A stretch of 64,000 nucleotides of DNA from Chromatiales bacterium. GTDB taxonomy: Bacteria > Pseudomonadota > Gammaproteobacteria > JAGRGH01. Positions 1 to 64,000 of this stretch are shown in pieces. Position 1 is the stretch's first letter. Every line of letters starts with the position of its first letter. The position numbers and the translations under genes are program-made. The stretch lies in contig JAGRGH010000032.1 of NCBI GenBank assembly GCA_020445605.1, forward strand, positions 1 to 64,000, in the 5' to 3' direction. The notes beneath the pieces were generated by a model that saw only the letters and a program-made list of their open reading frames with translations, was not told the DNA's origin and made no database searches.

Positions 1-24
1 AAAGCGTGGTTTTTCGTCTTCTTG

Positions 25-104
25 CATTTCTGCTGGCCAGAACGCCAGCAGAAATGGCGGCACCTCCCTGTGCCGCGGGAAACCCAAATCCGTTCCGGGT
101 TTCC
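25..104. repeat. Cluster of three consecutive stem-loops
   Basis: Three inverted repeats follow one another with almost no spacing. The first is a perfect 13-bp stem (25-37 with 44-56, 6-nt loop). The second is a 6-bp stem (58-63 with 70-75). The third is a perfect 8-bp stem (78-85 with 97-104). None is followed by a T-run, so a simple intrinsic terminator is not indicated. The cluster lies downstream of the 3' end of the minus-strand flavoprotein gene. It may be a REP-like intergenic repeat or the 3' part of an element cut by the window edge. The base pairing is seen directly; the function is unknown. Confidence 0.6.
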
Positions 105-111
105 ACAACGG

Positions 112-129
112 AAGCCCTGATCAATCCAC
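112..129. repeat. Copy of the TTGATCAGA-type box
   Basis: Positions 112-129 read GGAAGCCCTGATCAATCC. This matches the reverse complement of 61158-61175 at all but one base and resembles 8994-9007. The three copies lie just beyond gene ends, so this looks like the end of a small dispersed element. Ends of this general form occur on some IS5-like elements, but that link is from memory and not demonstrated. Confidence 0.4.
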
Positions 130-195
130 CGTGAACAGCCGGGTCGGCGCGCGCGATTGCGGCAATCGGCCCGGATTCGGTGACCAGTCGAACCA

Positions 196-2331
196 TCAGC
201 TCCGGCGCAGGGAAAACCATCGCCGTGTCGCCGCGAGTGCCCACTGCGGTGCGTTCCTGCGCCGCCAGACCAGCGCCGCGCGCGCGACGGCTTCGGCCCG
301 CGTCGGATATGCGGCGAGCAGTGCGGCGAGTCTGTTGAGCCCGGAGCGCCGGCCGATCCACGGGGCGACCAGCGCGATGAGATCGCCGGCAGCGGCACCC
401 ACGATCGTTGCGCCAAGCAGCTCCGCGCGGCCGGGCACGCTGCGGTACTCGACCCAACCCTCCGTGCAGCCATCGGTCACGGCACGGTCGAGTTCGCTGA
501 AGTCAAAGCGTGTGCGCTCGAACGCGATGCCGTCGCGCTGACACTCCGCTGCGCTGCGCCCGACCGTGGCGATCTCCGGATCGGTATACACGACGGCCGG
601 CACCCGCCGGGTGTCGATCGACCTTCGCCGCGGCCCGAGACCGAGCGCATTGACCGCGGCGACCCAGCCCTGCTGGCCGGCCAGGCTGGTCAGGTACGGC
701 GGGCCGATCGCGTCCCCACAGGCCCAGACGTTCGGCACCCTTGTCCGCAGCTGGGCGTCCACCTCGATGGCGCCGTCCGCACGCGCGGGGATTCCAATGG
801 CGTCGAGGCCCAGACTGTTGGTCACGGCCCGCCGGCCGAGCGCTATCAGCACGCGATCGAACTCGATCGCAACCGTGCTTGCATCGGCGCGCTCGCAGTC
901 CACGCGGCCGCCGGTCGCATCACCCGCGAACCGCAGGGCACGCGTGCCGAGGTGCAATTCAACGCCGTCCGCGCCCAGGCGCCCGGCGAGCAGTGCCGCG
1001 ACCTCGGCATCGACGCCGGGCAGCAGCTGATCCGCCGCCTCGATCAGTACGACCCGACTGCCGATCCGTGCGAATGCCTGCGCCAGCTCGCAGCCCATGG
1101 CACCGCCTCCGACCACGCACAGCCGGGCCGGCAGGGCCGCGAGCGACCACACCGTTTCGGAACTCAGCGGCGCCACGGCGGCAAGCCCGGGAATCGGCGG
1201 AATGACCGGCTCGGCCCCGGTCGCGATCACGATGGCGCGGGTCGTGAGGTCGCGGCCATCGACGACCACGGACCAGGGCGTGCGCAGGCTCGCGATTCCG
1301 GCAATGACATCCACGCCCAACCCGCGATAGCGCTCGGCCGAGTCGTGCGGTTCGATCGACCGGATCGCGCCACGCACCTGCGCCATCACCGCATCGAGCG
1401 GCACCCGATCGGTGGCCGTGACGCCAAACCGTGCCGCCGAGCGCGCGGCGGCCACGGTGTGCGCGACGTGCAGCAGCGCCTTGGACGGCACGCATCCGGT
1501 GTTCAGACAGTCGCCGCCCATTGCCCCGCGCTCGACCAGCGCAACCCGCGCGCCAAGCGTCGCGGCGACATTCGCGGCGACCAGGCCGGCCGCCCCGCCG
1601 CCGATCACGACCAGGTTGTAGTCGTAGCGCGGCGGACGTTCGAACCCGCGCCACGCGCGTCTGGCCTGCATCCAACGCACGATCCAGCGCGCCACCAGGG
1701 GCAGCAGACCCAGCGCCGCCAGCGCACCGAGCAGCCCCGGTGAAGCAATGTCCGCAAGCGATTCGATCTGCGCGAGCTGCGTGCCGGCGTTCACATAGAC
1801 GAACGTCGCCGGCAGCATGCCGACGAAGCTCACCAGCGCGAAGCGCACGACCGGCATCCGCGTGAGACCGAACACGAGGTTCACGACGAAAAACGGCACG
1901 ATCGGCACGAGCCGCAAGGCGAACAGATAGAACAACCCGTCGCGGTCCAGCCCGCGCTGTACCGCGGCGAGGCGCGTCCCGAAGCGCGCCTCCACCCAGT
2001 CACGCGCGAGGTAGCGTGCCGCCAGGCAGGCCAGGCTCGCACCGAGCGTGGCGCCCACGATCACCAGTGCCGCACCCGTGCCGAGACCGAACACCGCCCC
2101 GCCGGCCAGCGACAGCGCCGTCGCCGCCGGGATCGACAGTGCCGTAACCGCGATATAGAGCGCGAGATAGGCCAGCGGTGCGAGCCACGGATGGGCGGCA
2201 TTCCAGGCCGCGATGTCGTCGCGAACGGCGCGCAGGCCGTCCAGACTGAGGAGTTCGCGCGGCAGCCAGACCAGGGCCGCGACGATCACGGCGACGAGCA
2301 CGGCAAGCAGGATCAGCCGATGCCGTTTCAT
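196..2331 (-). CDS. DedA/VTT membrane domain fused to FAD-dependent disulfide oxidoreductase
   Basis: A 711-residue two-part membrane flavoprotein. Residues 1-225 hold a signal-anchor helix and a VTT/DedA (TVP38/TMEM64) domain, with the family signature F-x-R-x-x-P-x-x-P...N near 137-151. From about residue 239 there is an FAD-binding GxGxxG segment and then a redox-active CLNTGC pair (C275, C280), typical of mercuric/lipoamide/glutathione reductase flavoproteins. A second NAD-binding GxGxxG follows. Near the C terminus the usual His-Pro-Thr...Glu catalytic dyad reads YPTRAE, so Tyr replaces His, as in MerA-type enzymes. The ATG at 2331 was chosen because the upstream extension of the frame overlaps the SPOR gene in another frame and has no domain. 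Last gene of the priA-argS-SPOR cluster. The substrate is not determinable. Confidence 0.85.
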   Translation of the reverse strand: MKRHRLILLAVLVAVIVAALVWLPRELLSLDGLRAVRDDIAAWNAAHPWLAPLAYLALYIAVTALSIPAATALSLAGGAVFGLGTGAALVIVGATLGASLACLAARYLARDWVEARFGTRLAAVQRGLDRDGLFYLFALRLVPIVPFFVVNLVFGLTRMPVVRFALVSFVGMLPATFVYVNAGTQLAQIESLADIASPGLLGALAALGLLPLVARWIVRWMQARRAWRGFERPPRYDYNLVVIGGGAAGLVAANVAATLGARVALVERGAMGGDCLNTGCVPSKALLHVAHTVAAARSAARFGVTATDRVPLDAVMAQVRGAIRSIEPHDSAERYRGLGVDVIAGIASLRTPWSVVVDGRDLTTRAIVIATGAEPVIPPIPGLAAVAPLSSETVWSLAALPARLCVVGGGAMGCELAQAFARIGSRVVLIEAADQLLPGVDAEVAALLAGRLGADGVELHLGTRALRFAGDATGGRVDCERADASTVAIEFDRVLIALGRRAVTNSLGLDAIGIPARADGAIEVDAQLRTRVPNVWACGDAIGPPYLTSLAGQQGWVAAVNALGLGPRRRSIDTRRVPAVVYTDPEIATVGRSAAECQRDGIAFERTRFDFSELDRAVTDGCTEGWVEYRSVPGRAELLGATIVGAAAGDLIALVAPWIGRRSGLNRLAALLAAYPTRAEAVARAALVWRRRNAPQWALAATRRWFSLRRS

Positions 2332-2342
2332 CGGCGGCGGAC

Positions 2343-2891
2343 TCAGTCGCCGCGCTCGCGCAGCACCACGGCGTTCAGGCCGTTGCGCTTGAGGGTGTCG
2401 CGCACTTCGCGCGCACTGCGCGCATCCGGATACGGGCCGAGCCGCACGCGATGCCAGGTGTCGCCCTCGTGCGCGAAGCGCTGGATCGTCGCGCGCAGAC
2501 CGAGCAACGCAACCTGCGCCTTGAGCTGGTCGGCCTGATCCGCGCGGCGGAACGAGCCGACCTGCAGGGTGTAGCGTCCGGAGGCGTTCGCCGCCGGTGC
2601 CGCGTTCGGTGTCGGCGGCGCGGGGGTAGCCGGTTCGGAATCCGGCACCACGAACTCGCGTTCGGGCAGCACGGTGAAGAAGTCGAAGCGCGGGGTCTTG
2701 CCGGTCGGCGCCGGTTCGGCCTCGACCACCGGCGGCACGGGCGCCGGCCCCACCGGCGGCAGCCAGGGCTTGCCCATCAGGCACCAGCCGGCTACTGCGA
2801 GTCCGGGGATCAGGCCGGCGACGAACCAGACCGGCCCGCTGACCGTTCGTGGCGCGTCGCGCTGGGCGCGGTGACGAAAGTCGCGTGGCAT
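2343..2891 (-). CDS. SPOR-domain (FtsN-like) membrane protein
   Basis: A 182-residue bitopic inner-membrane protein. It has a short basic cytoplasmic N terminus, one membrane helix around residues 20-38, a Pro/Ala-rich periplasmic linker, and a C-terminal SPOR domain from about 105 to the end, beginning with a YTLQVGSF motif. SPOR domains bind denuded glycan strands at the septum. The size and the position directly after argS match the FtsN-like gene found there in many gammaproteobacteria, so a cell-division role is likely. ATG start. It ends 11 bases before the downstream DedA-flavoprotein start, which suggests cotranscription. Whether it is the true FtsN or a paralogous SPOR protein cannot be settled here. 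Confidence 0.85.
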   Translation of the reverse strand: MPRDFRHRAQRDAPRTVSGPVWFVAGLIPGLAVAGWCLMGKPWLPPVGPAPVPPVVEAEPAPTGKTPRFDFFTVLPEREFVVPDSEPATPAPPTPNAAPAANASGRYTLQVGSFRRADQADQLKAQVALLGLRATIQRFAHEGDTWHRVRLGPYPDARSAREVRDTLKRNGLNAVVLRERGD

Positions 2892-2918
2892 TGACCGAAG
2901 CCCCGGACGCGCGGCGCC

Positions 2919-4676
2919 CTACATGCTGTCCGGCGCCGACACGCCGATCAGGTCCAGCCCCGCGGCGATGACCGTGCGTACCGCGAGCATCAGCTTGATG
3001 CGCGCGTCGCGCAGCGGCGCATCGTCGACCAGGAACGGCTCGGCGTTGTACCAGGCGTGAAAATCGGTCGCGAGTTCGCGCAGATACGACGGCAGCTGAT
3101 GCGGCTCGAGATTCGCCGCGGCCGTCGCCAGCACTTCCGGATATTGCGCAAGCCGCTGCATGACCGCGATTTCGTGCGCGCTGGCGAGCCGCTCCAGATT
3201 GGTCTGGTCGGCACTCGGCTTCACATCCAGGCCGCGTTCCCCGGCCTGACGCAGCACCGCGGCGCTGCGCGCGTGCGCGTACTGCACGTAGTACACCGGG
3301 TTGTCGTTGTTGCGCGACTTTGCGAGTTCGAGGTCGAAGTCCAGGTGCTGGTCATGCCGGCGCATGACGTAGAAGAACCGCGCCGCGTCGCGGCCGACTT
3401 CCTTGCGCAGTTCGCGCAGCGTCACGTACTGACCGCTGCGGGTGGACATTGGCAGTCGCTCCGTGCCGCGATAGAGATTCGCGAACTGGATCAGCAGCAC
3501 TTCGAGCTTCGCGGGATCGAGCCCCATCGCCGACAGCGCGCCGCGCACGCGCGGCACGTAACCGTGGTGATCGGCACCCCAGATGTCGATCGCCAGATCG
3601 TAGCCGCGTTCGAACTTCTGCGCGTGATAGGCGATGTCCGAGGCGAAGTAGGTCGCCTGACCGTTGTCGCGCAGCACCACGCGATCCTTTTCGTCACCGA
3701 AGTCCGTCGCGCGAAACCAGCTCGCGCCGTCGCGCTCGTAGATGTAGCCGCGCTCGCGCAGCCGTTGCACTCCGGTGACGACCGCACCGCTCGTGACGAG
3801 GTCGCTTTCCGGATACCAGTTCTGGTAGTCGACGCCGAACTGCGACAGGTCATCGCGGATGTCGTCGACCAGCGTGTCGCGCGCCGCGGCGAACACGATC
3901 GCCCAGTCGGGCTCGCCGAGCAGCGAGCGTCCGCGTTCGATCAGCGCATCGATGTAGCTGTCGGCGTCGCCACCCTGCGGCGCGTCCGCCGGCAGGCCGT
4001 CGAGCACCTCACTGAGCGGCCGGCGACAGCGCTCGGCGTGTTCACGGTGCACGGTCGCGGCGATGTCCCAGATGTAGTCGCCCTGGTAACCCGCCGCAGG
4101 GAACGGTGGCGCGTCACCGCACAGTTCGAGATAGCGCAGCCAGACACTCGCGGCGAGGATGTTCATCTGCCGGCCGGCGTCGTTGATGTAGTACTCGCGC
4201 TCGACCGTCCAGCCCTGGGTCTCGATCAGGTTCGCCAGGCTCGCCCCATAGGCCGCGCCGCGACCGTGGCCGACGTGCAGCGGACCGGTCGGGTTGGCCG
4301 AAACGAACTCGATGAGCACGCGCCTGCCGGAGGCCTGTTGCGAGCGGCCGAACGCGGCACCCTGCGCGAGCACCTCGGCGACCACCGCATGCCAGGCCGC
4401 TGGCGCGAGCCGGAAGTTGATGAATCCGGCGCCGGCGATGTCGACCCCGGCGAGCCACGACACCGGCGCCAGACGCCCGACAATCGCCTCGGCGATGGCG
4501 CGCGGCGGTCGCCGCGCGGCCTTGGCGAAACCCATCGCGGCGGTGCAGGCAAAATCCCCGTGCGCCTTGTCGCGGGCGCGCTCGATCTGCACCTCGGGCA
4601 GCCCGGACGGCAGCACGCCTTCGGCCTGCAGGGATTGCACGGCCGCATCGACCAGATCTCGAATCGCGTCACGCAT
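2919..4676 (-). CDS. argS: Arginyl-tRNA synthetase
   Basis: Cytoplasmic class I aminoacyl-tRNA synthetase that charges tRNA-Arg. It is 585 residues, the usual length. The class I HIGH motif appears as HVGH at 134-137 within the family sequence SANPTGPLHVGHGRG. The second signature is degenerate (LPMSTRSG), which is normal for many ArgS enzymes. An N-terminal ArgS additional domain and a C-terminal DALR anticodon-binding domain are evident. The ATG at 4676 was chosen over a TTG nine codons upstream because the shorter form begins like typical ArgS. It lies 92 bases downstream of priA and 27 bases upstream of the SPOR gene, in the same direction. Confidence 0.97.
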   Translation of the reverse strand: MRDAIRDLVDAAVQSLQAEGVLPSGLPEVQIERARDKAHGDFACTAAMGFAKAARRPPRAIAEAIVGRLAPVSWLAGVDIAGAGFINFRLAPAAWHAVVAEVLAQGAAFGRSQQASGRRVLIEFVSANPTGPLHVGHGRGAAYGASLANLIETQGWTVEREYYINDAGRQMNILAASVWLRYLELCGDAPPFPAAGYQGDYIWDIAATVHREHAERCRRPLSEVLDGLPADAPQGGDADSYIDALIERGRSLLGEPDWAIVFAAARDTLVDDIRDDLSQFGVDYQNWYPESDLVTSGAVVTGVQRLRERGYIYERDGASWFRATDFGDEKDRVVLRDNGQATYFASDIAYHAQKFERGYDLAIDIWGADHHGYVPRVRGALSAMGLDPAKLEVLLIQFANLYRGTERLPMSTRSGQYVTLRELRKEVGRDAARFFYVMRRHDQHLDFDLELAKSRNNDNPVYYVQYAHARSAAVLRQAGERGLDVKPSADQTNLERLASAHEIAVMQRLAQYPEVLATAAANLEPHQLPSYLRELATDFHAWYNAEPFLVDDAPLRDARIKLMLAVRTVIAAGLDLIGVSAPDSM

Positions 4677-4768
4677 GGATGGTTCGGCACAAGCCAGGGA
4701 CAAAAAACCGGACGCGCATTATCCCGAATCTCGCGCACGAAACAGCACGGCGCGCGGCGGTCTGCCCG

Positions 4769-6973
4769 TCAGTCAAAGTCCTGCGGGTCCACATCCACCG
4801 ACCAGCGCACGGTCCGCGCCGACCGGAGGGCTTCGATCACGGGCAGCCAGTCGTCGAGAAAACGGTGCAGCGGCGCGCGCTGGGCAGCAGACACCAACAA
4901 CTGTGCGCGATAGCGCCCGGCGCGCCGCTCCATCGGCGCGGCAACCGGACCACTGAGTTCCACATCCGGTGTCTGCGTGGCGCGCGCGCGCGCCTGGGTC
5001 AGAAAACCGTGCGCGGCGGCGCGATCGGTCGCCTCGGCGCGGATCAGCGCCTGATACCCGCAGGGCGGCAGCCCGGCGGCCGCGCGCTCGGCCAGCGCCG
5101 CCTCGGCGAAGCCCGCGTAGTCGTGCACCAGCAGTGGACCGAGCAGCGGATGGTTCGGGAACGCGGTCTGCAACCAGACCGTGCCCGGCAGTTCCGCGCG
5201 TCCCGCGCGGCCGGCCACCTGCACGACGAGCTGCGCCAGGCGCTCGGGTGCGCGGTAGTCGACGCTGTACAGCCCGCCATCGACGTTGACGATGCCGACC
5301 AGGGTCACGCGCGGCAGGTCGTGACCTTTCGCGAGCATCTGCGTGCCGACGATCAGCCGCGGCCCCGCTTGCCCGATCTCATCGAACGCCGCTGCGAGGG
5401 CCGCGGCGCTGGCCGTGCGATCGCGGTCCACGCGCGTGACCGGTGCGTCGGGAAAACACTCGGCAAGGTGTGCCTCGATGGCCTCCGTGCCGGCGCCGAC
5501 CGGACGCAGCGCGTCCTGCCCGCAGGCCGGACAGCGCTTCGGAACGGACTCGGTCGCGCCGCAGTGATGGCAGCGCAGTTCGGCGCTCGCGCGATGCCAG
5601 ATCATGCGTGCGTCGCAACGTCGGCAGCGTGCGTCCCAGCGGCATTCCACGCACAGCAACACGGGTGCCCAGCCGCGGCGGTTCAGAAACAGCAGCGCCT
5701 GTTCGCCGCGCGCGAGCGTGTCGGCGACCGCCGCGCGCAGCACGTTTGAAAGGCCGGACTCCAGCCGCTGGCGTCCGCTGTCGATCGTGCGCACCGGGGC
5801 GCGTTCGGCCCCGCTGGCGCGCGTGCCGAGCCGCAGATGCGCGTAGCGCCCGCGCGCGGCGTTGTGCAGGCTTTCGAGAGATGGCGTTGCCGAGCCGAGG
5901 ATGATCGGCACGTCGGTGAGCTGTGCGCGGCGCACCGCGACATCGCGCGCGTGATAGCGCAGTCCGTCCTGCTGTTTGTAGGAGCCGTCGTGTTCCTCGT
6001 CGACGATCACCAGCCCGAGCCGCGGCATGGGCGTGAACACCGCCGAACGGGTGCCGAGCACGATGTCCACGCGCCCGGCGGCGGCCGCGGCCCACTCGCG
6101 CCCGCGGCGCGCCGGCGTCAGACCCGAGTGCAGCACCGCGATGGAATCGCCGAGCCGCGAGCGAAAGCGCCGCTCGGTCTGCGGCGTCAGTGCAATCTCC
6201 GGCACCAGCACCAGCACCTGCCGGCCGTCGGCGATCACCTGCGCCGCGCGGCGCAGAAACACCTCGGTCTTTCCGCTGCCGGTCACCCCATCGAGCAGGC
6301 TGACGCCGAAACCGGACGGCTGCTTGGCCAGCGCCTCCAGCGCAGCGGCCTGATCAGCGGTGGGTTCGGGCGCCGGTTCGGTCAGCGTCGCGGCGGCGGC
6401 GGGCTCGTGGTCCAGCGGTTCGATCCAGCCGAGTGCGTGCATGCGACGCAACACCGCGGCATCGGCGCCCGTCCGTTCGCGCAGATCGGCGACCAACAGT
6501 CCGGCGGGCTGTTCCAGCAGGGCCTGCCATGCCGCACGCTGACGCGGCGCGCGCTCAAGCGCCCGTGATTCCAGTGCATGTCCGGCTTCGCTCAGGCGCC
6601 AGGCGAAGACACGCGCCCGACCCGCCGGTTCGAGCGCGCCGAGTGTCAGCGACGGCAACGCGGTCGCCACGACCTCGCCAACCGGATGGTGGTAGTACGC
6701 GGCGGTCCAGCGCAGCAGGTCGAGATCGCGCGCACCGAGCACGGGCGCATCGTCCAGCCGCTCGTCGATCTCGCGCAGCTTTGCGGCACCGGCCGACGCA
6801 GCCGCCGGCCCGAGCACGAGCCCCACCCGATGCTGATTGCGAAACGGCACCCGCACCCGCATCCCGGGCGCGATGCCGAGGCCGGACGGCGCGCGATAGC
6901 TGAAGGCCGTGCGCACGTGCACGGGCAGGGCGACGTCCCAGATCTGCGCGAGATTGTCGGCGGAACGCGTCAT
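4769..6973 (-). CDS. priA: Primosomal replication protein N' (PriA helicase)
   Basis: A 734-residue superfamily 2 DNA helicase that recognises stalled or repaired forks and reloads the replisome. It has an N-terminal DNA-binding domain, Walker A DGVTGSGKTE, a DEEH box in place of DEAH as usual for PriA, and GSATPS and GRAGR helicase motifs. Two zinc sites are made of eight cysteines (CVEC...CRRC...CHHC...CPAC) inserted between the helicase lobes. The ATG at 6973 starts the conserved N terminus. The longer open frame upstream of it has no similarity to PriA and lies in the divergent intergenic region. First gene of the priA-argS-SPOR-DedA cluster. Confidence 0.96.
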   Translation of the reverse strand: MTRSADNLAQIWDVALPVHVRTAFSYRAPSGLGIAPGMRVRVPFRNQHRVGLVLGPAAASAGAAKLREIDERLDDAPVLGARDLDLLRWTAAYYHHPVGEVVATALPSLTLGALEPAGRARVFAWRLSEAGHALESRALERAPRQRAAWQALLEQPAGLLVADLRERTGADAAVLRRMHALGWIEPLDHEPAAAATLTEPAPEPTADQAAALEALAKQPSGFGVSLLDGVTGSGKTEVFLRRAAQVIADGRQVLVLVPEIALTPQTERRFRSRLGDSIAVLHSGLTPARRGREWAAAAAGRVDIVLGTRSAVFTPMPRLGLVIVDEEHDGSYKQQDGLRYHARDVAVRRAQLTDVPIILGSATPSLESLHNAARGRYAHLRLGTRASGAERAPVRTIDSGRQRLESGLSNVLRAAVADTLARGEQALLFLNRRGWAPVLLCVECRWDARCRRCDARMIWHRASAELRCHHCGATESVPKRCPACGQDALRPVGAGTEAIEAHLAECFPDAPVTRVDRDRTASAAALAAAFDEIGQAGPRLIVGTQMLAKGHDLPRVTLVGIVNVDGGLYSVDYRAPERLAQLVVQVAGRAGRAELPGTVWLQTAFPNHPLLGPLLVHDYAGFAEAALAERAAAGLPPCGYQALIRAEATDRAAAHGFLTQARARATQTPDVELSGPVAAPMERRAGRYRAQLLVSAAQRAPLHRFLDDWLPVIEALRSARTVRWSVDVDPQDFD

Positions 6974-7477
6974 CGGGCCGCAAACACCGGGCTGTTGCGG
7001 CTGTCGCAAGAACGCCGGGCCCGCGCCGGCTGTGGATAACTCTGTGTGCAATGCAGCGCGATCGGCGTCGTGAGCGGGCCGCCGACGGTGCGGACCGCGC
7101 ACCGGGCAACTCCGCGCGACTCTGGACATAATCCAGTTAAAACAATCACTTGGTAACCAAGTCGGGGCGTCGGGTGGTGACGGGTCACAGTTACGTAACA
7201 AAAGCAGGACGCGCTTGCGAATATGTGCATAAGTCGTTGAGCCGGCTCAGGCTGGTCGCGGACGGTCGACCGCTTGCGCGCGGATCGTCCGGCGTGTAAT
7301 TTTCTGCGCGGCTGCCCGGACACACTGCTCGGACGGCGACGCCGCCGTCGGCAGGGCTTCGGGCAGTCGGAGCCATATCGACCATGCCGCAGACCTGTTG
7401 CTTGGTGAGCCTGGAAACCGATCGGCTGCGGCCGTTCGGCGGGTCCGTTGCACGCGCTGCGCGGGGAGCCACGGCCA
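6974..7477. other. Divergent intergenic region between priA and the HNH gene
   Basis: About 500 bases with no convincing gene. It is more AT-rich than its surroundings between roughly 7125 and 7240. It contains a perfect 15-bp palindrome (7148-7162), a second palindrome GTGAC-GG-GTCAC (7177-7188), and an 8-bp self-complementary TTACGTAA (7191-7198), all within 51 bases. It should contain the priA promoter and that of the HNH gene, and the palindromes look like operator sites. No clear -10/-35 pair could be fixed. Confidence 0.6.
7148..7162. promoter_or_regulatory. 15-bp perfect palindrome, candidate operator
   Basis: ACTTGGT-A-ACCAAGT is a perfect inverted repeat with 7-base arms and a one-base centre. 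It lies 175 bases upstream of the priA start and 316 bases upstream of the HNH gene start. Two further palindromes follow within 36 bases. The symmetry suits a dimeric regulator, but which one is unknown. Confidence 0.4.
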
Positions 7478-8077
7478 ATGCCTGAGCTGAGCCAGCAGAT
7501 TCTACGTACGGATGCCGCCGGCATGCCGGTGGAATGGATCGGCTTCCAGGAGGCCGCCCGCCTGTTTCACCTCGAGCAGGTCGCCTACACCTGCGGGCGC
7601 GAGCTGTTCACCATCCGCGGCGGCCACAACGCGATCAGCGGACTGCGCAGCCGGCTCACGCTGTCGACCATCATCGCGACCTACGGTCACAACCATCACC
7701 TCGGCCGCCAGCGCGAGGACTATACCCCGCCGCTGAACAACCCGGCGCTGTTCCGCCGCGACGCGCACCTGTGTCTGTACTGCGGCACCGAGCACCCGCG
7801 CGCCCAGCTCTCGCGCGACCATGTGGAACCGCTGAGCCACGGCGGCCAGGATCAGTGGACCAACGTCGTGACCGCCTGCAAGCGCTGCAACAACCACAAG
7901 GCCGGCCGCACGCCGGAGCAGGCCGACATGGAACTGCTCGCGATTCCGTTCACGCCCACGCACGCCGAGTACGTCTACCTGCAGGGGCGACGCGTGCTGG
8001 CCGACCAGATGGAATTCCTGCGCGCGCATTTTCCGCGTTCGAGCCCGCTGCGTAACCGTACCGGCTTCGACTGGTAA
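7478..8077 (+). CDS. HNH endonuclease family protein
   Basis: A 199-residue protein with a central HNH nuclease fold. A CLYC knuckle (around residue 109) is followed by the HNH core S-R-D-H-V-x-P-L-S-x-G-G and a second CKRCNNHK knuckle, so both zinc Cys pairs and the catalytic His-Asn-His residues are present. This is the McrA-like type widespread in proteobacteria as a stand-alone chromosomal gene. The ATG at 7478 was chosen because a GGGGAG ribosome site ends 10 bases upstream; an in-frame TTG at 7448 lacks one. It is followed after 8 bases by the kinase-like gene. A role in DNA repair or defence is possible but not shown. Confidence 0.85.
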   Translation: MPELSQQILRTDAAGMPVEWIGFQEAARLFHLEQVAYTCGRELFTIRGGHNAISGLRSRLTLSTIIATYGHNHHLGRQREDYTPPLNNPALFRRDAHLCLYCGTEHPRAQLSRDHVEPLSHGGQDQWTNVVTACKRCNNHKAGRTPEQADMELLAIPFTPTHAEYVYLQGRRVLADQMEFLRAHFPRSSPLRNRTGFDW

Positions 8078-8085
8078 GAGCCGGC

Positions 8086-8952
8086 TTGACCCGCTGGGAC
8101 GAAATCGCCACCGCGATTTCCGCGGCCACCGGCGAGGCTTTCAAACCGGACTCGCAGCGCAGCGTCGGCGGGGGCTGCATCAACACCACGGCCGTCGTTT
8201 CCGCCGGCAAGCGTCGCTATTTCGTCAAACTCAATCGCGCGAACCGACTCGGCATGTTCGAGGCCGAGTCCGCGGCACTCGCCGCGCTGGCCGCGACGAA
8301 GACCTTGCGCATACCCGCGCCGATCGCCTCGGGCATTGCCGGCGACGAAGCCTTCCTGGCGATCGAGTATCTGGACCTCGGCGGACGCGGCGACCTGGCC
8401 CAAGCGGGCGCTCAGCTCGCGGAGCTGCATCGCAGCCAGACCACAAGCTTCGGGTTCGATTGCGACAACACCATAGGCGCCACGCCGCAGCCCAACGGCT
8501 GGATGGATGACTGGATCGGATTTCTGCGCGAACGTCGACTGGGTTTTCAGCTCAAGCTCGCCGAACGCAAGGGCCATGGCGGCGAGTTGCGCGGCCTCGG
8601 CGAACGCCTGCTAGCGAAGCTCGATGGTTTCTTTGCAGACGGCACGCCGGCACCCTCTCTGCTGCACGGCGATCTGTGGGGCGGCAACTTTGCGTTCGAC
8701 CGGGACGGCAGTCCGTGCATCTACGATCCGGCGAGTTACTACGGCGATCGCGAGGCGGACCTTGCGATGACCGAACTTTTCGGTGGCTTCGGTCCACGGT
8801 TTCGCGCCGGTTATACGGAGGCCTGGCCGCTCGCGCCCGGTCACGAACGTCGCAAGACGCTCTACAACCTCTACCACATCCTCAACCACCTGAACCTGTT
8901 CGGGCCCGGGTATCTCGGTCAGGCGGTCGCCATGCTGAGATCGCTGACCTGA
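8086..8952 (+). CDS. Fructosamine kinase family protein
   Basis: A 288-residue member of the fructosamine/ketosamine-3-kinase family, which phosphorylates sugar adducts on glycated amines and so promotes deglycation. Visible features are a Gly-rich segment near the N terminus (VGGGCINTT), a Lys-containing strand (YFVKLN), an LLHGDLWGGN catalytic loop with the catalytic Asp, and a downstream Asp in the IYDPASYYGDRE segment. The length fits the family. The start is TTG at 8086: the first in-frame ATG lies 56 codons later, inside the ATP-binding lobe, and an AAGAG sequence sits just upstream. It begins 8 bases after the HNH gene stop, so the two are probably cotranscribed. Confidence 0.88.
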   Translation: MTRWDEIATAISAATGEAFKPDSQRSVGGGCINTTAVVSAGKRRYFVKLNRANRLGMFEAESAALAALAATKTLRIPAPIASGIAGDEAFLAIEYLDLGGRGDLAQAGAQLAELHRSQTTSFGFDCDNTIGATPQPNGWMDDWIGFLRERRLGFQLKLAERKGHGGELRGLGERLLAKLDGFFADGTPAPSLLHGDLWGGNFAFDRDGSPCIYDPASYYGDREADLAMTELFGGFGPRFRAGYTEAWPLAPGHERRKTLYNLYHILNHLNLFGPGYLGQAVAMLRSLT

Positions 8953-8993
8953 CCGGCGCATTGACAGCCATATTCGAATGAAGCCAGGGCGGC

Positions 8994-9007
8994 TTGATCA
9001 GAGTTTC
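8994..9007. repeat. Copy of the TTGATCAGA-type box at the end of the Lon gene
   Basis: TTGATCAGAGTTTC overlaps the first bases of the lon-like gene's stop codon region. It is related to 61161-61175 and, in the other orientation, to 112-129. Read on the minus strand, the lon-like gene end and the HD-GYP gene downstream region both show a CTTTTTTG stretch followed by this box. Confidence 0.35.
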
Positions 9008-11363
9008 AAAAAAGCATCTCGACGACCTGCGGAAACTTGTCGACGAAATGCACCTCGAGCCCTTCGCAGACGTGCTCGGGCAGCTCGTCGTAATCGCGCC
9101 GGTTGTCCTCGGGGAGAATCACCTCGCGAATCAGCGCACGCTTGGCGGCGGTCAGCTTTTCGCGCACGCCACCAATCGGCAGCACCTGCCCGGTCAGCGT
9201 GAGTTCACCGGTCATCGCAAGCGCGCGACGCGGCCTGCGTCCGCGCGCCAGTGACAGCAACGCCGAGGCAATCGTGATTCCCGCCGACGGTCCGTCCTTG
9301 GGGGTTGCGCCTTCCGGCACATGCACGTGCACGAACGCGCGCGAAAAGAACGCCGGGTCGGCGCCAAAGCGCGCGGCATTCGCGGCGATGTAGGAATACG
9401 CAAGCTCAGCGGACTCCTTCATCACGCCGCCGAGCTGGCCGGTGAGTTTGAACCCGCGCCGGTCGTGATGCGTAACGCTCGATTCAACATCGAGCACCGC
9501 GCCACCGAGCGAAGTCCACGCCAGCCCGGTCACGACACCAACGATGCTGCGTGTACGTTGCCGGCGGTACAGGGGTTCGCCGAGATAATCGACGATCTCT
9601 TCGACGCCGACCCGGATCGCCCGCCGGCCGTCGAGCAGTTCCACGATCGCCTTGCGCGCAATCTGGCGCAGACGTTTTTCCAGCGTGCGCACGCCGGCTT
9701 CACGCGCATAACCTTCGACCACGCGCCGGATCGCGGCCTCGGTGATCGACAGGCGCTTGCCGTTCAGGCCGTAGTCAGCGAGCAGGGTCGGCCACAGGTG
9801 ACGGCGCGCGATCTGCACCTTCTCTTCGGTGAGATAGCCCGCAAGCCGCAGCACCTCCATGCGATTGAGCAGCGGCGCCGGAATGGTGTCGAGCTGATTG
9901 GCCGTGCAGACAAACAGACAGCGCGATAGATCGAAACGCACGTCCAGGTAGTGATCGAGAAAGTCCGCGTTCTGCGCCGGGTCCAGCACCTCGAGCAGGG
10001 CCGAGGCCGGATCGCCATGGAACGAGGCGCCGATCTTGTCGACCTCATCGAGCATGATGACCGGATTCGCCACACCGGCGGCCTTGATGGCCTGGATGAA
10101 TTTGCCCGGCATGGCGCCGATATACGTGCGCCTGTGGCCTTTTATTTCGGCTTCGTCACGCATGCCGCCGACGCTGAATCGATAGAACTCGCGACCGACG
10201 GCGTGCGCGATCGAGCGCCCGATGGAAGTCTTGCCGACACCGGGCGGGCCCACCAGCAGCAGCATGGAACCGCCCACCCGGCCGCGCAGGCGACCGACTG
10301 CAAGGAACTCGATCACGCGTTCCTTGACGTCTTCGAGGCCATAGTGCTCGGCATCCAGCACACTGCGCGCGTGCTTGAGGTCCAGACGATCTTCGGAATA
10401 GCGCCCCCAGGGCAGCACCGTCAGCCAGTCCAGATAGTTGCGCGTGACGGTGTACTCCGGTGAACCGGTCTCGAGCACGGCGAGTTTCTGCAACTCCTCC
10501 CCGATGCGCTCGCCCGCCTCCGCGCTGGGTTCCATGCTGTCGAGACGCTCGCGAAACCGCTCGATTTCGGCGGTGCGATCGTCCTTGGACAGTCCAAGTT
10601 CCTTCTGAATCTCCTTGAGCTGTTCGCGCAGGAAGAACTTGCGCTGCTGCTCGTTTATGGTTTCCTGAACGCGTTCGCGGATGCGGGCCTGCAGGCGCGC
10701 CACTTCCAGCTCATGCTTGACCAGCACCAGCACTTTCTCCATGCGTGCGATGAGCGGGACGGTTTCCAGCACCTGCTGGAGTTCCTCGCGCGAGGCCGTG
10801 GTCAGGTTCGCCGCGAAATCCGCAATCGCCGAAGGATCGTTCGGGCTGAAATGATCGACGAAGTTGCGCAACTCCTCCTTGTACAGCGGGTTCAGGGGCA
10901 GCAGCTCCTTGATCGCCTCGATGATCGCCATGGACCAGGCCTTGAGCTGCGAGGGATCTTCGGCGGGGGCATCCGGATAGCGCACGCGCACGCGAAACGG
11001 CGGCTCCCTGGAAACCCATCGAACGATTTCGCAGCGCGCCATGCCCTGCGCAATGAAATGGATATGCTCATCGCTGCGCGTGGGGTTGTGCATCCGCACG
11101 ACGGTGCCGATCTTGCGCAGGCTGCGTGGCCTGGCCTGTTCTTCGTGCTCGGCATCGGTCAGCACGAGCATGATCATTCGATGTTCGGTGTTGCCGACGG
11201 CATCCACCGTGGCGAGCCAGTGTTCCCGGTCAACCAGAATCGGCATGACCTGCGCCGGGAAGAACGGCCGCTCCTTCAGTGGCAGCACGATCAGCTCGCC
11301 GGGCAACACATCACCGGAGCGAGCGAGTTGTTTTGCGTCACTGATCGCCGCGGAATCGTTCAA
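9006..11363 (-). CDS. lon: ATP-dependent Lon-type protease (second Lon subfamily)
   Basis: A 785-residue AAA+ serine protease that degrades damaged and regulatory proteins. Domains in order are an N-terminal substrate domain starting with [15 protein letters not shown], a coiled coil near 190-260, an AAA+ module with Walker A GPPGVGKT and a MLDEVDK Walker B, and the protease domain. The catalytic Ser lies in PKDGPSAG and the Lys in [13 protein letters not shown]. The N terminus and the location away from clpX suggest the second Lon subfamily (AsrA-like in Pseudomonas) rather than the housekeeping enzyme. That assignment is by resemblance only. The start is TTG at 11363 with a GAG eight bases upstream; a nearby ATG at 11371 is out of frame and terminates at once. 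Confidence 0.92.
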
Positions 11364-11460
11364 TCGTTCATCTCAATCTTCGGGTGTGATACGCGCCGCG
11401 CAAGCCAATGCGGTGGCCGGCTGGTGGGAGACCGGATGATCGCACAGAAGCCGGGGAACT

Positions 11461-11489
11461 CAAAAAAATGGCCGCGTAACGCGGCCATT
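11461..11489 (-). terminator. Rho-independent terminator of hemE
   Basis: A perfect 10-bp stem (11467-11476 with 11480-11489) with a TAA loop. Read on the minus strand it is followed by seven T residues (11468 down to 11462). It lies 18 bases beyond the hemE stop codon and ahead of the lon-like gene, separating the two minus-strand genes. Confidence 0.9.
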
Positions 11490-11506
11490 CTTCGTTGCTG
11501 CGGCAA

Positions 11507-12598
11507 CTATGTGCGCTGCGCCTCGCGTGCGCGGCGCTTGTGGTACCCGGCGCTTTCGCGATGCACGGTGTCGACGAGCACCGCGACATTGTCCGGAATC
11601 GCATCCGGACTGATGCCGTGGCCAAGGTTGAACACATGCCCGGCATGCGGACCGAAGCTTTCCAGCACTTCGATGACGCCACGCTCGACCCGCTCGGCAC
11701 CGGCACACAGCAGGCACGGGTCGAGGTTGCCCTGCAATGCCACCCGGTCACCGACCCGGCGCCGCGCATCACCGATCTCGATCGTCCAGTCGATTCCGAC
11801 GGCATCGGCACCGATGGATGCAATGAATTCCAGCCACGGGCCACCGCCCTTGGTGAACACGATCACCGGTACGCGACGGCCGTCGGCCTCGCGCCGCAGC
11901 TGTGAAACAACCCGCTGCATGTAGCCGAGCGAGAACGCCAGGTAGTCGCGTTGTGCCAGCACGCCGCCCCAGGTGTCAAAGATCATGACTGCCTGCGCGC
12001 CGGCGTCGATCTGCGCGTTCAGATAGTCGGCCACCGATTGCGCAAGTTTCGCCAACAGCGTGTTGAGAAGTTCGGGCGCGTCAAACAGCATCCGCTTTGT
12101 GACAGCGAAGTCGCGCGAGGAACGCCCTTCGATCATATAGGTCGCAAGCGTCCACGGGCTGCCCGAGAAACCGATCAGCGGCACTCGCCCGTCGAGTTCG
12201 CGGCGAATCACGCGCACGGCGTCCATGACGTAGCCGAGCGTGTCGTTCGGATCGGGGATCGGCAGGCGCTCGACATCTTCGGCGGTCCGCACGACACGCG
12301 CAAAGCGCGGCCCTTCGGCTTCCAGAAAATCCAGACCCAGGCCCATCGCATCTGGAATCGTCAGGATGTCCGAAAACAGGATCGCCGCATCCAGTGCGAA
12401 ACGATCGAGCGGTTGCAGGGTCACCTCACATGCGAGGTCCGGCGTGCGGCACAGATTCATGAACGAACCGGCACGTGCGCGGGTGGCTCTATATTCCGGC
12501 AGGTAGCGCCCGGCCTGGCGCATGAGCCACACCGGTGTGACATCGACGGGCTCGCGCATCAGCGCACGCAGAAACCGGTCATTCTTGAGCGCAGTCAA
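11507..12598 (-). CDS. hemE: Uroporphyrinogen decarboxylase
   Basis: Cytoplasmic haem-pathway enzyme that removes four carboxyl groups from uroporphyrinogen III to give coproporphyrinogen III. It is 363 residues, the family length, with the signature [16 protein letters not shown] near the N terminus and [12 protein letters not shown] in the middle. The start is TTG at 12598: the next residues match the family N terminus ([11 protein letters not shown]), and GGGGA lies eight bases upstream, so the unusual codon is well supported. A terminator follows directly. A TACAAT box on the minus strand at 12632-12637 is a plausible -10 element. Confidence 0.97.
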
Positions 12599-12679
12599 TT
12601 TCGGAATCCCCGTTGCAGCAGGTGGCCGGCTATTGTACAGATCGACCCGCCCCGCACCGGCAGTTCACACGAGCATCGA

Positions 12680-13210
12680 ATGTTGATCAGCCTTCACGAT
12701 TGCGCACCATGCCGCGAGCTCAATTCGACGCTGGTGCAGCGCTTCGAACGGGCATTTGCCGCGGGCCTGCTTCGCGGCAGCCATCACTATGAGGCGCGCG
12801 ACGAGAATCTCTACTGGGACCACGACCGACCGGCGGAACTCGAACAACTGCTCGACAGCGCGCGCCAGTTCAGCGCCGGGCGGCTCGGGGTCGACGCACT
12901 GCGGGTCAGGATCGGCGGCTGGTTCAACCGCGCACCGCCCGGCAGCCGCACGACTGCGCATCGTCACGACAGCGGCGACGAACAGGTCTCGGGCGTCTAC
13001 TACCTGCAGGCCGATGCGGGCGCCGGCGACCTGCTGATCTACCCGCGGGAGGGCCGGCGGCGCATTGCACCGGTCGAGGGCCGGTTCGTGCTGTTCCCGC
13101 CGAACCTCCTGCACGAAGTCGAACGCAACGCCTCCGGGCGCATTCGGCTGAGTTTCGCGTTCAACGCCACGAGTATCGCAGCGCCGCCACAACACAATGC
13201 GAAAGAATAA
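12680..13210 (+). CDS. Putative 2OG-Fe(II) oxygenase-like protein
   Basis: A 176-residue cytoplasmic protein. The C-terminal half resembles the small 2-oxoglutarate/Fe(II) oxygenase group with a jelly-roll fold: a TAHRHDSGDEQVSGVYYL segment with the first His, a GDLLIYPREG strand, then FPPNLLHEVERN with the distal His and RIRLSFAFN with the cosubstrate-binding Arg. The group often has unassigned substrates. ATG at 12680; the ribosome site is weak. Divergent from hemE with 81 bases between starts. The fold is judged from motifs only, and no substrate can be proposed. Confidence 0.7.
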   Translation: MLISLHDCAPCRELNSTLVQRFERAFAAGLLRGSHHYEARDENLYWDHDRPAELEQLLDSARQFSAGRLGVDALRVRIGGWFNRAPPGSRTTAHRHDSGDEQVSGVYYLQADAGAGDLLIYPREGRRRIAPVEGRFVLFPPNLLHEVERNASGRIRLSFAFNATSIAAPPQHNAKE

Positions 13211-13423
13211 ATCGCAGTTGGCCAACACGTAGACCGGAACGCGCGCACCGTGACCATGGGCCCAGCCGCCCAGCCGATGGGCCGCAACCTGCAACGCAAC
13301 AGCCGCAACACACGCCTGTCTCGTGACGAGCAAAACGCCCGTTCTTTATAAGTAAAAAATAAAATACTGGACCACGGTTTCGAAGGCGTGCACGCGGACT
13401 GGGCAAGCCGTGCGGTTTTGATC

Positions 13424-13429
13424 TATATT
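13424..13429 (+). promoter_or_regulatory. Possible -10 element upstream of the sulfur-globule-like gene
   Basis: TATATT lies in a locally AT-rich stretch 118 bases upstream of the start codon. No good -35 hexamer is found at the expected spacing, so use of an activator or of another sigma factor is possible. Transcription from here would place the hairpin at 13503-13527 about 70-90 bases into the RNA. Confidence 0.35.
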
Positions 13430-13502
13430 AATTCAGCTGTATCTGGAAGCCGTTAGACTGACCGCCCGCCACACGATGGGCGGCTCGTTCCAGAAGCACT
13501 AT

Positions 13503-13527
13503 CCGCGGCGCGGCCGCGGCTTTTTTT
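13503..13527 (+). terminator. Terminator-like hairpin in the 5' leader (attenuator or sRNA end)
   Basis: CCGCGG (13503-13508) pairs with CCGCGG (13514-13519) around a 5-base loop, and seven T residues follow after one C. It resembles an intrinsic terminator, but it sits 9 bases upstream of a strong GAGGAG ribosome site (13536-13541), inside the leader of the next gene. It could attenuate that gene or end a short separate RNA. Confidence 0.6.
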
Positions 13528-13546
13528 CACCAATCGAGGAGCCAAC

Positions 13547-13885
13547 ATGAAAAAGACTCTGATCGCGCTGTCGGCCGCCGGCCTGCTGGTCGCCGCCACC
13601 TCCGCTAACGCGTGGTGGGGGCCGGGCTACGGCAACAACATGTGGCGCGGCGGTCCGTTCGACGGCTGGGGCATGGGCGACGGCACCGGCGACATGGACT
13701 TCAGCATGAGCGGTCGCGGTGGCGGTCGTTCCTATGGTCGCGGCTATGGCCGTGGCGAGGGCTCTGGCTACGGTTACGGCTCTGGCTATGGCTATCCGGG
13801 CTATGGCTACGGCTATGCGCCGTATGGCTATGGCTACCCGCCGCCCCCGCCGCCGGTCGCTCCGCCGGCTCCGGCGGGCAACTGA
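13547..13885 (+). CDS. Sulfur globule protein-like Gly/Tyr-rich secreted protein
   Basis: A 112-residue precursor with a clear Sec signal peptide (residues 1-22, cleavage after SANA) and a 90-residue mature chain. The mature part starts WWGPGYG, has a middle [13 protein letters not shown] segment, then dense Gly-Tyr repeats ([17 protein letters not shown]), and a Pro-rich tail. This composition and layout match the sulfur globule envelope proteins (SgpA/SgpB type) of Allochromatium-like bacteria, which coat periplasmic sulfur deposits. GAGGAG lies five bases before the ATG. A terminator follows the stop. A generic glycine-rich secreted protein is the alternative; the assignment rests on composition and N-terminal pattern, not on catalytic residues. 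Confidence 0.65.
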
Positions 13886-13915
13886 TCGGCGCCGCAAGGC
13901 AACCGTTCAGCAACG

Positions 13916-13942
13916 AAAGCCGGGCCCAGTGCCCGGCTTTTT
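13916..13942 (+). terminator. Rho-independent terminator of the sulfur-globule-like gene
   Basis: AAAGCCGGGC (13916-13925) pairs perfectly with GCCCGGCTTT (13931-13940) around the loop CCAGT, and the T-run extends to 13942. It lies 30 bases after the stop codon, so with the upstream hairpin the gene forms a short monocistronic unit. Confidence 0.92.
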
Positions 13943-14182
13943 CGTTTGGGGCCCCAGCCCCCGGCTCCGCGGGGTACCGCGTCGAAAACCAACGCTCAGC
14001 CCTCGAACGCGCCCCGGCCGGGGCGGCGCCTGTTCAGCCATGGTGCCGACCGGCCGCTTCCGGTATGTTCGCGCAAGCGGGCGCCCCTGCGGCATTGGCC
14101 CCACCGCGGCGCAGCCGAGCCCGGTGGTCCGGCACCGACTGATCACCCGACACTCGCGTCCGGCGGCTGACGCCCTCAGCCC

Positions 14183-15688
14183 ATGCTGTTCAATTCCTAC
14201 GAATTCATCTTCGCGTTCCTGCCCGTCACGCTGGCGCTGTGGTGGTGGCTCGTGCTGGCCGGGCGGCACGGCAACGCGCAGGCGTGGCTCGTGCTCGCCT
14301 CGCTGTTTTTCTATGCATGGTGGAACCCGATCTATCTGCCGCTGATTCTCGGCTCCATGACGATGAACTTCATGCTGGGCCTGCGCCTGATGCGAAGCCC
14401 CTCGCGGGGGCTGCTCGCGATCGGTGTCTGTCTGAATCTGCTGCTGCTCGGCGGATTCAAATACACGGACTTTCTGCTTCAGAACCTGAATCTTGCGCTC
14501 ACCGAGCCACTGCCGCTGACCGGCATCGTCCTGCCACTGGCCATCTCGTTCTTCACGTTCCAGCAGATCGCATTTCTGGTCGACAGCCAGCGCGGACTGG
14601 CCGCGGAACCGCGTCCACTGCAATACGCGCTGTTCGTGACCTTTTTTCCGCAACTGATCGCCGGACCGATCGTGCATCACGCCGAGATGATGCCGCAGTT
14701 CGCGCGCCGCTTTTTTGGCGAGCGCTGGCGACATGTTTCCGTCGGCATCAGCATCTTCACGATCGGACTCGCCAAAAAGGTGCTGCTGGCCGACACGTTT
14801 GCCGGTTTCGCAACGCCGGTGTTCGACGCGGCGGCACAGGGCCATACGCTGACCGCAGTCGAGGCCTGGGGCGGTGCGCTGGCGTATACATTGCAGCTGT
14901 ATTTTGATTTCTCCGGTTATTCGGACATGGCGATCGGACTCGCGCGCATGTTCGGCATCCGTCTCCCGGTGAATTTCGCCTCGCCGTACAAGGCCCGGAA
15001 CATCGCGGAGTTCTGGCGCCGCTGGCACATGACGCTTTCGCGGTTCCTGCGCGACTATCTCTACATCCCGCTCGGAGGCAATCGTCGGGGGCGTCTCGCG
15101 CGCTACCGCAATCTGCTCGTCACGATGCTGCTCGGTGGCCTCTGGCATGGTGCGGGCTGGACCTTCGTCCTGTGGGGACTGTTGCACGGCATCTATCTGA
15201 TCACGCATCGCGCATGGCGTCGACTGAAACGGAACGCATCGAATCATCAAGTTGCGAAGCTGTTCGCCTCGGCACTGACCTTTGTTGCAGTCGTCATCGG
15301 CTGGGTGTTTTTCCGCGCACAGGATGTCGAGTCCGCGCTGCGCGTTCTGCATGGAATGGCCGGCCTGGAGGGGCCCGGCATACCGATCAGCGTCCTTGGA
15401 CCGCTCGCGTCGTTCGTGCCGGGCGAATGGACCCGTGACAGCGGACTGTTCGAGGGCCTGACTCAATTCGGCTGGCTCGGTGCCGGACTGGCCATCGTGT
15501 TTTTCGCGCCGAACACCCAGACGCTGATGCGCCGCTACCGACCGGCCCTCGGTGCATGGTTCGAAGGTGGCTGGCCACCGTTGCGCTGGCGCATCGGCAC
15601 GCGACACGCGCTCTTCATTGCAGTGCTGTTCGTGCTTTGCGTGCTCAGCCTGCTGCGGCCGAGCGAATTCATCTACTTCCAGTTCTGA
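14183..15688 (+). CDS. MBOAT family membrane-bound O-acyltransferase
   Basis: A 501-residue polytopic inner-membrane protein of the MBOAT family, most like AlgI-type enzymes that pass acetyl groups across the membrane to extracellular polysaccharide. It starts with MLFNSYEFIFAFLP, typical of the group. The conserved central region PYKARNIAEFWRRWHMTLSRF is followed by GGLWHGAGWTFVLWG, which holds the catalytic His. Around ten membrane helices are evident. The partner gene follows two bases after the stop. The 297 bases between the upstream terminator and this ATG show no gene. The acceptor (exopolysaccharide, peptidoglycan or other) cannot be told from sequence. Confidence 0.92.
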   Translation: MLFNSYEFIFAFLPVTLALWWWLVLAGRHGNAQAWLVLASLFFYAWWNPIYLPLILGSMTMNFMLGLRLMRSPSRGLLAIGVCLNLLLLGGFKYTDFLLQNLNLALTEPLPLTGIVLPLAISFFTFQQIAFLVDSQRGLAAEPRPLQYALFVTFFPQLIAGPIVHHAEMMPQFARRFFGERWRHVSVGISIFTIGLAKKVLLADTFAGFATPVFDAAAQGHTLTAVEAWGGALAYTLQLYFDFSGYSDMAIGLARMFGIRLPVNFASPYKARNIAEFWRRWHMTLSRFLRDYLYIPLGGNRRGRLARYRNLLVTMLLGGLWHGAGWTFVLWGLLHGIYLITHRAWRRLKRNASNHQVAKLFASALTFVAVVIGWVFFRAQDVESALRVLHGMAGLEGPGIPISVLGPLASFVPGEWTRDSGLFEGLTQFGWLGAGLAIVFFAPNTQTLMRRYRPALGAWFEGGWPPLRWRIGTRHALFIAVLFVLCVLSLLRPSEFIYFQF

Positions 15689-15690
15689 AG

Positions 15691-16815
15691 ATGCCTGGCC
15701 CTGGGAAGCGCTATGCACTGCTGTGGATCAGCGCGGTGTTCGTGCTCGTGCTGAGCGTCGCGCTGCTCAACCGGATCGTGGATCCCTACGGGGTCTGGGG
15801 CGGTCCGTACCGCAGCGGCATCAACGCCATCAAGCCGGAACAGTTCAAGCTCGCAAGTCTGTTCAAGGCCGCGGCCGTCATGCGCAACCGGCCACGACAG
15901 ATCGTGCTCGGTTCATCGCGCGCGGAGATCGGGATCGATCCACGCGACATCGGCGACCATGCCTACAACCTCTCGGTTGCCGGCGGCCATCTGCCCTCGA
16001 TCCGTGCCGTGTTCGATCACGCACTCGACAATCAGCCGCAGCTCGAACGTGTCGTGCTGGGCCTGGACTTTTTCATGTTCGACCGGAATCTTGCTGCAGC
16101 TGAAGGCTTTGAACCCGACCGGCTCATGCGCAGGCGAATTGGCCTCGTCGACCGTGCGCGGACCCTGCTGTCGACCGACGCGCTGCTGGCGAGCATTCGC
16201 ACGCTGGCCGTCAATGTCTCGGGCGCCGCAGTCGACAACGACTACGACGAACTCGGCATGCAGACCTTTGCCGAGCGGCGAAAACGCCTTACGCACACGC
16301 CACTGCCGCAATGGTTCGAGCGTTCTCTGGCGATCTACAGGCGAAGGTTTGCAGATTTCGCCTACGATCCGGAACTGTTCACAGAGCTTGATCACATCAT
16401 CAGCGCCTGTCGTGCACACAACGTGCGGCTTGATCTTTTCATCAGCCCGACGCACGCCCTGCACCAGCAGGCCATCCACAACGCCGGTCTGTGGCCGGTC
16501 TACGAAGACTGGAAGCGCAGGCTCGCCCGGCGCGCCGCCGTCTGGGACTTCTCCGGTTTCAATACGATCACCACTGAACCGGTCGGCGTTGTGATGCAGA
16601 ACTACTGGGACGTCTCGCATTACCGCGCTTCGATCGGCCGACGCGTGCTGGCCCGCATGCAGGGTGACGCGGACGACGGCTTTGGTCGCCGTCTGGACCC
16701 AAGCGCAACCGAGTCCGCACTGGCCGCAGTTCGCGATGAGCGGTCCCGCTGGGTCGAAAGCAATCCGGGCTGGACGCGCTGGTTCGCCTCCGCCGCGGGT
16801 ACACCCGCGGATTGA
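15691..16815 (+). CDS. SGNH/AlgX-like partner of the MBOAT acyltransferase
   Basis: A 374-residue protein with one N-terminal membrane helix (about residues 8-26) followed by a periplasmic domain. Its position two bases after the MBOAT gene and the N-terminal pattern NRIVDPYGVW, then IVLGSSRAEIGID, match the single-pass SGNH-fold partners that complete O-acetylation in AlgI/AlgJ-like pairs. The GSSR segment holds the likely nucleophile Ser, and a D-x-x-H near the C terminus (YWDVSHY) would supply Asp and His. The ATG at 15691 gives the signal anchor directly. The target polymer is unknown. An 8-bp hairpin without a T-run covers the last codons. Confidence 0.8.
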   Translation: MPGPGKRYALLWISAVFVLVLSVALLNRIVDPYGVWGGPYRSGINAIKPEQFKLASLFKAAAVMRNRPRQIVLGSSRAEIGIDPRDIGDHAYNLSVAGGHLPSIRAVFDHALDNQPQLERVVLGLDFFMFDRNLAAAEGFEPDRLMRRRIGLVDRARTLLSTDALLASIRTLAVNVSGAAVDNDYDELGMQTFAERRKRLTHTPLPQWFERSLAIYRRRFADFAYDPELFTELDHIISACRAHNVRLDLFISPTHALHQQAIHNAGLWPVYEDWKRRLARRAAVWDFSGFNTITTEPVGVVMQNYWDVSHYRASIGRRVLARMQGDADDGFGRRLDPSATESALAAVRDERSRWVESNPGWTRWFASAAGTPAD

Positions 16816-16855
16816 ACATCAGTAAGATTCGGCGTTCACGCACAGAGGTGTCCAA

Positions 16856-17494
16856 ATGACCGAGTCTCAGGGTTCAATCGTCGGGGCGGAACTCGTCATC
16901 GGCCCGGGCTGCCCGCATTGCGAGGCGCTGCTTCGTGAGCTGACCGAATTCGTACGTCAGGGCGAACTCGCGCGGGTGCTGGTGCTCAATGCCGGCCTCG
17001 AGCCGGAGGCCGCGCGCGAGCGCGGTGTGCGCAACGTGCCGTGGCTGAAGCTCGGGCCGTTCGTGCTGACCGGCGCCCGCAGCGCCACTGAGCTTTCGCG
17101 CTGGATCCACCATGCCCGGAACCCGGGGTCCTGCGTGGCCCGGATCGAGCATGCGCTGGAACATGGCCGCGTCGACGATGCGACGGCCGAGTGCGCGGAC
17201 GCCGAAGGCCAGGCCGCGCTGCTGCAGTTGCTCGCCGACCCGGACGTACCGCTGAACTCGCGTGTCGGGCTTGGCGCCGTGGTCGAAACGCTTGCTGAAG
17301 ACGGCCGGCTTGCGGCCCTCGCTGAAGGGCTTGCCGAGATCACGCGTGCCGAGGCGACCTCGCTTCGAATCGACGCCTGCCACTATCTCGGGCTCGCCGG
17401 CGGCGCGGCCGCGCGCAAGGCGCTCGAGCGCTGCCTGAATGACGCCAGCGAGGAAGTCCGTGAGGTCGCCGCCGAGGCGCTGCGCCAAGCGTAG
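16856..17494 (+). CDS. Thioredoxin-fold protein with C-terminal HEAT-like repeats
   Basis: A 212-residue cytoplasmic protein without signal peptide. Residues 10-90 form a thioredoxin-like fold with a CPHC redox motif (near 19-22) and a cis-Pro context (RNVPWLKLG), the pattern of a glutaredoxin-like domain. Residues from about 95 to the end are helical with repeat character; the last part (ARKALERCLNDASEEVREVAAEALRQ) is typical of a HEAT repeat. The combination suggests a redox domain tethered to a protein-binding scaffold. ATG start. It stands between the acyltransferase pair and a convergent DUF1499 gene. The function is not known; a role in thiol or sulfur handling is only an inference from neighbours. 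Confidence 0.75.
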   Translation: MTESQGSIVGAELVIGPGCPHCEALLRELTEFVRQGELARVLVLNAGLEPEAARERGVRNVPWLKLGPFVLTGARSATELSRWIHHARNPGSCVARIEHALEHGRVDDATAECADAEGQAALLQLLADPDVPLNSRVGLGAVVETLAEDGRLAALAEGLAEITRAEATSLRIDACHYLGLAGGAAARKALERCLNDASEEVREVAAEALRQA

Positions 17495-17524
17495 TGTGAA
17501 CTGGCCCTAACTCGCCGCGCGGGC

Positions 17525-18016
17525 TCAGCGCGTCCCGTCGTCCCGGGCGCGAAGCTCGTCCAGAAGGTCCAGGATATGGCGCGCGTTCGTGCCCATGTCG
17601 GATCGACCTACGCGCGACGCAGAACGGACATCCACACGCGTCCCGCCAGCAACCGCACTCAGCGCAATCTCGAGGTCGTCGCGAAAGCGCAGCCAGCGCG
17701 TCGTGACCACCGCATGTATCCGGTCGACCGGACCGGCATCGACGGTCTCCCAGCCCAGTCTTGCGATGGCCGCCACGACACGCTCGCGTGCCTGGCCGGG
17801 CGCGAGGCCGTCGAGGACGATCCCGCGCATCTCCGGCCAGGGATGATCCGGTCTCGTCGCCGCGACATTGGTGCCGAGATACACCTTCAGTCGCGCCCAC
17901 GGCCCTGGCGGTTCGAACAGTGGCAGGTCGTTCTTGGCCACGGTCACGAGCAGGATCACCGGCCAGGCAACCAGAACACCCAGCAGCAGCTTTAGAATCA
18001 GGCCCGTAACGTTCAA
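17525..18016 (-). CDS. DUF1499 domain membrane-anchored protein
   Basis: A 163-residue protein with one N-terminal membrane helix (about residues 5-26) and a DUF1499 domain. The domain ends with the family-typical stretch SASRVGRSDMGTNARHIL. The function of the family is unknown. The start is TTG at 18016, supported by a strong GGAGGT six bases upstream; no in-frame ATG precedes the membrane segment's end. It is divergent from the DsrE-like gene with only 32 bases between start codons, so the two promoters must lie inside or across the neighbouring coding sequence or share this gap. Confidence 0.85.
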   Translation of the reverse strand: MNVTGLILKLLLGVLVAWPVILLVTVAKNDLPLFEPPGPWARLKVYLGTNVAATRPDHPWPEMRGIVLDGLAPGQARERVVAAIARLGWETVDAGPVDRIHAVVTTRWLRFRDDLEIALSAVAGGTRVDVRSASRVGRSDMGTNARHILDLLDELRARDDGTR

Positions 18017-18048
18017 ACCCCGACCTCCGGCGACGGCGGACGCCTGAC

Positions 18049-18594
18049 ATGAATCGACATCCAGAAAGACTCGCGCAAATCCACGCCCGGCTCAAGCGGT
18101 TCAGGTTTCTACACCGTTCGTTCGCCGGCGCAGTTCTGACGCTGCTGTGCGCGGCAAACGCGGTCGCCGACAAGGGCGACCCCGACTTCGAGCGCGTGCT
18201 GAATGCCGCGGCGCCGCCCCCGGGCGTGGTCTTCGAGGTGGTGCAGTCGCGCGAGGACGACATCCGCTGGGCGCTGCCGCTGGTCGCCGATCGGGCGCGC
18301 AGGCTGCGCGAACGCTTTCCGGAGCTAGCCGTGGCGGTCGTCTTTCACGGCAAGGAGGAATTCGCCCTCATGCGTGACCGTGCCGAACGTTACCCCGAGG
18401 CGCACGCCGAGGTGCAGGCCCTGAACAGCGCCGGCGTCAACGTGCATGTCTGCGAAACGCACGCTTCGTGGTACCGGCACAGCGCCGCGGACTTTCCGGA
18501 CTACGTCAAGGTCGTCGCGGCCGGGCCGGCAACGCTGAACGACTACGAGGCCCTCGACTGGGTGCGCCTGTTCGTGACCAGGCCCGGGAAGTGA
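18049..18594 (+). CDS. DsrE/DsrF-like family secreted protein
   Basis: A 181-residue protein with an N-terminal hydrophobic signal segment (about residues 20-41) and a DsrE/F-like fold. A parallel-strand pattern appears in LAVAVVFHGKEEFALM and GVNVHVCETHASW, which includes a single conserved-looking Cys. Proteins of this type are annotated as intracellular sulfur oxidation DsrE/F-family members; the DsrE Cys carries sulfur as a persulfide. Here the Cys lies in VCETHASWY, in line with a sulfur-carrier role, but the signal segment points to the periplasm. Its stop overlaps the GTG of the next gene (GTGA), so translation is coupled. Confidence 0.7.
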   Translation: MNRHPERLAQIHARLKRFRFLHRSFAGAVLTLLCAANAVADKGDPDFERVLNAAAPPPGVVFEVVQSREDDIRWALPLVADRARRLRERFPELAVAVVFHGKEEFALMRDRAERYPEAHAEVQALNSAGVNVHVCETHASWYRHSAADFPDYVKVVAAGPATLNDYEALDWVRLFVTRPGK

Positions 18595-19145
18595 GTGCAA
18601 CCACACCGTCCGAGCAGGAGCGGCAGATTCTCGCCACCCATGCGGCGTTCATCCGCGGGGTGGTCGAGGCCTGCGGCGACCCGAGCCGGCGAGCGCCGAT
18701 CGAACAGCTGTTCCCGGCCATGGTCGCCAACGGTTGGCAGGCCCTGGTCGAGGCCGTACGCGCGATTTTTGCCGGCAAACGCGAGGCCGTGCTTGCCGGT
18801 CCGCTCGATGACGAGGACCGCGCCGTGGTACGCGCGATCCTGCGTGGGTTGCAGAACCCGGACAGCCTGCCCACCCCGGAAGCACCGGATCCGGCGGCCG
18901 CCGCCCCGGGGCTCGCCGGGCTGATTCGGGCGGCCGCCCGCGGTGATGCGCAGGCGCTCGCGGCGCTCGGGACGATGGGTGAACAGATGCGCGCGGCCGG
19001 CGGCGATCTGGCCAGGCTGGCCGGGGTGATCCGGCCGATGCTCAACGGCGAACGCGACCTGGACCGCCTCACCCGCGGCATGGGCGAACGCGGTCAGCAG
19101 TTGTTGCGCTCGATCGTCGAGGCGCTCGAGCGCAGTCTGCACTGA
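18591..19145 (+). CDS. Hypothetical protein coupled to the DsrE-like gene
   Basis: A 184-residue soluble, Ala/Arg-rich, mostly helical protein. No known domain was recognised. The C-terminal half has a heptad-like pattern (LAGLIRAAARGDAQALAALG and onward) and no membrane helices or signal peptide. The start is GTG at 18591, whose last two bases belong to the TGA of the DsrE-like gene, with GGGAA just upstream. This coupling is the best clue to its function: it is probably made together with the DsrE-like protein. Confidence that it is a real gene rests on the overlap and on frame-consistent codon use. Confidence 0.7.
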   Translation: MSATTPSEQERQILATHAAFIRGVVEACGDPSRRAPIEQLFPAMVANGWQALVEAVRAIFAGKREAVLAGPLDDEDRAVVRAILRGLQNPDSLPTPEAPDPAAAAPGLAGLIRAAARGDAQALAALGTMGEQMRAAGGDLARLAGVIRPMLNGERDLDRLTRGMGERGQQLLRSIVEALERSLH

Positions 19146-19233
19146 CGCTGACTGAATCGGCGTGTCCTGCCGCACGGCGGCGTGCAGGGCGGGCCGGCCT
19201 CACCGGAAGGACCGAACCTTACCGGGGAGTCCT

Positions 19234-19605
19234 CTAGGCCTCCGGCGCCTTGCGCTTGTGACCGGCCGCGGCCAGCCGCGCGAGATAGTCGTGCCAGTTG
19301 CGGCTGTAGTGTCGGCCGAGGCTGTAGAGCGTGTCCCAGGAATAGATGCCGGTGTTGTGGCCGTCATCGAAATGCAGGCACACGGCGTAGTTGCCGACCG
19401 GATCGATCGCCTCGACGTTCACGCCTTCCTTGCCGACCTGCAGCACGCCCTGCCCCGGCCCGTGCCCCTGCACCTCGGCCGAGGGCGAGTACACGCGCAG
19501 GTATTCGGCCGGCAGGTTGAAGCGCTCGCCGTCGTCGAACGCGACCTCGAGGGTGCGCGACTTGCGGTGCAGATTGATTTCGGTCGGCATGGGCTTGGAT
19601 GCCAT
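19234..19605 (-). CDS. DUF971 (gamma-butyrobetaine hydroxylase-like N-terminal) protein
   Basis: A 123-residue protein consisting of the DUF971 domain, with the conserved FNLPAEYLRVYSPSAEVQGHG and DGHNTGIYSWDTLYSLG segments. The domain also forms the N terminus of gamma-butyrobetaine hydroxylases, where it binds zinc, but a stand-alone copy just after hslU is widespread in proteobacteria and has no settled function. ATG at 19605, 14 bases after the hslU stop, so it is probably part of the hslVU operon. No terminator with a T-run was found downstream of it. Confidence 0.9.
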   Translation of the reverse strand: MASKPMPTEINLHRKSRTLEVAFDDGERFNLPAEYLRVYSPSAEVQGHGPGQGVLQVGKEGVNVEAIDPVGNYAVCLHFDDGHNTGIYSWDTLYSLGRHYSRNWHDYLARLAAAGHKRKAPEA

Positions 19606-19619
19606 CGGAACGACTCCCG

Positions 19620-20954
19620 TCAGAGGATGTAGCGGCTCAGGTCTTCGTCGGACGCAAGCTCGGCGAGCTGCGCGTCGACGTAGGCACGGTCGACCTCGAT
19701 CACGCCCGTCTCGCCCTCGCCGGCCTCGAACGAAACGTTTTCCATCAACCGTTCCATGACCGTGTGCAGACGCCGCGCGCCGATGTTCTCGGTGCGCTCG
19801 TTGACCTGCCAGGCGATCTCGGCGAGACGCGCGATGCCGTCGGCATGGAAACGCAGATTCACGCCCTCGGTGCCGAGCAGCGCGACATATTGTTCGGTCA
19901 GCGAGGCATCCGGTTCGGTCAGGATGCGCACGAAATCCCCGACGCTCAGTGCGTCGAGTTCGACCCGGATCGGCAGCCGGCCCTGCAGCTCCGGAATCAG
20001 GTCCGACGGTTTCGCCATGTGAAACGCGCCCGAGGCGATGAACAGCACGTGGTCGGTGCGGACCATGCCGTACTTGGTGGTCACCGTGCAGCCCTCGACC
20101 AGCGGCAGCAGGTCGCGCTGCACGCCCTCGCGCGAGACATCCGCGCCGGTGACTTCGGCACGGCGCGTGATCTTGTCGATCTCGTCGAGGAAAACGATGC
20201 CGTGTTGTTCGACGGCGTCGATCGCGCGGGCCTTGATGTCCTCGTCGTTGATCATGCGCGCTGCCTCTTCCTCGCGCAGCAGTTTGAGCGCCTCGCGCAC
20301 GCGCAGCTTGCGGTGCTTGCGGCGCTGGCCAGCCATGTCCTGGAACATGCCCTGGAGCTGCTGGGTCATTTCCTCCATGCCCGGCGGCGCCATGATCTCG
20401 ACCCCGAACGCACGGCTGGAGATCTCGATCTCGACCTCACGCTCGTCGAGCTTTCCTTCGCGCAGCTGCTTGCGAAACTTCTGCCGGGTGTCCGCCTGGT
20501 CGTCACGCGGGTCAGCCGCGTTCCAGTCATTGCTGGACGGGCGTGGCAGCAGCGCATCGAGCACGCGCTCCTCGGCGGCATCATCAGCGCGATGGCGGAC
20601 CTTCTCGACCTCGGTCTCACGGGTCATCTTCACCGCGGCTTCGGCCAGATCGCGGATGATCGAGTCGACCTCGCGCCCGACATAGCCGACCTCGGTGAAT
20701 TTCGTCGCCTCGACCTTGATGAACGGCGCGTTCGCCAGCCGTGCCAGACGCCGCGCGATCTCGGTCTTGCCGACACCGGTCGGGCCGATCATCAGGATGT
20801 TCTTCGGCGTGACCTCTTCACGCAGCGGGCTGTCGAGCTGCGCGCGGCGCCAACGGTTGCGCAGCGCGATCGCCACGGCGCGCTTGGCGGCGCGCTGGCC
20901 GATGATGTGCTTGTCGAGTTCCTCGACGATTTCGCGCGGGGTCATGTTCGACAT
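19620..20954 (-). CDS. hslU: HslU ATPase subunit of the HslUV protease
   Basis: A 444-residue AAA+ unfoldase that feeds substrates into HslV. It starts with [17 protein letters not shown], has Walker [10 protein letters not shown], an inserted I-domain between about 110 and 240, Walker [10 protein letters not shown], sensor regions, and the conserved C-terminal LSRYIL needed to activate HslV. The length matches the family. It lies 6 bases downstream of hslV in the usual order. ATG start (an upstream in-frame ATG at residue 1 is three codons before MTPREI; either is possible). Confidence 0.97.
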
Positions 20955-20960
20955 CGATGG

Positions 20961-21506
20961 TTAGTCCCCGGGAGCCAGTTCTTCAAGCACGATCTGATGG
21001 TTGGTGTACACACAGATGTCCGCGGCGATGCCGAGCGAACGCTCGACGATTTCGCGCGCACCGAGCGGCGAATGCGCCAGCAGCGCGCGCGCGGCGGCCA
21101 GCGCGTAGGCGCCGCCCGAGCCGATCGCCATGACGTCGTCCTCGGGCTGCACCACATCACCGGTGCCGGAGATCATCAGCGATACCTCGTGATCGGCCAC
21201 CGCCAGCAACGCATCGAGGCGGCGCAGCATGCGATCGGTGCGCCAGTCCTTGGCGAGTTCGACGGCCGCGCGGGTCAGGTGCCCGGAGTGCTTCTCGAGC
21301 TTGCCCTCGAAACGCTCGAACAGGGTGAAGGCGTCGGCCGTCGCACCGGCGAAGCCGGCGAGCACGCGCTCCTTGTACAGGCGGCGCACCTTGCGCGCGT
21401 TGCCCTTCATGACCGTGTTGCCCATGGTCACCTGGCCGTCGCCGCCGAGCACGACATGGCCGTCGCGACGAACGCTGAGAATGGTCGTGCCGTGAAATTC
21501 GATCAT
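20961..21506 (-). CDS. hslV: HslV peptidase subunit of the HslUV protease
   Basis: A 181-residue N-terminal-nucleophile threonine peptidase. The family start [21 protein letters not shown] is preceded by MIEFHG, so the catalytic Thr would be exposed by removal of a six-residue propeptide after Gly rather than by Met removal alone. Such short extensions occur in other proteobacteria. Other conserved stretches are [16 protein letters not shown] and [15 protein letters not shown]. The ATG at 21506 was chosen as the first ATG near the domain. First gene of hslV-hslU-DUF971; two candidate promoters lie upstream. Confidence 0.96.
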
Positions 21507-21547
21507 CTGGACGGGTGCAAAACGCTGGCGGGGGCAAACGGGCGCCG

Positions 21548-21576
21548 ATTGTAAACGGCGCCCGGCGGCGGTCCAA
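21548..21576 (-). promoter_or_regulatory. Sigma-70 type promoter of hslVU
   Basis: On the minus strand, TTGGAC (21576-21571) and TACAAT (21553-21548) are separated by 17 bases. Both hexamers are close to consensus at optimal spacing. The -10 lies 42 bases upstream of the hslV ATG, which would give a leader of about 35 bases. Confidence 0.65.
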
Positions 21577-21620
21577 CCCGGTCCGGAATTTGACCCGCGC
21601 AACCCGGGTGGACTTGCGCG

Positions 21621-21648
21621 AACTGGGTCCGGCACTGGAACATTTCAA
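21621..21648 (-). promoter_or_regulatory. Possible heat-shock (sigma-32) promoter of hslVU
   Basis: On the minus strand, TTGAAA (21648-21643) is followed after 15 bases by CCCAGTT (21627-21621). The sigma-32 pattern is CTTGAAA with CCCATnT at 13-15 bases. hslVU is a classical heat-shock operon, which supports the reading, but the -10 match is imperfect. Confidence 0.4.
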
Positions 21649-21681
21649 CCCCCCGACCGGAACGACCGAGGAGCGGCCAAC

Positions 21682-22530
21682 GTGAGCATCTACACCCTGA
21701 TCCTGCTGACCGGCGCGCTGGGCGGCAATGGCGAGACACTGGATATCGACCGGCAGCCTACGAGCGAGCGCTTCGCACATGTGCGCGAGTGTCACCGCCG
21801 CGGCGCCGACCTCACCGCACGCCAGGCTGAGCGCGGACTCCAGGACAGCCGCTCGGATCTGCGCGACGCGCGTCGCGACGGCGCCAACGGCCGCTTCGTC
21901 GGCTATCAGTGCGTGGAGATCGGCGGCGCAGGCGCCGGCGGCGCCACGCCCGGCGTCACGCTCTACGAGCTCAGCGGACTGCGCGGCGAGAACGAAACCT
22001 TCTATGCGGATGACCCGGATCTCGGCGACAACCGGCTCGGACGCAATCGTGCAAGCTCGGTTCGCGTGCCGGACGGCTGCACGGTGACCCTGTACGACCG
22101 GGTCGGATACGGCGGCTCGTTCGTCACACTCTCGCGCGATGTGCTGAACCTGACCGGCACGAAGGTCGGCAGCAACGATGTCTCCTCGCTCAAGGTCGAC
22201 TGCCAGCGCGGCGGAGGCAGACCACCCCATGGCGGCCACCCGGGCCCAGATCGAGATCCCGCGAATGGCGCGGTGACGTTATATGCCGGCGAGAACTACT
22301 CCGGCGACTACGAGGTGCTCTATGACGACGACCGCGACCTCGGTGACAACCGGATCGGCCGAAACCGCGTGAGCTCGGTCGCGATGGCGCCGGGTTGCGC
22401 CGCACGACTGTTCGGCCGCGCCGACTTCGGCGGAGTGGATCTGGTGCTGCGCGACAGTGCCAGGAGCCTGCGCGGGACCGCGCTCGGCAACAACAACACC
22501 TCGTCGATCCGGGTCAGCTGCCGGCGTTGA
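21682..22530 (+). CDS. Beta/gamma-crystallin domain protein
   Basis: A 282-residue protein. After an N-terminal region rich in charged residues and three Cys (residues 1-82) come two beta/gamma-crystallin domains, roughly 92-175 and 195-282. Each has two Greek-key motifs marked by VTLYE/VTLYD or VTLYAGENYSGDYE strands. The clamp N/D-N/D-x-x-S/T-S is canonical only in the last motif (NNNTSS); the others read RNRASS, SNDVSS and RNRVSS, so calcium binding may be limited. No typical signal peptide was seen. The start is GTG at 21682 with GAGGAG eight bases upstream. The stop overlaps the TTG of the M48-like gene. Role unknown. Confidence 0.8.
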   Translation: MSIYTLILLTGALGGNGETLDIDRQPTSERFAHVRECHRRGADLTARQAERGLQDSRSDLRDARRDGANGRFVGYQCVEIGGAGAGGATPGVTLYELSGLRGENETFYADDPDLGDNRLGRNRASSVRVPDGCTVTLYDRVGYGGSFVTLSRDVLNLTGTKVGSNDVSSLKVDCQRGGGRPPHGGHPGPDRDPANGAVTLYAGENYSGDYEVLYDDDRDLGDNRIGRNRVSSVAMAPGCAARLFGRADFGGVDLVLRDSARSLRGTALGNNNTSSIRVSCRR

Positions 22531-23483
22531 TTCGCGAGGGCCTGCGAGACTGGTGGCGCGTCGACCCGCGTACGCGCCTGCGCCGGCAGATCGTCATCGC
22601 GCTGGCGCTGGCGCTGATCGCGGGCGGGATCGTCGCGCTGGTCGTGACCGTGAGCGCGGCCTGGCGCGGCGTGCAGGCAAACGAGACCGTGCCGATCACC
22701 GGACGCGCCCAGCGTGTCGAACTGTCCCAGGCGACGATGGCGGCGCTGGCCCGGCGTCTGATCGAATACAACGACGAGCACCGCGAACTGCTCACCGGGG
22801 GCACCCAGCTCGCGTGGCTGGAACGCGTCGCCGGCCGGCTGGCGGCGGTGGCACCGGAGTTCCCCGCCGGTTGGTCGTTCCGGCTGGACCATGGCGCGGG
22901 CGCGGATCTCAACGCCTACCCGGACGGCACCATCGGGCTGGACCTCGGCCTGTTCGCCTATGTCGGTTCAGAGGCCGAACTGGCGGCGCTAGTCGCCCAC
23001 GCGATGGGTCATGTGATCGCGCGACATGTCAATGAGGGTCTGACGACGCGTCGCCTGACCGACGCCGCCCGCCGCTATGTCACCGACCCGGACGGCGTCG
23101 CGCGCATCGAACGCCTGTCGCTGCTCGCTGCGGCCGGGCTCGAGCCGAAAGACGGCGACCCGGAGCCCTTCAGTCGCGAGTTCGAGACCGAGGCCGACAT
23201 CATCGGCATGACCCTGATGGCGCGCGCCTGCTTCGATCCGCTCGCCGCCCCGGTCATCTGGCACTGGCTGCGGCCACAGACCGTGCTACAGCAGGCCGAC
23301 GCACCGCCCGCGACGGCGCTGCGTGTGCATCGCGACTACGCGGCGCGGGTCTGGTCGATGGGGCGTGGCGCGCGCGACCGGTTCTCGAAAGTGACCGGCC
23401 ACTGCGAAAAACTCGACGGCGCCGTGCGCATCGCGCCGGCGGTCTCCTCAAGTCCGCCGCCAGGCGCCGACGGCGAACGCTGA
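22527..23483 (+). CDS. M48-like membrane metallopeptidase relative lacking the catalytic Glu
   Basis: A 318-residue protein with one N-terminal membrane helix (about residues 22-45) and an M48-type domain. The zinc motif normally HExxH reads HAMGH (VAHAMGHVIARH): both His ligands are kept but the general-base Glu is Ala. The third ligand region EFETEADIIGM is intact. The domain is therefore predicted to bind metal but to lack normal peptidase activity. The TTG at 22527 was chosen because its TG is shared with the TGA of the crystallin gene (TTGA), and no ATG precedes the membrane helix's end. The 3' end overlaps the convergent DUF423 gene by 36 bases. Confidence 0.75.
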   Translation: MIREGLRDWWRVDPRTRLRRQIVIALALALIAGGIVALVVTVSAAWRGVQANETVPITGRAQRVELSQATMAALARRLIEYNDEHRELLTGGTQLAWLERVAGRLAAVAPEFPAGWSFRLDHGAGADLNAYPDGTIGLDLGLFAYVGSEAELAALVAHAMGHVIARHVNEGLTTRRLTDAARRYVTDPDGVARIERLSLLAAAGLEPKDGDPEPFSREFETEADIIGMTLMARACFDPLAAPVIWHWLRPQTVLQQADAPPATALRVHRDYAARVWSMGRGARDRFSKVTGHCEKLDGAVRIAPAVSSSPPPGADGER

Positions 23484-23822
23484 CCAGCCGACGATGAAGG
23501 CCAGCCCGCCGACCGGAGTCAGCATGGCAACCGCGCGCGGCGCCCCCAGCGCCAGCGCGTACAGGCTGCCGCTGAACAGGACGATGCCGGCGACGAATGC
23601 AACCGCCGCGACCCGCGCCGCCCGCCCGGCCGCGTGCGTCTGCACCCAGAGCCCCACGGCAACGAGCGCCAGCGCGTGCCAGATCAGGTACTCTCCGGCC
23701 GTGCGATACCAGCCGAGCGCACGCGCATCCAGGTGCGGACTCAGCGCGTGAGCCCCGAACGCCCCGGCCAGCACGCCCAGCGCCGCGAACACGGCCCCCA
23801 TTCCGACCCAAGGATTATTCAT
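23448..23822 (-). CDS. DUF423 family membrane protein
   Basis: A 124-residue protein with four predicted membrane helices and the family features FGAHALSPHLD near the N terminus and TPVGGLAFIVGWSAFAVGA at the C terminus. The function of DUF423 is unknown. The start at 23822 uses the CATG tetramer whose other strand starts the lipase-like gene at 23821. An internal ATG at 23801 (giving MGAVFAALG) is the alternative and fits the usual family N terminus as well; neither ribosome site is strong. Its 3' end overlaps the M48-like gene by 36 bases, convergent. Confidence 0.85.
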   Translation of the reverse strand: MNNPWVGMGAVFAALGVLAGAFGAHALSPHLDARALGWYRTAGEYLIWHALALVAVGLWVQTHAAGRAARVAAVAFVAGIVLFSGSLYALALGAPRAVAMLTPVGGLAFIVGWSAFAVGAWRRT

Positions 23823-24630
23823 GAAAAGCCCCCGACTCTGGTTGCTGCTGTTCGTGCTCGCCGTCCCGATCCCGGGCCAGGCCGAAACCCTGATCCTGAT
23901 CCAGGGCTATCTCGGCGACGCGCAGACCTGGCGCTCCAACGGCATCACGAAAGCGTTGCACGAGGGTGGCTGGCGCGACGGCGGTCACCTGTACCGCACG
24001 CATCAGGGCGTGGCCGGACAGCGACCCGGCAAGAGCCCGCGGCGAATGTACACGATCGAACTGCCCACGGAGGCGCCGCTGGCCGTTCAGGCCGGCTGGA
24101 TCGGCGACTACGTGCGCGCGGCGCAGGCCTGGCATCCGGGTGAATCGCTGATCCTGATCGGCCATTCGGCCGGCGGCGTGGCCGCGCGGCTGTTCATGGT
24201 TGAACACGCGGACACCGCCGTCTCGGCGCTCGTCACCATCGCCAGCCCGCACCTGGGCACGGACATCGCAGCGCTCGGCGAATCCGTCGCCAACAGCCCG
24301 ATCGGCTGGTTCGCGGGCATGCTCGGCGAGAAGCGCCTGCAACGCGGCGCGGCACTGTTTCGCGACCTGAGCCCGGAACAGCCCGGCAACCTGCTGTTCT
24401 GGCTGAATCGGCAGCCACACCCGAACGCACGCTACGTATCGATCGTGCGTGCGCAGGGTGGACTGTTCGGCGCAAATGACAAGATCGTGCCGCCGTATGC
24501 GCAGGACATGAACAACGTCGCGGCCCTGCGCGGCCGGGCCCAGTCGATCGCCTCGAAAGGCGACCACCTGCTCGACGTCCAGGAAGGACGCGAGCTCGTT
24601 CGGCTGCTGAATTCGCTGCTGGCGGCCTGA
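23821..24630 (+). CDS. Secreted alpha/beta hydrolase (lipase-like)
   Basis: A 269-residue precursor with a Sec signal peptide (about residues 1-22, cleavage after GQA), then an alpha/beta-hydrolase fold. The first strand [14 protein letters not shown] forms the oxyanion region, and the nucleophile elbow is GHSAGG. A candidate acid is the Asp in GANDKIVPP, and a His in KGDHLLDVQ near the C terminus completes the triad. The pattern fits a triacylglycerol lipase or esterase. AAGGA lies 8 bases upstream of the ATG, inside the divergent DUF423 gene. The substrate is unknown. Confidence 0.82.
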
Positions 24631-24686
24631 TCAATCACCGGCCAAGGAAGATCGGGTTTCGGGTCGGCCCTGATAGACTTTCCGCG

Positions 24687-25433
24687 ATGAACGAACGCAC
24701 GACTGACTTCGGCTACGAGACCGTCGGCTGGGACGACAAGGCGCGGCGCGTGGCCGGCGTGTTCGACTCGGTCGCGGGTCGCTATGACGTGATGAACGAC
24801 CTGATGTCGTTCGGTCAGCATCGCATCTGGAAGCGCATCGCGATCGATCTGGCGGCGGTGCGCGAGGGTCAGCGGGTGCTCGATCTCGCCGGCGGCACCG
24901 GCGACCTGACGCGACAACTCGCCAGACGCGTGGGCCGCGACGGGCTGGTCTGCATTGCTGACATCAACGCACGAATGCTCGAACGCGGCCGCGAACGTCT
25001 GCTCGATTCCGGCGACGCCGCCCGCGTGCGCTTCGCGCTGGCGAACGCCGAACGCCTGCCGTTCGCGTCGGCGAGCTTTGACTGCGTGACCATCGCCTTC
25101 GGACTGCGCAACGTCACCGACAAGCCCGCGGCACTCGCCGAGATGCATCGCGTGCTGCGACCGGGTGGCCGGCTGATCGTGCTGGAGTTCTCGCGCCCGC
25201 GCACCCAGGGGCTACGCGCGGTGTACGACGCCTATTCGTTCGGCATCCTGCCGGCGCTCGGCAGGCTCGTCGCAGGGGATGCCGAAAGTTATCGCTATCT
25301 CGCGGAGTCCATCCGCATGCACCCGGACCAGGAAACCCTTGCCGGCATGGTGCGTGATGCCGGTTTCGTCGACGGCGACTGGCTGAACCTCGCCGGCGGC
25401 ATCGTGGCGATCCACCGTGGCTTTGTCGCCTGA
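24687..25433 (+). CDS. ubiE: Ubiquinone/menaquinone biosynthesis C-methyltransferase
   Basis: A 248-residue SAM-dependent methyltransferase that methylates the demethoxy-quinol ring in ubiquinone synthesis (and demethylmenaquinone where present). Motifs are [18 protein letters not shown], a class I SAM-binding [11 protein letters not shown] and the family [13 protein letters not shown] and [14 protein letters not shown] stretches. The length matches. First gene of the ubiE-ubiJ-ubiB order, overlapping ubiJ by 17 bases. ATG at 24687. Confidence 0.97.
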
Positions 25434-26043
25434 GCGGCATCCGCCGGCCGCCCTGCTCGCCGCGATCGAGGCCGGTTTGAACCGTGCACTCGTTCGCGAT
25501 CCGGGCGCCGCGGCCCGGATTGCCGAACTCGCCGGACGGGTCGTCGGCTTCACGCTCGAACCCATCGGGCTCGCCGGGCACCTGCGCATCGGCAACGACA
25601 GTGTCGCCGTGCTCGCGGGACGTGCAGCAACACACGACGCGGAGCTTCGCGCCACACCCCGCGCGCTGGTGCGCCTGCTGCGCGGCGACGCGCCGGCGGC
25701 CGCCGGCGCGGACCTGCGCGGCAATGCGCGGCTGATCGAACGGCTCGCGGGCATTCTGCGGGCGCTGGATACCGATCCGGGCGGCCTGCTGAGCCGGTTG
25801 CTCGGACCCGCGCTTGCGGGTCCGGTCGATCGTGGCCTGCGCTCGCTGCGCGGGTTTTCGCGCGACGCCATCGGCGGATTTCGTGCCGACCTCGGGGACT
25901 ATCTGCAGTACGAATCCAGGGCGGTGGTCACCGCCGATGAACTTGCCGCGTTCGCCAACGACGTCGACCAGCTTCGCGCCGATGTCGACCGCCTGGCCGC
26001 GCGGGTAGAGATCGCCGCCAGACGCGGGGAAGCCGCGCCGTGA
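25417..26043 (+). CDS. ubiJ: Ubiquinone biosynthesis accessory factor, SCP2 domain
   Basis: A 208-residue protein with an N-terminal SCP2 sterol-carrier-like domain (about residues 20-115) and a C-terminal coiled coil (170-205). UbiJ is thought to carry lipid intermediates within the aerobic ubiquinone-synthesis complex. Sequence similarity is weak, as usual for this family, so the call depends on size and position between ubiE and ubiB. The start is uncertain: GTG at 25417 or TTG at 25423. Its TGA overlaps the GTG of ubiB. Confidence 0.85.
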
Positions 26044-27689
26044 GCCGGACCCGGCAGGCCCTGCGCCTGTGGCACATCCATCGCGTGCTGCTCCGTCACG
26101 GGCTCGACGAGATCATCCTCGCGCTGCACCTGTTCCGGCCGCTGCGGTTTCTCGACTGGCTGAGCCCGAGCCGCTGGCTCGGCCGACGCAAGGCACCGCG
26201 CGCCGAACGCATCCGCCGCGCGCTCGAGGATCTCGGGCCGATCTTCGTGAAGGCCGGACAGATCGTCTCGACCCGCCGTGATCTGATCCCGCTGGACATC
26301 GCCGACGAACTCGCGAAGCTTCAGGACCGCGTGCCACCGTTCCCGGGCACGGATGCCAGACGCATCGTGGAAACTGCGCTCGGCCGGCCGGTTGCGGAAC
26401 TGTATGCCGAGTTCGACCTGACGCCGCTGGCCTCGGCATCGGTCGCCCAGGTCCACACCGCGCGCCTGCCGAGCGGTGAAGCGGTCGTCGTCAAGGTACT
26501 GCGCGAGAACATCGAGCCGGTCATCCGCCGCGACATCGGCCTGCTCTACAGCATCGCGCGGCTCGCGCAGCGATTCTCGGCCGATGCCCGCAGACTGCGG
26601 CCAATCGAGGTCGTCGCGGAGATCGAAAAGACCATCCTTGACGAACTCGATCTCATGCGCGAGGCCGCAAACGCCGCCCTGCTCAAGCGCAACTTCTCGA
26701 CCTCGGACCTGCTCCATGTGCCGGCCGTGTACTGGTCCCATACGCGCCGCGACGTGATGACCATGGAACGCATCGAGGGCATTCCGATCCGCGACATCGC
26801 CGCATTGCGCGCGGTCGGCGTGGACTTCAAGCGCCTGTCGGAACGCGGCGTGGAGATCTTTTTCACGCAGGTGTTCCGCGACAATTTCTTTCACGCGGAC
26901 ATGCACCCGGGCAACATCTTTGTCACGGCCGACGGCCAGTACCGCGCCGTGGACTTCGGCATCATGGGCACGCTGACGACCGAGGACCAGCACTACCTGG
27001 CCGGCAATATTCTGGCGTTTTTCAATCGCGACTACCGTCGCGTCGCCGAGCTTCACGTGGAATCCGGCTGGGTGCCGCGTGGCACGCGCATCGACGAATT
27101 CGAATCGGCGATTCGCACGGTGTCCGAACCGATCTTCCAGCGTCCGCTCAAAGAGATTTCATTCGGGCAGTTTCTGGTGAACCTGTTCGCCACGGCGCGG
27201 CGTTTCGACATGGAGATCCAGCCGCAGCTCGTGCTGCTGCAAAAGACGCTGCTGAACATCGAGGGACTCGGCCGGCAGCTGTATCCGGAACTGGATCTGT
27301 GGCAGACGGCCAAGCCGTTTCTGGAGCGCTGGACGGCCGCGCAGTTCGGGCCGCGTGCGTTCCTGCGCCGGCTGCGCACGGAACTGCCAAAGTGGTCCGA
27401 GACACTGCCCTTGCTGCCGACGCTGTTGCACGAGGTCGCCACGCAGGCCCGCGACGGACGGCTGGACATCGGTGTCAGCGAACACGATCGTGCGGCGGAT
27501 CAGGCGCTGGCACGACGGGGCAACCGCCGCGTCGTTACCGCGATCGTCGCGAGTGGATTATTGGGTGGCGGTCTGGCGTTGTTGTTGTCAGCGCCGCAGT
27601 TGCTGACGCCGACCGTTCAGACCGCGCTCGGTGCGACAGCCGCAACGCTCGCGCTAACCCTGTACGCGAAGCTGCTCTGGCGCGACTGA
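26040..27689 (+). CDS. ubiB: Ubiquinone biosynthesis regulatory kinase-like protein
   Basis: A 549-residue member of the ABC1/ADCK/UbiB atypical kinase family, which assists ubiquinone biosynthesis probably through ATPase activity. The invariant KxGQ motif appears as [16 protein letters not shown]. Further features are an Ala-rich loop ([10 protein letters not shown]) in place of a Gly-rich loop, VVVKVLR, the catalytic HADMHPGN and the metal-binding VDFGIMG. Two membrane helices end the protein (about 500-545). GTG start at 26040 overlapping the ubiJ stop. It overlaps the convergent desaturase gene by 36 bases at the 3' end. Confidence 0.96.
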
Positions 27690-28523
27690 TCCCGCATCGG
27701 CCGCGAGGCCGGCATCAATCCTCTTCTGGTTCCACACGAACGGCAGGCGCAGCATGCGCAGCAGCCCATGCTCGGTGCGCCCGGTATAGACCTCGAGTCC
27801 AATCGGCAGATCGGCATACTCGTGCAACGGCCGTTCGGCATAGGTGCCGAACCAGCGATCCCAGAACGAAAACAGCACGCCATAGTTTGAATTGGTCTCG
27901 CGGCGAATCCGCGAGTGATGCAGGCGATGCAGGTACGGCGTGACCAGCACCTTCGTCAGCGGGCGCTCGATCGCGTGTGGAAGCGCGAGATTTCCGTGCC
28001 GGAGCAGATTCCAGCTCATCGCGACGACCTTATAGATCAACACGGTCACGACATCGCACCCCAGCAGCGTGATGAGGGTCAGATCGGCTGCGAGTGAAAC
28101 CGCGACATCCAGCGGGTGATGCCGGTAGGTCGTCGAAAAGTCCACCTCGGTGTCGTTGTGATGCAGGACATGCAGGCGCCACCACCACGCTAGGTTATGG
28201 CTCAACCAGTGTGTGACCCAGGCGGCGAGATCGAGCAGGACAAACCCGGCAACAAAGGCCGGACCCGGAGCCAGCGGCAGCCAGTTCAGCAAGCCGAACT
28301 GCGAGACTTCGACCAGGTGTGCGACGGCAAGCACCAGCAGGGGATTCAGCCAGCGGAACACCAGCCCGCCGATGACCAGCAGCGACAGGTTGGCAACCCA
28401 GCGCCGAACCATGTCCACGCGCTCGCGGTGCAGGGGTCGCAGAAGCTCCCAGGCCAGCACCACAACGAATCCGGCCATGAACACGGATGCGTACCAGCCT
28501 TTGCCGGGAGCGATCCAATCCAT
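27654..28523 (-). CDS. Sterol desaturase / fatty acid hydroxylase family protein
   Basis: A 289-residue integral membrane di-iron enzyme of the fatty acid hydroxylase superfamily. About four membrane helices and the histidine clusters HWLSHN, HVLHHND, YRHHP and HRLHHSR that ligate two irons are present in the usual order. Such enzymes hydroxylate or desaturate lipids with oxygen. The substrate is not determinable. ATG at 28523. The 3' end overlaps ubiB in the opposite direction by 36 bases. Confidence 0.9.
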
Positions 28524-28694
28524 TCTGTCAATTACCCATTACGGAATCCGTTGCCTGCGCTGCAACAACGGAAGGGATCGGCCGCCGTACCCGACTGCAA
28601 GACGACACCGAAGGCGTGACCGGAAGTAGTTCCGCGGGAATGGCCTGGCGTGCGAGTCGCGCCAGCCCCGCCCGATGCCAGCGCTGCTTGCAGC

Positions 28695-28880
28695 CTAGCG
28701 ACGCCGATTTCTCAGGAAACTGAGCCCGATCAGCAGCGCCGCGAGTGCGGCAAGACCGAGCGCAAGCGGATTGTCAGAGGGCACGGACGTCGCCGGCGGT
28801 GGAACAATAACATCCGCAGCCCGTACCGACCCGCAGACGAGCGTGGCCAGTACGAGCAGCGGAGAGCGGGAATTTCTCAT
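28695..28880 (-). CDS. Micro-protein A: signal peptide plus C-terminal sorting-like tail
   Basis: A 61-residue protein made of an N-terminal signal peptide (to about residue 21, GSVRA), a short Pro-rich linker (VIVPPPATS), and a C-terminal tail VPSDNPLAL, one membrane helix and NRRR. There is almost no room for a functional ectodomain. The tripartite tail (short motif, helix, basic end) resembles exosortase or rhombosortase recognition signals, and shares SVPxDNPLAL and the LRxRRR end with micro-protein B encoded 145 bases upstream on the same strand. A long palindrome lies between the two genes. ATG at 28880. No processing enzyme is seen in the window. Confidence 0.7.
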   Translation of the reverse strand: MRNSRSPLLVLATLVCGSVRAADVIVPPPATSVPSDNPLALGLAALAALLIGLSFLRNRRR

Positions 28881-28903
28881 GCGAGGACTCCGGTACTTTG
28901 CCT

Positions 28904-28990
28904 AGGGCCTGTTCACACTGCGCTCACAGCGCCTTGTTGGCCACAAAAACGGCCACCGTCGCTGCGTCACGCGCAGTGTGAGCAGGCCCT
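28904..28990. repeat. 87-bp palindromic element between the twin micro-protein genes
   Basis: AGGGCCTGTTCACACTGCGC (28904-28923) is the near-perfect inverse of 28971-28990 (19 of 20 bases). The 47 bases between contain further nested pairing (CAGCG with CGCTG, and GTTGGCC with GGCCACC). A shorter copy of the same arm sequence occurs at 41361-41399. It is a dispersed palindrome of the MITE or REP type. In RNA it would form a long hairpin between the two minus-strand micro-protein genes. Confidence 0.75.
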
Positions 28991-29024
28991 GGTACGTAAC
29001 CGCGCGACCGGCGGTCCTCAGTTC

Positions 29025-29201
29025 CTACTTGCGGCGCGAGCGCAGGAACACACCGCCGAGCAGAGCCGCGGCAGCGCCCAGCAGGACCAGCGCCAGCGGA
29101 TTGTCGACCGGCACCGAGTTCGGAACGAAATCGCCCGCGATACCCATGCCCGGAATCAGCGCGACCATCGTGAACCAACCAGCCTTGAAAGACGAACGCA
29201 T
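29025..29201 (-). CDS. Micro-protein B: twin of micro-protein A
   Basis: A 58-residue protein with ATG at 29201, TAG at 29025-29027 and a strong GGAGGGGG ribosome site directly upstream. It has an N-terminal hydrophobic signal-like segment (residues 5-23, ending GIAG), a short spacer FVPNS, then VPVDNPLAL, a hydrophobic Ala/Leu/Gly helix and RSRRK. The DNPLAL motif, helix and basic end align with micro-protein A. Like it, the protein is little more than secretion and sorting signals. Role unknown. A midcut/exosortase-like substrate is the nearest comparison, made from memory. Confidence 0.72.
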   Translation of the reverse strand: MRSSFKAGWFTMVALIPGMGIAGDFVPNSVPVDNPLALVLLGAAAALLGGVFLRSRRK

Positions 29202-29388
29202 ACCCCCTCCCGTCAGAATGACCCAAAAAATGGCGCCAACAATCTAGAGCACCGCGCCATCGTTGCGCAATATCCGCCGCGGGCCACCTCTGGTCGCCGA
29301 TCAAGTCACCCCGGTTTTCCGGGGCAACGGTGCCCAGCGCCGCATACCACTCTTACTTGATCAGAATTGCCTCAGAGGCGTTCGGGCG

Positions 29389-30261
29389 TCATGCCGACTG
29401 CCGCTCGATGCGCGGCTCCGCGCGGGCAAACAGACCCTCCAGCGCTGCGGCAAACGGCTCGAAGTCCACCGGACGCGGCAAGCTCGCATGAACCGGGCAT
29501 TTGCGCCCGGCCCACGGATTCAGCGGATCGACAAGCAGGACAAAACGTGGCAGCGGCGCGGTTCCGCGCGCCGCAATGGCCTCGCACAGCGCGGGGTCTA
29601 CACCCCGTCCGATGCGCGAATCGATCACGACCAGGCCGACCTCAAGCTGCGCGGCGACATCCCGTGCCGCCTGCGGATTCGCCGCATGCACCGTGCCCGC
29701 GCCGGCGCTGTTCAGCACCAGCGCGACCTGCTTGTAGAGCGTCACGCTGGCCGTGACGACCAGCGCCCGAATACGCCGCGGGAAACGAAGCCGCGCGCGG
29801 ATCACCTCGCGCAGCGCGTTCCAGTCGCGCAGCCCGGTCTCCGGCGCCGCGCCGATCCGCAGCTCCGGTGCAAAACCGAACTCGCGCAGCGTGACGATAT
29901 CCAGCGCATGCAGCAGTCGCGAGGCCAGCAACGGGCGCGTGAGGAAATGCGCCCGCCCGGCGATCTCGGCCGGCAGCGGACCGGTCGGACCCTGCGTCGT
30001 GGGCGGGTTGCGTTCGCACAGAACCAGCGCCGGCAATCTGGCTTCGAAGTTGAGTGAAGTGATCGCCGCGCGACCGTTCGGATCGTCCGGACCGGCGTTC
30101 GTCAACAGGATGTCGGCGCGTTCGCCACGCAGCGGCTGCGCGAGCCGATACCGGCGCAGACGCGCGGCCGACAGCGCAAGCGAACGCTCGACCCGCTCGC
30201 GCTCGGTGCCTTCGAAACCGGCGAGAGCAACGGCAAAGACCTTTTCCCCAACCAAGCTCAT
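29389..30261 (-). CDS. Protein with degenerate receiver-like domains, unknown function
   Basis: A 290-residue soluble protein, Ala/Arg/Leu-rich. Two segments (about 5-125 and 160-280) show alternating strand-helix patterns like response-regulator receivers, for instance IRALVVTASVTLYKQVALVLNSAG, a D-containing LEVGLVVIDSRIG and RFVLLVDPLNPW in the second. A full set of phosphoacceptor residues and any output domain are missing. The ATG at 30261 was chosen; an in-frame TTG at 30279 would add six residues. It is expressed in the same direction as the twin micro-proteins. A non-phosphorylated signalling or scaffolding role is only a guess. Confidence 0.55.
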   Translation of the reverse strand: MSLVGEKVFAVALAGFEGTERERVERSLALSAARLRRYRLAQPLRGERADILLTNAGPDDPNGRAAITSLNFEARLPALVLCERNPPTTQGPTGPLPAEIAGRAHFLTRPLLASRLLHALDIVTLREFGFAPELRIGAAPETGLRDWNALREVIRARLRFPRRIRALVVTASVTLYKQVALVLNSAGAGTVHAANPQAARDVAAQLEVGLVVIDSRIGRGVDPALCEAIAARGTAPLPRFVLLVDPLNPWAGRKCPVHASLPRPVDFEPFAAALEGLFARAEPRIERQSA

Positions 30262-30434
30262 TTGGTTCGCATTCGGCAAACTCGCACGGCTACCATCCCC
30301 GTCCCGACGATCCCGGATCCAATCAACGCCAGCGTACCGATCGATCCCGAGCGTTGAAGTCTAGTGTCCTGTCCCGCAATGATCTAGCGCTTCTGCGTGG
30401 CTGAGCAGGGCTGAATCAAGGCGGTGATTCGCAG

Positions 30435-30451
30435 CCATAGCCAGGCTATGG
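30435..30451. repeat. 17-bp palindrome directly after the DJ-1-like gene
   Basis: CCATAGCC-A-GGCTATGG is a perfect palindrome touching the stop codon of the minus-strand DJ-1/PfpI gene. No T-run follows. The preceding bases 30362-30430 look like unattributed repeat DNA. It may be an end of a dispersed repeat or a stem that protects the transcript end. Confidence 0.4.
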
Positions 30452-31003
30452 TCAGGATCGCACGAGTCCGGCCTCGACACGCTCGCGCGTTGCGCGGTCG
30501 GTCAGCCGCTCGATCAGTTCCAGCGCGAAATCCATGGCCGTGCCGGGACCACGCGAAGTCACCACCTTGCCGTCCACGACCACCGCATCCGTCGAACGCT
30601 CGATGTCGGCGGCGGCGATCGCGTCGAGCACCCCGGGATACGCCGTCGCGCGGCGACCCGCCAGCAGGCCGGCGCTCGCGAGCACCTTCGGCGCCGCACA
30701 GATCGCGGCCGTGAAACGACCGGATTCGGCCATGCGCCGCAGCAGCTCGCGCACGCGCGGATCGGCATCCAGATGGTCGGCGCCGGGCAAACCGCCGGGC
30801 AGCACCACCATGTCGTAATCGCGTTCGAGCGCCGAATCGAGGTCGGTATCCGGCAGCAGCCGGGTGCCCCGACTGGCGGTGACGACGCCATCGGTGAGTC
30901 CGGCAGCCACGACCGTGATGCCCGCGCGCCGCAGCAGGTCGATGACCGTTACGGCCTCGACTTCTTCGCAACCGGGGGCGAGCGGGACGAGCACGTGGGC
31001 CAT
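30452..31003 (-). CDS. DJ-1/PfpI family protein (YajL-like)
   Basis: A 183-residue cytosolic protein of the DJ-1/PfpI superfamily. The nucleophilic Cys lies in AAICAAPKVLASAG, with the supporting Glu in PGCEEVEAV near the N terminus. Best resemblance is to YajL/ThiJ, implicated in protection of protein thiols and in deglycation. ATG at 31003, inside the 3' end of the polysaccharide-deacetylase-like gene, overlapping by 55 bases in another frame. The overlap implies tight cotranslation from one mRNA. Confidence 0.9.
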   Translation of the reverse strand: MAHVLVPLAPGCEEVEAVTVIDLLRRAGITVVAAGLTDGVVTASRGTRLLPDTDLDSALERDYDMVVLPGGLPGADHLDADPRVRELLRRMAESGRFTAAICAAPKVLASAGLLAGRRATAYPGVLDAIAAADIERSTDAVVVDGKVVTSRGPGTAMDFALELIERLTDRATRERVEAGLVRS

Positions 31004-31734
31004 GGGTCTACCTCGGCGGGGTCGGTGACGAGCGCGGAAACCGGCACCAGCGTAACACCGGCACCGGTGAGTTCCGGCAGTCGCGCCTCGAGCACGGCGA
31101 GTGTCGCGGGATACGGATGGCCGATCGCGACGGCATGGCCGCGCGTGCGCGCCAACCCCGCCGCGTGAGCCAGCGCCGCGGCGATGGCGGCCGGGTCCGG
31201 ATCGTGATCCAGGAAGACGTCGCGACGCACGAACGGCACGCCGTACTCGCAGGCCGTGCGTTCGGCGACAGAACCGGGATCGGTGCGGCTGTCGAGGAAA
31301 TACAGCGCCCCGCGCATGTGCAGGCTCAGCATCAGTGTGCGCATGGCGCCGGTGTCGGCGGTCAGTGCCGAGCCCATGTGGTTGCTCAGGCCACGCGCCC
31401 CGGGCACGGCGGTCAGCGCATCGTCCAGGCTGCGGGTCACCGTGAGTTCATCCTGCCCCAGGGTCAGCGCGATTCGACCGAGCTCATGGGGTTCTCGGCT
31501 TTGCATCGGCAGGTGCACGAGCACCTCGTGACCCGCGGCGCGGGCAAGTGTGGCGGTCGTGCGCGAAGCGGGGGTGTCGGGAAGAATGCCGGCGGTCAGT
31601 GGTCCTGCCAGCGCAGCGACCCGCCGCGCGGCGCCCGGATCGTAGCCCAGGTCATCAATGACGATGGCGAGTTGGGCGCCCGGGCCGGCGGCCGCAGCAA
31701 GCGTGGCGACCAGCCCCCAGGCCGCAAGCGCCAA
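30949..31734 (-). CDS. yibQ: Divergent polysaccharide deacetylase family protein (YibQ)
   Basis: A 261-residue secreted or periplasmic protein with an N-terminal hydrophobic segment (residues 1-17) and a divergent polysaccharide deacetylase fold. The strand LAIVIDDLGYD with two Asp residues, HLPMQSREP, NHMGSALT and HAVAIGHPYP reproduce the metal-binding positions of the family. It follows ctp by 22 bases, as in other proteobacteria. TTG start at 31734. The last 17 codons (after SALVTDPAEVD) overlap the DJ-1-like gene and look unlike the family end, so the natural end may be shorter in relatives. Confidence 0.85.
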   Translation of the reverse strand: MALAAWGLVATLAAAAGPGAQLAIVIDDLGYDPGAARRVAALAGPLTAGILPDTPASRTTATLARAAGHEVLVHLPMQSREPHELGRIALTLGQDELTVTRSLDDALTAVPGARGLSNHMGSALTADTGAMRTLMLSLHMRGALYFLDSRTDPGSVAERTACEYGVPFVRRDVFLDHDPDPAAIAAALAHAAGLARTRGHAVAIGHPYPATLAVLEARLPELTGAGVTLVPVSALVTDPAEVDPWPTCSSRSPPVAKKSRP

Positions 31735-31756
31735 GACGCGGGGCCGTCAGCAGCGA

Positions 31757-33100
31757 TCAGGCGGCGTCGTGACGTGCCTGCAGGATGTACAAACCCTTCA
31801 GCAGATTCAGGGCCTCGTGCAGCTGGTAGTCGCGCTCGGCAAGCGGCTTCTCGGCCGGCTTGTCCGCGCCGTCCTTTTCCGACCCCGATGCAGGCAGTTC
31901 CTCAGCGCCGTTCTCGTTGCTGAGCGCGCGGTTGAGCTGGGCCTCCTTGAGGGGCTTGACCTCGGGCTCGTCCACACCTGCGACCTTCACCGGGACAAGC
32001 TCGATATCCGGGGTGATTCCGGAAGCCTGGATCGAGCGTCCGGACGGCGTGTAGTAGCGCGCTGTCGTGAGCTTGACGGCGGCCTGTCCGCGCACCGGAA
32101 CGATGGTCTGGACGGAGCCCTTGCCGAAGGTCTTCTGGCCCATGATGATCGCGCGTTTCTGATCCTGCAAAGCACCCGCGACGATTTCCGACGCGGACGC
32201 CGAACCGCCGTTGACCAGCACGACGATCGGCGCGCCGTCGATGACGTCGTCGGCGGCCGCTTCGAAGCGCAGCTTGGAGTCCTCCACGCGGCCCTCGGTA
32301 TAGACGATCAACCCATGATCGAGAAATGCATCGCTGACGGTGACGGCGGAATTCAACACGCCGCCCGGGTTGTTGCGCAGATCGAGCACCACACCCTTCA
32401 GCGCGCCGCCGGCCTCGGTCTTGAGCTTGCCGAGCGCCGCGACCATGTCCTCGCCGGTGTGTGACTGGAAGTTCGAGATGCGCACATAGGCGAAGCCCGG
32501 ATCAAGCATGCGCGCGCGCACGCTCTGCACCTTGATGATGTCGCGCACAATGGTGATGCGCAGCGGCTTGTCCTCGCCCTCGCGCACGATCGTGACGACG
32601 ATCGAGGTCTCGGGCTTGCCGCGCATGATGGACACCGCCTCGTTCAGCGACATGCCCTTCACCGGCTTGTCGTCGAGCCGGATGATCAGGTCTCCGGATT
32701 TCATCCCGGCGCGCGCGGCAGGGGTGTCGTCGATCGGCGCGATGACCTTGACGAAGCCGTTCTCCATGCCGACCTCGATGCCGAGGCCGCCAAACTCGCC
32801 CGAGGTGCCGATCTGCAGTTCCTTGAAGTCGTCCGGCGACAGATACGAGGAATGCGGGTCCAGACCGGCGAGCATGCCTTCGATCGCGTGCTCGAGCAGC
32901 ACCTTGTCGTCGACCGGCTCCACGTAATCGCGCTTGATGCGTCCGAACACCTCGGCGAAGGTGCGCAGATCGTCGATCGGCAGGTCCGGCACCTGGCTTG
33001 CCGAGGAACGCTCGGCGAGCACGTTGTGGCCAACGGCCAGCCCGAGCCCAAGCACGCCGCCGGCCAGCGCCAACACGCCCTGCTTGATCCACGCCTTCAT
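31757..33100 (-). CDS. ctpA: Carboxy-terminal processing protease (S41)
   Basis: A 447-residue periplasmic or membrane-anchored serine protease that trims C termini of envelope proteins. Layout: signal/anchor (residues 1-28), N-terminal helical part, PDZ domain with a family GLGIEV loop (about 90-180), and the S41 catalytic part with VVLVNGGSASASEIVAGALQ (catalytic Ser) and GKGSVQTI (catalytic Lys), then a Glu/Lys-rich tail. ATG at 33100 with GGAGA eight bases upstream. Part of gpmI-envC-ctp-yibQ; 121 bases separate it from envC. Confidence 0.95.
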   Translation of the reverse strand: MKAWIKQGVLALAGGVLGLGLAVGHNVLAERSSASQVPDLPIDDLRTFAEVFGRIKRDYVEPVDDKVLLEHAIEGMLAGLDPHSSYLSPDDFKELQIGTSGEFGGLGIEVGMENGFVKVIAPIDDTPAARAGMKSGDLIIRLDDKPVKGMSLNEAVSIMRGKPETSIVVTIVREGEDKPLRITIVRDIIKVQSVRARMLDPGFAYVRISNFQSHTGEDMVAALGKLKTEAGGALKGVVLDLRNNPGGVLNSAVTVSDAFLDHGLIVYTEGRVEDSKLRFEAAADDVIDGAPIVVLVNGGSASASEIVAGALQDQKRAIIMGQKTFGKGSVQTIVPVRGQAAVKLTTARYYTPSGRSIQASGITPDIELVPVKVAGVDEPEVKPLKEAQLNRALSNENGAEELPASGSEKDGADKPAEKPLAERDYQLHEALNLLKGLYILQARHDAA

Positions 33101-33221
33101 CTGGGGTTTCTCCCGGCCCGGGTCGGGCCACGCAATTCGTCTATCGTTACGAGTATGCCTAACCGTCGGGTGAAAAACGACCGATCCGCGTGACGGCCGC
33201 GCGCGCGATCGAAGCACCCGA

Positions 33222-34373
33222 TCATCCCCCGGCCACCAGCCAGGGGCGCGGGTCGCGCGGCTGGCCGTTGACCCGCAGGGCGAAATACAGGGCCGTCTGA
33301 CGGCGCCCGCCCGAGTCGCCGGCCAGCGCGATCACCTCATCGGCCTCGACCCAATCGCCGACCGTCTTGTTCAGCGCCTCGTTGTGGCCATACAGCGTCA
33401 TGAAGCCCTCACCATGGTCGATGATCGTGAACAGACCGTAGCCGCGCAGCCAGTCGGCGTATACCACCCGGCCATGGGCCACGGCACGAACCGGCGCACC
33501 GGGCGCCGTAGCGATCAGCATTCCATCCCAGGCCAGGGCCTGTGCACGCGGCTGGCCGAAACGCGCGATGACCGCGCCGGCAGCCGGCCACGGCAGGCGC
33601 CCGCGCCGGCTGCCGAAACGCAGCTCGGCCAGCACCGTGGACGGCACGTCGGTCACCGCCGCACGGACCTGTTGGACCAGCGAATCCAGCCGGCGTTCGT
33701 CGGCGCGCAGTTCCGTGAGCTCCGCCTCGGCGGACTGAATCCGGCCGCGCAGCGCCGCGATCACGCGCTCGCGTTCGGCCCGCTCGGCATCCAGGCGCTG
33801 CTGCTCGTGCACCGTGGCGGCGCGCAGCGACTCGATTTCGGCCGCCTTCGCCGCGGCGGCAGCGGCGAGCTCGGCGAGCCGGTCCAGCGCTGCCTGGGTC
33901 GCCTGTATCTCTGCGGCCCGGGCGCGGCCCGTATAGCCGTGGTAGGCGACCATACGCGCCAGCCGCGCGGATTCCGCCTGACTCAGCAGCACGCGCAGTC
34001 CGCCGCCACGGCTGCGCTGCGCGGCACGCAGCTGATCGGCGAGACGTGCCCGATGCCGGGCGAGGGTTGCCTGGACGGCGTTGGTTTCCGTTTCGATCCG
34101 CGTCGCCTCACCGCGCGAGCCGGTCAGCTGTCGATCGAGATCCGCGATGCGCGCGAGTGCCGAGCCGATGGCCGTTTCGGCCGCGCGCAGGGCTTCGACA
34201 CCGGTGTCCAGATCGCCGTGCAGTGCACGGTTCGCGGCCTCGATCTGGGCGATTCGGGTGCGTAGCGCCTGAAGTTCGGCGGCCCGATCGATGGCCGCGG
34301 CTGGAGATGCGACGAGCAGGACACCAGCGGCAGCGAGGCACCAACACCACGCCGCCGGCCGCTCAGGATGCAC
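33222..34373 (-). CDS. envC: Murein hydrolase activator EnvC-like protein
   Basis: A 383-residue periplasmic protein: signal peptide (about residues 1-27), a long coiled coil (30-250) and a C-terminal LytM/M23-like domain (about 265-380). The LytM domain is degenerate. The usual metal site HxGxD is AWDGMLI, and the last His pair is replaced in [10 protein letters not shown], as expected for EnvC, which activates amidases rather than cutting peptidoglycan. GTG start at 34373, overlapping the gpmI 3' end by 11 bases, so translation is coupled. Confidence 0.92.
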
Positions 34374-35934
34374 GCTGGACCGCGGCCTCTTCGTTGAACG
34401 AGATCAGCGAGCGCCCCGTCATCTCGTCCGGAACGGGCAGTTCCATGAGCTGGAGCAGGGTCGGCGCGACGTCACAAAGCGCCCCGCTGTCGGCGAGTTC
34501 CGCCGGGCGGCCGACGTAGATCAGCGGCACCAGGAACGAGGTGTGGGCCGTATGCGGCTGCCCGGTTTCGGGGTCAACCATCTTTTCGGCGTTGCCGTGA
34601 TCGGCCGTGATGATGAGTTCGCCACCGACCGCGCGCAGCGCCTCGATCACACGCCCGAGACAGGTGTCGAGCGTCTCGACGGCCTTGATCGCAGCATCGA
34701 CCTTGCCCGTGTGACCGACCATGTCGGCATTGGCGTAGTTGCAGATGATGGCGTCGTAGCGACCGCCGACAATCGCGCCGACCAGCCGGTCGGTGACCTC
34801 GACCGCACTCATCTCCGGTTGCAGGTCATAGGTCGCAACCTTCGGCGACGGCACGAGAATGCGCTCCTCGCCGTCGAACGGTTCCTCGCGACCGCCGTTG
34901 AAGAAAAACGTCACATGGGCGTATTTCTCGGTCTCGGCGATCCGCAGCTGATGCAGACCCAGTCGGCCGATGTACTCACCAAAGACGTTGTTCAGCCGCT
35001 CCGGGGGGAACGCCACCGGCAAATCGAACGATTCGTGGAATTCGCTCAGACACACGAAACGCGCGAATTCCGGCGCACGCGCCCGCTGGAAGCCGGCGAA
35101 ACCGGGCTCGGTCAGGGCCTCGGTCACCTGCCGGGCACGGTCGGCGCGGAAGTTCATAAAGAACACGACATCCCCGTCATCCATGCCGAGCGGTTTGCCG
35201 CCGGCCGGCACGATCGCGGTCGCGACAACGAACTCATCGCCCTCGCCACGGGCATAGGCGGCCTCGAGCGCGGATACCGCATCGACCGCGACATGTTCGG
35301 CGCGCCCGTCGGTGAACAGTTCGTAGGCCGTCTGCACGCGATCCCAGCGGTTGTCCCGATCCATTGCGTAATAGCGCCCGATCACGCTCGCAATGCGCCC
35401 AACGCCGAGACGATCCAGCGTGGCCTGCGCACGGCGCAGCGAGCCGTCCGCACTGCGCGGTGGCGTGTCGCGCCCGTCCAGAATGGCGTGCAGGGCGATA
35501 TCGCGCGCGCCGCGCTGCGCGGCCAGTTCGATCATCGCCTGGATGTGATCCTCGTGGCTGTGCACCCCGCCCGGCGAGAGCAGCCCGATCACATGGATCC
35601 TTGCGCGGTTTGCCACCGCCAGATCCACCGCCTCGGTCAGCGTCTGGTTCTGGTAGAACGACCCGGTGCGGATCGAACGGCTGATGCGCGTGAATTCCTG
35701 ATAGACGACCCGGCCGGCGCCGAGGTTCATGTGGCCGACTTCGGAATTGCCCATCTGGCCGCCAGGCAGGCCGACGGCGGCGCCGGAGGCATTGACCAGG
35801 GTGTGCGGACACTCGCGCCAGAGGCGATCCCACACCGGGGTGTTCGCCAGCGCGATCGCATTGAACTCGGTCTGCTCGCTGTAACCCCAGCCATCGAGCA
35901 CGATCAGGGTCACGGGACGGTGTGGGACTGGCAT
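34363..35934 (-). CDS. gpmI: 2,3-bisphosphoglycerate-independent phosphoglycerate mutase
   Basis: A 523-residue cytoplasmic glycolytic enzyme that interconverts 3- and 2-phosphoglycerate with two manganese ions. Diagnostic segments are [11 protein letters not shown] at the N terminus, [17 protein letters not shown] with the phosphorylated Ser, [23 protein letters not shown], and the C-terminal metal-binding [12 protein letters not shown] and ITADHGNAE. The length is typical. ATG at 35934. First gene of the gpmI-envC-ctp-yibQ series. Confidence 0.98.
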
Positions 35935-36243
35935 GGCGTCTAACTGAGTCGGGGGTTGTCCGCGGCCTGCGCGGTGCCCGCCAGGATCGGTGCGGCGGCC
36001 CCGAAACCGGGACCCACCCCGACGGGTCCGGGGCGCGCGGCGACCGGGGCCGCTCGACTTTCACTAAAGTAACGTATTATTTTATTAGTGTACATTAAAA
36101 TTGTTTAGTGGGCCGGGCGGACACGGCTCGCCGGCGAGGGCTCAACCTCGGCGGCAGGGCATGATCCGGGCGGAAATCCGAACAACAAGAGCCCACGTCG
36201 CAGCGACGCCGAAACGCATCGCAACCGCCCCGAAGGAGGATGG
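35935..36243. other. Divergent gap between gpmI and the arsR-type regulator
   Basis: About 309 bases with no coding signal. The most striking part is an AT-rich block at 36060-36110 in an otherwise GC-rich gap, holding three TTAGTG/CACTAA boxes. The rest, including 35940-36055 and 36111-36230, shows nothing recognisable except a strong AAGGAGG ahead of the regulator gene. Confidence 0.6.
36062..36110 (+). promoter_or_regulatory. AT-rich promoter/operator with repeated TTAGTG boxes
   Basis: CACTAAA (36062-36068) forms an inverted pair with TTTAGTG (36104-36110), and a third TTAGTG occurs at 36085-36090. The block is strongly AT-rich and includes TACATTAAAAT, a plausible -10 region. ArsR-family repressors usually bind palindromes overlapping their own promoter, so autoregulation is likely. 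The exact operator is an inference. Confidence 0.55.
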
Positions 36244-36606
36244 ATGGTACATGCACAATTTACGCCTATGGCTGGAACCGATTTGGACTACGACGCCGAT
36301 CTCAGCGACCTGATTTCGTCCGACGACGAGATCGACCGCGCGTCGCGATCACTCAAGGCGATGTCGCACCCCTTGCGGCTGAAAATTCTCTGTACGCTCG
36401 GCGATCAAGAAGTGAGCGTACAGGAAATCGTCGAGTACGTCGGGACATCGCAGAGCAACATCTCGCAGCATCTGGCGATCCTCCGTGACAAGGGCATCCT
36501 GGCCTCGCGCAAGGATGCCAACCGTGTCTATTACCGGGTCAGCGACGCGCGCACGCTACAGCTGATCTCGATGATGCGAGACGTGTTCTGCCAGCACGGC
36601 GACTAA
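36244..36606 (+). CDS. ArsR/SmtB family regulator with paired cysteines (persulfide-sensor-like)
   Basis: A 120-residue winged-helix repressor. The helix-turn-helix is VSVQEIVEYVGTSQSNISQHLAILRDKG, followed by a wing (RVYYRV). Two Cys stand out: one in RLKILCTLG before the DNA-binding helices and one in MRDVFCQHGD at the end. In SqrR/BigR-type repressors a Cys in each of these regions forms a tetrasulfide bridge in response to sulfane sulfur. With a rhodanese gene directly downstream, a sulfur-responsive role is plausible. ATG at 36244 with AAGGAGG four bases upstream. Metal or redox sensing are alternatives. Confidence 0.85.
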   Translation: MVHAQFTPMAGTDLDYDADLSDLISSDDEIDRASRSLKAMSHPLRLKILCTLGDQEVSVQEIVEYVGTSQSNISQHLAILRDKGILASRKDANRVYYRVSDARTLQLISMMRDVFCQHGD

Positions 36607-36672
36607 CCCACAATCCGATCCACGCTGACGGCGGGCGGACGCGCGCCGCGCGTGCCCACTGTTTCTCCGACG

Positions 36673-37092
36673 ATGCAAGAAATCCTCGACTTTCTCGCCC
36701 AGCAATGGCCCACCGTAGCGATTCTCGTCGCGGCGCTCGTGCTTCTGGCGCGTTCGTACATGAACGACTCCGGCAAGAACGCCGTCGGCCCGCAGCAGGC
36801 GGTGCGGCTGATGAACGACCGTGAAGCGGTCGTCCTCGATGTGCGCGAGGCGAACGAGTTTTCCGACGGTCACATCCGTGGCGCGATCCACATCCCGCTC
36901 GGCGAGGTGAAAAACCGCGTCTCGCAGTTGCAGAAATACAAGAGCCGCCCGATCATCGTCGGCTGTCGCAGCGGCAGCCGGTCGAACGTTGCCGCCGGCC
37001 ACCTGCGCCGCGCCGGTTTCGAACAGGTGTTCAATCTGCGCGGCGGCATGCTCGCGTGGCAGAACGCGAACCTACCCGTCACGCAACGTTAG
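36673..37092 (+). CDS. Membrane-anchored rhodanese-like sulfurtransferase
   Basis: A 139-residue protein with one N-terminal membrane helix (residues about 10-30) and a rhodanese domain (45-135). The active-site loop is GCRSGSRS, with the Cys that carries sulfur. Conserved DVREANEFSDGHIRGAIHIP and NLRGGMLAWQ match YibN-type proteins, which in gammaproteobacteria precede secB. The ATG at 36673 was chosen over an in-frame GTG at 36652. The gene begins 66 bases after the regulator stop and 15 bases before secB. It is the likely target or partner of the ArsR-type regulator. Confidence 0.92.
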   Translation: MQEILDFLAQQWPTVAILVAALVLLARSYMNDSGKNAVGPQQAVRLMNDREAVVLDVREANEFSDGHIRGAIHIPLGEVKNRVSQLQKYKSRPIIVGCRSGSRSNVAAGHLRRAGFEQVFNLRGGMLAWQNANLPVTQR

Positions 37093-37107
37093 GAATTCAA
37101 TCCGAAC

Positions 37108-37590
37108 ATGAGCACTGAACCCGGCGCCCCCGGCGCAAGCACCACCAGCGAGCAGCAGTTTTCGATCCAGCGCGTCTACCTCAAGGACGCCTCACTCGAA
37201 TCCCCGAACAGCCCGATGGTGTTTCTGAAGGATTGGAAACCGGAAGTCGAGGTCAACCTCGGCGCATCGACGAACCCGCAGGGCAACGACCACTACGAGG
37301 TCATCGTGAACGTGACCGTCACCGCACGCAGCGGTGAGGACACGGCATTCCTGGTCGAAGTGCATCAGGCCGGAATCTTCATGGTGCGCGGCTATCCAAA
37401 GGACCAGATCGACGTGCTGCTCGGCAGCTATTGCCCCGGCGTGCTGTTCCCCTACGCACGCGAGGCGATTTCCGACCTCGTCACCAAGGGCGGCTTTCCG
37501 CAGTTCGTGCTCGCGCCGGTCAACTTCGACGCGATCTACGCCGAGCGCCAGCGCCAACGCGCCGGCGGCAGCGGCAACGCGCCGAATTGA
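37108..37590 (+). CDS. secB: Protein-export chaperone SecB
   Basis: A 160-residue homotetrameric chaperone that keeps secretory proteins unfolded and delivers them to SecA. Motifs FSIQRVYLKDASLESPNSP and QAGIFMVRGY are characteristic, and CPGVLFPYAREAISDLV carries the SecA-binding acidic surface. Length is slightly above average owing to a Ser/Thr/Pro-rich N terminus. It lies between the rhodanese and gpsA; grxC, often present here in enterics, is absent. Confidence 0.97.
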   Translation: MSTEPGAPGASTTSEQQFSIQRVYLKDASLESPNSPMVFLKDWKPEVEVNLGASTNPQGNDHYEVIVNVTVTARSGEDTAFLVEVHQAGIFMVRGYPKDQIDVLLGSYCPGVLFPYAREAISDLVTKGGFPQFVLAPVNFDAIYAERQRQRAGGSGNAPN

Positions 37591-37612
37591 CCTGAGTCCA
37601 TAGCGCGCGCCG

Positions 37613-38599
37613 ATGGCAGACGTCGCGGTCATCGGCGCGGGTTCCTGGGGCAGCGCGCTGGCGCTTTGCCTGGCCCGCAACGGGCACCGCGTGCGTCTGT
37701 GGGCACACCGTCGCGAACATGCGGAAGCACTCGTCCGCGAGGGCGAAAACCGGCGCTACCTGCCGGGTGTGGCACTGCCCGAGTCCATCACCCCGACCGC
37801 CGACCTCGCCACGGCACTCGACGGCGCGGACGACCGGCTGATCGTCGTCCCGAGCGGCGCCTTCCGCGCCACGCTGCAAAATCTGCTCAAACACGGCCCC
37901 TGCCGGGAACTCGCCTGGGCCAGCAAGGGCCTCGAGCCCGAGACCGGCCTGCGTCTGGACCAGGTCGCCGCCGAACTGATCGGCGACGCACCCATAGCCA
38001 TCGTCAGTGGCCCCACGTTCGCCACCGAGATCGCGCGCAATTTGCCCGCGGCGGCGACCGTCGCATCGTGGCACCCGGCCTACGCCCAGCACTGGGTCGA
38101 ACGCCTGCATGCCCCGGTGTTTCGCACCTACACGACCGATGACCCGATCGGCGTCGCCATCGGCGGCGCGACGAAGAATGTGCTCGCGATCGCGGCGGGC
38201 ATCACGGACGGTCTGGGTTTTGGCGCCAACACGCGCGCGGCGCTGATCACCCGCGGACTCGCGGAAATGACCCGTCTCGCACTGGCATTCGGCGCACGCG
38301 CGGAGACGCTCTACGGACTGGCCGGGGTCGGCGATCTCGTGCTGACCTGCACGGATGACCAGTCGCGCAACCGGCGCCTCGGCCGGGCCCTGGCAAAGGG
38401 TCAGACGATCGGGGACGCCATCGCCGGCATCGCGCAGGCCGTCGAGGGCTATCACACGGTGCGGGCACTGTGCCGGCTCGCCGCCGGGCGTGACGTGGAG
38501 ATGCCCATCGCCGAGCAGGTGCGTGCGGTCCTGTTCGAGGGCGTCGAACCGAAAGCCGCGATCGAGGCCCTGCTGACGCGCGACCCGAAGGCCGAGTAG
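37613..38599 (+). CDS. gpsA: NAD(P)-dependent glycerol-3-phosphate dehydrogenase
   Basis: A 328-residue enzyme making glycerol-3-phosphate from dihydroxyacetone phosphate for phospholipid synthesis. The Rossmann motif VIGAGSWGSALALCLARNGH opens the protein. The family segments SGPTFATEIAR, KNVLAIAAGI(TDG)LGFGANTRAALITRG with the catalytic Lys, and AGVGDLVLTCTDDQSRNRRLG are present. ATG at 37613. Last gene of the arsR-rhodanese-secB-gpsA unit, ending 3 bases before the convergent peroxidase gene's stop. Confidence 0.97.
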   Translation: MADVAVIGAGSWGSALALCLARNGHRVRLWAHRREHAEALVREGENRRYLPGVALPESITPTADLATALDGADDRLIVVPSGAFRATLQNLLKHGPCRELAWASKGLEPETGLRLDQVAAELIGDAPIAIVSGPTFATEIARNLPAAATVASWHPAYAQHWVERLHAPVFRTYTTDDPIGVAIGGATKNVLAIAAGITDGLGFGANTRAALITRGLAEMTRLALAFGARAETLYGLAGVGDLVLTCTDDQSRNRRLGRALAKGQTIGDAIAGIAQAVEGYHTVRALCRLAAGRDVEMPIAEQVRAVLFEGVEPKAAIEALLTRDPKAE

Positions 38600-38602
38600 C
38601 CG

Positions 38603-39910
38603 CTACTCCGTGGCGACCTCTGGCCCGCCTGCGCGCGCCCCCACAAGCGGGGCCGCCGTACCGGGCGGCACGCGCGAATCGCCACCCCAGTCCGGATAGC
38701 CGTCGGTCAGCGTGCGCATGAACGCGACCAGTGCCCGCTCGTCCTCATCGCTGAGCTTCAGGTCACCGAGCTCCTCCGTGTTGACGTTTTCGGCCACTTC
38801 CGGCGGCGGCCAGCAGTCCACGCCAAAACCGGGATCTCGGCTATCCCTGCATACGCGCCCGAGCCCATCACGCGTGTTGTAGAAGTGCACGACCTGTTCC
38901 AGGGTCGTGAACACCCCGTTATGCATGTAAGGCGCAGTCAACGCGATATTGCGCACGCTCATCACCTTCTGCTTGCCGCGTTGCAGACCAGCAGGATCGG
39001 TCGCGGCGATCTCCGCCCGGCCACTCAGGCCGAGATCCGGCGGGCCGTCGATCGCGGCGTTCGCGGGTACGCCGAGGTTGTCGTAGGTGAAATCCGTGAA
39101 CAGGGCGGGCCGTTCGCTACCGTCTGGAACTTGCACCGGGGTCGCCGGATGGCACTCACCGCACTTGCTGCGTTCGGCGTCGTTCCATAGCTCCAGCCCG
39201 CGCGCCTCGTCGGCGCGGAGCTCCACGACGCCGGCCAGGTAGAAATCGAATTTGGACGTGAATGGCGCGAACGCCGGCTCACGCTCGAACGCGGCAATGG
39301 CCTGGGTCATGGCGACATACGCGGGTTCGACCCCGGCCGGCGCGGAAACTTCCGCAGGTGCCAGCTCGCGTGCCGGCACCCGATCGAGGTCCACGGAGTA
39401 CAGCACCCGAAACGCGCGCACGTATTCCGGATTCTCCTTCAGCCGCGACACCACGGCCCAGTGACTGGGCAGCGCCATCTCGCGGGGATTCACCGGCGGC
39501 AGCGCGGCCTGCTCGGCAAGCCCGGCGGCACGACCGTTCCAGAACTGCCCGCCCACGTACAGCCCTTCAGTGGGGTCCCAGTGAAACGCGGGCGAAAACG
39601 CCGCGTATTTTGCGCTGGGGGCATTGAGCAGGCCCACCTGGCCCGGAACGGACCCCGGCGATACGGGCGATTCGGCATCGTGATTGCGCGGATCGACGAA
39701 CGCCGACACCGGAGGGAGTTCGCTGCCGGCGCGATCGGGCACGGCAATCTGATGACAGCTGTCGCAGGACTGGTTGCGGTTCAGCGACAGGTTCTCATCG
39801 CGGTACAGGGCCTCGCCCAGCACTGCGGTCGTGTCGAACCCGACCGCCACAGTGGCGCGCAAGCCCGAAATCAACAGGACGGCGATCAGACCGCGCCGCG
39901 AAATCCGCAT
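38603..39910 (-). CDS. Di-haem cytochrome c peroxidase family protein
   Basis: A 435-residue periplasmic protein with a signal peptide (about residues 1-24) and two c-type haem sites, CDSCH (near 49-53) and CGECH (near 251-255), as in bacterial cytochrome c peroxidase and MauG-like proteins. Other motifs are [16 protein letters not shown] and [28 protein letters not shown], with a Met that can ligate the high-potential haem. It would reduce peroxide using cytochrome electrons. The ATG lies inside the 3' end of trmL, overlapping by 25 bases. Confidence 0.9.
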
Positions 39911-40350
39911 TGTCTCCAGGCCTCGTAGATCGTCACCGCAACGGCGTTGGAAAGGTTCAGGCTGCGGCTCGACGGCAGCATCGGCAGCCGCAGCCGGCGT
40001 TCGGCCGGCCAGCGATCGAGCAGTGCCGCGCCAAGTCCGCTGGTTTCCGGGCCGAAAACGAACACATCATCGGCCCTGAACTGCGCGCCCTGCGGGGCGA
40101 GCGAACCGTGTGTGGTCAGCGGCCAGACCCGCGCGGGGTCAAACGCATCCAGGCAGGCATCGAGCTCGTCGTACACGCGCAGTTCGGCCCACTCGTGATA
40201 GTCCAGACCGGCGCGGCGCAGCCGGCGATCGTCTAGCTCGAAACCCAGCGGCCGGATCAGATGCAGGCGGCTGCCGGTGTTCGCGCACAGTCGTATGATG
40301 TTGCCGGTGTTGGGCGCGATCTCGGGCCGGTACAAGACGACATGAAACAT
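39886..40350 (-). CDS. trmL: tRNA (cytidine/uridine-2'-O-)-methyltransferase TrmL
   Basis: A 154-residue SPOUT methyltransferase that 2'-O-methylates position 34 of tRNA-Leu isoacceptors. It starts [26 protein letters not shown], and the knotted SAM-binding region includes [12 protein letters not shown] and [18 protein letters not shown]. The size is that of the minimal family. ATG at 40350, 17 bases from the divergent pyrD start. It overlaps the peroxidase gene downstream. Confidence 0.95.
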
Positions 40351-40367
40351 CTTCGGACATCATTGCA

Positions 40368-41360
40368 ATGAGCGCCCAGGGGTCAACCGCCGCCGCAACC
40401 GACAATGACTCGCGCCTGGCGTTGCAGTTCTGCGGCCTGGAATTCACCACGCCTCTGGTGCTGCTGTCGGGCTGCGTCGGGTTCGGCGAAGAGTACACGC
40501 GGGTCCACGGCTTCTCCAACCGCGACGCCGGCGCCGTGGTCCTGAAAGGGACGACCGGCAAGGCGCGGCTGGGCAACCCGCCGCACCGCGTCTATGAGAC
40601 CCCACAGGGCATGCTCAACGCCATCGGCCTGCAGAATCCGGGCGTGGACTACGTCGTCGACTGGATCCTGCCGCACCTGGACTTCGGCGAGACCCGCTTC
40701 ATCGCCAACGTCTCGGGCTCGACGGTCGAGGAATATGTCGAGGTCACGCGGCGCTTCGACGACTCGCGCATCGACGCGATCGAGATCAACATCTCCTGCC
40801 CGAACGTCAAGGAAGGCGGCGTGGCCTTCGGCAACGACCCGGACATGTCGGCACGCGTCGTCGAGGCCTGCCGCGCGGTGACCCGAAAGCCGATCATCAC
40901 CAAGCTGTCGCCGAATCAGACCGACATCGCGCAAAACGCGCGGCGCTGCATCGAGGCCGGCACGGATGCCTTCGCCGTCATCAACACGCTGATGGGCATG
41001 AGCGTGGACATCGCCACGCGCAGACCGGTGCTCGGCAACAACCAGGGTGGACTGTCGGGCCCCGCGATCAAGCCGATCGCCCTGCTCAAGGTGCATCAGG
41101 TCCATCAGGTCGCCGCGCCGCATGGCGTGCCGATCATCGGCCAGGGCGGCATCACCTCGGCCAGCGACGCGATCGAGTTTCTGATCGCCGGCGCCGCGAC
41201 CGTGGGCATCGGCACGGGGCTGTTCTACGACCCGCTGATCCTGCCGAAGATCAACCGCGGCATCCTCGAATACCTCGAACACCACGGCTTCGGCCACGTC
41301 TCGGAGCTCACCGGCACGCTGGTCCTGAACGGCGCCGCGGCCCCGGCCTGCGGCTGTTAA
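40368..41360 (+). CDS. pyrD: Class 1B-like dihydroorotate dehydrogenase
   Basis: A 330-residue FMN enzyme that oxidises dihydroorotate to orotate in pyrimidine synthesis. The catalytic base is Cys in NISCPNVKEGG, which marks class 1 rather than the membrane class 2 (Ser) usual in gammaproteobacteria. KLSPNQTDI, INTLLGM-like INTLMGMSVD, GGLSGPAIKP and the phosphate-binding IGQGGIT-SASDAIEFLIAGA follow the class 1B pattern. Class 1B normally needs a PyrK partner, which is not in this window. ATG at 40368. A palindrome begins immediately after the stop codon. Confidence 0.92.
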   Translation: MSAQGSTAAATDNDSRLALQFCGLEFTTPLVLLSGCVGFGEEYTRVHGFSNRDAGAVVLKGTTGKARLGNPPHRVYETPQGMLNAIGLQNPGVDYVVDWILPHLDFGETRFIANVSGSTVEEYVEVTRRFDDSRIDAIEINISCPNVKEGGVAFGNDPDMSARVVEACRAVTRKPIITKLSPNQTDIAQNARRCIEAGTDAFAVINTLMGMSVDIATRRPVLGNNQGGLSGPAIKPIALLKVHQVHQVAAPHGVPIIGQGGITSASDAIEFLIAGAATVGIGTGLFYDPLILPKINRGILEYLEHHGFGHVSELTGTLVLNGAAAPACGC

Positions 41361-41399
41361 GGCCTGTTCACACTACGCCTGGCGTAGCGTGAACACGCC
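41361..41399. repeat. Palindrome shared by pyrD and ntrC ends
   Basis: GGCCTGTTCACACTACGC (41361-41378) pairs with 41382-41399 (16 of 18 positions) around a 3-base centre. It fills the whole gap between the convergent pyrD and ntrC stop codons. The arm sequence matches the 87-bp palindrome at 28904-28990. No T-run is present, so if it stops transcription it does so through its strong stem. It is best seen as a dispersed repeat. Confidence 0.7.
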
Positions 41400-42797
41400 C
41401 TAGTCGATACCGAGTTCCTTGATCTTGCGGGTCAGGGTGTTGCGGCCCCAACCGAGCAGTTTCGCGGCGTCCTGACGGCGACCGCCGGTAAAACCCAGCG
41501 CCGTGGTGATCACGGCGCGTTCGAACTGCGGGCCGATTTCGTTCAGCACCGCGGAACGCCCGGCGCGCAAGGCCTGCTGCACGGTGGCCTTGAGTGCGGA
41601 TTCCCAGTCACCCTCGGCCTGCTCCTCGGTGACGCCTTGCGAGAGGTCGTTGGGCAGGTCGCCGATCTGGATCTCGCGGCCGGAGGCCATGACGGTCAGC
41701 CAGCGGCAGGTGTTTTCGAGCTGGCGCACGTTGCCCGGCCAGTCCAGTGCCGCCATCAGCTGCTCGGCATCTCGCGACAGGCGCTTGGGTTCGACGCCGA
41801 GTTCGCGCGCGGCGCCGACCAGGAAATGCCGTGCGAGCAGCGGGATGTCCTCGCGCCGCTCACGCAGCGCCGGCAGCCGGATGCGAATCACGTTCAGACG
41901 GTGGAACAGGTCCTCGCGGAAACGGCCATCGGCCACGCGCTGCTCGAGGTTCTGATGGGTCGCAGCGATGATGCGAACGTCCACTCTCGTGGGCGTATGG
42001 CCGCCGACGGTATAGAACACGCCGTCCGCGAGTACGCGCAGGAGCCGCGTCTGCATCTCGGCGGGCATGTCACCGATCTCGTCGAGGAACAGCGTGCCAC
42101 CGTTGGCCTGGGCGAAGCGCCCCTCGCGCCGCGCCTGCGCACCGGTGAACGCGCCGCGTTCGTGTCCAAACAGTTCGGACTCCAGCAGATCGTGCGGAAT
42201 CGCCGCCATGTTCAGTGCGATGAACGGACCGTTCGCGCGCGGGCTGTGCCGATGCAGGGCATTGGCAACGAGTTCCTTGCCGGTGCCCGATTCGCCATTG
42301 ATCAGCACCGTGACGTTCGAGCGCGCGAGTCGCCCAATCGCGCGGAACACCTCCTGCATGGAGGGCGCGACGCCGATCAGGTCGGTCTGCTCGGGCTGTG
42401 GTTCGGCGTGGTGCTCGCCATTGGCGGCCTGACGGCTGCCGATCGCACGACGCACGAGTTCAACCGCCTCGTCCACATCGAACGGCTTGGGCAGATATTC
42501 GAACGCACCGCCGTGAAAAGAGGCGACCGCGGTGTCCAGGTCCGAATGCGCGGTCATGATGATCACCGGCATGCGCGGGTCGCGCGCATGGATGCGTTCG
42601 AGCAGCTTCAGCCCGTCGATGCCGGGCATGCGGATGTCGGAAACCATCGCCAGCGGCGCACTGCGCTCCAGCGCATGCAGGGTGCTGTCACCGTCGGCGA
42701 ACGCACGCACCTGGTAACCGGCACGCTCGAGCGCGCGTTGCAGCACCCAGCGGATGGAGCGGTCGTCATCCACGACCCAGACTTCGGCTTCACTCAT
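41400..42797 (-). CDS. ntrC: Nitrogen regulator NtrC (NR-I)
   Basis: A 465-residue sigma-54 activator: an N-terminal receiver (residues 3-120, phosphoacceptor Asp in MVSDIRMPGIDG), a central AAA+ domain with Walker A GESGTGKE, GAFTGA loop that contacts sigma-54, and Walker B LFLDEIGDM, then a C-terminal Fis-like helix-turn-helix (ALGFTGGRRQDAAKLLGWGRNTLTRKIKELG). ATG at 42797; the ATGA overlap with ntrB couples the pair. It activates glnA, whose sites are visible at 46393-46439. Confidence 0.97.
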   Translation of the reverse strand: MSEAEVWVVDDDRSIRWVLQRALERAGYQVRAFADGDSTLHALERSAPLAMVSDIRMPGIDGLKLLERIHARDPRMPVIIMTAHSDLDTAVASFHGGAFEYLPKPFDVDEAVELVRRAIGSRQAANGEHHAEPQPEQTDLIGVAPSMQEVFRAIGRLARSNVTVLINGESGTGKELVANALHRHSPRANGPFIALNMAAIPHDLLESELFGHERGAFTGAQARREGRFAQANGGTLFLDEIGDMPAEMQTRLLRVLADGVFYTVGGHTPTRVDVRIIAATHQNLEQRVADGRFREDLFHRLNVIRIRLPALRERREDIPLLARHFLVGAARELGVEPKRLSRDAEQLMAALDWPGNVRQLENTCRWLTVMASGREIQIGDLPNDLSQGVTEEQAEGDWESALKATVQQALRAGRSAVLNEIGPQFERAVITTALGFTGGRRQDAAKLLGWGRNTLTRKIKELGID

Positions 42798-43864
42798 CGG
42801 CGTTCCTCGACCGGAAGATAGACATTGAATTCGGTGTGACCCGGCTCGCTCGCGCACTCGATCAGTCCTCCATGCGCGAGCACCAGCGACTGAGCGATGG
42901 AAAGGCCCAGCCCGGTGCCCTCGGGACGACCGGTCACCATCGGCAGAAAGATGCGCTCCGCAAGCTCGGGCGGAATACCCGGCCCGTCATCGATCACGTC
43001 GGCGCGCACGACGTGACGGCGGCGTCGCGTGCCGATCGTGAAGTTGTGTTCGATGCGGGTGCGCAGCAGGATGCGCCCGCCCCTGGTCAGGGCCTGAGCG
43101 GCGTTCAGCGCGAGGTTCAGGAACACCTGGATCAGCTGGTTCTCGTCGCCGCTGAGTTCCGGCAGCGAGGGATCGTAGTCGGTGTGAATCTCCACGCCCG
43201 CCGGCGCGTCGACTGCGACCAGTCCACGCACGCGCTCGAGCACGCGGTGAATGTTCAGCGCGGCGTTTCTCATCGGCCGGCTCGGACCGACCATGCGGTC
43301 GACGAGATCGCGCAGCCGATCCGCTTCGTCGACGATGACCTGGGTGTATTCGGACAGCCCCGGATCGTCGAGTTCGCTCTGTAGCAACTGCGCCGCGCCG
43401 CGCAGACCGCCAAGCGGATTCTTGATTTCGTGCGCCAACCCGCGCAGCAGATCGCGCGCGGCGGCGGACTGTTGCAGCAGATGGTTCTCGCGCGAGATGC
43501 GTTGATGCCGATCGAGCCGGACGAGCTCGATCAGTACCGCGCCGTCATCGGCGAGCGGCGTGACGGTGCAGTCAACCGTCACGGCCCGCCGGCCCGACAG
43601 CGGCAGAACCATGGACCGCTCGGTGAACGGACGCCCGCGCTGACCGGCCTTGCGGATCGCACCAACCACGTCGGTTTCCGGGCAGTAGATCATCTCGCCG
43701 GCGGCGCGACCGATCATGTTCCGGGCGCTGGTCTCGAACAGCTCCTCGGCCGCCGGGTTCATGTAGGTCAGCGTCAGGGATCGATCGAACAGCAGAACCG
43801 CGCACTGCAGGTTCTCGACGACGCGCCGGATGATGCGTTCGTCCGCAGGGGCGGGAATGTTCAT
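42794..43864 (-). CDS. ntrB: Nitrogen sensor kinase NtrB (NR-II)
   Basis: A 356-residue soluble histidine kinase. A PAS domain (residues 12-110) is followed by HisKA with the phosphorylated His in LLRGLAHEIKNPLGGLRGAAQLL, and an HATPase with N (QVFLNLALNAAQAL), G1 (DDGPGIPPE) and G2 (GTGLGLSIAQ) boxes. The lack of membrane helices and the KNPL H-box match NtrB, which is controlled by PII. ATG at 43864. An NtrC-like site lies 112-128 bases upstream. Confidence 0.96.
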   Translation of the reverse strand: MNIPAPADERIIRRVVENLQCAVLLFDRSLTLTYMNPAAEELFETSARNMIGRAAGEMIYCPETDVVGAIRKAGQRGRPFTERSMVLPLSGRRAVTVDCTVTPLADDGAVLIELVRLDRHQRISRENHLLQQSAAARDLLRGLAHEIKNPLGGLRGAAQLLQSELDDPGLSEYTQVIVDEADRLRDLVDRMVGPSRPMRNAALNIHRVLERVRGLVAVDAPAGVEIHTDYDPSLPELSGDENQLIQVFLNLALNAAQALTRGGRILLRTRIEHNFTIGTRRRRHVVRADVIDDGPGIPPELAERIFLPMVTGRPEGTGLGLSIAQSLVLAHGGLIECASEPGHTEFNVYLPVEERR

Positions 43865-43975
43865 ACAGAGTCCGCAAGCAAGGAGCGGGCCAGAACGGCT
43901 TTGGTAAATAAACGCCCCGGCCGTGCGAAATTCCGCGCACCGGCGCGCCCGGACGCGACTCCAGCGTGGCGACTA

Positions 43976-43992
43976 TGCACTAAATCGGTGCG
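43976..43992. promoter_or_regulatory. NtrC-binding site upstream of ntrB
   Basis: TGCACT-AAATC-GGTGCG closely matches the NtrC pattern TGCAC(C/T)-N5-GGTGCA. It lies 112-128 bases upstream of the ntrB ATG in a 243-base gap that otherwise holds nothing coding. It suggests nitrogen-dependent autoregulation of ntrBC, as known in enterics. Confidence 0.7.
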
Positions 43993-44107
43993 ACGACCAA
44001 GGCTGGTCAGGACGAGCACCCGGTCGGGGTACCGCCGGACGCCAGGGCGGGCGCGACGAACCGGGGTTCACCGGGTCGGCGCCGGGCAGACGGCGGTCCG
44101 GCCGGAC

Positions 44108-44677
44108 TCAGGGGTTGTTGGCTGGCGGTGCCGCTGGCTTGAACTCGCCCAAACCCAGCCGCTGCCGGGTCAGTGCGGATTCCTGGCGCATGTGAAACCG
44201 CACCGCAGCCGTGCTGCGTACGACCTGTCCGGCGGAAACAACGTTGACCTGCACGGTGTGCGTGCCGCGGACGAGCTCGTTGAGTTGCAGGCTGGTCGAG
44301 CGCAGTTCGCCCGGCACGACCTGGCCGTCGACGACCACCTGCAGATGGTCACCCTCGGCCAGCGGCGGCTCCAGGCGTACGCGGACCGTGGCTTGGCCCT
44401 GGTTGCTGCGCACCGACGCCTCGGGCTCGGGTTCGAGCATCTCGAGCACCGAGTAGCTCGTCGGCCCCTGCGGAGCGTCGGTGCCGGCCGGTGTACGCGC
44501 GGGCAGATTCAGCGGTGCCGCCGGGCGCGGCTCGGGCAGACGGATCGTCTCCGCGCCCGGCACGGGCTGGTCGGAGAAACTGACACTGCCATCCGGTGCG
44601 ATATGGCGGTAGACGTCGCGTGCCGCCGCAGGAATCAGCGCGAATGCGAGCAAAACGCCGGTCAGGAGCTGCCTCAT
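44108..44677 (-). CDS. DUF4124 domain secreted protein
   Basis: A 189-residue protein with a signal peptide (about residues 1-19, ending AAA) followed by a DUF4124 domain that starts with VYRHIAPDGSVSFSDQPVPGA. The remainder is a beta-rich region (VRVRLEPPLAEGDHLQVVVDGQ) with an Ig-like appearance. The family is unassigned, and a copy between glnA and ntrB is common in gammaproteobacteria. ATG at 44677 gives the signal peptide; an upstream frame extension was left out. It is 138 bases from the glnA stop, past a terminator. Confidence 0.87.
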   Translation of the reverse strand: MRQLLTGVLLAFALIPAAARDVYRHIAPDGSVSFSDQPVPGAETIRLPEPRPAAPLNLPARTPAGTDAPQGPTSYSVLEMLEPEPEASVRSNQGQATVRVRLEPPLAEGDHLQVVVDGQVVPGELRSTSLQLNELVRGTHTVQVNVVSAGQVVRSTAAVRFHMRQESALTRQRLGLGEFKPAAPPANNP

Positions 44678-44746
44678 GCCCAGAACTATAGCCAGCGCCC
44701 GTGGCAGCAACAATGCAACCGGTCACACCGACCGGACCGCCCGCGC

Positions 44747-44784
44747 AAAAAAAAGGCCCGGAACGGCGATCCGCCGTCCGGGCC
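44747..44784 (-). terminator. Rho-independent terminator of glnA
   Basis: Reading the minus strand, GGCCCGGACGGCG (44784-44772) pairs with 44768-44755 apart from one bulged base, and eight T residues follow (44754-44747). It lies 31 bases after the glnA stop and separates glnA from the DUF4124-ntrB-ntrC genes. Confidence 0.92.
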
Positions 44785-44815
44785 CAGGTTTGCAGACCGA
44801 GTCAGGAGAACTCGT

Positions 44816-46225
44816 TTACAGGCTGTAGTACATGTCGAATTCGATCGGATGCGTGGTCATGCGCATGCGCGTGACCTCTTCCATCTTCAGCTTGATGTAG
44901 CCGTCGATCACGTCGTCGGTGAACACGCCGCCCTTCTTCAGGAACTCGCGGTCGGCGTCCAGCGCGGCCAGAGCCTGGTCGAGCGCATGGCACACGGTCG
45001 GGATCTGTTTCTCTTCCTCGGGCTCCAGATCGTAGAGATCCTTGTCCGCCGGACCGCCCGGGTGGATCTTGTTCTGGATGCCATCGAGGCCGGCCATCAT
45101 CATCGCCGAGAACGCCAGGTACGGGTTCGCCATCGAGTCCGGGAACCGCACTTCGATGCGCCGCCCCTTCGGATTCGAGACATACGGAATGCGGCAGGAG
45201 GCCGAACGGTTGCGCGCCGAGTAGGCGAGCAGCACCGGCGCCTCGAAGCCCGGCACCAGACGCTTGTAGCTGTTCGTGCTCGGGTTCGTGAATGCGTTCA
45301 GCGCACGGGCGTGCTTGAAGATGCCGCCGATGTAATACAGCGCCAGTTCCGAAAGGCCGCCGTAGCCGTCACCGCTGAACAGGTTCTTGCCACCCTTCGC
45401 CAGCGACTGGTGCACGTGCATGCCGCTGCCGTTGTCGCCGACCATCGGCTTGGGCATGAAGGTCGCGGTCTTGCCAAAGGCATGGGCGACGTTGTGGATG
45501 ACGTACTTGAGCGTCTGGATCTCGTCGGCCTTCTGCACCAGCTTGCCGAATCCGACACCGATCTCGCACTGACCGGCCGTGGCGACCTCGTGGTGGTGCA
45601 CCTCGACCGTCAGGCCCATGTCCTCGAGCGTCAGGCACATGGCGTTACGGATGTCCTGCAGCGAGTCGACCGGCGGCACCGGGAAATAGCCGCCCTTGAC
45701 GGTCGGGCGGTGGCCCATGTTGCCGTCCTCATAGACGCGCTCGGAGTTCCATTCGGCCTCTTCGGAATCGATCTTGCAGAAGCTGCCGGACATATCCGAG
45801 CCCCAGCGCACGTCGTCGAACACGAAGAACTCGTTCTCCGGCCCGAAGTAGGCGGTGTCGGCAATGCCGGTCGAGGCAAGATAGGCCTCGGCGCGTCGGG
45901 CGATCGAACGCGGGTCGCGCTCGTAGCCGGCGCCGGTCGACGGCTCGATGACGTCGCAGGTCACGATCATGGTCTTCTCGTCGGAGAACGGATCGAGCTG
46001 CAAAGTGCCGGTATCCGGCATCAGGATCATGTCGGACTCGTTGATGCCCTTCCAGCCGGAGATCGACGACCCGTCGAACATCTTGCCGTCGGTGAAGAAA
46101 TCGGCATCGGCCAGCCGTGCCGGAATCGTCACGTGCTGCTGCTTGCCACGGGTATCGGTAAAACGCAGGTCGACGAACTTGCAGTCGTTTTCCTGGATCA
46201 TTTTCTGGGCGTCATCGGCTGACAT
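44816..46225 (-). CDS. glnA: Type I glutamine synthetase
   Basis: A 469-residue dodecameric enzyme making glutamine from glutamate and ammonium. Motifs [17 protein letters not shown], the metal-ligand region [40 protein letters not shown], and NRSASCRIP are present. The adenylylation Tyr lies in [10 protein letters not shown]. Length and motifs mark the adenylylated GSI-beta type of proteobacteria. Expression is predicted to depend on sigma-54 and NtrC: see 46313-46439. Confidence 0.98.
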
Positions 46226-46312
46226 CGCGGTCGTTCTCCGGTCAATTCAGGATTGGATTGAAAGACGGCCGCTGTTGCGGCCGCTCGGGATTTGTTGGCT
46301 ACTGCGTGAACA

Positions 46313-46327
46313 GCAGGTTTCGTGCCA
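46313..46327 (-). promoter_or_regulatory. Sigma-54 (-24/-12) promoter of glnA
   Basis: Minus strand reads TGGCAC-GAAAC-CTGC, against the sigma-54 pattern TGGCAC-N5-TTGC with one mismatch, and the bases on either side (C before, T after) also match. It is 88 bases upstream of the ATG, leaving a leader of about 75 bases that includes a CGGCCGC hairpin at 46266-46283. Confidence 0.85.
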
Positions 46328-46392
46328 GCGGCGCAGTCTAGCGCAAGACAAAGGCCCCCGCATGGTGCGGCGCCATCCCGCAGACGACCGTG

Positions 46393-46439
46393 CGCACCAA
46401 TCTGGTACGCGCCCGGCCGATCTGCGCCAATACGGTGCG
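46393..46439 (-). promoter_or_regulatory. Two NtrC-binding sites upstream of the glnA promoter
   Basis: CGCACC-AATCT-GGTACG (46393-46409) and TGCGCC-AATAC-GGTGCG (46423-46439) follow the TGCACY-N5-GGTGCA pattern. Their centres are 30 bases apart, about three helical turns, and lie some 75-105 bases upstream of the -24 element, like the paired enhancer of enteric glnA. The second ends 4 bases from the stop of the cation-efflux gene. Confidence 0.85.
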
Positions 46440-46443
46440 AGCC

Positions 46444-47640
46444 CTACCGCGCGGGCGTGGATACCGCTGCCGCACCGCGGCGGTCGGTCCTTGCCCGGCC
46501 CGTCAGCACGCGCACCGTCCGCACGATCTCCAGCGCCTCTCCGGCGCGAATGAGTGCGGCGACCGTGCCGGCGTCGGCGGCCTCGGGTTTCAGCACGACA
46601 TCCACATCGATCGCCCCGTCGAGGTAATGCAGCGTGACCTCCTCCGGGACGACCCCGCCCCAAGCCACCTCGAGCCGGCGTAACAGCTCGCCTCGCAGCG
46701 GCAGGCCATCGCAACGATCCGAGGCCTCGTCGTCCTCCGGGTCGATGTGCACCATGACATCATCGACCTCCTCAATCTCGTCGATCAGCCGCGCCCGCGC
46801 CGTTTCCGCGATGTGGTGACCCTCCGAGACACTCAGGCGTGGTGCGACCAGAAGATGCACGTCGACCAGTGCCTGACCACCCATGCGCCGGGTGCGCAGC
46901 AGGTGCAGGCTGCGAACCCCGTCCACGTCTTCGATCAGGTGGCGGATGCGTTCCAGACGCTCCTCGTCGAGGCCTTCGTCGACCAGCTCACGCACGCTGG
47001 ACCAGGCCAGGTCCAGACCGATCTTGGCAATCATCACGGCGACGACGACGGCCGCGACGGCGTCCAGGTAGGTCAACCCCGCCATCGCGCCCGCCACGCC
47101 GATGATGACCGCGATCGACGAGAACGCATCGGACCGGCTGTGCCAGGCATTCGCGCGCAGCATCGCCGAGCGCAGCGTGCGAGCGTAGTGCATCGTGTAG
47201 TGGTAGATGGCCTCCTTGATCACCACCGAGAGCGCTGCCGCGGCCAGCGTCCAGCCCCCGGGTTCAAGCAGGCGTTCCGGCTCAAACAGGCGGTCGGTCG
47301 CATCCCAGGCGATGCCGATACCAACGCCCATCAGCGCGATGCCCAGCGCCGCGGTTGCGAGCGTCTCAAAGCGCTGGTGGCCGTAGGGGTGGTCATCGTC
47401 GGCATCCTTGCCGGCATGCCGCGCGGCCACGATGACCATGACGTCGGTCGCGAGATCCGACAGGGAATGGAAGCCGTCGGCGATCAGCGCCTGGGAATGC
47501 GCGACCCAGCCGGTGACGAGCTTCAGCACACCGAGCAACAGATCGAACACCGCGCCGACGAGCGTGACTTTGCGTACGATCCGGTACCGTTCCCCCGCCC
47601 GGTCGGCCGGTGTGGGCGCATGACTGACGTGCATATGCAT
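46444..47640 (-). CDS. Cation diffusion facilitator family transporter
   Basis: A 398-residue inner-membrane cation/proton antiporter. Six predicted helices span about residues 25-230, with the two metal-site segments [12 protein letters not shown] and [13 protein letters not shown] cytoplasmic C-terminal domain (240-390) is longer than usual and has two parts, [17 protein letters not shown] with a ferredoxin-like fold, then an extra 80-residue beta-rich extension. Likely substrates are Fe2+, Zn2+ or Mn2+. ATG at 47640 (MHMH, so ATG at 47634 is possible). It shares the gap with the glnA enhancer at its 3' end. Confidence 0.9.
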
Positions 47641-47759
47641 CTCGCCATGGTCCGCCGCGCCACCGTGTCACGCAAGCGTCGCAAGCCCTCGCGCCGACCT
47701 GCCGCACGGGTCGCCGCAAGCATTCGATTCCTGTCTTCGGCCCGCATCGCGGGCGCGGG

Positions 47760-47765
47760 TATACT
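47760..47765 (+). promoter_or_regulatory. -10 element of the glyQS operon
   Basis: TATACT is a near-perfect -10 hexamer 42 bases upstream of the chosen glyQ start. The -35 is weak (TTCGGC at 18 bases). It implies transcription from about 47772, so glyQ must start downstream of that point. Confidence 0.55.
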
Positions 47766-47806
47766 TGCGCGCGCAATTGCCCAGAACATTTCCGGAAACC
47801 ACTGCC

Positions 47807-48730
47807 TTGTCGAATCCCGCCGCTGAAGCGGCCGTCTCGTTCCAGTCGCTGATCCTGAGTCTGCAACGCTACTGGGCCGACCACGGCTGCGCGATCCTGC
47901 AACCGTATGACATGGAAATGGGCGCCGGCACGTTTCACACGGCGACCTTCCTGCGCGCGATCGGCCCGGAACCCTGGCGCACGGCCTACGTGCAGCCCTC
48001 GCGCCGGCCGACCGATGGCCGCTATGGCGAAAACCCCAACCGCCTCCAGCACTACTACCAGTTTCAGGTGCTGCTAAAGCCCTCGCCGCTGGACATCCAG
48101 GACCTGTATCTCGGTTCGCTCGCGCTGCTCGGCATCGACCCGACCGTGCACGACATCCGCTTTGTCGAGGACAACTGGGAATCGCCCACGCTCGGTGCCT
48201 GGGGGCTCGGCTGGGAGGTCTGGCTGAACGGCATGGAGGTCACCCAGTTCACGTACTTCCAGCAGGTCGGCGGCCTGGACTGCCGTCCGGTCGCGGGCGA
48301 GATCACCTACGGGCTGGAACGCATCGCGATGTACCTGCAGGGTGTCGAGAGCGTCTTCGACCTGGTCTGGACCACGGGTCCGGACGGCCCGCTCACCTAC
48401 GGCGACGTCTATCACCAGAACGAGGTCGAGCAGTCGGCCTACAACTTCGAGCACGCCGACGTGGATTTCCTGTTTGGCCTGTTCGACCAGTGCGAACGAG
48501 ATGCCGGAAGGCTGATCGAGGCCGGCCTGCCCCTGCCAGCCTATGAGCAGGTGCTGAAGGCATCCCACGCGTTCAATCTGCTGGATGCGCGCCACGCGAT
48601 CTCGGTGACCGAACGCCAGCGCTTCATCCTGCGCGTGCGCACCCTGGCCCGCGCCGTGGCCCAGGCCTATTACGACGCGCGCGAACGGCTCGGCTTCCCG
48701 ATGCTGCGCAACGCCGGAGGCCAGCCATGA
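47807..48730 (+). CDS. glyQ: Glycyl-tRNA synthetase alpha subunit
   Basis: A 307-residue class II synthetase subunit of the bacterial alpha2beta2 type. Motifs [63 protein letters not shown] are diagnostic. The TTG at 47807 was chosen since its product ([15 protein letters not shown]) fits the family length and GGAAA lies about 10 bases upstream, while longer forms would start above the likely transcription start. Its ATGA overlap with glyS couples the two subunits. Confidence 0.96.
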
Positions 48731-50799
48731 GCACGGCCGCCGACTGCCTGTTCGAACTCGGCACCGAGGAACTGCCGCCGACCGCGCTGCGCGGCCTGCG
48801 CGACGCGCTCGCGACGGCGTTCACCCGGGGTCTCGACGAGGCCCGGCTCGCGCACGGCGCGATCGAATCATTTGCCTCGCCGCGACGGCTCGCCCTGATC
48901 GTGCGCGATCTGTCGCATACCCAGCCGGACCGCGCGGTCGAACGCCGCGGACCGGCCGTGGCCGCGGCATTCGATGCCGGCGGCAAACCCACGAAGGCCG
49001 CCGAAGGCTTTGCACGCTCCTGCGCCACGAGCGTCGACGCGCTGGAACGCATGGCGACCGACCAGGGCGAATGGCTGGTGTTCCGCTCGCAGGAGTCCGG
49101 CCGAGGCGCGGCCGAGCTGCTGCCGGAGATCGCGCGCCAGGCTCTCGAGGCACTGCCAATTCCCAAACGCATGCGCTGGGGTGCGGGCGCGGCCGAATTC
49201 GTGCGACCCGCGCACTGGCTGGTGTTCCTGCACGGCAGCGAGGTCGTGCCCTGCCGCCTGCTGGATGTAGACGCCGGCCGCGAGACCCGCGGCCATCGCT
49301 TCCATCACCCGCACGCCATCGCGCTCGGGAATGCCGACGACTACGCGGCGCGACTGGAGTCGCCCGGTCATGTGCTGGCGGAGTTCGACGCGCGCAAGCA
49401 AAAGGTGCGACAGCTCGTGGAAGGCGAAGCCGCGAAGCTCGATGCAGAGGCCGATCTCGACGACGCGCTGCTCGACGAGGTCACGGCCCTGGTCGAATGG
49501 CCGGTGGCGATCGTCGCAGGCTTCGAATCGCGCTTCCTGGAGGTCCCGCACGAGGCCCTGGTGCTGACCATGAAGCAGAACCAGAAGTACTTCCCGCTGT
49601 TCGATCGCGCCGGCCGGCTGAGCGAGCGTTTCGTGGTCATCGCGAACTTGGAAAGCCCGCATCCCGAGTTCATCCGCGCCGGCAACGAGCGGGTCGTACG
49701 CCCACGACTCGCCGATGCGATGTTCTTCTGGCAGCAGGACGGCAAGCGCCGCCTGGAAGACCACCTGGAGACACTCAAGGGCGTGGTGTTCCAGCACAAG
49801 CTGGGCTCGATGTACGACAAGTCCGAGCGCGTGGCGGCACTGGCCGGCTGGATTGCCGGGCGAACCGGCGCCGACACGGACATCGCCACCCGCGCCGGAT
49901 GGCTGAGCCGCTGTGACCTCATGACGCAGATGGTCTACGAGTTTCCGGAAATGCAGGGCGTCATGGGCCGCTACCAGGCCACGCGTGACGGCGAGGCCGA
50001 GGCGGTCGCCACGGCGCTCGAGGAGTTCTACCGGCCGCGCCAGGCCGGTGACCACCTGCCGGCCACACCGGCGGGCATGGCCGTCGCACTTGCCGAGCGC
50101 ATGGACACCCTGGTCGCGATTTTCGGCATCGGCCAGCGGCCGACCGGCGACAAGGACCCGTATGCCCTGCGCCGCGCGGCGATCGGCGCACTGCGCATCC
50201 TGCGTGAGCACGCGCTGGACATCGAACTGGACGCCCTGCTCGCAGCGGCCGCGGCGCCGCTTGCGAAGACGATCGACGCCCCGGCCACGGTGGCCGACGT
50301 CCGCGCGTTTCTGTTCGACCGCCTGCGCGGCCTGTACTCGGACGATGGCATCAGCGCCGACCTGTTTGACGCCGTCGCGGCAGTGAACCCGCCGACGCTG
50401 ATCGACTTCGAGCGCCGCATCGCCGCGGTGCTGGCCTTCCGGCGCATGCCCGAGGCCGAGTCGCTGGCCGCCGCGAACAAGCGCATCGCGAACATCCTGA
50501 AAAAGAACCCGGACGAGGCCGCAGCGGAACCCGACCCCACGCGGTTCGAGCACGCGGCCGAGCGTGAACTGGCCGCGGCGCTGGATGCTGCTGCGACCGA
50601 GATCGCGGCGGCTGCCCGGGGGCACGACTACGCCGGAATCCTCGAACGCCTCGCCGGCCTGCGTGGCGCGGTCGACCGGTTCTTCGACGAGGTGCTGGTC
50701 ATGGCCGAGGACCCGGCCGTGCGCGCGAACCGCATCGGGCTGCTGGCGCGGCTGCGCACCGAGTTCCTGCGCGTCGCCGACCTCTCCGGTCTGGGTTGA
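48727..50799 (+). CDS. glyS: Glycyl-tRNA synthetase beta subunit
   Basis: A 690-residue tRNA-binding subunit, with the family start [27 protein letters not shown]-like [14 protein letters not shown], the [12 protein letters not shown]-like [25 protein letters not shown] and [18 protein letters not shown] segments. An HD-like and a DALR-type C-terminal region follow. Overlaps glyQ (ATGA). Confidence 0.97.
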
Positions 50800-50807
50800 A
50801 CCCGCCG

Positions 50808-51155
50808 ATGCCGGTGACCCAGGACTCCTATGCGGCCATGCTCGCCGGCGTGCAGGCCTTCCACGACAAGCACGACTTTCCCAACACCGGCGGCGAGGAA
50901 GGTGCCTACCGGGTTGCATTGATGGCGGAGGAACTCGGCGAGATTTCCGCCTGCATCACCAAGGGCAAACCCGTCGAGGCGCTTGCCGAGGAATGCGCGG
51001 ACCTGCTGATCCTGCTGATCGGCACCGCGATCGCGCGGGATTTCGACCTGAACGCCGCGTTCTGGACCAAGCTCGAACGCATCATGCAGCGCGATGCCCG
51101 CACCGTCGGCGGGCGCATCCGCGTGACGGAGTTTCGCGGGTCGGATGGCAACTGA
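50808..51155 (+). CDS. MazG-like nucleotide pyrophosphohydrolase
   Basis: A 115-residue all-alpha protein with the MazG/dUTPase-like signature EELGEISACITKGKPVEALAEECADLLI, whose E-E-x-x-E and E-x-x-D residues bind magnesium. It probably hydrolyses non-canonical nucleotide triphosphates. ATG at 50808 was chosen; a TTG at 50796 overlapping the glyS stop (TTGA) is the alternative. The 3' end overlaps gmhB by 11 bases. Confidence 0.82.
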   Translation: MPVTQDSYAAMLAGVQAFHDKHDFPNTGGEEGAYRVALMAEELGEISACITKGKPVEALAEECADLLILLIGTAIARDFDLNAAFWTKLERIMQRDARTVGGRIRVTEFRGSDGN

Positions 51156-51708
51156 ACCGGCACCACCGCCGCTGGTGATCCTCGACCGCGACGGCGTCAT
51201 CAACGAGGACTCCGATCACTACATCCGCAGCCCCGAGGAATGGATCCCGATCCCGGGCAGCATCGAGGCGATCGCGCGGCTGGCAAAGGCCGGCTATCGG
51301 ATCGCGGTCGCGACGAACCAGTCCGGCCTCGCGCGCGGCTATTTCGACGCCGCCACGCTGGCGGCCATGCACAAAAAAATGCACTCGCTGGTCGAAGCGG
51401 CCGGCGGACGCATCGACTACGTGGCCGTCTGCCCACACGGGCCGGACGATGCCTGCACCTGCCGCAAACCCGCTCCGGGGCTGATCCGCGAGATCGGCGA
51501 ACACTTCGGCCGCGAGCTGGCCGGGGTGCCGGCGATCGGCGACTCGCTGCGCGATCTCCTCGCGGCGGAGGCGCTGGGCTGCGCGCCGATCCTCGTGCGC
51601 ACCGGCAAGGGCCTCGCTACACTCCGCGCGCATGGGCCGCAGCTCAGAGACCTTCCCGTTTACGACGACCTCGCAGCCGCGGTCGACGACTTGGTGAAAA
51701 CGCACTGA
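51145..51708 (+). CDS. gmhB: D-glycero-beta-D-manno-heptose-1,7-bisphosphate 7-phosphatase
   Basis: A 187-residue HAD-superfamily phosphatase of the ADP-heptose pathway for LPS. The nucleophile motif is ILDRDGVINEDS, motif II VATNQSGLARG, and a zinc loop CPHGPDDACTCRKP with three Cys and a His is present, then IGDSLRDLLAA. ATG at 51145. Its TGA shares bases with the ATG of plsC (TGATG), giving coupled translation. Confidence 0.95.
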   Translation: MATEPAPPPLVILDRDGVINEDSDHYIRSPEEWIPIPGSIEAIARLAKAGYRIAVATNQSGLARGYFDAATLAAMHKKMHSLVEAAGGRIDYVAVCPHGPDDACTCRKPAPGLIREIGEHFGRELAGVPAIGDSLRDLLAAEALGCAPILVRTGKGLATLRAHGPQLRDLPVYDDLAAAVDDLVKTH

Positions 51709-52466
51709 TGCAGAAATTCCGCTCGATCGTGTTCACGGTCGCGATGATGGTCACGGCCACGGTCTACTCCACGCTGGTCGTGCTGGCCATGCCCTTGCCG
51801 TTTCGCATGCGCTCGGGCCTGGGCAGCACCTGGGCGCGCCTGCAGATGCGGATGCTCAAATGGCTCTGCGGGCTCGACTACGCGGTCGAGGGCCGCGAAC
51901 ACATCCCCGCGGGTGCGGCGATCCTCTACTGCAAGCACCAGTCGGCGTGGGAGACCATCGCGCTGCAATGCGTGTTCGGACCGCAGACCTGGGTGATGAA
52001 ACGCGAGCTGCTCTGGGTGCCGATCTTCGGCTGGGCGCTCGGATCGCTACGATCCATCGCGATCGACCGCGGCGCGGGCCGCAGCGCGCGCGACCAGGTC
52101 ATCGAACGCGGCACCGACCGGCTGCGCGACGGCATCAACGTAGTGATCTTTCCCGAGGGCACGCGACTGCCGCCACGCACCGAGAAACGCTTCGGCCAGG
52201 GCGGCGCCCTGCTCGCCACGGCCAGTGGCGCGCCGGTGGTGCCGATCGCACACAACGCCGGCAGCTACTGGCCGCGACGCAGCATCACCAAGAAACCCGG
52301 CACCATCCGCATGATGATCGGGCCGGCCGTCGACCCCGCCGGCATGACGGCCCAGCAACTCAATGAGCTCATCCACGACTGGATGCGTGAAACCATGGCG
52401 GGCCTGGAAGGGACTAACCCAAGGACCACCGACAATAAACCCATTCTGGAGGCACCCCGACAATGA
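51708..52466 (+). CDS. plsC: 1-acyl-sn-glycerol-3-phosphate acyltransferase
   Basis: A 252-residue inner-membrane acyltransferase making phosphatidic acid. An N-terminal membrane helix (about residues 7-29) precedes the catalytic KHQSAWET (the HxxxxD variant reads HQSAWE, with Glu), then the phosphate-binding FPEGTRLPP segment. The usual Asp of the HxxxxD motif is Glu here, as in several PlsC relatives. ATG at 51708; it ends overlapping the HbpS-like gene (ATGA). Confidence 0.92.
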   Translation: MQKFRSIVFTVAMMVTATVYSTLVVLAMPLPFRMRSGLGSTWARLQMRMLKWLCGLDYAVEGREHIPAGAAILYCKHQSAWETIALQCVFGPQTWVMKRELLWVPIFGWALGSLRSIAIDRGAGRSARDQVIERGTDRLRDGINVVIFPEGTRLPPRTEKRFGQGGALLATASGAPVVPIAHNAGSYWPRRSITKKPGTIRMMIGPAVDPAGMTAQQLNELIHDWMRETMAGLEGTNPRTTDNKPILEAPRQ

Positions 52467-52951
52467 AGACCCGTATCACGCTGGCCGGAATGGCCTGTGC
52501 CGTGCTTTTGGCAACCCCGTCCGCGCAGGCCGAGATGTCGGTCAACATCAAGCGCCTGACCATGGAAGCGGCACTTCGCGTAGCGCAGGGCGCGCTTGAG
52601 GCCTGTCGCGCGCAGGGGATTCAGATCTCCGCCACGGTCGTCGACCGCAGCGGCAATACCCAGATCGTGCTGCGCGACACCCTGGCTCCGGAGATCACCG
52701 TGCCGATCAGCCGCGCGAAGGCCTACACGGCGAACGCGTTCACGGCCGCGACCTCGGACCTGAAGCGACTGGACGGCACGCCCCTGGCAAACCGCGACGA
52801 CCTGCTGATCTTTCCCGGCGGCGTGCTGATCGAGGGGGCCGGCAGCTACTACGGCGCGGTCGGCGTCAGCGGCGCGCCCGATTCACTCGTGGACGAAGGC
52901 TGCGCGAAAGCCGGCGTGAAGGCCATCCAGGAAGACCTGGAACTCGGCTGA
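52463..52951 (+). CDS. Secreted GlcG/HbpS haem-binding-like protein
   Basis: A 162-residue precursor with a Sec signal peptide (residues 1-23, AQA) and a GlcG/HbpS domain. The pattern TMEAALRVAQGALEACRAQG, ISATVVDRSGNTQIVLR, RAKAYTANAF and GGVLIEGAGSYYGAVGVSGAPDSLVDEGCAKAG matches the family, whose members bind haem or act in redox sensing. ATG overlaps the plsC stop. A hairpin without T-run follows. Confidence 0.85.
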   Translation: MKTRITLAGMACAVLLATPSAQAEMSVNIKRLTMEAALRVAQGALEACRAQGIQISATVVDRSGNTQIVLRDTLAPEITVPISRAKAYTANAFTAATSDLKRLDGTPLANRDDLLIFPGGVLIEGAGSYYGAVGVSGAPDSLVDEGCAKAGVKAIQEDLELG

Positions 52952-52967
52952 TTGGAATTCGCGGAGC

Positions 52968-52988
52968 GGGGTGGCTGCATGCCACCCC
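52968..52988 (+). terminator. Hairpin after the HbpS-like gene
   Basis: GGGGTGGC (52968-52975) pairs perfectly with GCCACCCC (52981-52988) around TGCAT, 16 bases after the stop. No T-run follows, so it is at most a weak or factor-aided terminator. A longer complementarity (GCGAACGCG with CGCGTTCGC) lies ahead of the next gene's end. Confidence 0.35.
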
Positions 52989-53086
52989 CCGGTACCGCGC
53001 GCCTGACGGCGCGCTGATGCGCCCAATAGCCCCCGCGCAGCGCTGATCAAACGCGAACGCGTGATCGGCGCTTGCCCGGCAAGCTG

Positions 53087-53521
53087 TCAGCGCGTTCGCT
53101 CCAGGCGCAGATCGACATTCACTTGCGCACCGGCGCCCACGGTCACGGTGCGCTGCTCGGTCCGATAGCCGGCGGCATACGCCTCGACCGTGTGCGACCC
53201 GGTAAACACCCCGCGCGCGAGTTCGCCATCCTGGTTCGGCACGAGCGGCGAGCCGTCGAGCAGCACCCGGGCCGACGACGGTTCCACGGTGACGCGCACA
53301 TTGCCGGCGGCACGGATGTTCTTGACCGACGGCGTCGTGTCCTCACGCCACTGCGGCGGACCCCAGCGCGAGTTCGGCACCACGTAATAGCGCGGCGGCG
53401 CCTGCGGGCTGGTATTCCATGCAAGCAGCACATCGGCCGCGCCGGACTGCGCCGCGTTTGCGGTACCGCACTGCAGAACTGCCACCACAATGGCGGCGAA
53501 AATGCTCGCTTGAGTCGTCAT
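53087..53521 (-). CDS. Secreted PEGA-like domain protein
   Basis: A 144-residue secreted protein with signal peptide (about residues 1-24) and a C-terminal PEGA-like beta domain (NVRVTVEPSSARVLLDGSPL, GVFTGSHTVEAYAAGYRTEQRTVTV). The middle part RYYVVPNSRWGPPQWRED is unfamiliar. PEGA domains occur in envelope-associated proteins. ATG at 53521 with GGAGGT four bases upstream. It starts 13 bases after the orphan sensor gene on the same strand, so the two are probably cotranscribed. Confidence 0.72.
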   Translation of the reverse strand: MTTQASIFAAIVVAVLQCGTANAAQSGAADVLLAWNTSPQAPPRYYVVPNSRWGPPQWREDTTPSVKNIRAAGNVRVTVEPSSARVLLDGSPLVPNQDGELARGVFTGSHTVEAYAAGYRTEQRTVTVGAGAQVNVDLRLERTR

Positions 53522-53534
53522 CCGCACCTCCAGA

Positions 53535-54878
53535 TTATTGCTCCGGCGGGTCCGCGCACTGCATGGCCCCAACCACACGGCTGGGCCGGCCGTTCTCCTC
53601 GCGGACCAGCAGGAAGTTCACGCGAACCACGCCACAGCCCACCGGTTCGGCCGGGACCAGGTCGTAGTCGCCGTCGTCGACTTCGCCGGTGCGCAGGCGG
53701 TGCAGGGCTTCGGCAAAGTCCTCTCGGGATTCGGGCGCGAGCATCGCCAGCCACTGCGCAGTGCTCAACGGCGGCGCGCCGGCGAACAGGCTCGTAAACG
53801 CACCGGTGAATTGCAGCTCGTCGGTCTCCAGATACCAGTCCACGGTGACCGCCGGCCCGCCCTGGAACGAGATCGGCGCGGCGGGCCCGCCGCCCGTGTG
53901 CGGCACGGCGCGGGCGCCGCTGCGCAGGGCCTCGGAGAGCATCTCGTTCATCCGGCTGAGCTCGCGGGTCCGCGCGGCAACGCGTTTCTCGAGCAGGACA
54001 TTGTGCTCGCGCAGGGCCTGGTCCGCCACGCGGCGTCGGCGGTCGGCGTTGGCGGCGAAAAAGTACAGACCGCCGGCGACCAGGACGAACACGGCGAACA
54101 CCGCGCCGGCCCGCAGCATCACTGCGCGACGGTGGTCGCGGAACAGCCCGGGGTCGACCAGGTCGACGACATCCCAGAGCGTGCCCGGCACACCGACACG
54201 ATAGACGATGCGCGCGCGGTCCTCATCGGTGAAACGGATCGCGCGATCGATCTTCGAGCGGTCACCACGCTGGGTGACCTCGATCAGCCCGTCGATGTCC
54301 CGATGCACGAGCATCAGTTCATGCTCGGGGACGTGACTGTTGGCGAGCACTTCGGCGAGCAGCTGCGGGGTGAAGCTGACGAAGAACACCCCGCTCTGCG
54401 GACCGCGGCGCCAGCGCGCCATGACGTCGAAGTGATAGCCGAGCGGATTCGGATGGATCACCACCGGCGTGGTTCCGCGCACGCTGAAACGCTGCATGTC
54501 GCTGCGGCAGACCTCCTCGACGCGGCCGTCGAAGTCGTCGATGAGCGCGTGTCCTTCAGAGTCTCCGACGGTACGCCCGAATCGCCCCGGGAAATGCTGG
54601 GCGAGTGCCGCGTCGAGTTCAGTGAGCAGCCGGTCGTTATCGGGGCTGCGGGCAAGGCTTGCAATCTCATCGGTATGCCCGTCCGTGAACAGCGCAACAC
54701 GCCCACGCGTCTGTTCAATGAACAACGCGACATTGCGCGCGACGCCGTTCGCCGACTCCTCGGCCAGCGCCTGATGCGATGCTCGGAAGCGCTGGTCGGC
54801 CTCGCGCACATACAGCGTCAGCGCGAACACCAGCAGCGCCAGCATGGCCATGACGATCGACAGTGCGTGACGGTTCAT
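53535..54878 (-). CDS. Membrane sensor with periplasmic dCache-like domain and no output module
   Basis: A 447-residue inner-membrane protein: helix near residues 7-25, a periplasmic region of about 225 residues with a Cache-like fold (FFVSFTPQLLAEVLAN, ELMLVHRDIDGLIEVTQRGD), a second helix (about 247-270), a coiled coil with RVAARTRELSRMNEMLSEALRSG, and a PAS-like C-terminal part (about 335-440). No HisKA, HATPase, GGDEF, EAL or MCP domain is present. It would sense an outside signal and pass it by protein contact, perhaps to a cytoplasmic partner. ATG at 54878. Confidence 0.75.
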   Translation of the reverse strand: MNRHALSIVMAMLALLVFALTLYVREADQRFRASHQALAEESANGVARNVALFIEQTRGRVALFTDGHTDEIASLARSPDNDRLLTELDAALAQHFPGRFGRTVGDSEGHALIDDFDGRVEEVCRSDMQRFSVRGTTPVVIHPNPLGYHFDVMARWRRGPQSGVFFVSFTPQLLAEVLANSHVPEHELMLVHRDIDGLIEVTQRGDRSKIDRAIRFTDEDRARIVYRVGVPGTLWDVVDLVDPGLFRDHRRAVMLRAGAVFAVFVLVAGGLYFFAANADRRRRVADQALREHNVLLEKRVAARTRELSRMNEMLSEALRSGARAVPHTGGGPAAPISFQGGPAVTVDWYLETDELQFTGAFTSLFAGAPPLSTAQWLAMLAPESREDFAEALHRLRTGEVDDGDYDLVPAEPVGCGVVRVNFLLVREENGRPSRVVGAMQCADPPEQ

Positions 54879-54991
54879 TTACCGGGCATCGGGTTTGGGT
54901 TTCGACAAGCCAACGGGCGCGACCAAGCCGGTGGTCGCCGGTCACGCCTGAAGTTTAGCAGCTGGCCGCAACTCGGCCGATGCGCGTTCGG

Positions 54992-55501
54992 TTACCGCCC
55001 GCAGTGACGCCGGATGAACGCCGCAACGGTCTCGGGGCGGTTCAGGTCCAGTCGCGGCAGCCCGCCGGAATCCAGTTCGATATCCGTCGCAATCGCAACG
55101 ATGTGCGGGTCGGCCGTGAAGCGCGGCGGCCGCCCCATCGCCGCCCGATAGACCTCGATCTTGTCGATCGGCGCATCGCGAAAGCCCTCGACCAGGATGA
55201 GATCGGGCACGCCGGGCATGACCCGCTCGATCGCCTCGTCGAGACTCGGCTCTGCCGTACGGGTCTCGATCAGTGCCATGCGCGTCGGACCGGTCAGCAA
55301 AACGGCGGCGGCGCCCGCGCCACGCAGACGGTGCGAGTCCTTGCCGGGCCGGTCGATCTCGAAATCGTGATGCGTGGCCTTGATGACGGCGCAGCGAAGT
55401 CCGGCATCGACCAGCGCCCCGAGAACGCCTTCGAGCAGGGTCGTCTTGCCGGTGCCGCTCGCGGCGGCAAAACCAATGAGCGGTGGGTCGACCCGCTTCA
55501 C
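54992..55501 (-). CDS. mobB: Molybdopterin-guanine dinucleotide biosynthesis protein MobB
   Basis: A 169-residue P-loop GTPase that assists molybdopterin guanine dinucleotide cofactor assembly. The Walker A is GTGKTTLLEGVL, with KATHHDFEIDRPGKDSHRLRGAGA and LILVEGFRDAPIDKIEVYR characteristic of MobB. A GTG start at 55501 overlaps the stop of the neighbouring membrane gene (GTGA). It is useful to find it near a molybdoenzyme subunit fusion at 55900-57720. Confidence 0.93.
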   Translation of the reverse strand: MKRVDPPLIGFAAASGTGKTTLLEGVLGALVDAGLRCAVIKATHHDFEIDRPGKDSHRLRGAGAAAVLLTGPTRMALIETRTAEPSLDEAIERVMPGVPDLILVEGFRDAPIDKIEVYRAAMGRPPRFTADPHIVAIATDIELDSGGLPRLDLNRPETVAAFIRRHCGR

Positions 55502-55848
55502 GCGCGCGGCGCCGTCAGCATCGCGCGCAGGACGTGGGCGCCCAGCAGCACGCCACGTACCCGGTTCGCGTAGTCCTCCCGCACGCCCTTGCGCAGGATG
55601 TGCAGCGACAGCCCGATGCCCGGAATCAGCAGCGGCAGCGACCACCACGCGGCCGCTTCCGGAATGGCCAGCGGCGCAGCGGCAGGCAGATATAGCGGCC
55701 ATGAAAACGCGACGCCGCGCAGCGCGTGTTTCAGCCCGAGCACGACGCCGGCGAGCACCCGCCGCCGACGCTGCTCGGGCGAACGGTAGACGGCCGCGAA
55801 GACAGCCTCGCGCAGCGGGTCTCTGGAGCGTGTGGAAACAGCCGACAT
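55498..55848 (-). CDS. Hypothetical membrane protein upstream of mobB
   Basis: A 116-residue protein with two hydrophobic helices (about residues 45-62 and 68-85), an Arg-rich N terminus (RSRDPLREAVFAAVYRSPEQRRRR) and no recognised domain. Its TGA overlaps the GTG start of mobB, so the products are probably made together. ATG at 55848. The function is unknown. Confidence 0.7.
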   Translation of the reverse strand: MSAVSTRSRDPLREAVFAAVYRSPEQRRRRVLAGVVLGLKHALRGVAFSWPLYLPAAAPLAIPEAAAWWSLPLLIPGIGLSLHILRKGVREDYANRVRGVLLGAHVLRAMLTAPRA

Positions 55849-55899
55849 TGATCCAATATCGCTGTCACCGCCTCGCTCGGCAAGGGCCGGTCGGGCACC

Positions 55900-57720
55900 T
55901 CAATGCGCCGCGGGCAGCACGCCAGTCTGCGGCAGGTCGGCAAGCCCGGTTTCGCGCGCGTGCGCCTCGAACGCCCGATTGCGCCAGAAGAACGCCCCGG
56001 GCATCGTCGTCGGAATCACCAGTGCGTAGAACAGCATGCGGCCGAGGATTGCCGCACCGGCCACGGCCAGCGAGAGCGCCAGCCAGCCGCCCGCGGCCAC
56101 CGGACCCGTGGGCGCCGCCAGCGCCATTGCGACCGCAAGGACCAGGCCCGCGGCGAGCAGCGCGTAGCGCAACGCCGCCGTGTGGCCGAACATGGTCGCC
56201 TGCACCAGCATGGCGGCCGCGCCCTCACCGCCGCGCACGCGCATGGCGCGCGCGTGCGCCCACAACCCGATCGCTTCGAATGTCAGTCCGAGCGCAATCA
56301 GTGCCGCGAGTGGCCTCAGGCTCGCGTCCGGCGCGCTGCCGATCACGAGCACGATCAGGCCGAGCGCGGCGGCGCCAAGCCCCAGCATGTTGCCAAGGAA
56401 CGCCGTGAGCACCTGCCAGTGGTCCCAGTACGGCCGCGCCGGAATGCGGTAGATGCGATGCATGAAGTACAGGGCCGCGATACCCGCCAGGACCGCGCCA
56501 GCGCCGGCCGCCGACTCGGCGATCCGGTGCCAGCCGTCCGGCAGCCAGCCCCACCAGCCGGGGAACGCGCTGAGCAGCGTGTACAGACCAAGCAGGTTGT
56601 AGAACACCGCGATCCCGGCAACTTCGCGCGACACCGGCGACCAGCGCAGATTGTTGAAGGCGCGGTAGAAACGGTGCGGCCGACCGAGATGCAGTGTCGA
56701 CAGTACCAGGGCCAGGGTCTGCGCACCGATCAGCGTGAACAGCAGCAGCGGCCAGGCGATCGGATTTTCCGCGCCCGGCACCCAGTCCAGCCCGAGACTG
56801 CGTCCCGCAAAAAGGACTGCGAACAGGCCCACCACGGCCTGCGAAACCAGCGTGAACACCACCAGCGGATTCTCGCGCGTGGAGAGCTTCGCGATCCCCC
56901 AGCCGCGCGGGCCGGTCGATGTGGCCGGCGCCGGGCGGTGACGGTCGGCGCTCTCGCGCACGTAGCGCAGCGGCATGGCGTCCGGGCGGGTGAGCTCGCC
57001 CGGCAGCGAGCGGGTCTGCTGGAAGCGGATGTTCGGATGCGTGATGGTTGGGTCCGGAAACCCCGGGATGCGGGTCTCGAGCTGGTCACGTCCGGCCGGC
57101 GTCGTCTCGACAATGCCGAAGTCCAGCGCCCCGGCCAGACAGGCCGCGGCACAGGCGGGCTTCAGGCCGACCTCGAGCCGATCCACACACATGTTGCACT
57201 TGGAGACATGGCCAGCCTGGGTGTCGAGCTGCGGGGCGTTGTACGGGCACACCCAGGTGCAGTAGCCACAACCGAAGCAGATGTCCGGGTCCTGCAAGAC
57301 GGCGCCGTACTCGGCGAACTTGGTGTAGGCGCGCGTCGGACAGCCCTTCAGGCACACCGGGTCGTCGCAGTGGTTGCACGCCATCGAAATGTTCAGGCGC
57401 TGGTAGGCTGGGTAGCTGCCGCCTTCGACATAGCCCACCGAACGAAACGCCAGATGCGCAGGCAGGTCATTCTTCTCGGAACAGGCTGCCTCGCAGGCAT
57501 GGCAGGCGATGCAGCGGTCGGCATTGAAGTAGAACCCGTGCTGCTTGTAGCGATTCGGGTTCGACGAAACCCCGTGGTCGCCGTTGATCCCGAGGCTCTG
57601 ATCGCGCAGCCCATGGCCGACCGGTACCGTTTCAATCGGCACGCCGTAGCGGTTCTCGGCCGGGTGCGCGGCATCCGGCACGCGTGCGTAGGCAGGTTCG
57701 TTCGATCGGGCTTGGAACAT
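55900..57720 (-). CDS. Fused DmsB-type Fe-S subunit and DmsC/NrfD-like membrane subunit (Soe/Psr-like)
   Basis: A 606-residue fusion. Residues about 60-230 hold a ferredoxin-type subunit with four [4Fe-4S] Cys groups: CIACHACEAAC, CNHCDDPVCLKGCP, CFGCGYCTWVCP and CNMCVD...CAAACLAGAL. From about 285 to the end there is an eight- or nine-helix NrfD/DmsC-like quinone-interacting membrane part. This corresponds to subunits B and C of DMSO-reductase-family complexes, including the SoeABC sulfite dehydrogenase of sulfur oxidisers. No catalytic molybdenum subunit A lies in the window. mobB is a near neighbour. ATG at 57720; divergent from the FkbM gene. Confidence 0.88.
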   Translation of the reverse strand: MFQARSNEPAYARVPDAAHPAENRYGVPIETVPVGHGLRDQSLGINGDHGVSSNPNRYKQHGFYFNADRCIACHACEAACSEKNDLPAHLAFRSVGYVEGGSYPAYQRLNISMACNHCDDPVCLKGCPTRAYTKFAEYGAVLQDPDICFGCGYCTWVCPYNAPQLDTQAGHVSKCNMCVDRLEVGLKPACAAACLAGALDFGIVETTPAGRDQLETRIPGFPDPTITHPNIRFQQTRSLPGELTRPDAMPLRYVRESADRHRPAPATSTGPRGWGIAKLSTRENPLVVFTLVSQAVVGLFAVLFAGRSLGLDWVPGAENPIAWPLLLFTLIGAQTLALVLSTLHLGRPHRFYRAFNNLRWSPVSREVAGIAVFYNLLGLYTLLSAFPGWWGWLPDGWHRIAESAAGAGAVLAGIAALYFMHRIYRIPARPYWDHWQVLTAFLGNMLGLGAAALGLIVLVIGSAPDASLRPLAALIALGLTFEAIGLWAHARAMRVRGGEGAAAMLVQATMFGHTAALRYALLAAGLVLAVAMALAAPTGPVAAGGWLALSLAVAGAAILGRMLFYALVIPTTMPGAFFWRNRAFEAHARETGLADLPQTGVLPAAH

Positions 57721-57883
57721 CAGGCTAGACTGCGCAGCTCAGGGCATGCCGCCTTGCGAAGCAAACGGCGTGCCATGCCATCGCGCCGGAAATGCGCGGT
57801 CTGAGCGGCGCGACGCACCAGATCAGGGAATCACGGTCGAAGCCCGCACCGTTTCGGAACACCCGTCGGGAGAACCGGCCAGT

Positions 57884-58873
57884 TTGAACCGCTTTACGAA
57901 AACGGCCCTGCACTGGACCATGCGCGGGCTCACGCGCGGGCTCGTCCCGCTGCTGCGGTTTCGTCCCGTATTGCGGCTATACAACGCCGCGTACGAACGC
58001 GCACCGCGCCCGGCGCTGCTGCTGGCGAACCGCATGGTGCGGCGCCCGAAGGTCGACGACTACCACTGGACCGTCCGGCTGGCGAACGGCAGGCGCGTGC
58101 GGATTCCGATTGGCGGCGGCAGCGAACCCGGCTGGGCGGTGGCGCTGGAGTACCGCCGCCACGCACCGGGGCTGAACCGGCTGGAAGCCGTGCTCTGCGA
58201 CCTGCTCGCACCGGATGCGCCGTACCTCGATATCGGCGCGAACCGCGGCCTGCGGTCGCTGACCGCACTGTCGACAGGTCGGCCGGTGTTCATGTTCGAG
58301 CCGAACGCGCGCCTCAACGCAATCAACCGGCGCAACTGCGAGGCCAACGGGTTCGACAACGCGCACATCGTCGCGGCCTGTGTATCCGACGCGCCTGGCA
58401 GTGTCGATTTCTATTTCGACGCAACCGGATTCCTGTCCACGGTGCACGGGGAACGCATCGAGGAGAAGATCGTCGACCGGGTGGAAACCGTTCCCGCCAT
58501 CACGCTGGACGCCTTCTGGCGCGAGACGTTCGGCACGGCCAGCGATGCGCTGATCAAGATCGACGCCGAGTGGCACGAGCGTGCCGTGATCTCCGGCGGG
58601 CGCGAGATGATTCAGGCGCTGTCGCCGACGCTGATCGTGGAGGTTCAACGCGACGCAGACCTCGATTTCATCAGCGGCGAACTGCTGCCGGCGGGCTACC
58701 GGGTCTGGCAGATCGACGCCCACTCGACCGCCGCGCGGATCCTGCATCCGCTGTCGCCACCACTGGGCGCGGGCGCACACCTGCCTGTCGACTCGCGCGA
58801 TTTCCTGTTTGCGCTTCGCCCCGAAGTTCACGACGCGGTGCGGCCACTCGAGGCACCCCCCGTCAGCTCATGA
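57884..58873 (+). CDS. FkbM family SAM-dependent methyltransferase
   Basis: A 329-residue protein with an FkbM-type methyltransferase domain. The SAM-binding motif is YLDIGANRGLRSLTA, then PVFMFEPNARLNAINRRN, DAFWRE and ALIKIDAEWHERAVISGG. FkbM enzymes usually methylate hydroxyls of secondary metabolites or glycans. TTG at 57884 was chosen because GGGAGA lies 10 bases upstream and the longer frame from 57746 has no matching sequence. Its TGA overlaps the ATG of the TfoX-like gene. Confidence 0.8.
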   Translation: MNRFTKTALHWTMRGLTRGLVPLLRFRPVLRLYNAAYERAPRPALLLANRMVRRPKVDDYHWTVRLANGRRVRIPIGGGSEPGWAVALEYRRHAPGLNRLEAVLCDLLAPDAPYLDIGANRGLRSLTALSTGRPVFMFEPNARLNAINRRNCEANGFDNAHIVAACVSDAPGSVDFYFDATGFLSTVHGERIEEKIVDRVETVPAITLDAFWRETFGTASDALIKIDAEWHERAVISGGREMIQALSPTLIVEVQRDADLDFISGELLPAGYRVWQIDAHSTAARILHPLSPPLGAGAHLPVDSRDFLFALRPEVHDAVRPLEAPPVSS

Positions 58874-59229
58874 GCGTCTCGGCGGAATTCCTCGACTGGA
58901 TCAGCGAGCGCCTCGCGCCGATGGGCGCGATCCGCACCCGTCGCATGTTCGGCGGCGCGGGAATCTACTGCGAGGCGGATTTCTTCGCGATCGTCATCGA
59001 CGACACGCTGTACCTGAAGGTCGACGAGCTCGACCGGCCACGTTACGAGGCGCAGGGACTCGCGCCGTTCACCTATCAGGCCGGCTGCGGCCGAACCACG
59101 ACGCTGGGCTACTATCCGGCCCCCGAGGCGGCCCTGGATGACGACGAGGCCCTGCTCGACCTCGCCCGCGCCGCACGTGATGTCGCCCGGCGCGCGGCAG
59201 GCGGCAAGCGCAAGCCGCGCCGGAAGTAA
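58870..59229 (+). CDS. TfoX N-terminal domain protein
   Basis: A 119-residue protein with a TfoX/Sxy N-terminal domain, marked by IRTRRMFGGAGIYCEADFFAIV-type and TLYLKVDE, GLAPFTYQA and the C-terminal basic region. TfoX proteins promote competence gene expression in some gammaproteobacteria, but stand-alone N-terminal-domain proteins are unassigned. ATG at 58870 overlaps the FkbM gene stop (ATGA). Confidence 0.85.
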   Translation: MSVSAEFLDWISERLAPMGAIRTRRMFGGAGIYCEADFFAIVIDDTLYLKVDELDRPRYEAQGLAPFTYQAGCGRTTTLGYYPAPEAALDDDEALLDLARAARDVARRAAGGKRKPRRK

Positions 59230-59267
59230 TCGACCCCCAAGCCCGAACACCGCAACCGGAGCCATCC

Positions 59268-60905
59268 ATGCAGACCCCCCTGAACCGGCTGATGTTGACG
59301 CTTGCCCTGGCGATGAGTCTGCCGGCGTTTGCGTTCGAGCCCGCCGACGCACAGATCAAGAGCGCCGTGGCGGACCTTGCCCGCTTCGAACAGCAGGTCG
59401 GGAGCGGCGCGATCTCGAAGGCCACCGCGCAGCGCACACTGCGCCTGCTCGGCCTGGCGCGCCAGCGCCTGGACAGCTCGCCGAACCACGCGGATCCTTC
59501 GTGGACCGACGCCGATGCACGGTATCGGGCGCTGGAATCGCGCCTGCAGGCCGCCGTCGACGGCTCCACAGGCCCGGCCCCCAGCGCACCGCCGGCAGGC
59601 CCGGCTACGACCCGCGCAGCACCCATGGCTGCGCCAGTGCCCAGCGCGGCGCCGCAGATGATTTCCCACCAGCGCGTGCGCGTGACAAAGCTCGGGCGCG
59701 ATATCCAGAGCGCGACCGACAGCCTGGATCGCGACGGGGTCAAACCGTTCCAGGACCCGGCCTACGTCGCGAAACAGTCCACGCTGGCGCAGCGGTTCGA
59801 GCACGATCTGCAAAACTACTCGGACTTCGCGACAGACCCCGCAGTCACGGACGCCCACGCCCGACTCACACGGTTTCGCGAACTGCTGGCCTTCGGCACG
59901 CGCGAGGGCGAGGCCGCACGCGCGGCCCTCGGCGACGTGCAGGCCCGTCTGCGGGTGATCGATGGTCACCTCGCGAACTCCCCGCGCCCACCGGCGCCGC
60001 CATACACACAGGCCGACATCAGTGCGTGGAGCACGGCCAGCACGGCGGCACTCGCGAGCATCGACGCCGACCTGAAAACCCTCGCGGACCTCAAGGCCCG
60101 GGCCCACCTACCGCTGACCCACGGCACCGTCGGCCAGGGTGCGGCCTACGATTTCCAGGATGTCGACCGCATCCGGGGTGCGATGGAACGCACGCGCCGG
60201 CAGATCGACGAAAGCCGCGCTCAGCTGGCATCGAACCTCGGCGCGCAGATCGAGCAGGTCGAACGAACACTCGACAGCTTCGATCGGCTCAACCCCGACG
60301 ACGAGCACGACCGCAGCAACGGCTTTCTCGGCGAGGGGGTCGCCGACGAGCGTCGCGCGCGACTCGCTGACCAGCGCGCGATCGTGCTGGCCGCCATCGC
60401 GCAGCAGCAGGCCGCCGGTGGCGGCAGCCACTCGGCACTGCTGGATCGGGTCGACCGCACCGCGCGCGAATATGAGGCCAGGCACAAGCGCGCGCTCGAC
60501 GGCATGCGCATGCCAAAACGCGCCAGCCGCGACGACGCCGAGTTGCAGAAGATCGCGCGCGAGACATTGGCGAACCCGAAGTACGGGGTCGGCGAGATTC
60601 GCCGGCTCGTGGTCAACACGCAAAAGACCCACCGCGAGAAGCAGACCAGCGAAACGCAGTACGACGACGTCGACGTGAGCCTGGGCGGCAAGATCACCCT
60701 GCACGGCACGCAGACGACGTACTTCTACGAGTGGGACGAGTTTCAGGTCGCGACCGCCGAACCGGTCGGTGCGAAACACCACGTGTTCTACAACACGCTG
60801 AAGTACTTCACGCGCGGCGCGTCAACGACGCCGCTGAACCGCTGGATCGTTGCGAACCGCTTCCAGGGCAACGAGATTCCGGCCGGGAATATCGATCGGG
60901 ACTGA
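59268..60905 (+). CDS. Secreted coiled-coil protein of unknown function
   Basis: A 545-residue precursor with a Sec signal peptide (residues 1-22, PAFA). The mature protein is mostly alpha-helical with Ala/Arg/Asp-rich heptads (about 25-95, 150-300, 300-400), a Pro/Ala-rich linker near 100-135, and a C-terminal region of about 110 residues with a beta-rich, YFYEWDEFQVATAEPVG segment that may form a folded tail. No family was recognised. Codon use fits the neighbourhood. ATG at 59268. It stands alone; a repeat-filled gap follows. Confidence 0.7.
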   Translation: MQTPLNRLMLTLALAMSLPAFAFEPADAQIKSAVADLARFEQQVGSGAISKATAQRTLRLLGLARQRLDSSPNHADPSWTDADARYRALESRLQAAVDGSTGPAPSAPPAGPATTRAAPMAAPVPSAAPQMISHQRVRVTKLGRDIQSATDSLDRDGVKPFQDPAYVAKQSTLAQRFEHDLQNYSDFATDPAVTDAHARLTRFRELLAFGTREGEAARAALGDVQARLRVIDGHLANSPRPPAPPYTQADISAWSTASTAALASIDADLKTLADLKARAHLPLTHGTVGQGAAYDFQDVDRIRGAMERTRRQIDESRAQLASNLGAQIEQVERTLDSFDRLNPDDEHDRSNGFLGEGVADERRARLADQRAIVLAAIAQQQAAGGGSHSALLDRVDRTAREYEARHKRALDGMRMPKRASRDDAELQKIARETLANPKYGVGEIRRLVVNTQKTHREKQTSETQYDDVDVSLGGKITLHGTQTTYFYEWDEFQVATAEPVGAKHHVFYNTLKYFTRGASTTPLNRWIVANRFQGNEIPAGNIDRD

Positions 60906-60925
60906 CCGGCGCCGCGCCACGCCGC

Positions 60926-61093
60926 TAACAGGCTGTTGAAATTCTCATTTCGACAGCCTGATATCGCGAGACACGGACGTCTCGCCCGAAAATCGAACAT
61001 CCAAATGTTTGATTTTCGTGAGCAACCGAAAACCACGCTTTTCGGTTGCGACGTTGAAAAGGCCATGGATGGGCCTTTTTCAACAACCTGTTA
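60926..61093. repeat. 168-bp MITE-like element made of consecutive hairpins
   Basis: Bounded by TAACAGGYTGTTGAAA inverted ends (60926-60941 and 61078-61093, 15 of 16 match). Inside are five stem-loops: 60931-60941 with 60949-60959, 60966-60972 with 60979-60985, 60987-61000 with 61005-61018 (14 bp, one wobble), 61022-61032 with 61039-61049 (perfect 11 bp), and 61053-61064 with 61072-61084. The element holds no gene. It is probably a non-autonomous mobile element; the density of stems could also give a structured RNA. Confidence 0.75.
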
Positions 61094-61094
61094 A

Positions 61095-61176
61095 GGAAAC
61101 TCTGAATTGTCAGAGTTTCCCTAAGCACATGGACGTGCTGCTCTGGCAATCGGGGATGGATTGATCAGAGCTTCCC
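61095..61176. repeat. Adjacent hairpin and TTGATCAGA box
   Basis: A perfect 11-bp hairpin, GGAAACTCTGA (61095-61105) with 61110-61120, is followed by a 5-bp stem (61124-61128 with 61135-61139), and then TTGATCAGAGCTTCCC (61161-61176), a relative of the box at 112-129 and 8994-9007. It touches the 168-bp element and ends 30 bases before the HD-GYP gene stop. The two parts may be one composite insertion. Confidence 0.6.
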
Positions 61177-61205
61177 AAAAAAGGCCGGATGAACCGCTGC
61201 CGACT

Positions 61206-62825
61206 TCAGTCGCCGTCGGCCGTGGCCGCGGGGCGCGCCGGAACCTCGGGAGCGTCGTCGGCGTAGCGCTCGCGGATCGCCGTGAACTCGTCGAGGTGAT
61301 CGAGCAGCAGGTCGGTGAGTTCGGGATCGAACTGCAGGCCGCGCAGATCGCGAAAATGTTCCGCGATCTGTTCGGCAGGCCACGGCTCCTTGTAGCTGCG
61401 CGCGTTGCCGAGCGCATCGAAGACATCGGCAATCGCCGCGATCCGCCCGTACAGATGGATCTGTGTGCCGACCAGCCCGCGCGGATAACCCTGGCCGTTC
61501 CACCATTCGTGGTGCTCGCGCGCGATGGTCGCGGCGGCGCGGAACAGCGGCCGCGGCGATTTCGCGAGCATTTCGTAACCCAGCTCGGCATGGGTCTGCA
61601 TGACGGTCCATTCGTCGCCATCCAGCGGGCCGGGCTTGTGCAGGATCGAATCCGGAATCGCGATCTTGCCGATGTCGTGCATGGGCAGCGCGAGCGCAAG
61701 CAGTTCGGTTTCCTCTTCGTCCATTCCGTACAGCCGCCCGAGTTCGCGGCCGATCTCGGCGACGCGCACGATGTGGCGGCCGGTTTCCCGTGAACGGAAC
61801 TCGGCGATCGTGCCCAGCGTCGTGACGATCTCGTGCTGGGTCTCCTCGAGTTCGCGCGTCAGGTGCAGGTTGTCGAACGCGAACGAGGTGTTCAGGCAGA
61901 AGGTGTCGATCAGGCTGCGGTCGGTGTCGTCGAGTTCGCGCCGTCCACCGCCCAGATACAGCACGCCATGGTTGCCGTAGCGGCTGCCGAAGTAGGCGAC
62001 GAAGCCGCCCCGGACGAACTGGCTGTGGCGGGTGCGCAGCGTCTGGTCGACGGCCTCGAGCAGTTCCGGATCGGCAAACTCGCCCAGTCGCTGGGTCGCC
62101 TTGCCGGCGAAATCCCCGGTGCCGGCGATGATGATTTGCCTTCCGGCCTCGGCCGGCGAACGATCCGACAACAGCGCTAGGCTGCGGCTGTAAAAGCCGC
62201 TCGCGCCGCCAGCCAGCATGCCCTGCAACTGCAACAGCACGCCTTCGATGAAGCTCGTCAGGGACTGGTTCGTCGACAGCCGGTTGGAAGACTCGATGAT
62301 GTAGAGCAGTCCCTCGCGCGCACGCGCGAGCGCGGCGAGATTTTCGTAATTGCGCAGCGAGGCGACCATCAGCGTGAACAGCTTGGTCGCGGTGAGTTCG
62401 GTCTTTTCCTTGTAGTCGTTGATGTCGTAGTCGACGATCACGCGCCGTTCCGGCGCCTGCCCGGGCTGTCCGGTCCTGAGAATCACCCGCGTGAGCGCGC
62501 AGTTGTGCTCCTCGCGCAGCCAGCGCACGAGTTCAAGGCCGGCATGCTCGGTCTCCATAACGACGTCGATCAGGGCGACGGCAATATCGTCGTGCCGCTC
62601 GAACAGCTCGCGCGCCTCGGCGGCCGAGTAGGCGTGCAATAGATTGAGGCCGACGGCCTTGTACTGGAAATCCGCCAGCGCAAGCCGCGTGACGTCGTGG
62701 ATGGACTGATCATCGTCGACGACCAGCACGCGCCACGGCTGCTGGGCATCCGCTTGGCTGCGATCCGAGGCGCCCGCCTCTGGCTCCTCGGCAAAACGGA
62801 ACAGTGCTTCGTCGGTCATGGTCAT
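61206..62825 (-). CDS. Response regulator with DUF3369 and HD-GYP domains
   Basis: A 539-residue cytoplasmic protein. A receiver domain (about residues 28-155, phosphoacceptor Asp in VALIDVVMETEHAG) is followed by a DUF3369 region (about 195-345) and an HD-GYP phosphodiesterase (350-520), with HDIGK and the substrate loop NGQGYPRGLVG. The GYP is intact, so c-di-GMP hydrolysis is likely. ATG at 62825 with GAGAG upstream; an in-frame ATG two codons later is possible. The paired kinase gene is 13 bases upstream. Confidence 0.93.
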   Translation of the reverse strand: MTMTDEALFRFAEEPEAGASDRSQADAQQPWRVLVVDDDQSIHDVTRLALADFQYKAVGLNLLHAYSAAEARELFERHDDIAVALIDVVMETEHAGLELVRWLREEHNCALTRVILRTGQPGQAPERRVIVDYDINDYKEKTELTATKLFTLMVASLRNYENLAALARAREGLLYIIESSNRLSTNQSLTSFIEGVLLQLQGMLAGGASGFYSRSLALLSDRSPAEAGRQIIIAGTGDFAGKATQRLGEFADPELLEAVDQTLRTRHSQFVRGGFVAYFGSRYGNHGVLYLGGGRRELDDTDRSLIDTFCLNTSFAFDNLHLTRELEETQHEIVTTLGTIAEFRSRETGRHIVRVAEIGRELGRLYGMDEEETELLALALPMHDIGKIAIPDSILHKPGPLDGDEWTVMQTHAELGYEMLAKSPRPLFRAAATIAREHHEWWNGQGYPRGLVGTQIHLYGRIAAIADVFDALGNARSYKEPWPAEQIAEHFRDLRGLQFDPELTDLLLDHLDEFTAIRERYADDAPEVPARPAATADGD

Positions 62826-62838
62826 CGTTCTCTCGTTG

Positions 62839-64000
62839 TCAGGTCTGCCGGGCCGTGCGCTGTTCGAGCCGCTGGGGCATGTGGACCCGGAAGCCGGCGC
62901 CGTACGGACATTCGACCGCATCAAGCAGCCGAATCCCGCCTCCCAACGGGCCGGTCACCAGATTGTAGACCACACTCAGGCCAAGTCCACTGCCGCCGCG
63001 GCCGCGGGCGGTCGTGAAGAACGGTTCGAAGACCAGCGAGCGGTGTTCGGCCGGGATGCCGCGGCCGTTGTCGCGGTAGTCGAGCACGACCTCGCCGGGG
63101 CGGCCGATGTACGCTCGCATCTCGATGCGCCGGCTCGCGCTGTCGTCGTCCCAGGCGTGGGTCAGCGAGTTCGTCACGAAGTTCGTGACGACCTGCGCGA
63201 GCGCGCCCGGCACGCTGTGCAGGCGGATGCCGGGCGTGCAGTCGACGACCAGCTCGATCGGCGAGCGCTTCAGCTGCGGCTTGAGGTTCAGCAGGACCTC
63301 GTCAAGGTAGCCGCACAGATCGAATTCGCGCGGCGCCTCGCTGGCCTGATCCACCGCGACGCGCTTGAAGCTGCCGATGATGGTCGCGGCGCGGTCCAGA
63401 TTGCGCAGCACGATGCCGGCGGCCTCGTCGGCGGAGTTAAAAAAGCCATACAGATCCGAGCGTTTCATGTCGCCCTGGTCGGCGTGCGCGCGCAGGCCGG
63501 CAATCTGCTCGCGCAGCACCGAGGCGGCCGTCACGCCGGAACCGATCGGGGTGTTGATCTCATGCGCGACACCGGCGACCAGCCCGCCGAGCGAGGCGAG
63601 CTTGTCGGCCTCCACCAGTTCGGCTTGCAAACGCTTCTGCTCTTCGAGCGCGCGGCGCAGGGCGCTGTTGCCGTCCGCCAGCGCGAATTCGGCCATCTGG
63701 CGTCGGTGCTCCTCGCGCAACAGCACGACAGTGAGTCCGGCGCCCAGGGCCGCGATCAGGAAAAACACCAGCGCGGCATCGCCGATCAGCCGCCAGCGCT
63801 GTTCGAAGTAGATCGCCTCCGAGACCAAGTCCACCAGCAGCCAGCGGGTACCGGCGATCTCGGCACTCGCGGCGGCGGTTGCGAGTTCGGCCTCAGTCAG
63901 CCGGATCGCCTCGCCCAGCTGGTCGCGCCCACCGCTGGCCGTGACCTCGATCAGGGTCGGATCGTCGTTGCGCACGATCGCGAGCCGGTGATCCGGCACC
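62839..64000 (-). CDS. Sensor histidine kinase, partial (5' end beyond window)
   Basis: The C-terminal 387 or so residues of a membrane histidine kinase. A helix (about 70-92 of the visible part) follows a periplasmic segment, then a coiled coil, an H-box LVAGVAHEINTPIGSGV, and an HATPase with NFVTNSLTHAWDD, DNGRGIPAEH and GGSGLGLSVVYN. It is the cognate kinase of the HD-GYP regulator, 13 bases away. The start is outside the window, so sensory details are missing. Confidence 0.93.
   Translation of the reverse strand, partial: VPDHRLAIVRNDDPTLIEVTASGGRDQLGEAIRLTEAELATAAASAEIAGTRWLLVDLVSEAIYFEQRWRLIGDAALVFFLIAALGAGLTVVLLREEHRRQMAEFALADGNSALRRALEEQKRLQAELVEADKLASLGGLVAGVAHEINTPIGSGVTAASVLREQIAGLRAHADQGDMKRSDLYGFFNSADEAAGIVLRNLDRAATIIGSFKRVAVDQASEAPREFDLCGYLDEVLLNLKPQLKRSPIELVVDCTPGIRLHSVPGALAQVVTNFVTNSLTHAWDDDSASRRIEMRAYIGRPGEVVLDYRDNGRGIPAEHRSLVFEPFFTTARGRGGSGLGLSVVYNLVTGPLGGGIRLLDAVECPYGAGFRVHMPQRLEQRTARQT

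Follow-up and report, generated by a model that had tools for sequence, protein, structure and literature searches.

Introduction

The closest described relatives of the genes reported here are substrates of exosortase H (XrtH). The IPTL-CTERM proteins (TIGR04174/TIGR04177) carry a tripartite C-terminal signal, and the midcut-by-XrtH proteins (NF033207) bear a signal peptide, a short linker, a VP-type signal, a helix and a basic cluster within their first ~64 residues, together with a C-terminal part of ~110 residues. Very short exosortase targets are represented by the PExPT-CTERM protein targeted by XrtJ (TIGR04200, a 57-residue model), and small two-gene cassettes that include a sorting substrate are known for MrtJ with a JDVT-CTERM protein and for rhombosortase with a single GlyGly-CTERM protein (PMC11980579, PMC3237569). 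That exosortase processing adds a new moiety is suggested in a passage of PMC11980579. Lipid-related enzymes have been seen at exosortase loci before, in the case of the N-acyl amino acid synthases (Craig et al. 2011, mentioned in a passage of PMC4897644), and one member of the FA_hydroxylase superfamily, OlsE (NF052566), acts on a membrane lipid, whose ornithine head group it hydroxylates (PMC3972451).

The locus described here resembles these systems in some respects and departs from them in others. Its microproteins follow the midcut-by-XrtH plan, true members of which coexist in the same genome, but they end after the basic cluster and lack the long C-terminal part. As in IPTL-CTERM proteins the signal is tripartite, with the motif reading VPALDSWGL in paralogues on contig C50 and APALDEWGL in a second genome, and exosortase H is present; on the other hand, the microproteins have no ectodomain, VPxDNPLAL replaces IPTLxxWG in the copies studied here, and a hydroxylase gene adjoins. 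The PExPT-CTERM protein, although likewise very short, has another motif and another exosortase. The MrtJ and rhombosortase cassettes pair the substrate with its sorting protease; the cassette described here pairs it with a lipid-type oxygenase, and the protease gene lies at another place in the genome. The N-acyl amino acid synthases are acyltransferases, not hydroxylases, and the passage of PMC4897644 that concerns them describes no microprotein partner. Finally, the enzyme at this locus shares the fold family and histidine boxes of OlsE, its best NCBIfam match, but scores far under the equivalog cut-off (73.5 bits against 475) and is paired with exosortase-type microproteins. Sorting-signal proteins, XrtH substrates and FA_hydroxylases are all known kinds; in a partial collection of open-licence papers we found no description of microproteins made of signal and tail only and paired with hydroxylases, no prior account of the pairing itself, and no paper that treats 'sterol desaturase' jointly with 'exosortase'.

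Results

The window, that is, the whole 64,000-nucleotide stretch of DNA that was analysed, contains two adjacent open reading frames of 61 and 58 residues (Table 1), which a first-pass annotation had described as a signal peptide, a short spacer and a common tail, and hence as secretion-plus-sorting microproteins without an ectodomain. The translations bear out this description: in each the signal peptide ends near an A-x-A/AG site, a linker of ~6-10 residues separates it from the tail, and the tails share the consensus SVP[SV]DNPLAL-helix-R[NS]RR[RK]. In an AlphaFold model the C-terminal helix (residues 35-57) is predicted with confidence, and an N-terminal helix less strongly. The likeness of the tails, which had been taken as conserved, held up as well. 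The twins align with 26 of 62 columns identical (BLASTP E = 1e-5), and their alignment score of 89 was reached in none of 5000 shuffles that kept the signal-peptide/linker/helix/tail plan (shuffled mean 38, maximum 72), which rules out chance similarity, and the plan recurs in paralogues. Spurious reading frames were ruled out by the well-placed Shine-Dalgarno sites, by pN below pS (0.43 vs 0.66, near saturation) and by the paralogues, and judged from their sequences the twins are almost certainly real translated genes. PHROGs gave no match, and tblastn found no plasmid copies.

Table 1. Features of the window (plain coordinates) and microprotein clusters elsewhere in the genome (contig handles).
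Feature	Location	Strand	Size	Remarks
Microprotein A	29025..29201	-	58 aa	signal peptide + linker DFVPNS + tail SVPVDNPLAL-helix-RSRRK
Microprotein B	28695..28880	-	61 aa	signal peptide + linker DVIVPPPAT + tail SVPSDNPLAL-helix-RNRRR
Exosortase-type sorting tail of A	29028..29117	-	residues 29-58	from translation; common to paralogues
Exosortase-type sorting tail of B	28698..28787	-	residues 32-61	from translation; common to paralogues
Shine-Dalgarno-like GGGAGGGGGT	29202..29211	-		5' of microprotein A ATG
Shine-Dalgarno-like GGAG	28888..28891	-		5' of microprotein B (GGAG-N7-ATG)
Inverted-repeat element	28904..28990	.	87 nt	between the twins; dispersed repeat, about ten copies in genome
FA_hydroxylase/sterol-desaturase family membrane enzyme	27654..28523	-	289 aa	171 nt downstream of microprotein B; PF04116 87.7 bits, cut-off 31
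XrtH-type microprotein	C57		56 aa
XrtH-type microprotein	C40:46921		57 aa	single cluster without hydroxylase nearby
XrtH-type microprotein	C51		57 aa
XrtH-type microprotein	C63:23945		59 aa
XrtH-type microproteins, three in tandem	C50		55, 60, 61 aa	tail VPALDSWGL
XrtH-type microproteins, two in tandem	C63:110381		55, 54 aa
XrtH-type microprotein	C49		59 aa
PEP-CTERM-type microproteins, four in tandem	C6:46391-47199		49-53 aa	tails VSEPNILGLAGAGALAAVLAWRIRRRR or near it; directly 5' of hydroxylase gene

When the whole genome (3.36 Mb, 63 contigs) was searched with a profile of the twins, and later with a profile of all copies, at least 16 microproteins of one plan were recovered in nine clusters, the window twins included, several of them tandem. 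Nearly all copies have a typical signal-peptide cleavage site (AxA/AG), and in every paralogue pair tested pN was lower than pS, most clearly among the C6 paralogues (0.20 vs 0.60). The linker varies among the copies and, not being conserved, points to no particular peptide product.

The inverted repeat between the twins was considered as a specific part of the locus and rejected, because it is a dispersed repeat. Nine further copies (C30:72749, C63:13412, C45:170, C44:53887, C3:103192, C37:136141, C47:39817, C50:86976 and C63:23769) match most of the window copy at 89-97% identity, and two copies lie inside microprotein cassettes, one in the window and one between microgene and hydroxylase at C63:23769-23888.

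Co-occurrence of sorting enzymes had been named as a check on the idea that the tails are processed, and the genome does encode them. Exosortase H, at C49:81320, scored 194.5 bits (cut-off 86) and its translation shows the conserved catalytic residues, with Cys in EAGCNG, Arg in LNLVRV and His in EWAHLY; the exosortase H-associated membrane protein (XrtH_assoc; 171.6 bits, cut-off 35) is encoded directly after it, and an exosortase A fused to EpsI is encoded at C59 (331.6 bits, cut-off 208). Seven full-size IPTL-CTERM proteins score above cut-off, as do at least two genuine midcut-by-XrtH proteins (NCBIfam), one belonging to a tandem array of midcut-by-XrtH-like proteins at C40:129668-132638 and the other a related copy at C31:63500. 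The further suggestion of an enzyme dedicated to the DNPLAL region did not fare as well: we see no sign of one. DNPLAL is a single variant among the tails of this family, in which VPALDSWGL and VSEPNILGL occur as well, and XrtH also has ordinary full-size substrates.

On the IPTL-CTERM model TIGR04174 (cut-off 20.5 bits) the 61-mer scored 9.9 and the 58-mer was not listed, the C50 paralogues scored 15.4 and 14.8, and the copies in the second genome scored 20.3 and 17.2. On the midcut-by-XrtH model NF033207 (cut-off 45 bits) the twins, in which the C-terminal part is absent, scored 16.4 and 15.9, matching positions 8-64 of 175 with E = 0.007 and 0.01, under the cut-off, and the C57 microprotein matched the first 64 positions with E = 2.4e-6, also under the cut-off. 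Because all these scores lie under the cut-offs, the microproteins are called XrtH-type by plan and resemblance, not by curated model; the tripartite plan of motif, helix and basic end behind an N-terminal signal peptide is found in the twins in sequence, in alignment and in the modelled helix (35-57). At C6, one copy passes the PEP-CTERM model TIGR02595 with 19.3 bits (cut-off 16), the other copies giving a weak match or none. The LPXTG model TIGR01167 is exceeded by the 58-mer (17.7 bits, cut-off 15.9) through the helix and basic end alone, and an LPXTG cell-wall anchor was ruled out, the sequence having no LPXTG motif. The microproteins are probably processed by an exosortase.

The main finding, which had escaped the first-pass annotation, concerns the hydroxylase gene downstream of the twins. 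A whole-genome search for PF04116 (FA_hydroxylase) found nine genes, and microprotein genes adjoin eight of them (window, C57, C63:23k, C63:111k, C51, C49, C6 and C50). At seven of these loci the microgene is the next gene upstream of the hydroxylase on the same strand, with gaps of 29-187 nt (171, 61, 187, 29, 30, 29 and 43), and at C50 the hydroxylase is convergent with the microgenes, one beta-propeller gene lying between. The ninth hydroxylase, at C32:142318, follows an RND-pump gene and is without a microgene; conversely, eight of the nine microprotein clusters have a hydroxylase, the exception being C40:46921. This hydroxylase-less microprotein comes after a 772-aa membrane protein without a Pfam match, the two genes together spanning C40:46918-49491.

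The microprotein searches were made without use of the hydroxylases, and under a model with nine hydroxylases in ~3200 genes (an assumed gene number) and the next same-strand gene drawn at random, the probability that at least seven of nine clusters would be paired by chance is ~5e-17. The genes flanking the cassettes differ at every locus and are otherwise unrelated, housekeeping genes, and so the cassette itself, one to four exosortase-tail microproteins and then an FA_hydroxylase-family membrane enzyme, is the repeated unit. On the evidence of gene order, this microprotein-hydroxylase cassette is present at eight loci, and a functional link between microproteins and hydroxylase is very likely.

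All nine hydroxylases keep the invariant family histidines (histidine boxes), and their pairwise identity is 30-46%. The AlphaFold model of the window enzyme has a pLDDT of 81, with Scs7p as the best solved fold, a weak match (E = 0.59). In a tree of the nine copies and 34 hydroxylases from other species, the eight paired enzymes form a divergent group on one side of a branch with support 88/98, and the unpaired enzyme falls within the widespread subfamily and shares 68% identity with a protein of Thiobacillus; the inner order is unsure because of long branches. The C6 and C50 hydroxylases are mutual closest matches (43%), and their microproteins have PEP-type and XrtH-type tails, respectively. 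That the tails differ though the hydroxylases are closest argues that it is the status of exosortase substrate that is conserved, and we read the difference as an exchange of one sorting signal for another within an unchanged cassette plan. A mirror tree of microprotein and hydroxylase distances gave a weak correlation (r = 0.21, p = 0.18; without C6, r = 0.41, p = 0.045), which we do not take as proof of co-evolution.

In the set of genomes searched, the genome studied is the sole representative of its genus, family and order. Among 370 genomes of the class, exosortase H was above cut-off in 14, and microproteins of this type were found in this genome and one other, the XrtH-positive G292, so that the tail which the first-pass annotation had proposed to seek beyond the twins proved to be conserved in paralogues and in one other genome. 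In the G292 family, of which six genomes including G292 were searched, none of the other five has them. With a microprotein detector that recovers every copy of this genome and the two of G292, no microprotein was found at 80 hydroxylase loci of other species among the matches listed, mostly of the widespread subfamily, nor at 14 hydroxylase loci of XrtH-positive genomes. A widespread hydroxylase-microprotein pairing was thus not found, and the claim is therefore limited to this lineage. G292 has two tandem XrtH-type microproteins (VQAPALDEWGL...; pN 0.25 vs pS 0.52) 18 nt upstream of an oxidoreductase operon with a gluconate-2-dehydrogenase subunit 3-like gene and a GMC oxidoreductase gene, microproteins and operon genes together spanning L104:3094-5806. 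This arrangement hints at other oxidoreductase partners for such microproteins.

Discussion

The recurrent coupling of minimal exosortase-type substrates with a lipid-oxidising enzyme directs attention to a lipid, and it suggests that protein sorting and lipid modification are connected in a new way. To our knowledge, the acceptor to which bacterial exosortases attach their substrates is unsettled. The explanation that we favour, and to which we give about an even chance, is a lineage-specific cassette whose microprotein is processed by an exosortase to a product that the hydroxylase modifies on its lipid side. The signal peptide would insert the microprotein in the inner membrane; exosortase H would recognise and cut its tail (VPxDNPLAL or VPALxxWGL, helix, basic end), with exosortase A taking this part for the PEP-type C6 copies. 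The remaining stub of ~5-15 residues would then be moved by the exosortase onto a membrane lipid or another acceptor and would carry a new C-terminal moiety, as is proposed for exosortases in part of PMC11980579. The neighbouring hydroxylase would oxidise the lipid part of the stub product, or its acceptor lipid, and the outcome would be either a small lipopeptide or a patch of membrane that bears the modification. The step in which the hydroxylase acts on the lipid side of the same product is tentative, and we put it somewhat short of even.

Several observations count against this explanation: the window tails are under the IPTL-CTERM and midcut cut-offs, the linker is not conserved, the C50 hydroxylase is convergent and one gene away, C40:46921 has no hydroxylase, the pairing was unseen at the hydroxylase loci scanned in other genomes, the G292 copies stand beside a GMC oxidoreductase operon, and the mirror tree is weak. 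The main rival, which has in our view a modest chance of being right, is that the microprotein, left uncut or existing only transiently, forms a two-helix hairpin and serves the hydroxylase as a subunit or regulator (an assembly factor or activity switch), with exosortase cleavage, if any, representing turnover. The tight same-strand linkage to a membrane enzyme, the modelled helices and a linker that varies as though unimportant would all suit such a role, but if the tail made a specific helix contact, it would not be expected to alternate between XrtH-type and PEP-type among cassettes with related hydroxylases, and the AxA/AG cleavage site in nearly all copies also speaks against it.

It is improbable that cassette duplication alone accounts for the pairing, an ancestral arrangement that arose by chance having been copied eight times without a functional link. 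The paired hydroxylases do lie on one side of a well-supported branch, and two cassettes contain the dispersed repeat; yet enzymes that are only 30-46% identical still adjoin an intact microgene under purifying selection, where unlinked copies would be expected to have been lost or separated. Similarly improbable in our estimation is the reading as decoys or titrators of exosortase H or A that tune the sorting of large substrates, which accords with microproteins that carry little beyond a recognition signal and with one exosortase facing many substrates, but leaves the hydroxylase neighbours at eight loci unexplained; among the roles first envisaged (decoy, regulator or precursor) it is the worst explanation of the pairing. 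The short reading frames can hardly be leaders or upstream ORFs that control the hydroxylase gene through the act of translation, whatever the peptide, a notion that their small size and position just upstream of the enzyme gene invite, given the conserved signal peptide and sorting tail, the tandem copies, pN below pS and the absence of any Rfam element in the window.

Under the favoured explanation of exosortase processing with lipid modification, a bolder form can be formulated, which we consider unlikely: that the cassettes encode a new class of exosortase-dependent lipopeptides, in which exosortase H or A would free a stub of ~5-15 residues or anchor it to a lipid, and a dedicated FA_hydroxylase-family enzyme would hydroxylate the lipid of the stub, in eight diversified versions. 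Were this true, exosortases would gain a biosynthetic role beside protein display. The cassettes provide eight natural test cases with substrates of fewer than 65 residues, and they illustrate that exosortase-type substrates can be genes below the usual annotation size. Another small XrtH-type substrate was noted in genome G031 (L054:1151-1405), where an 84-residue IPTL-type protein (HRLPTLSEWGMSVF...) is encoded near the exosortase H gene.
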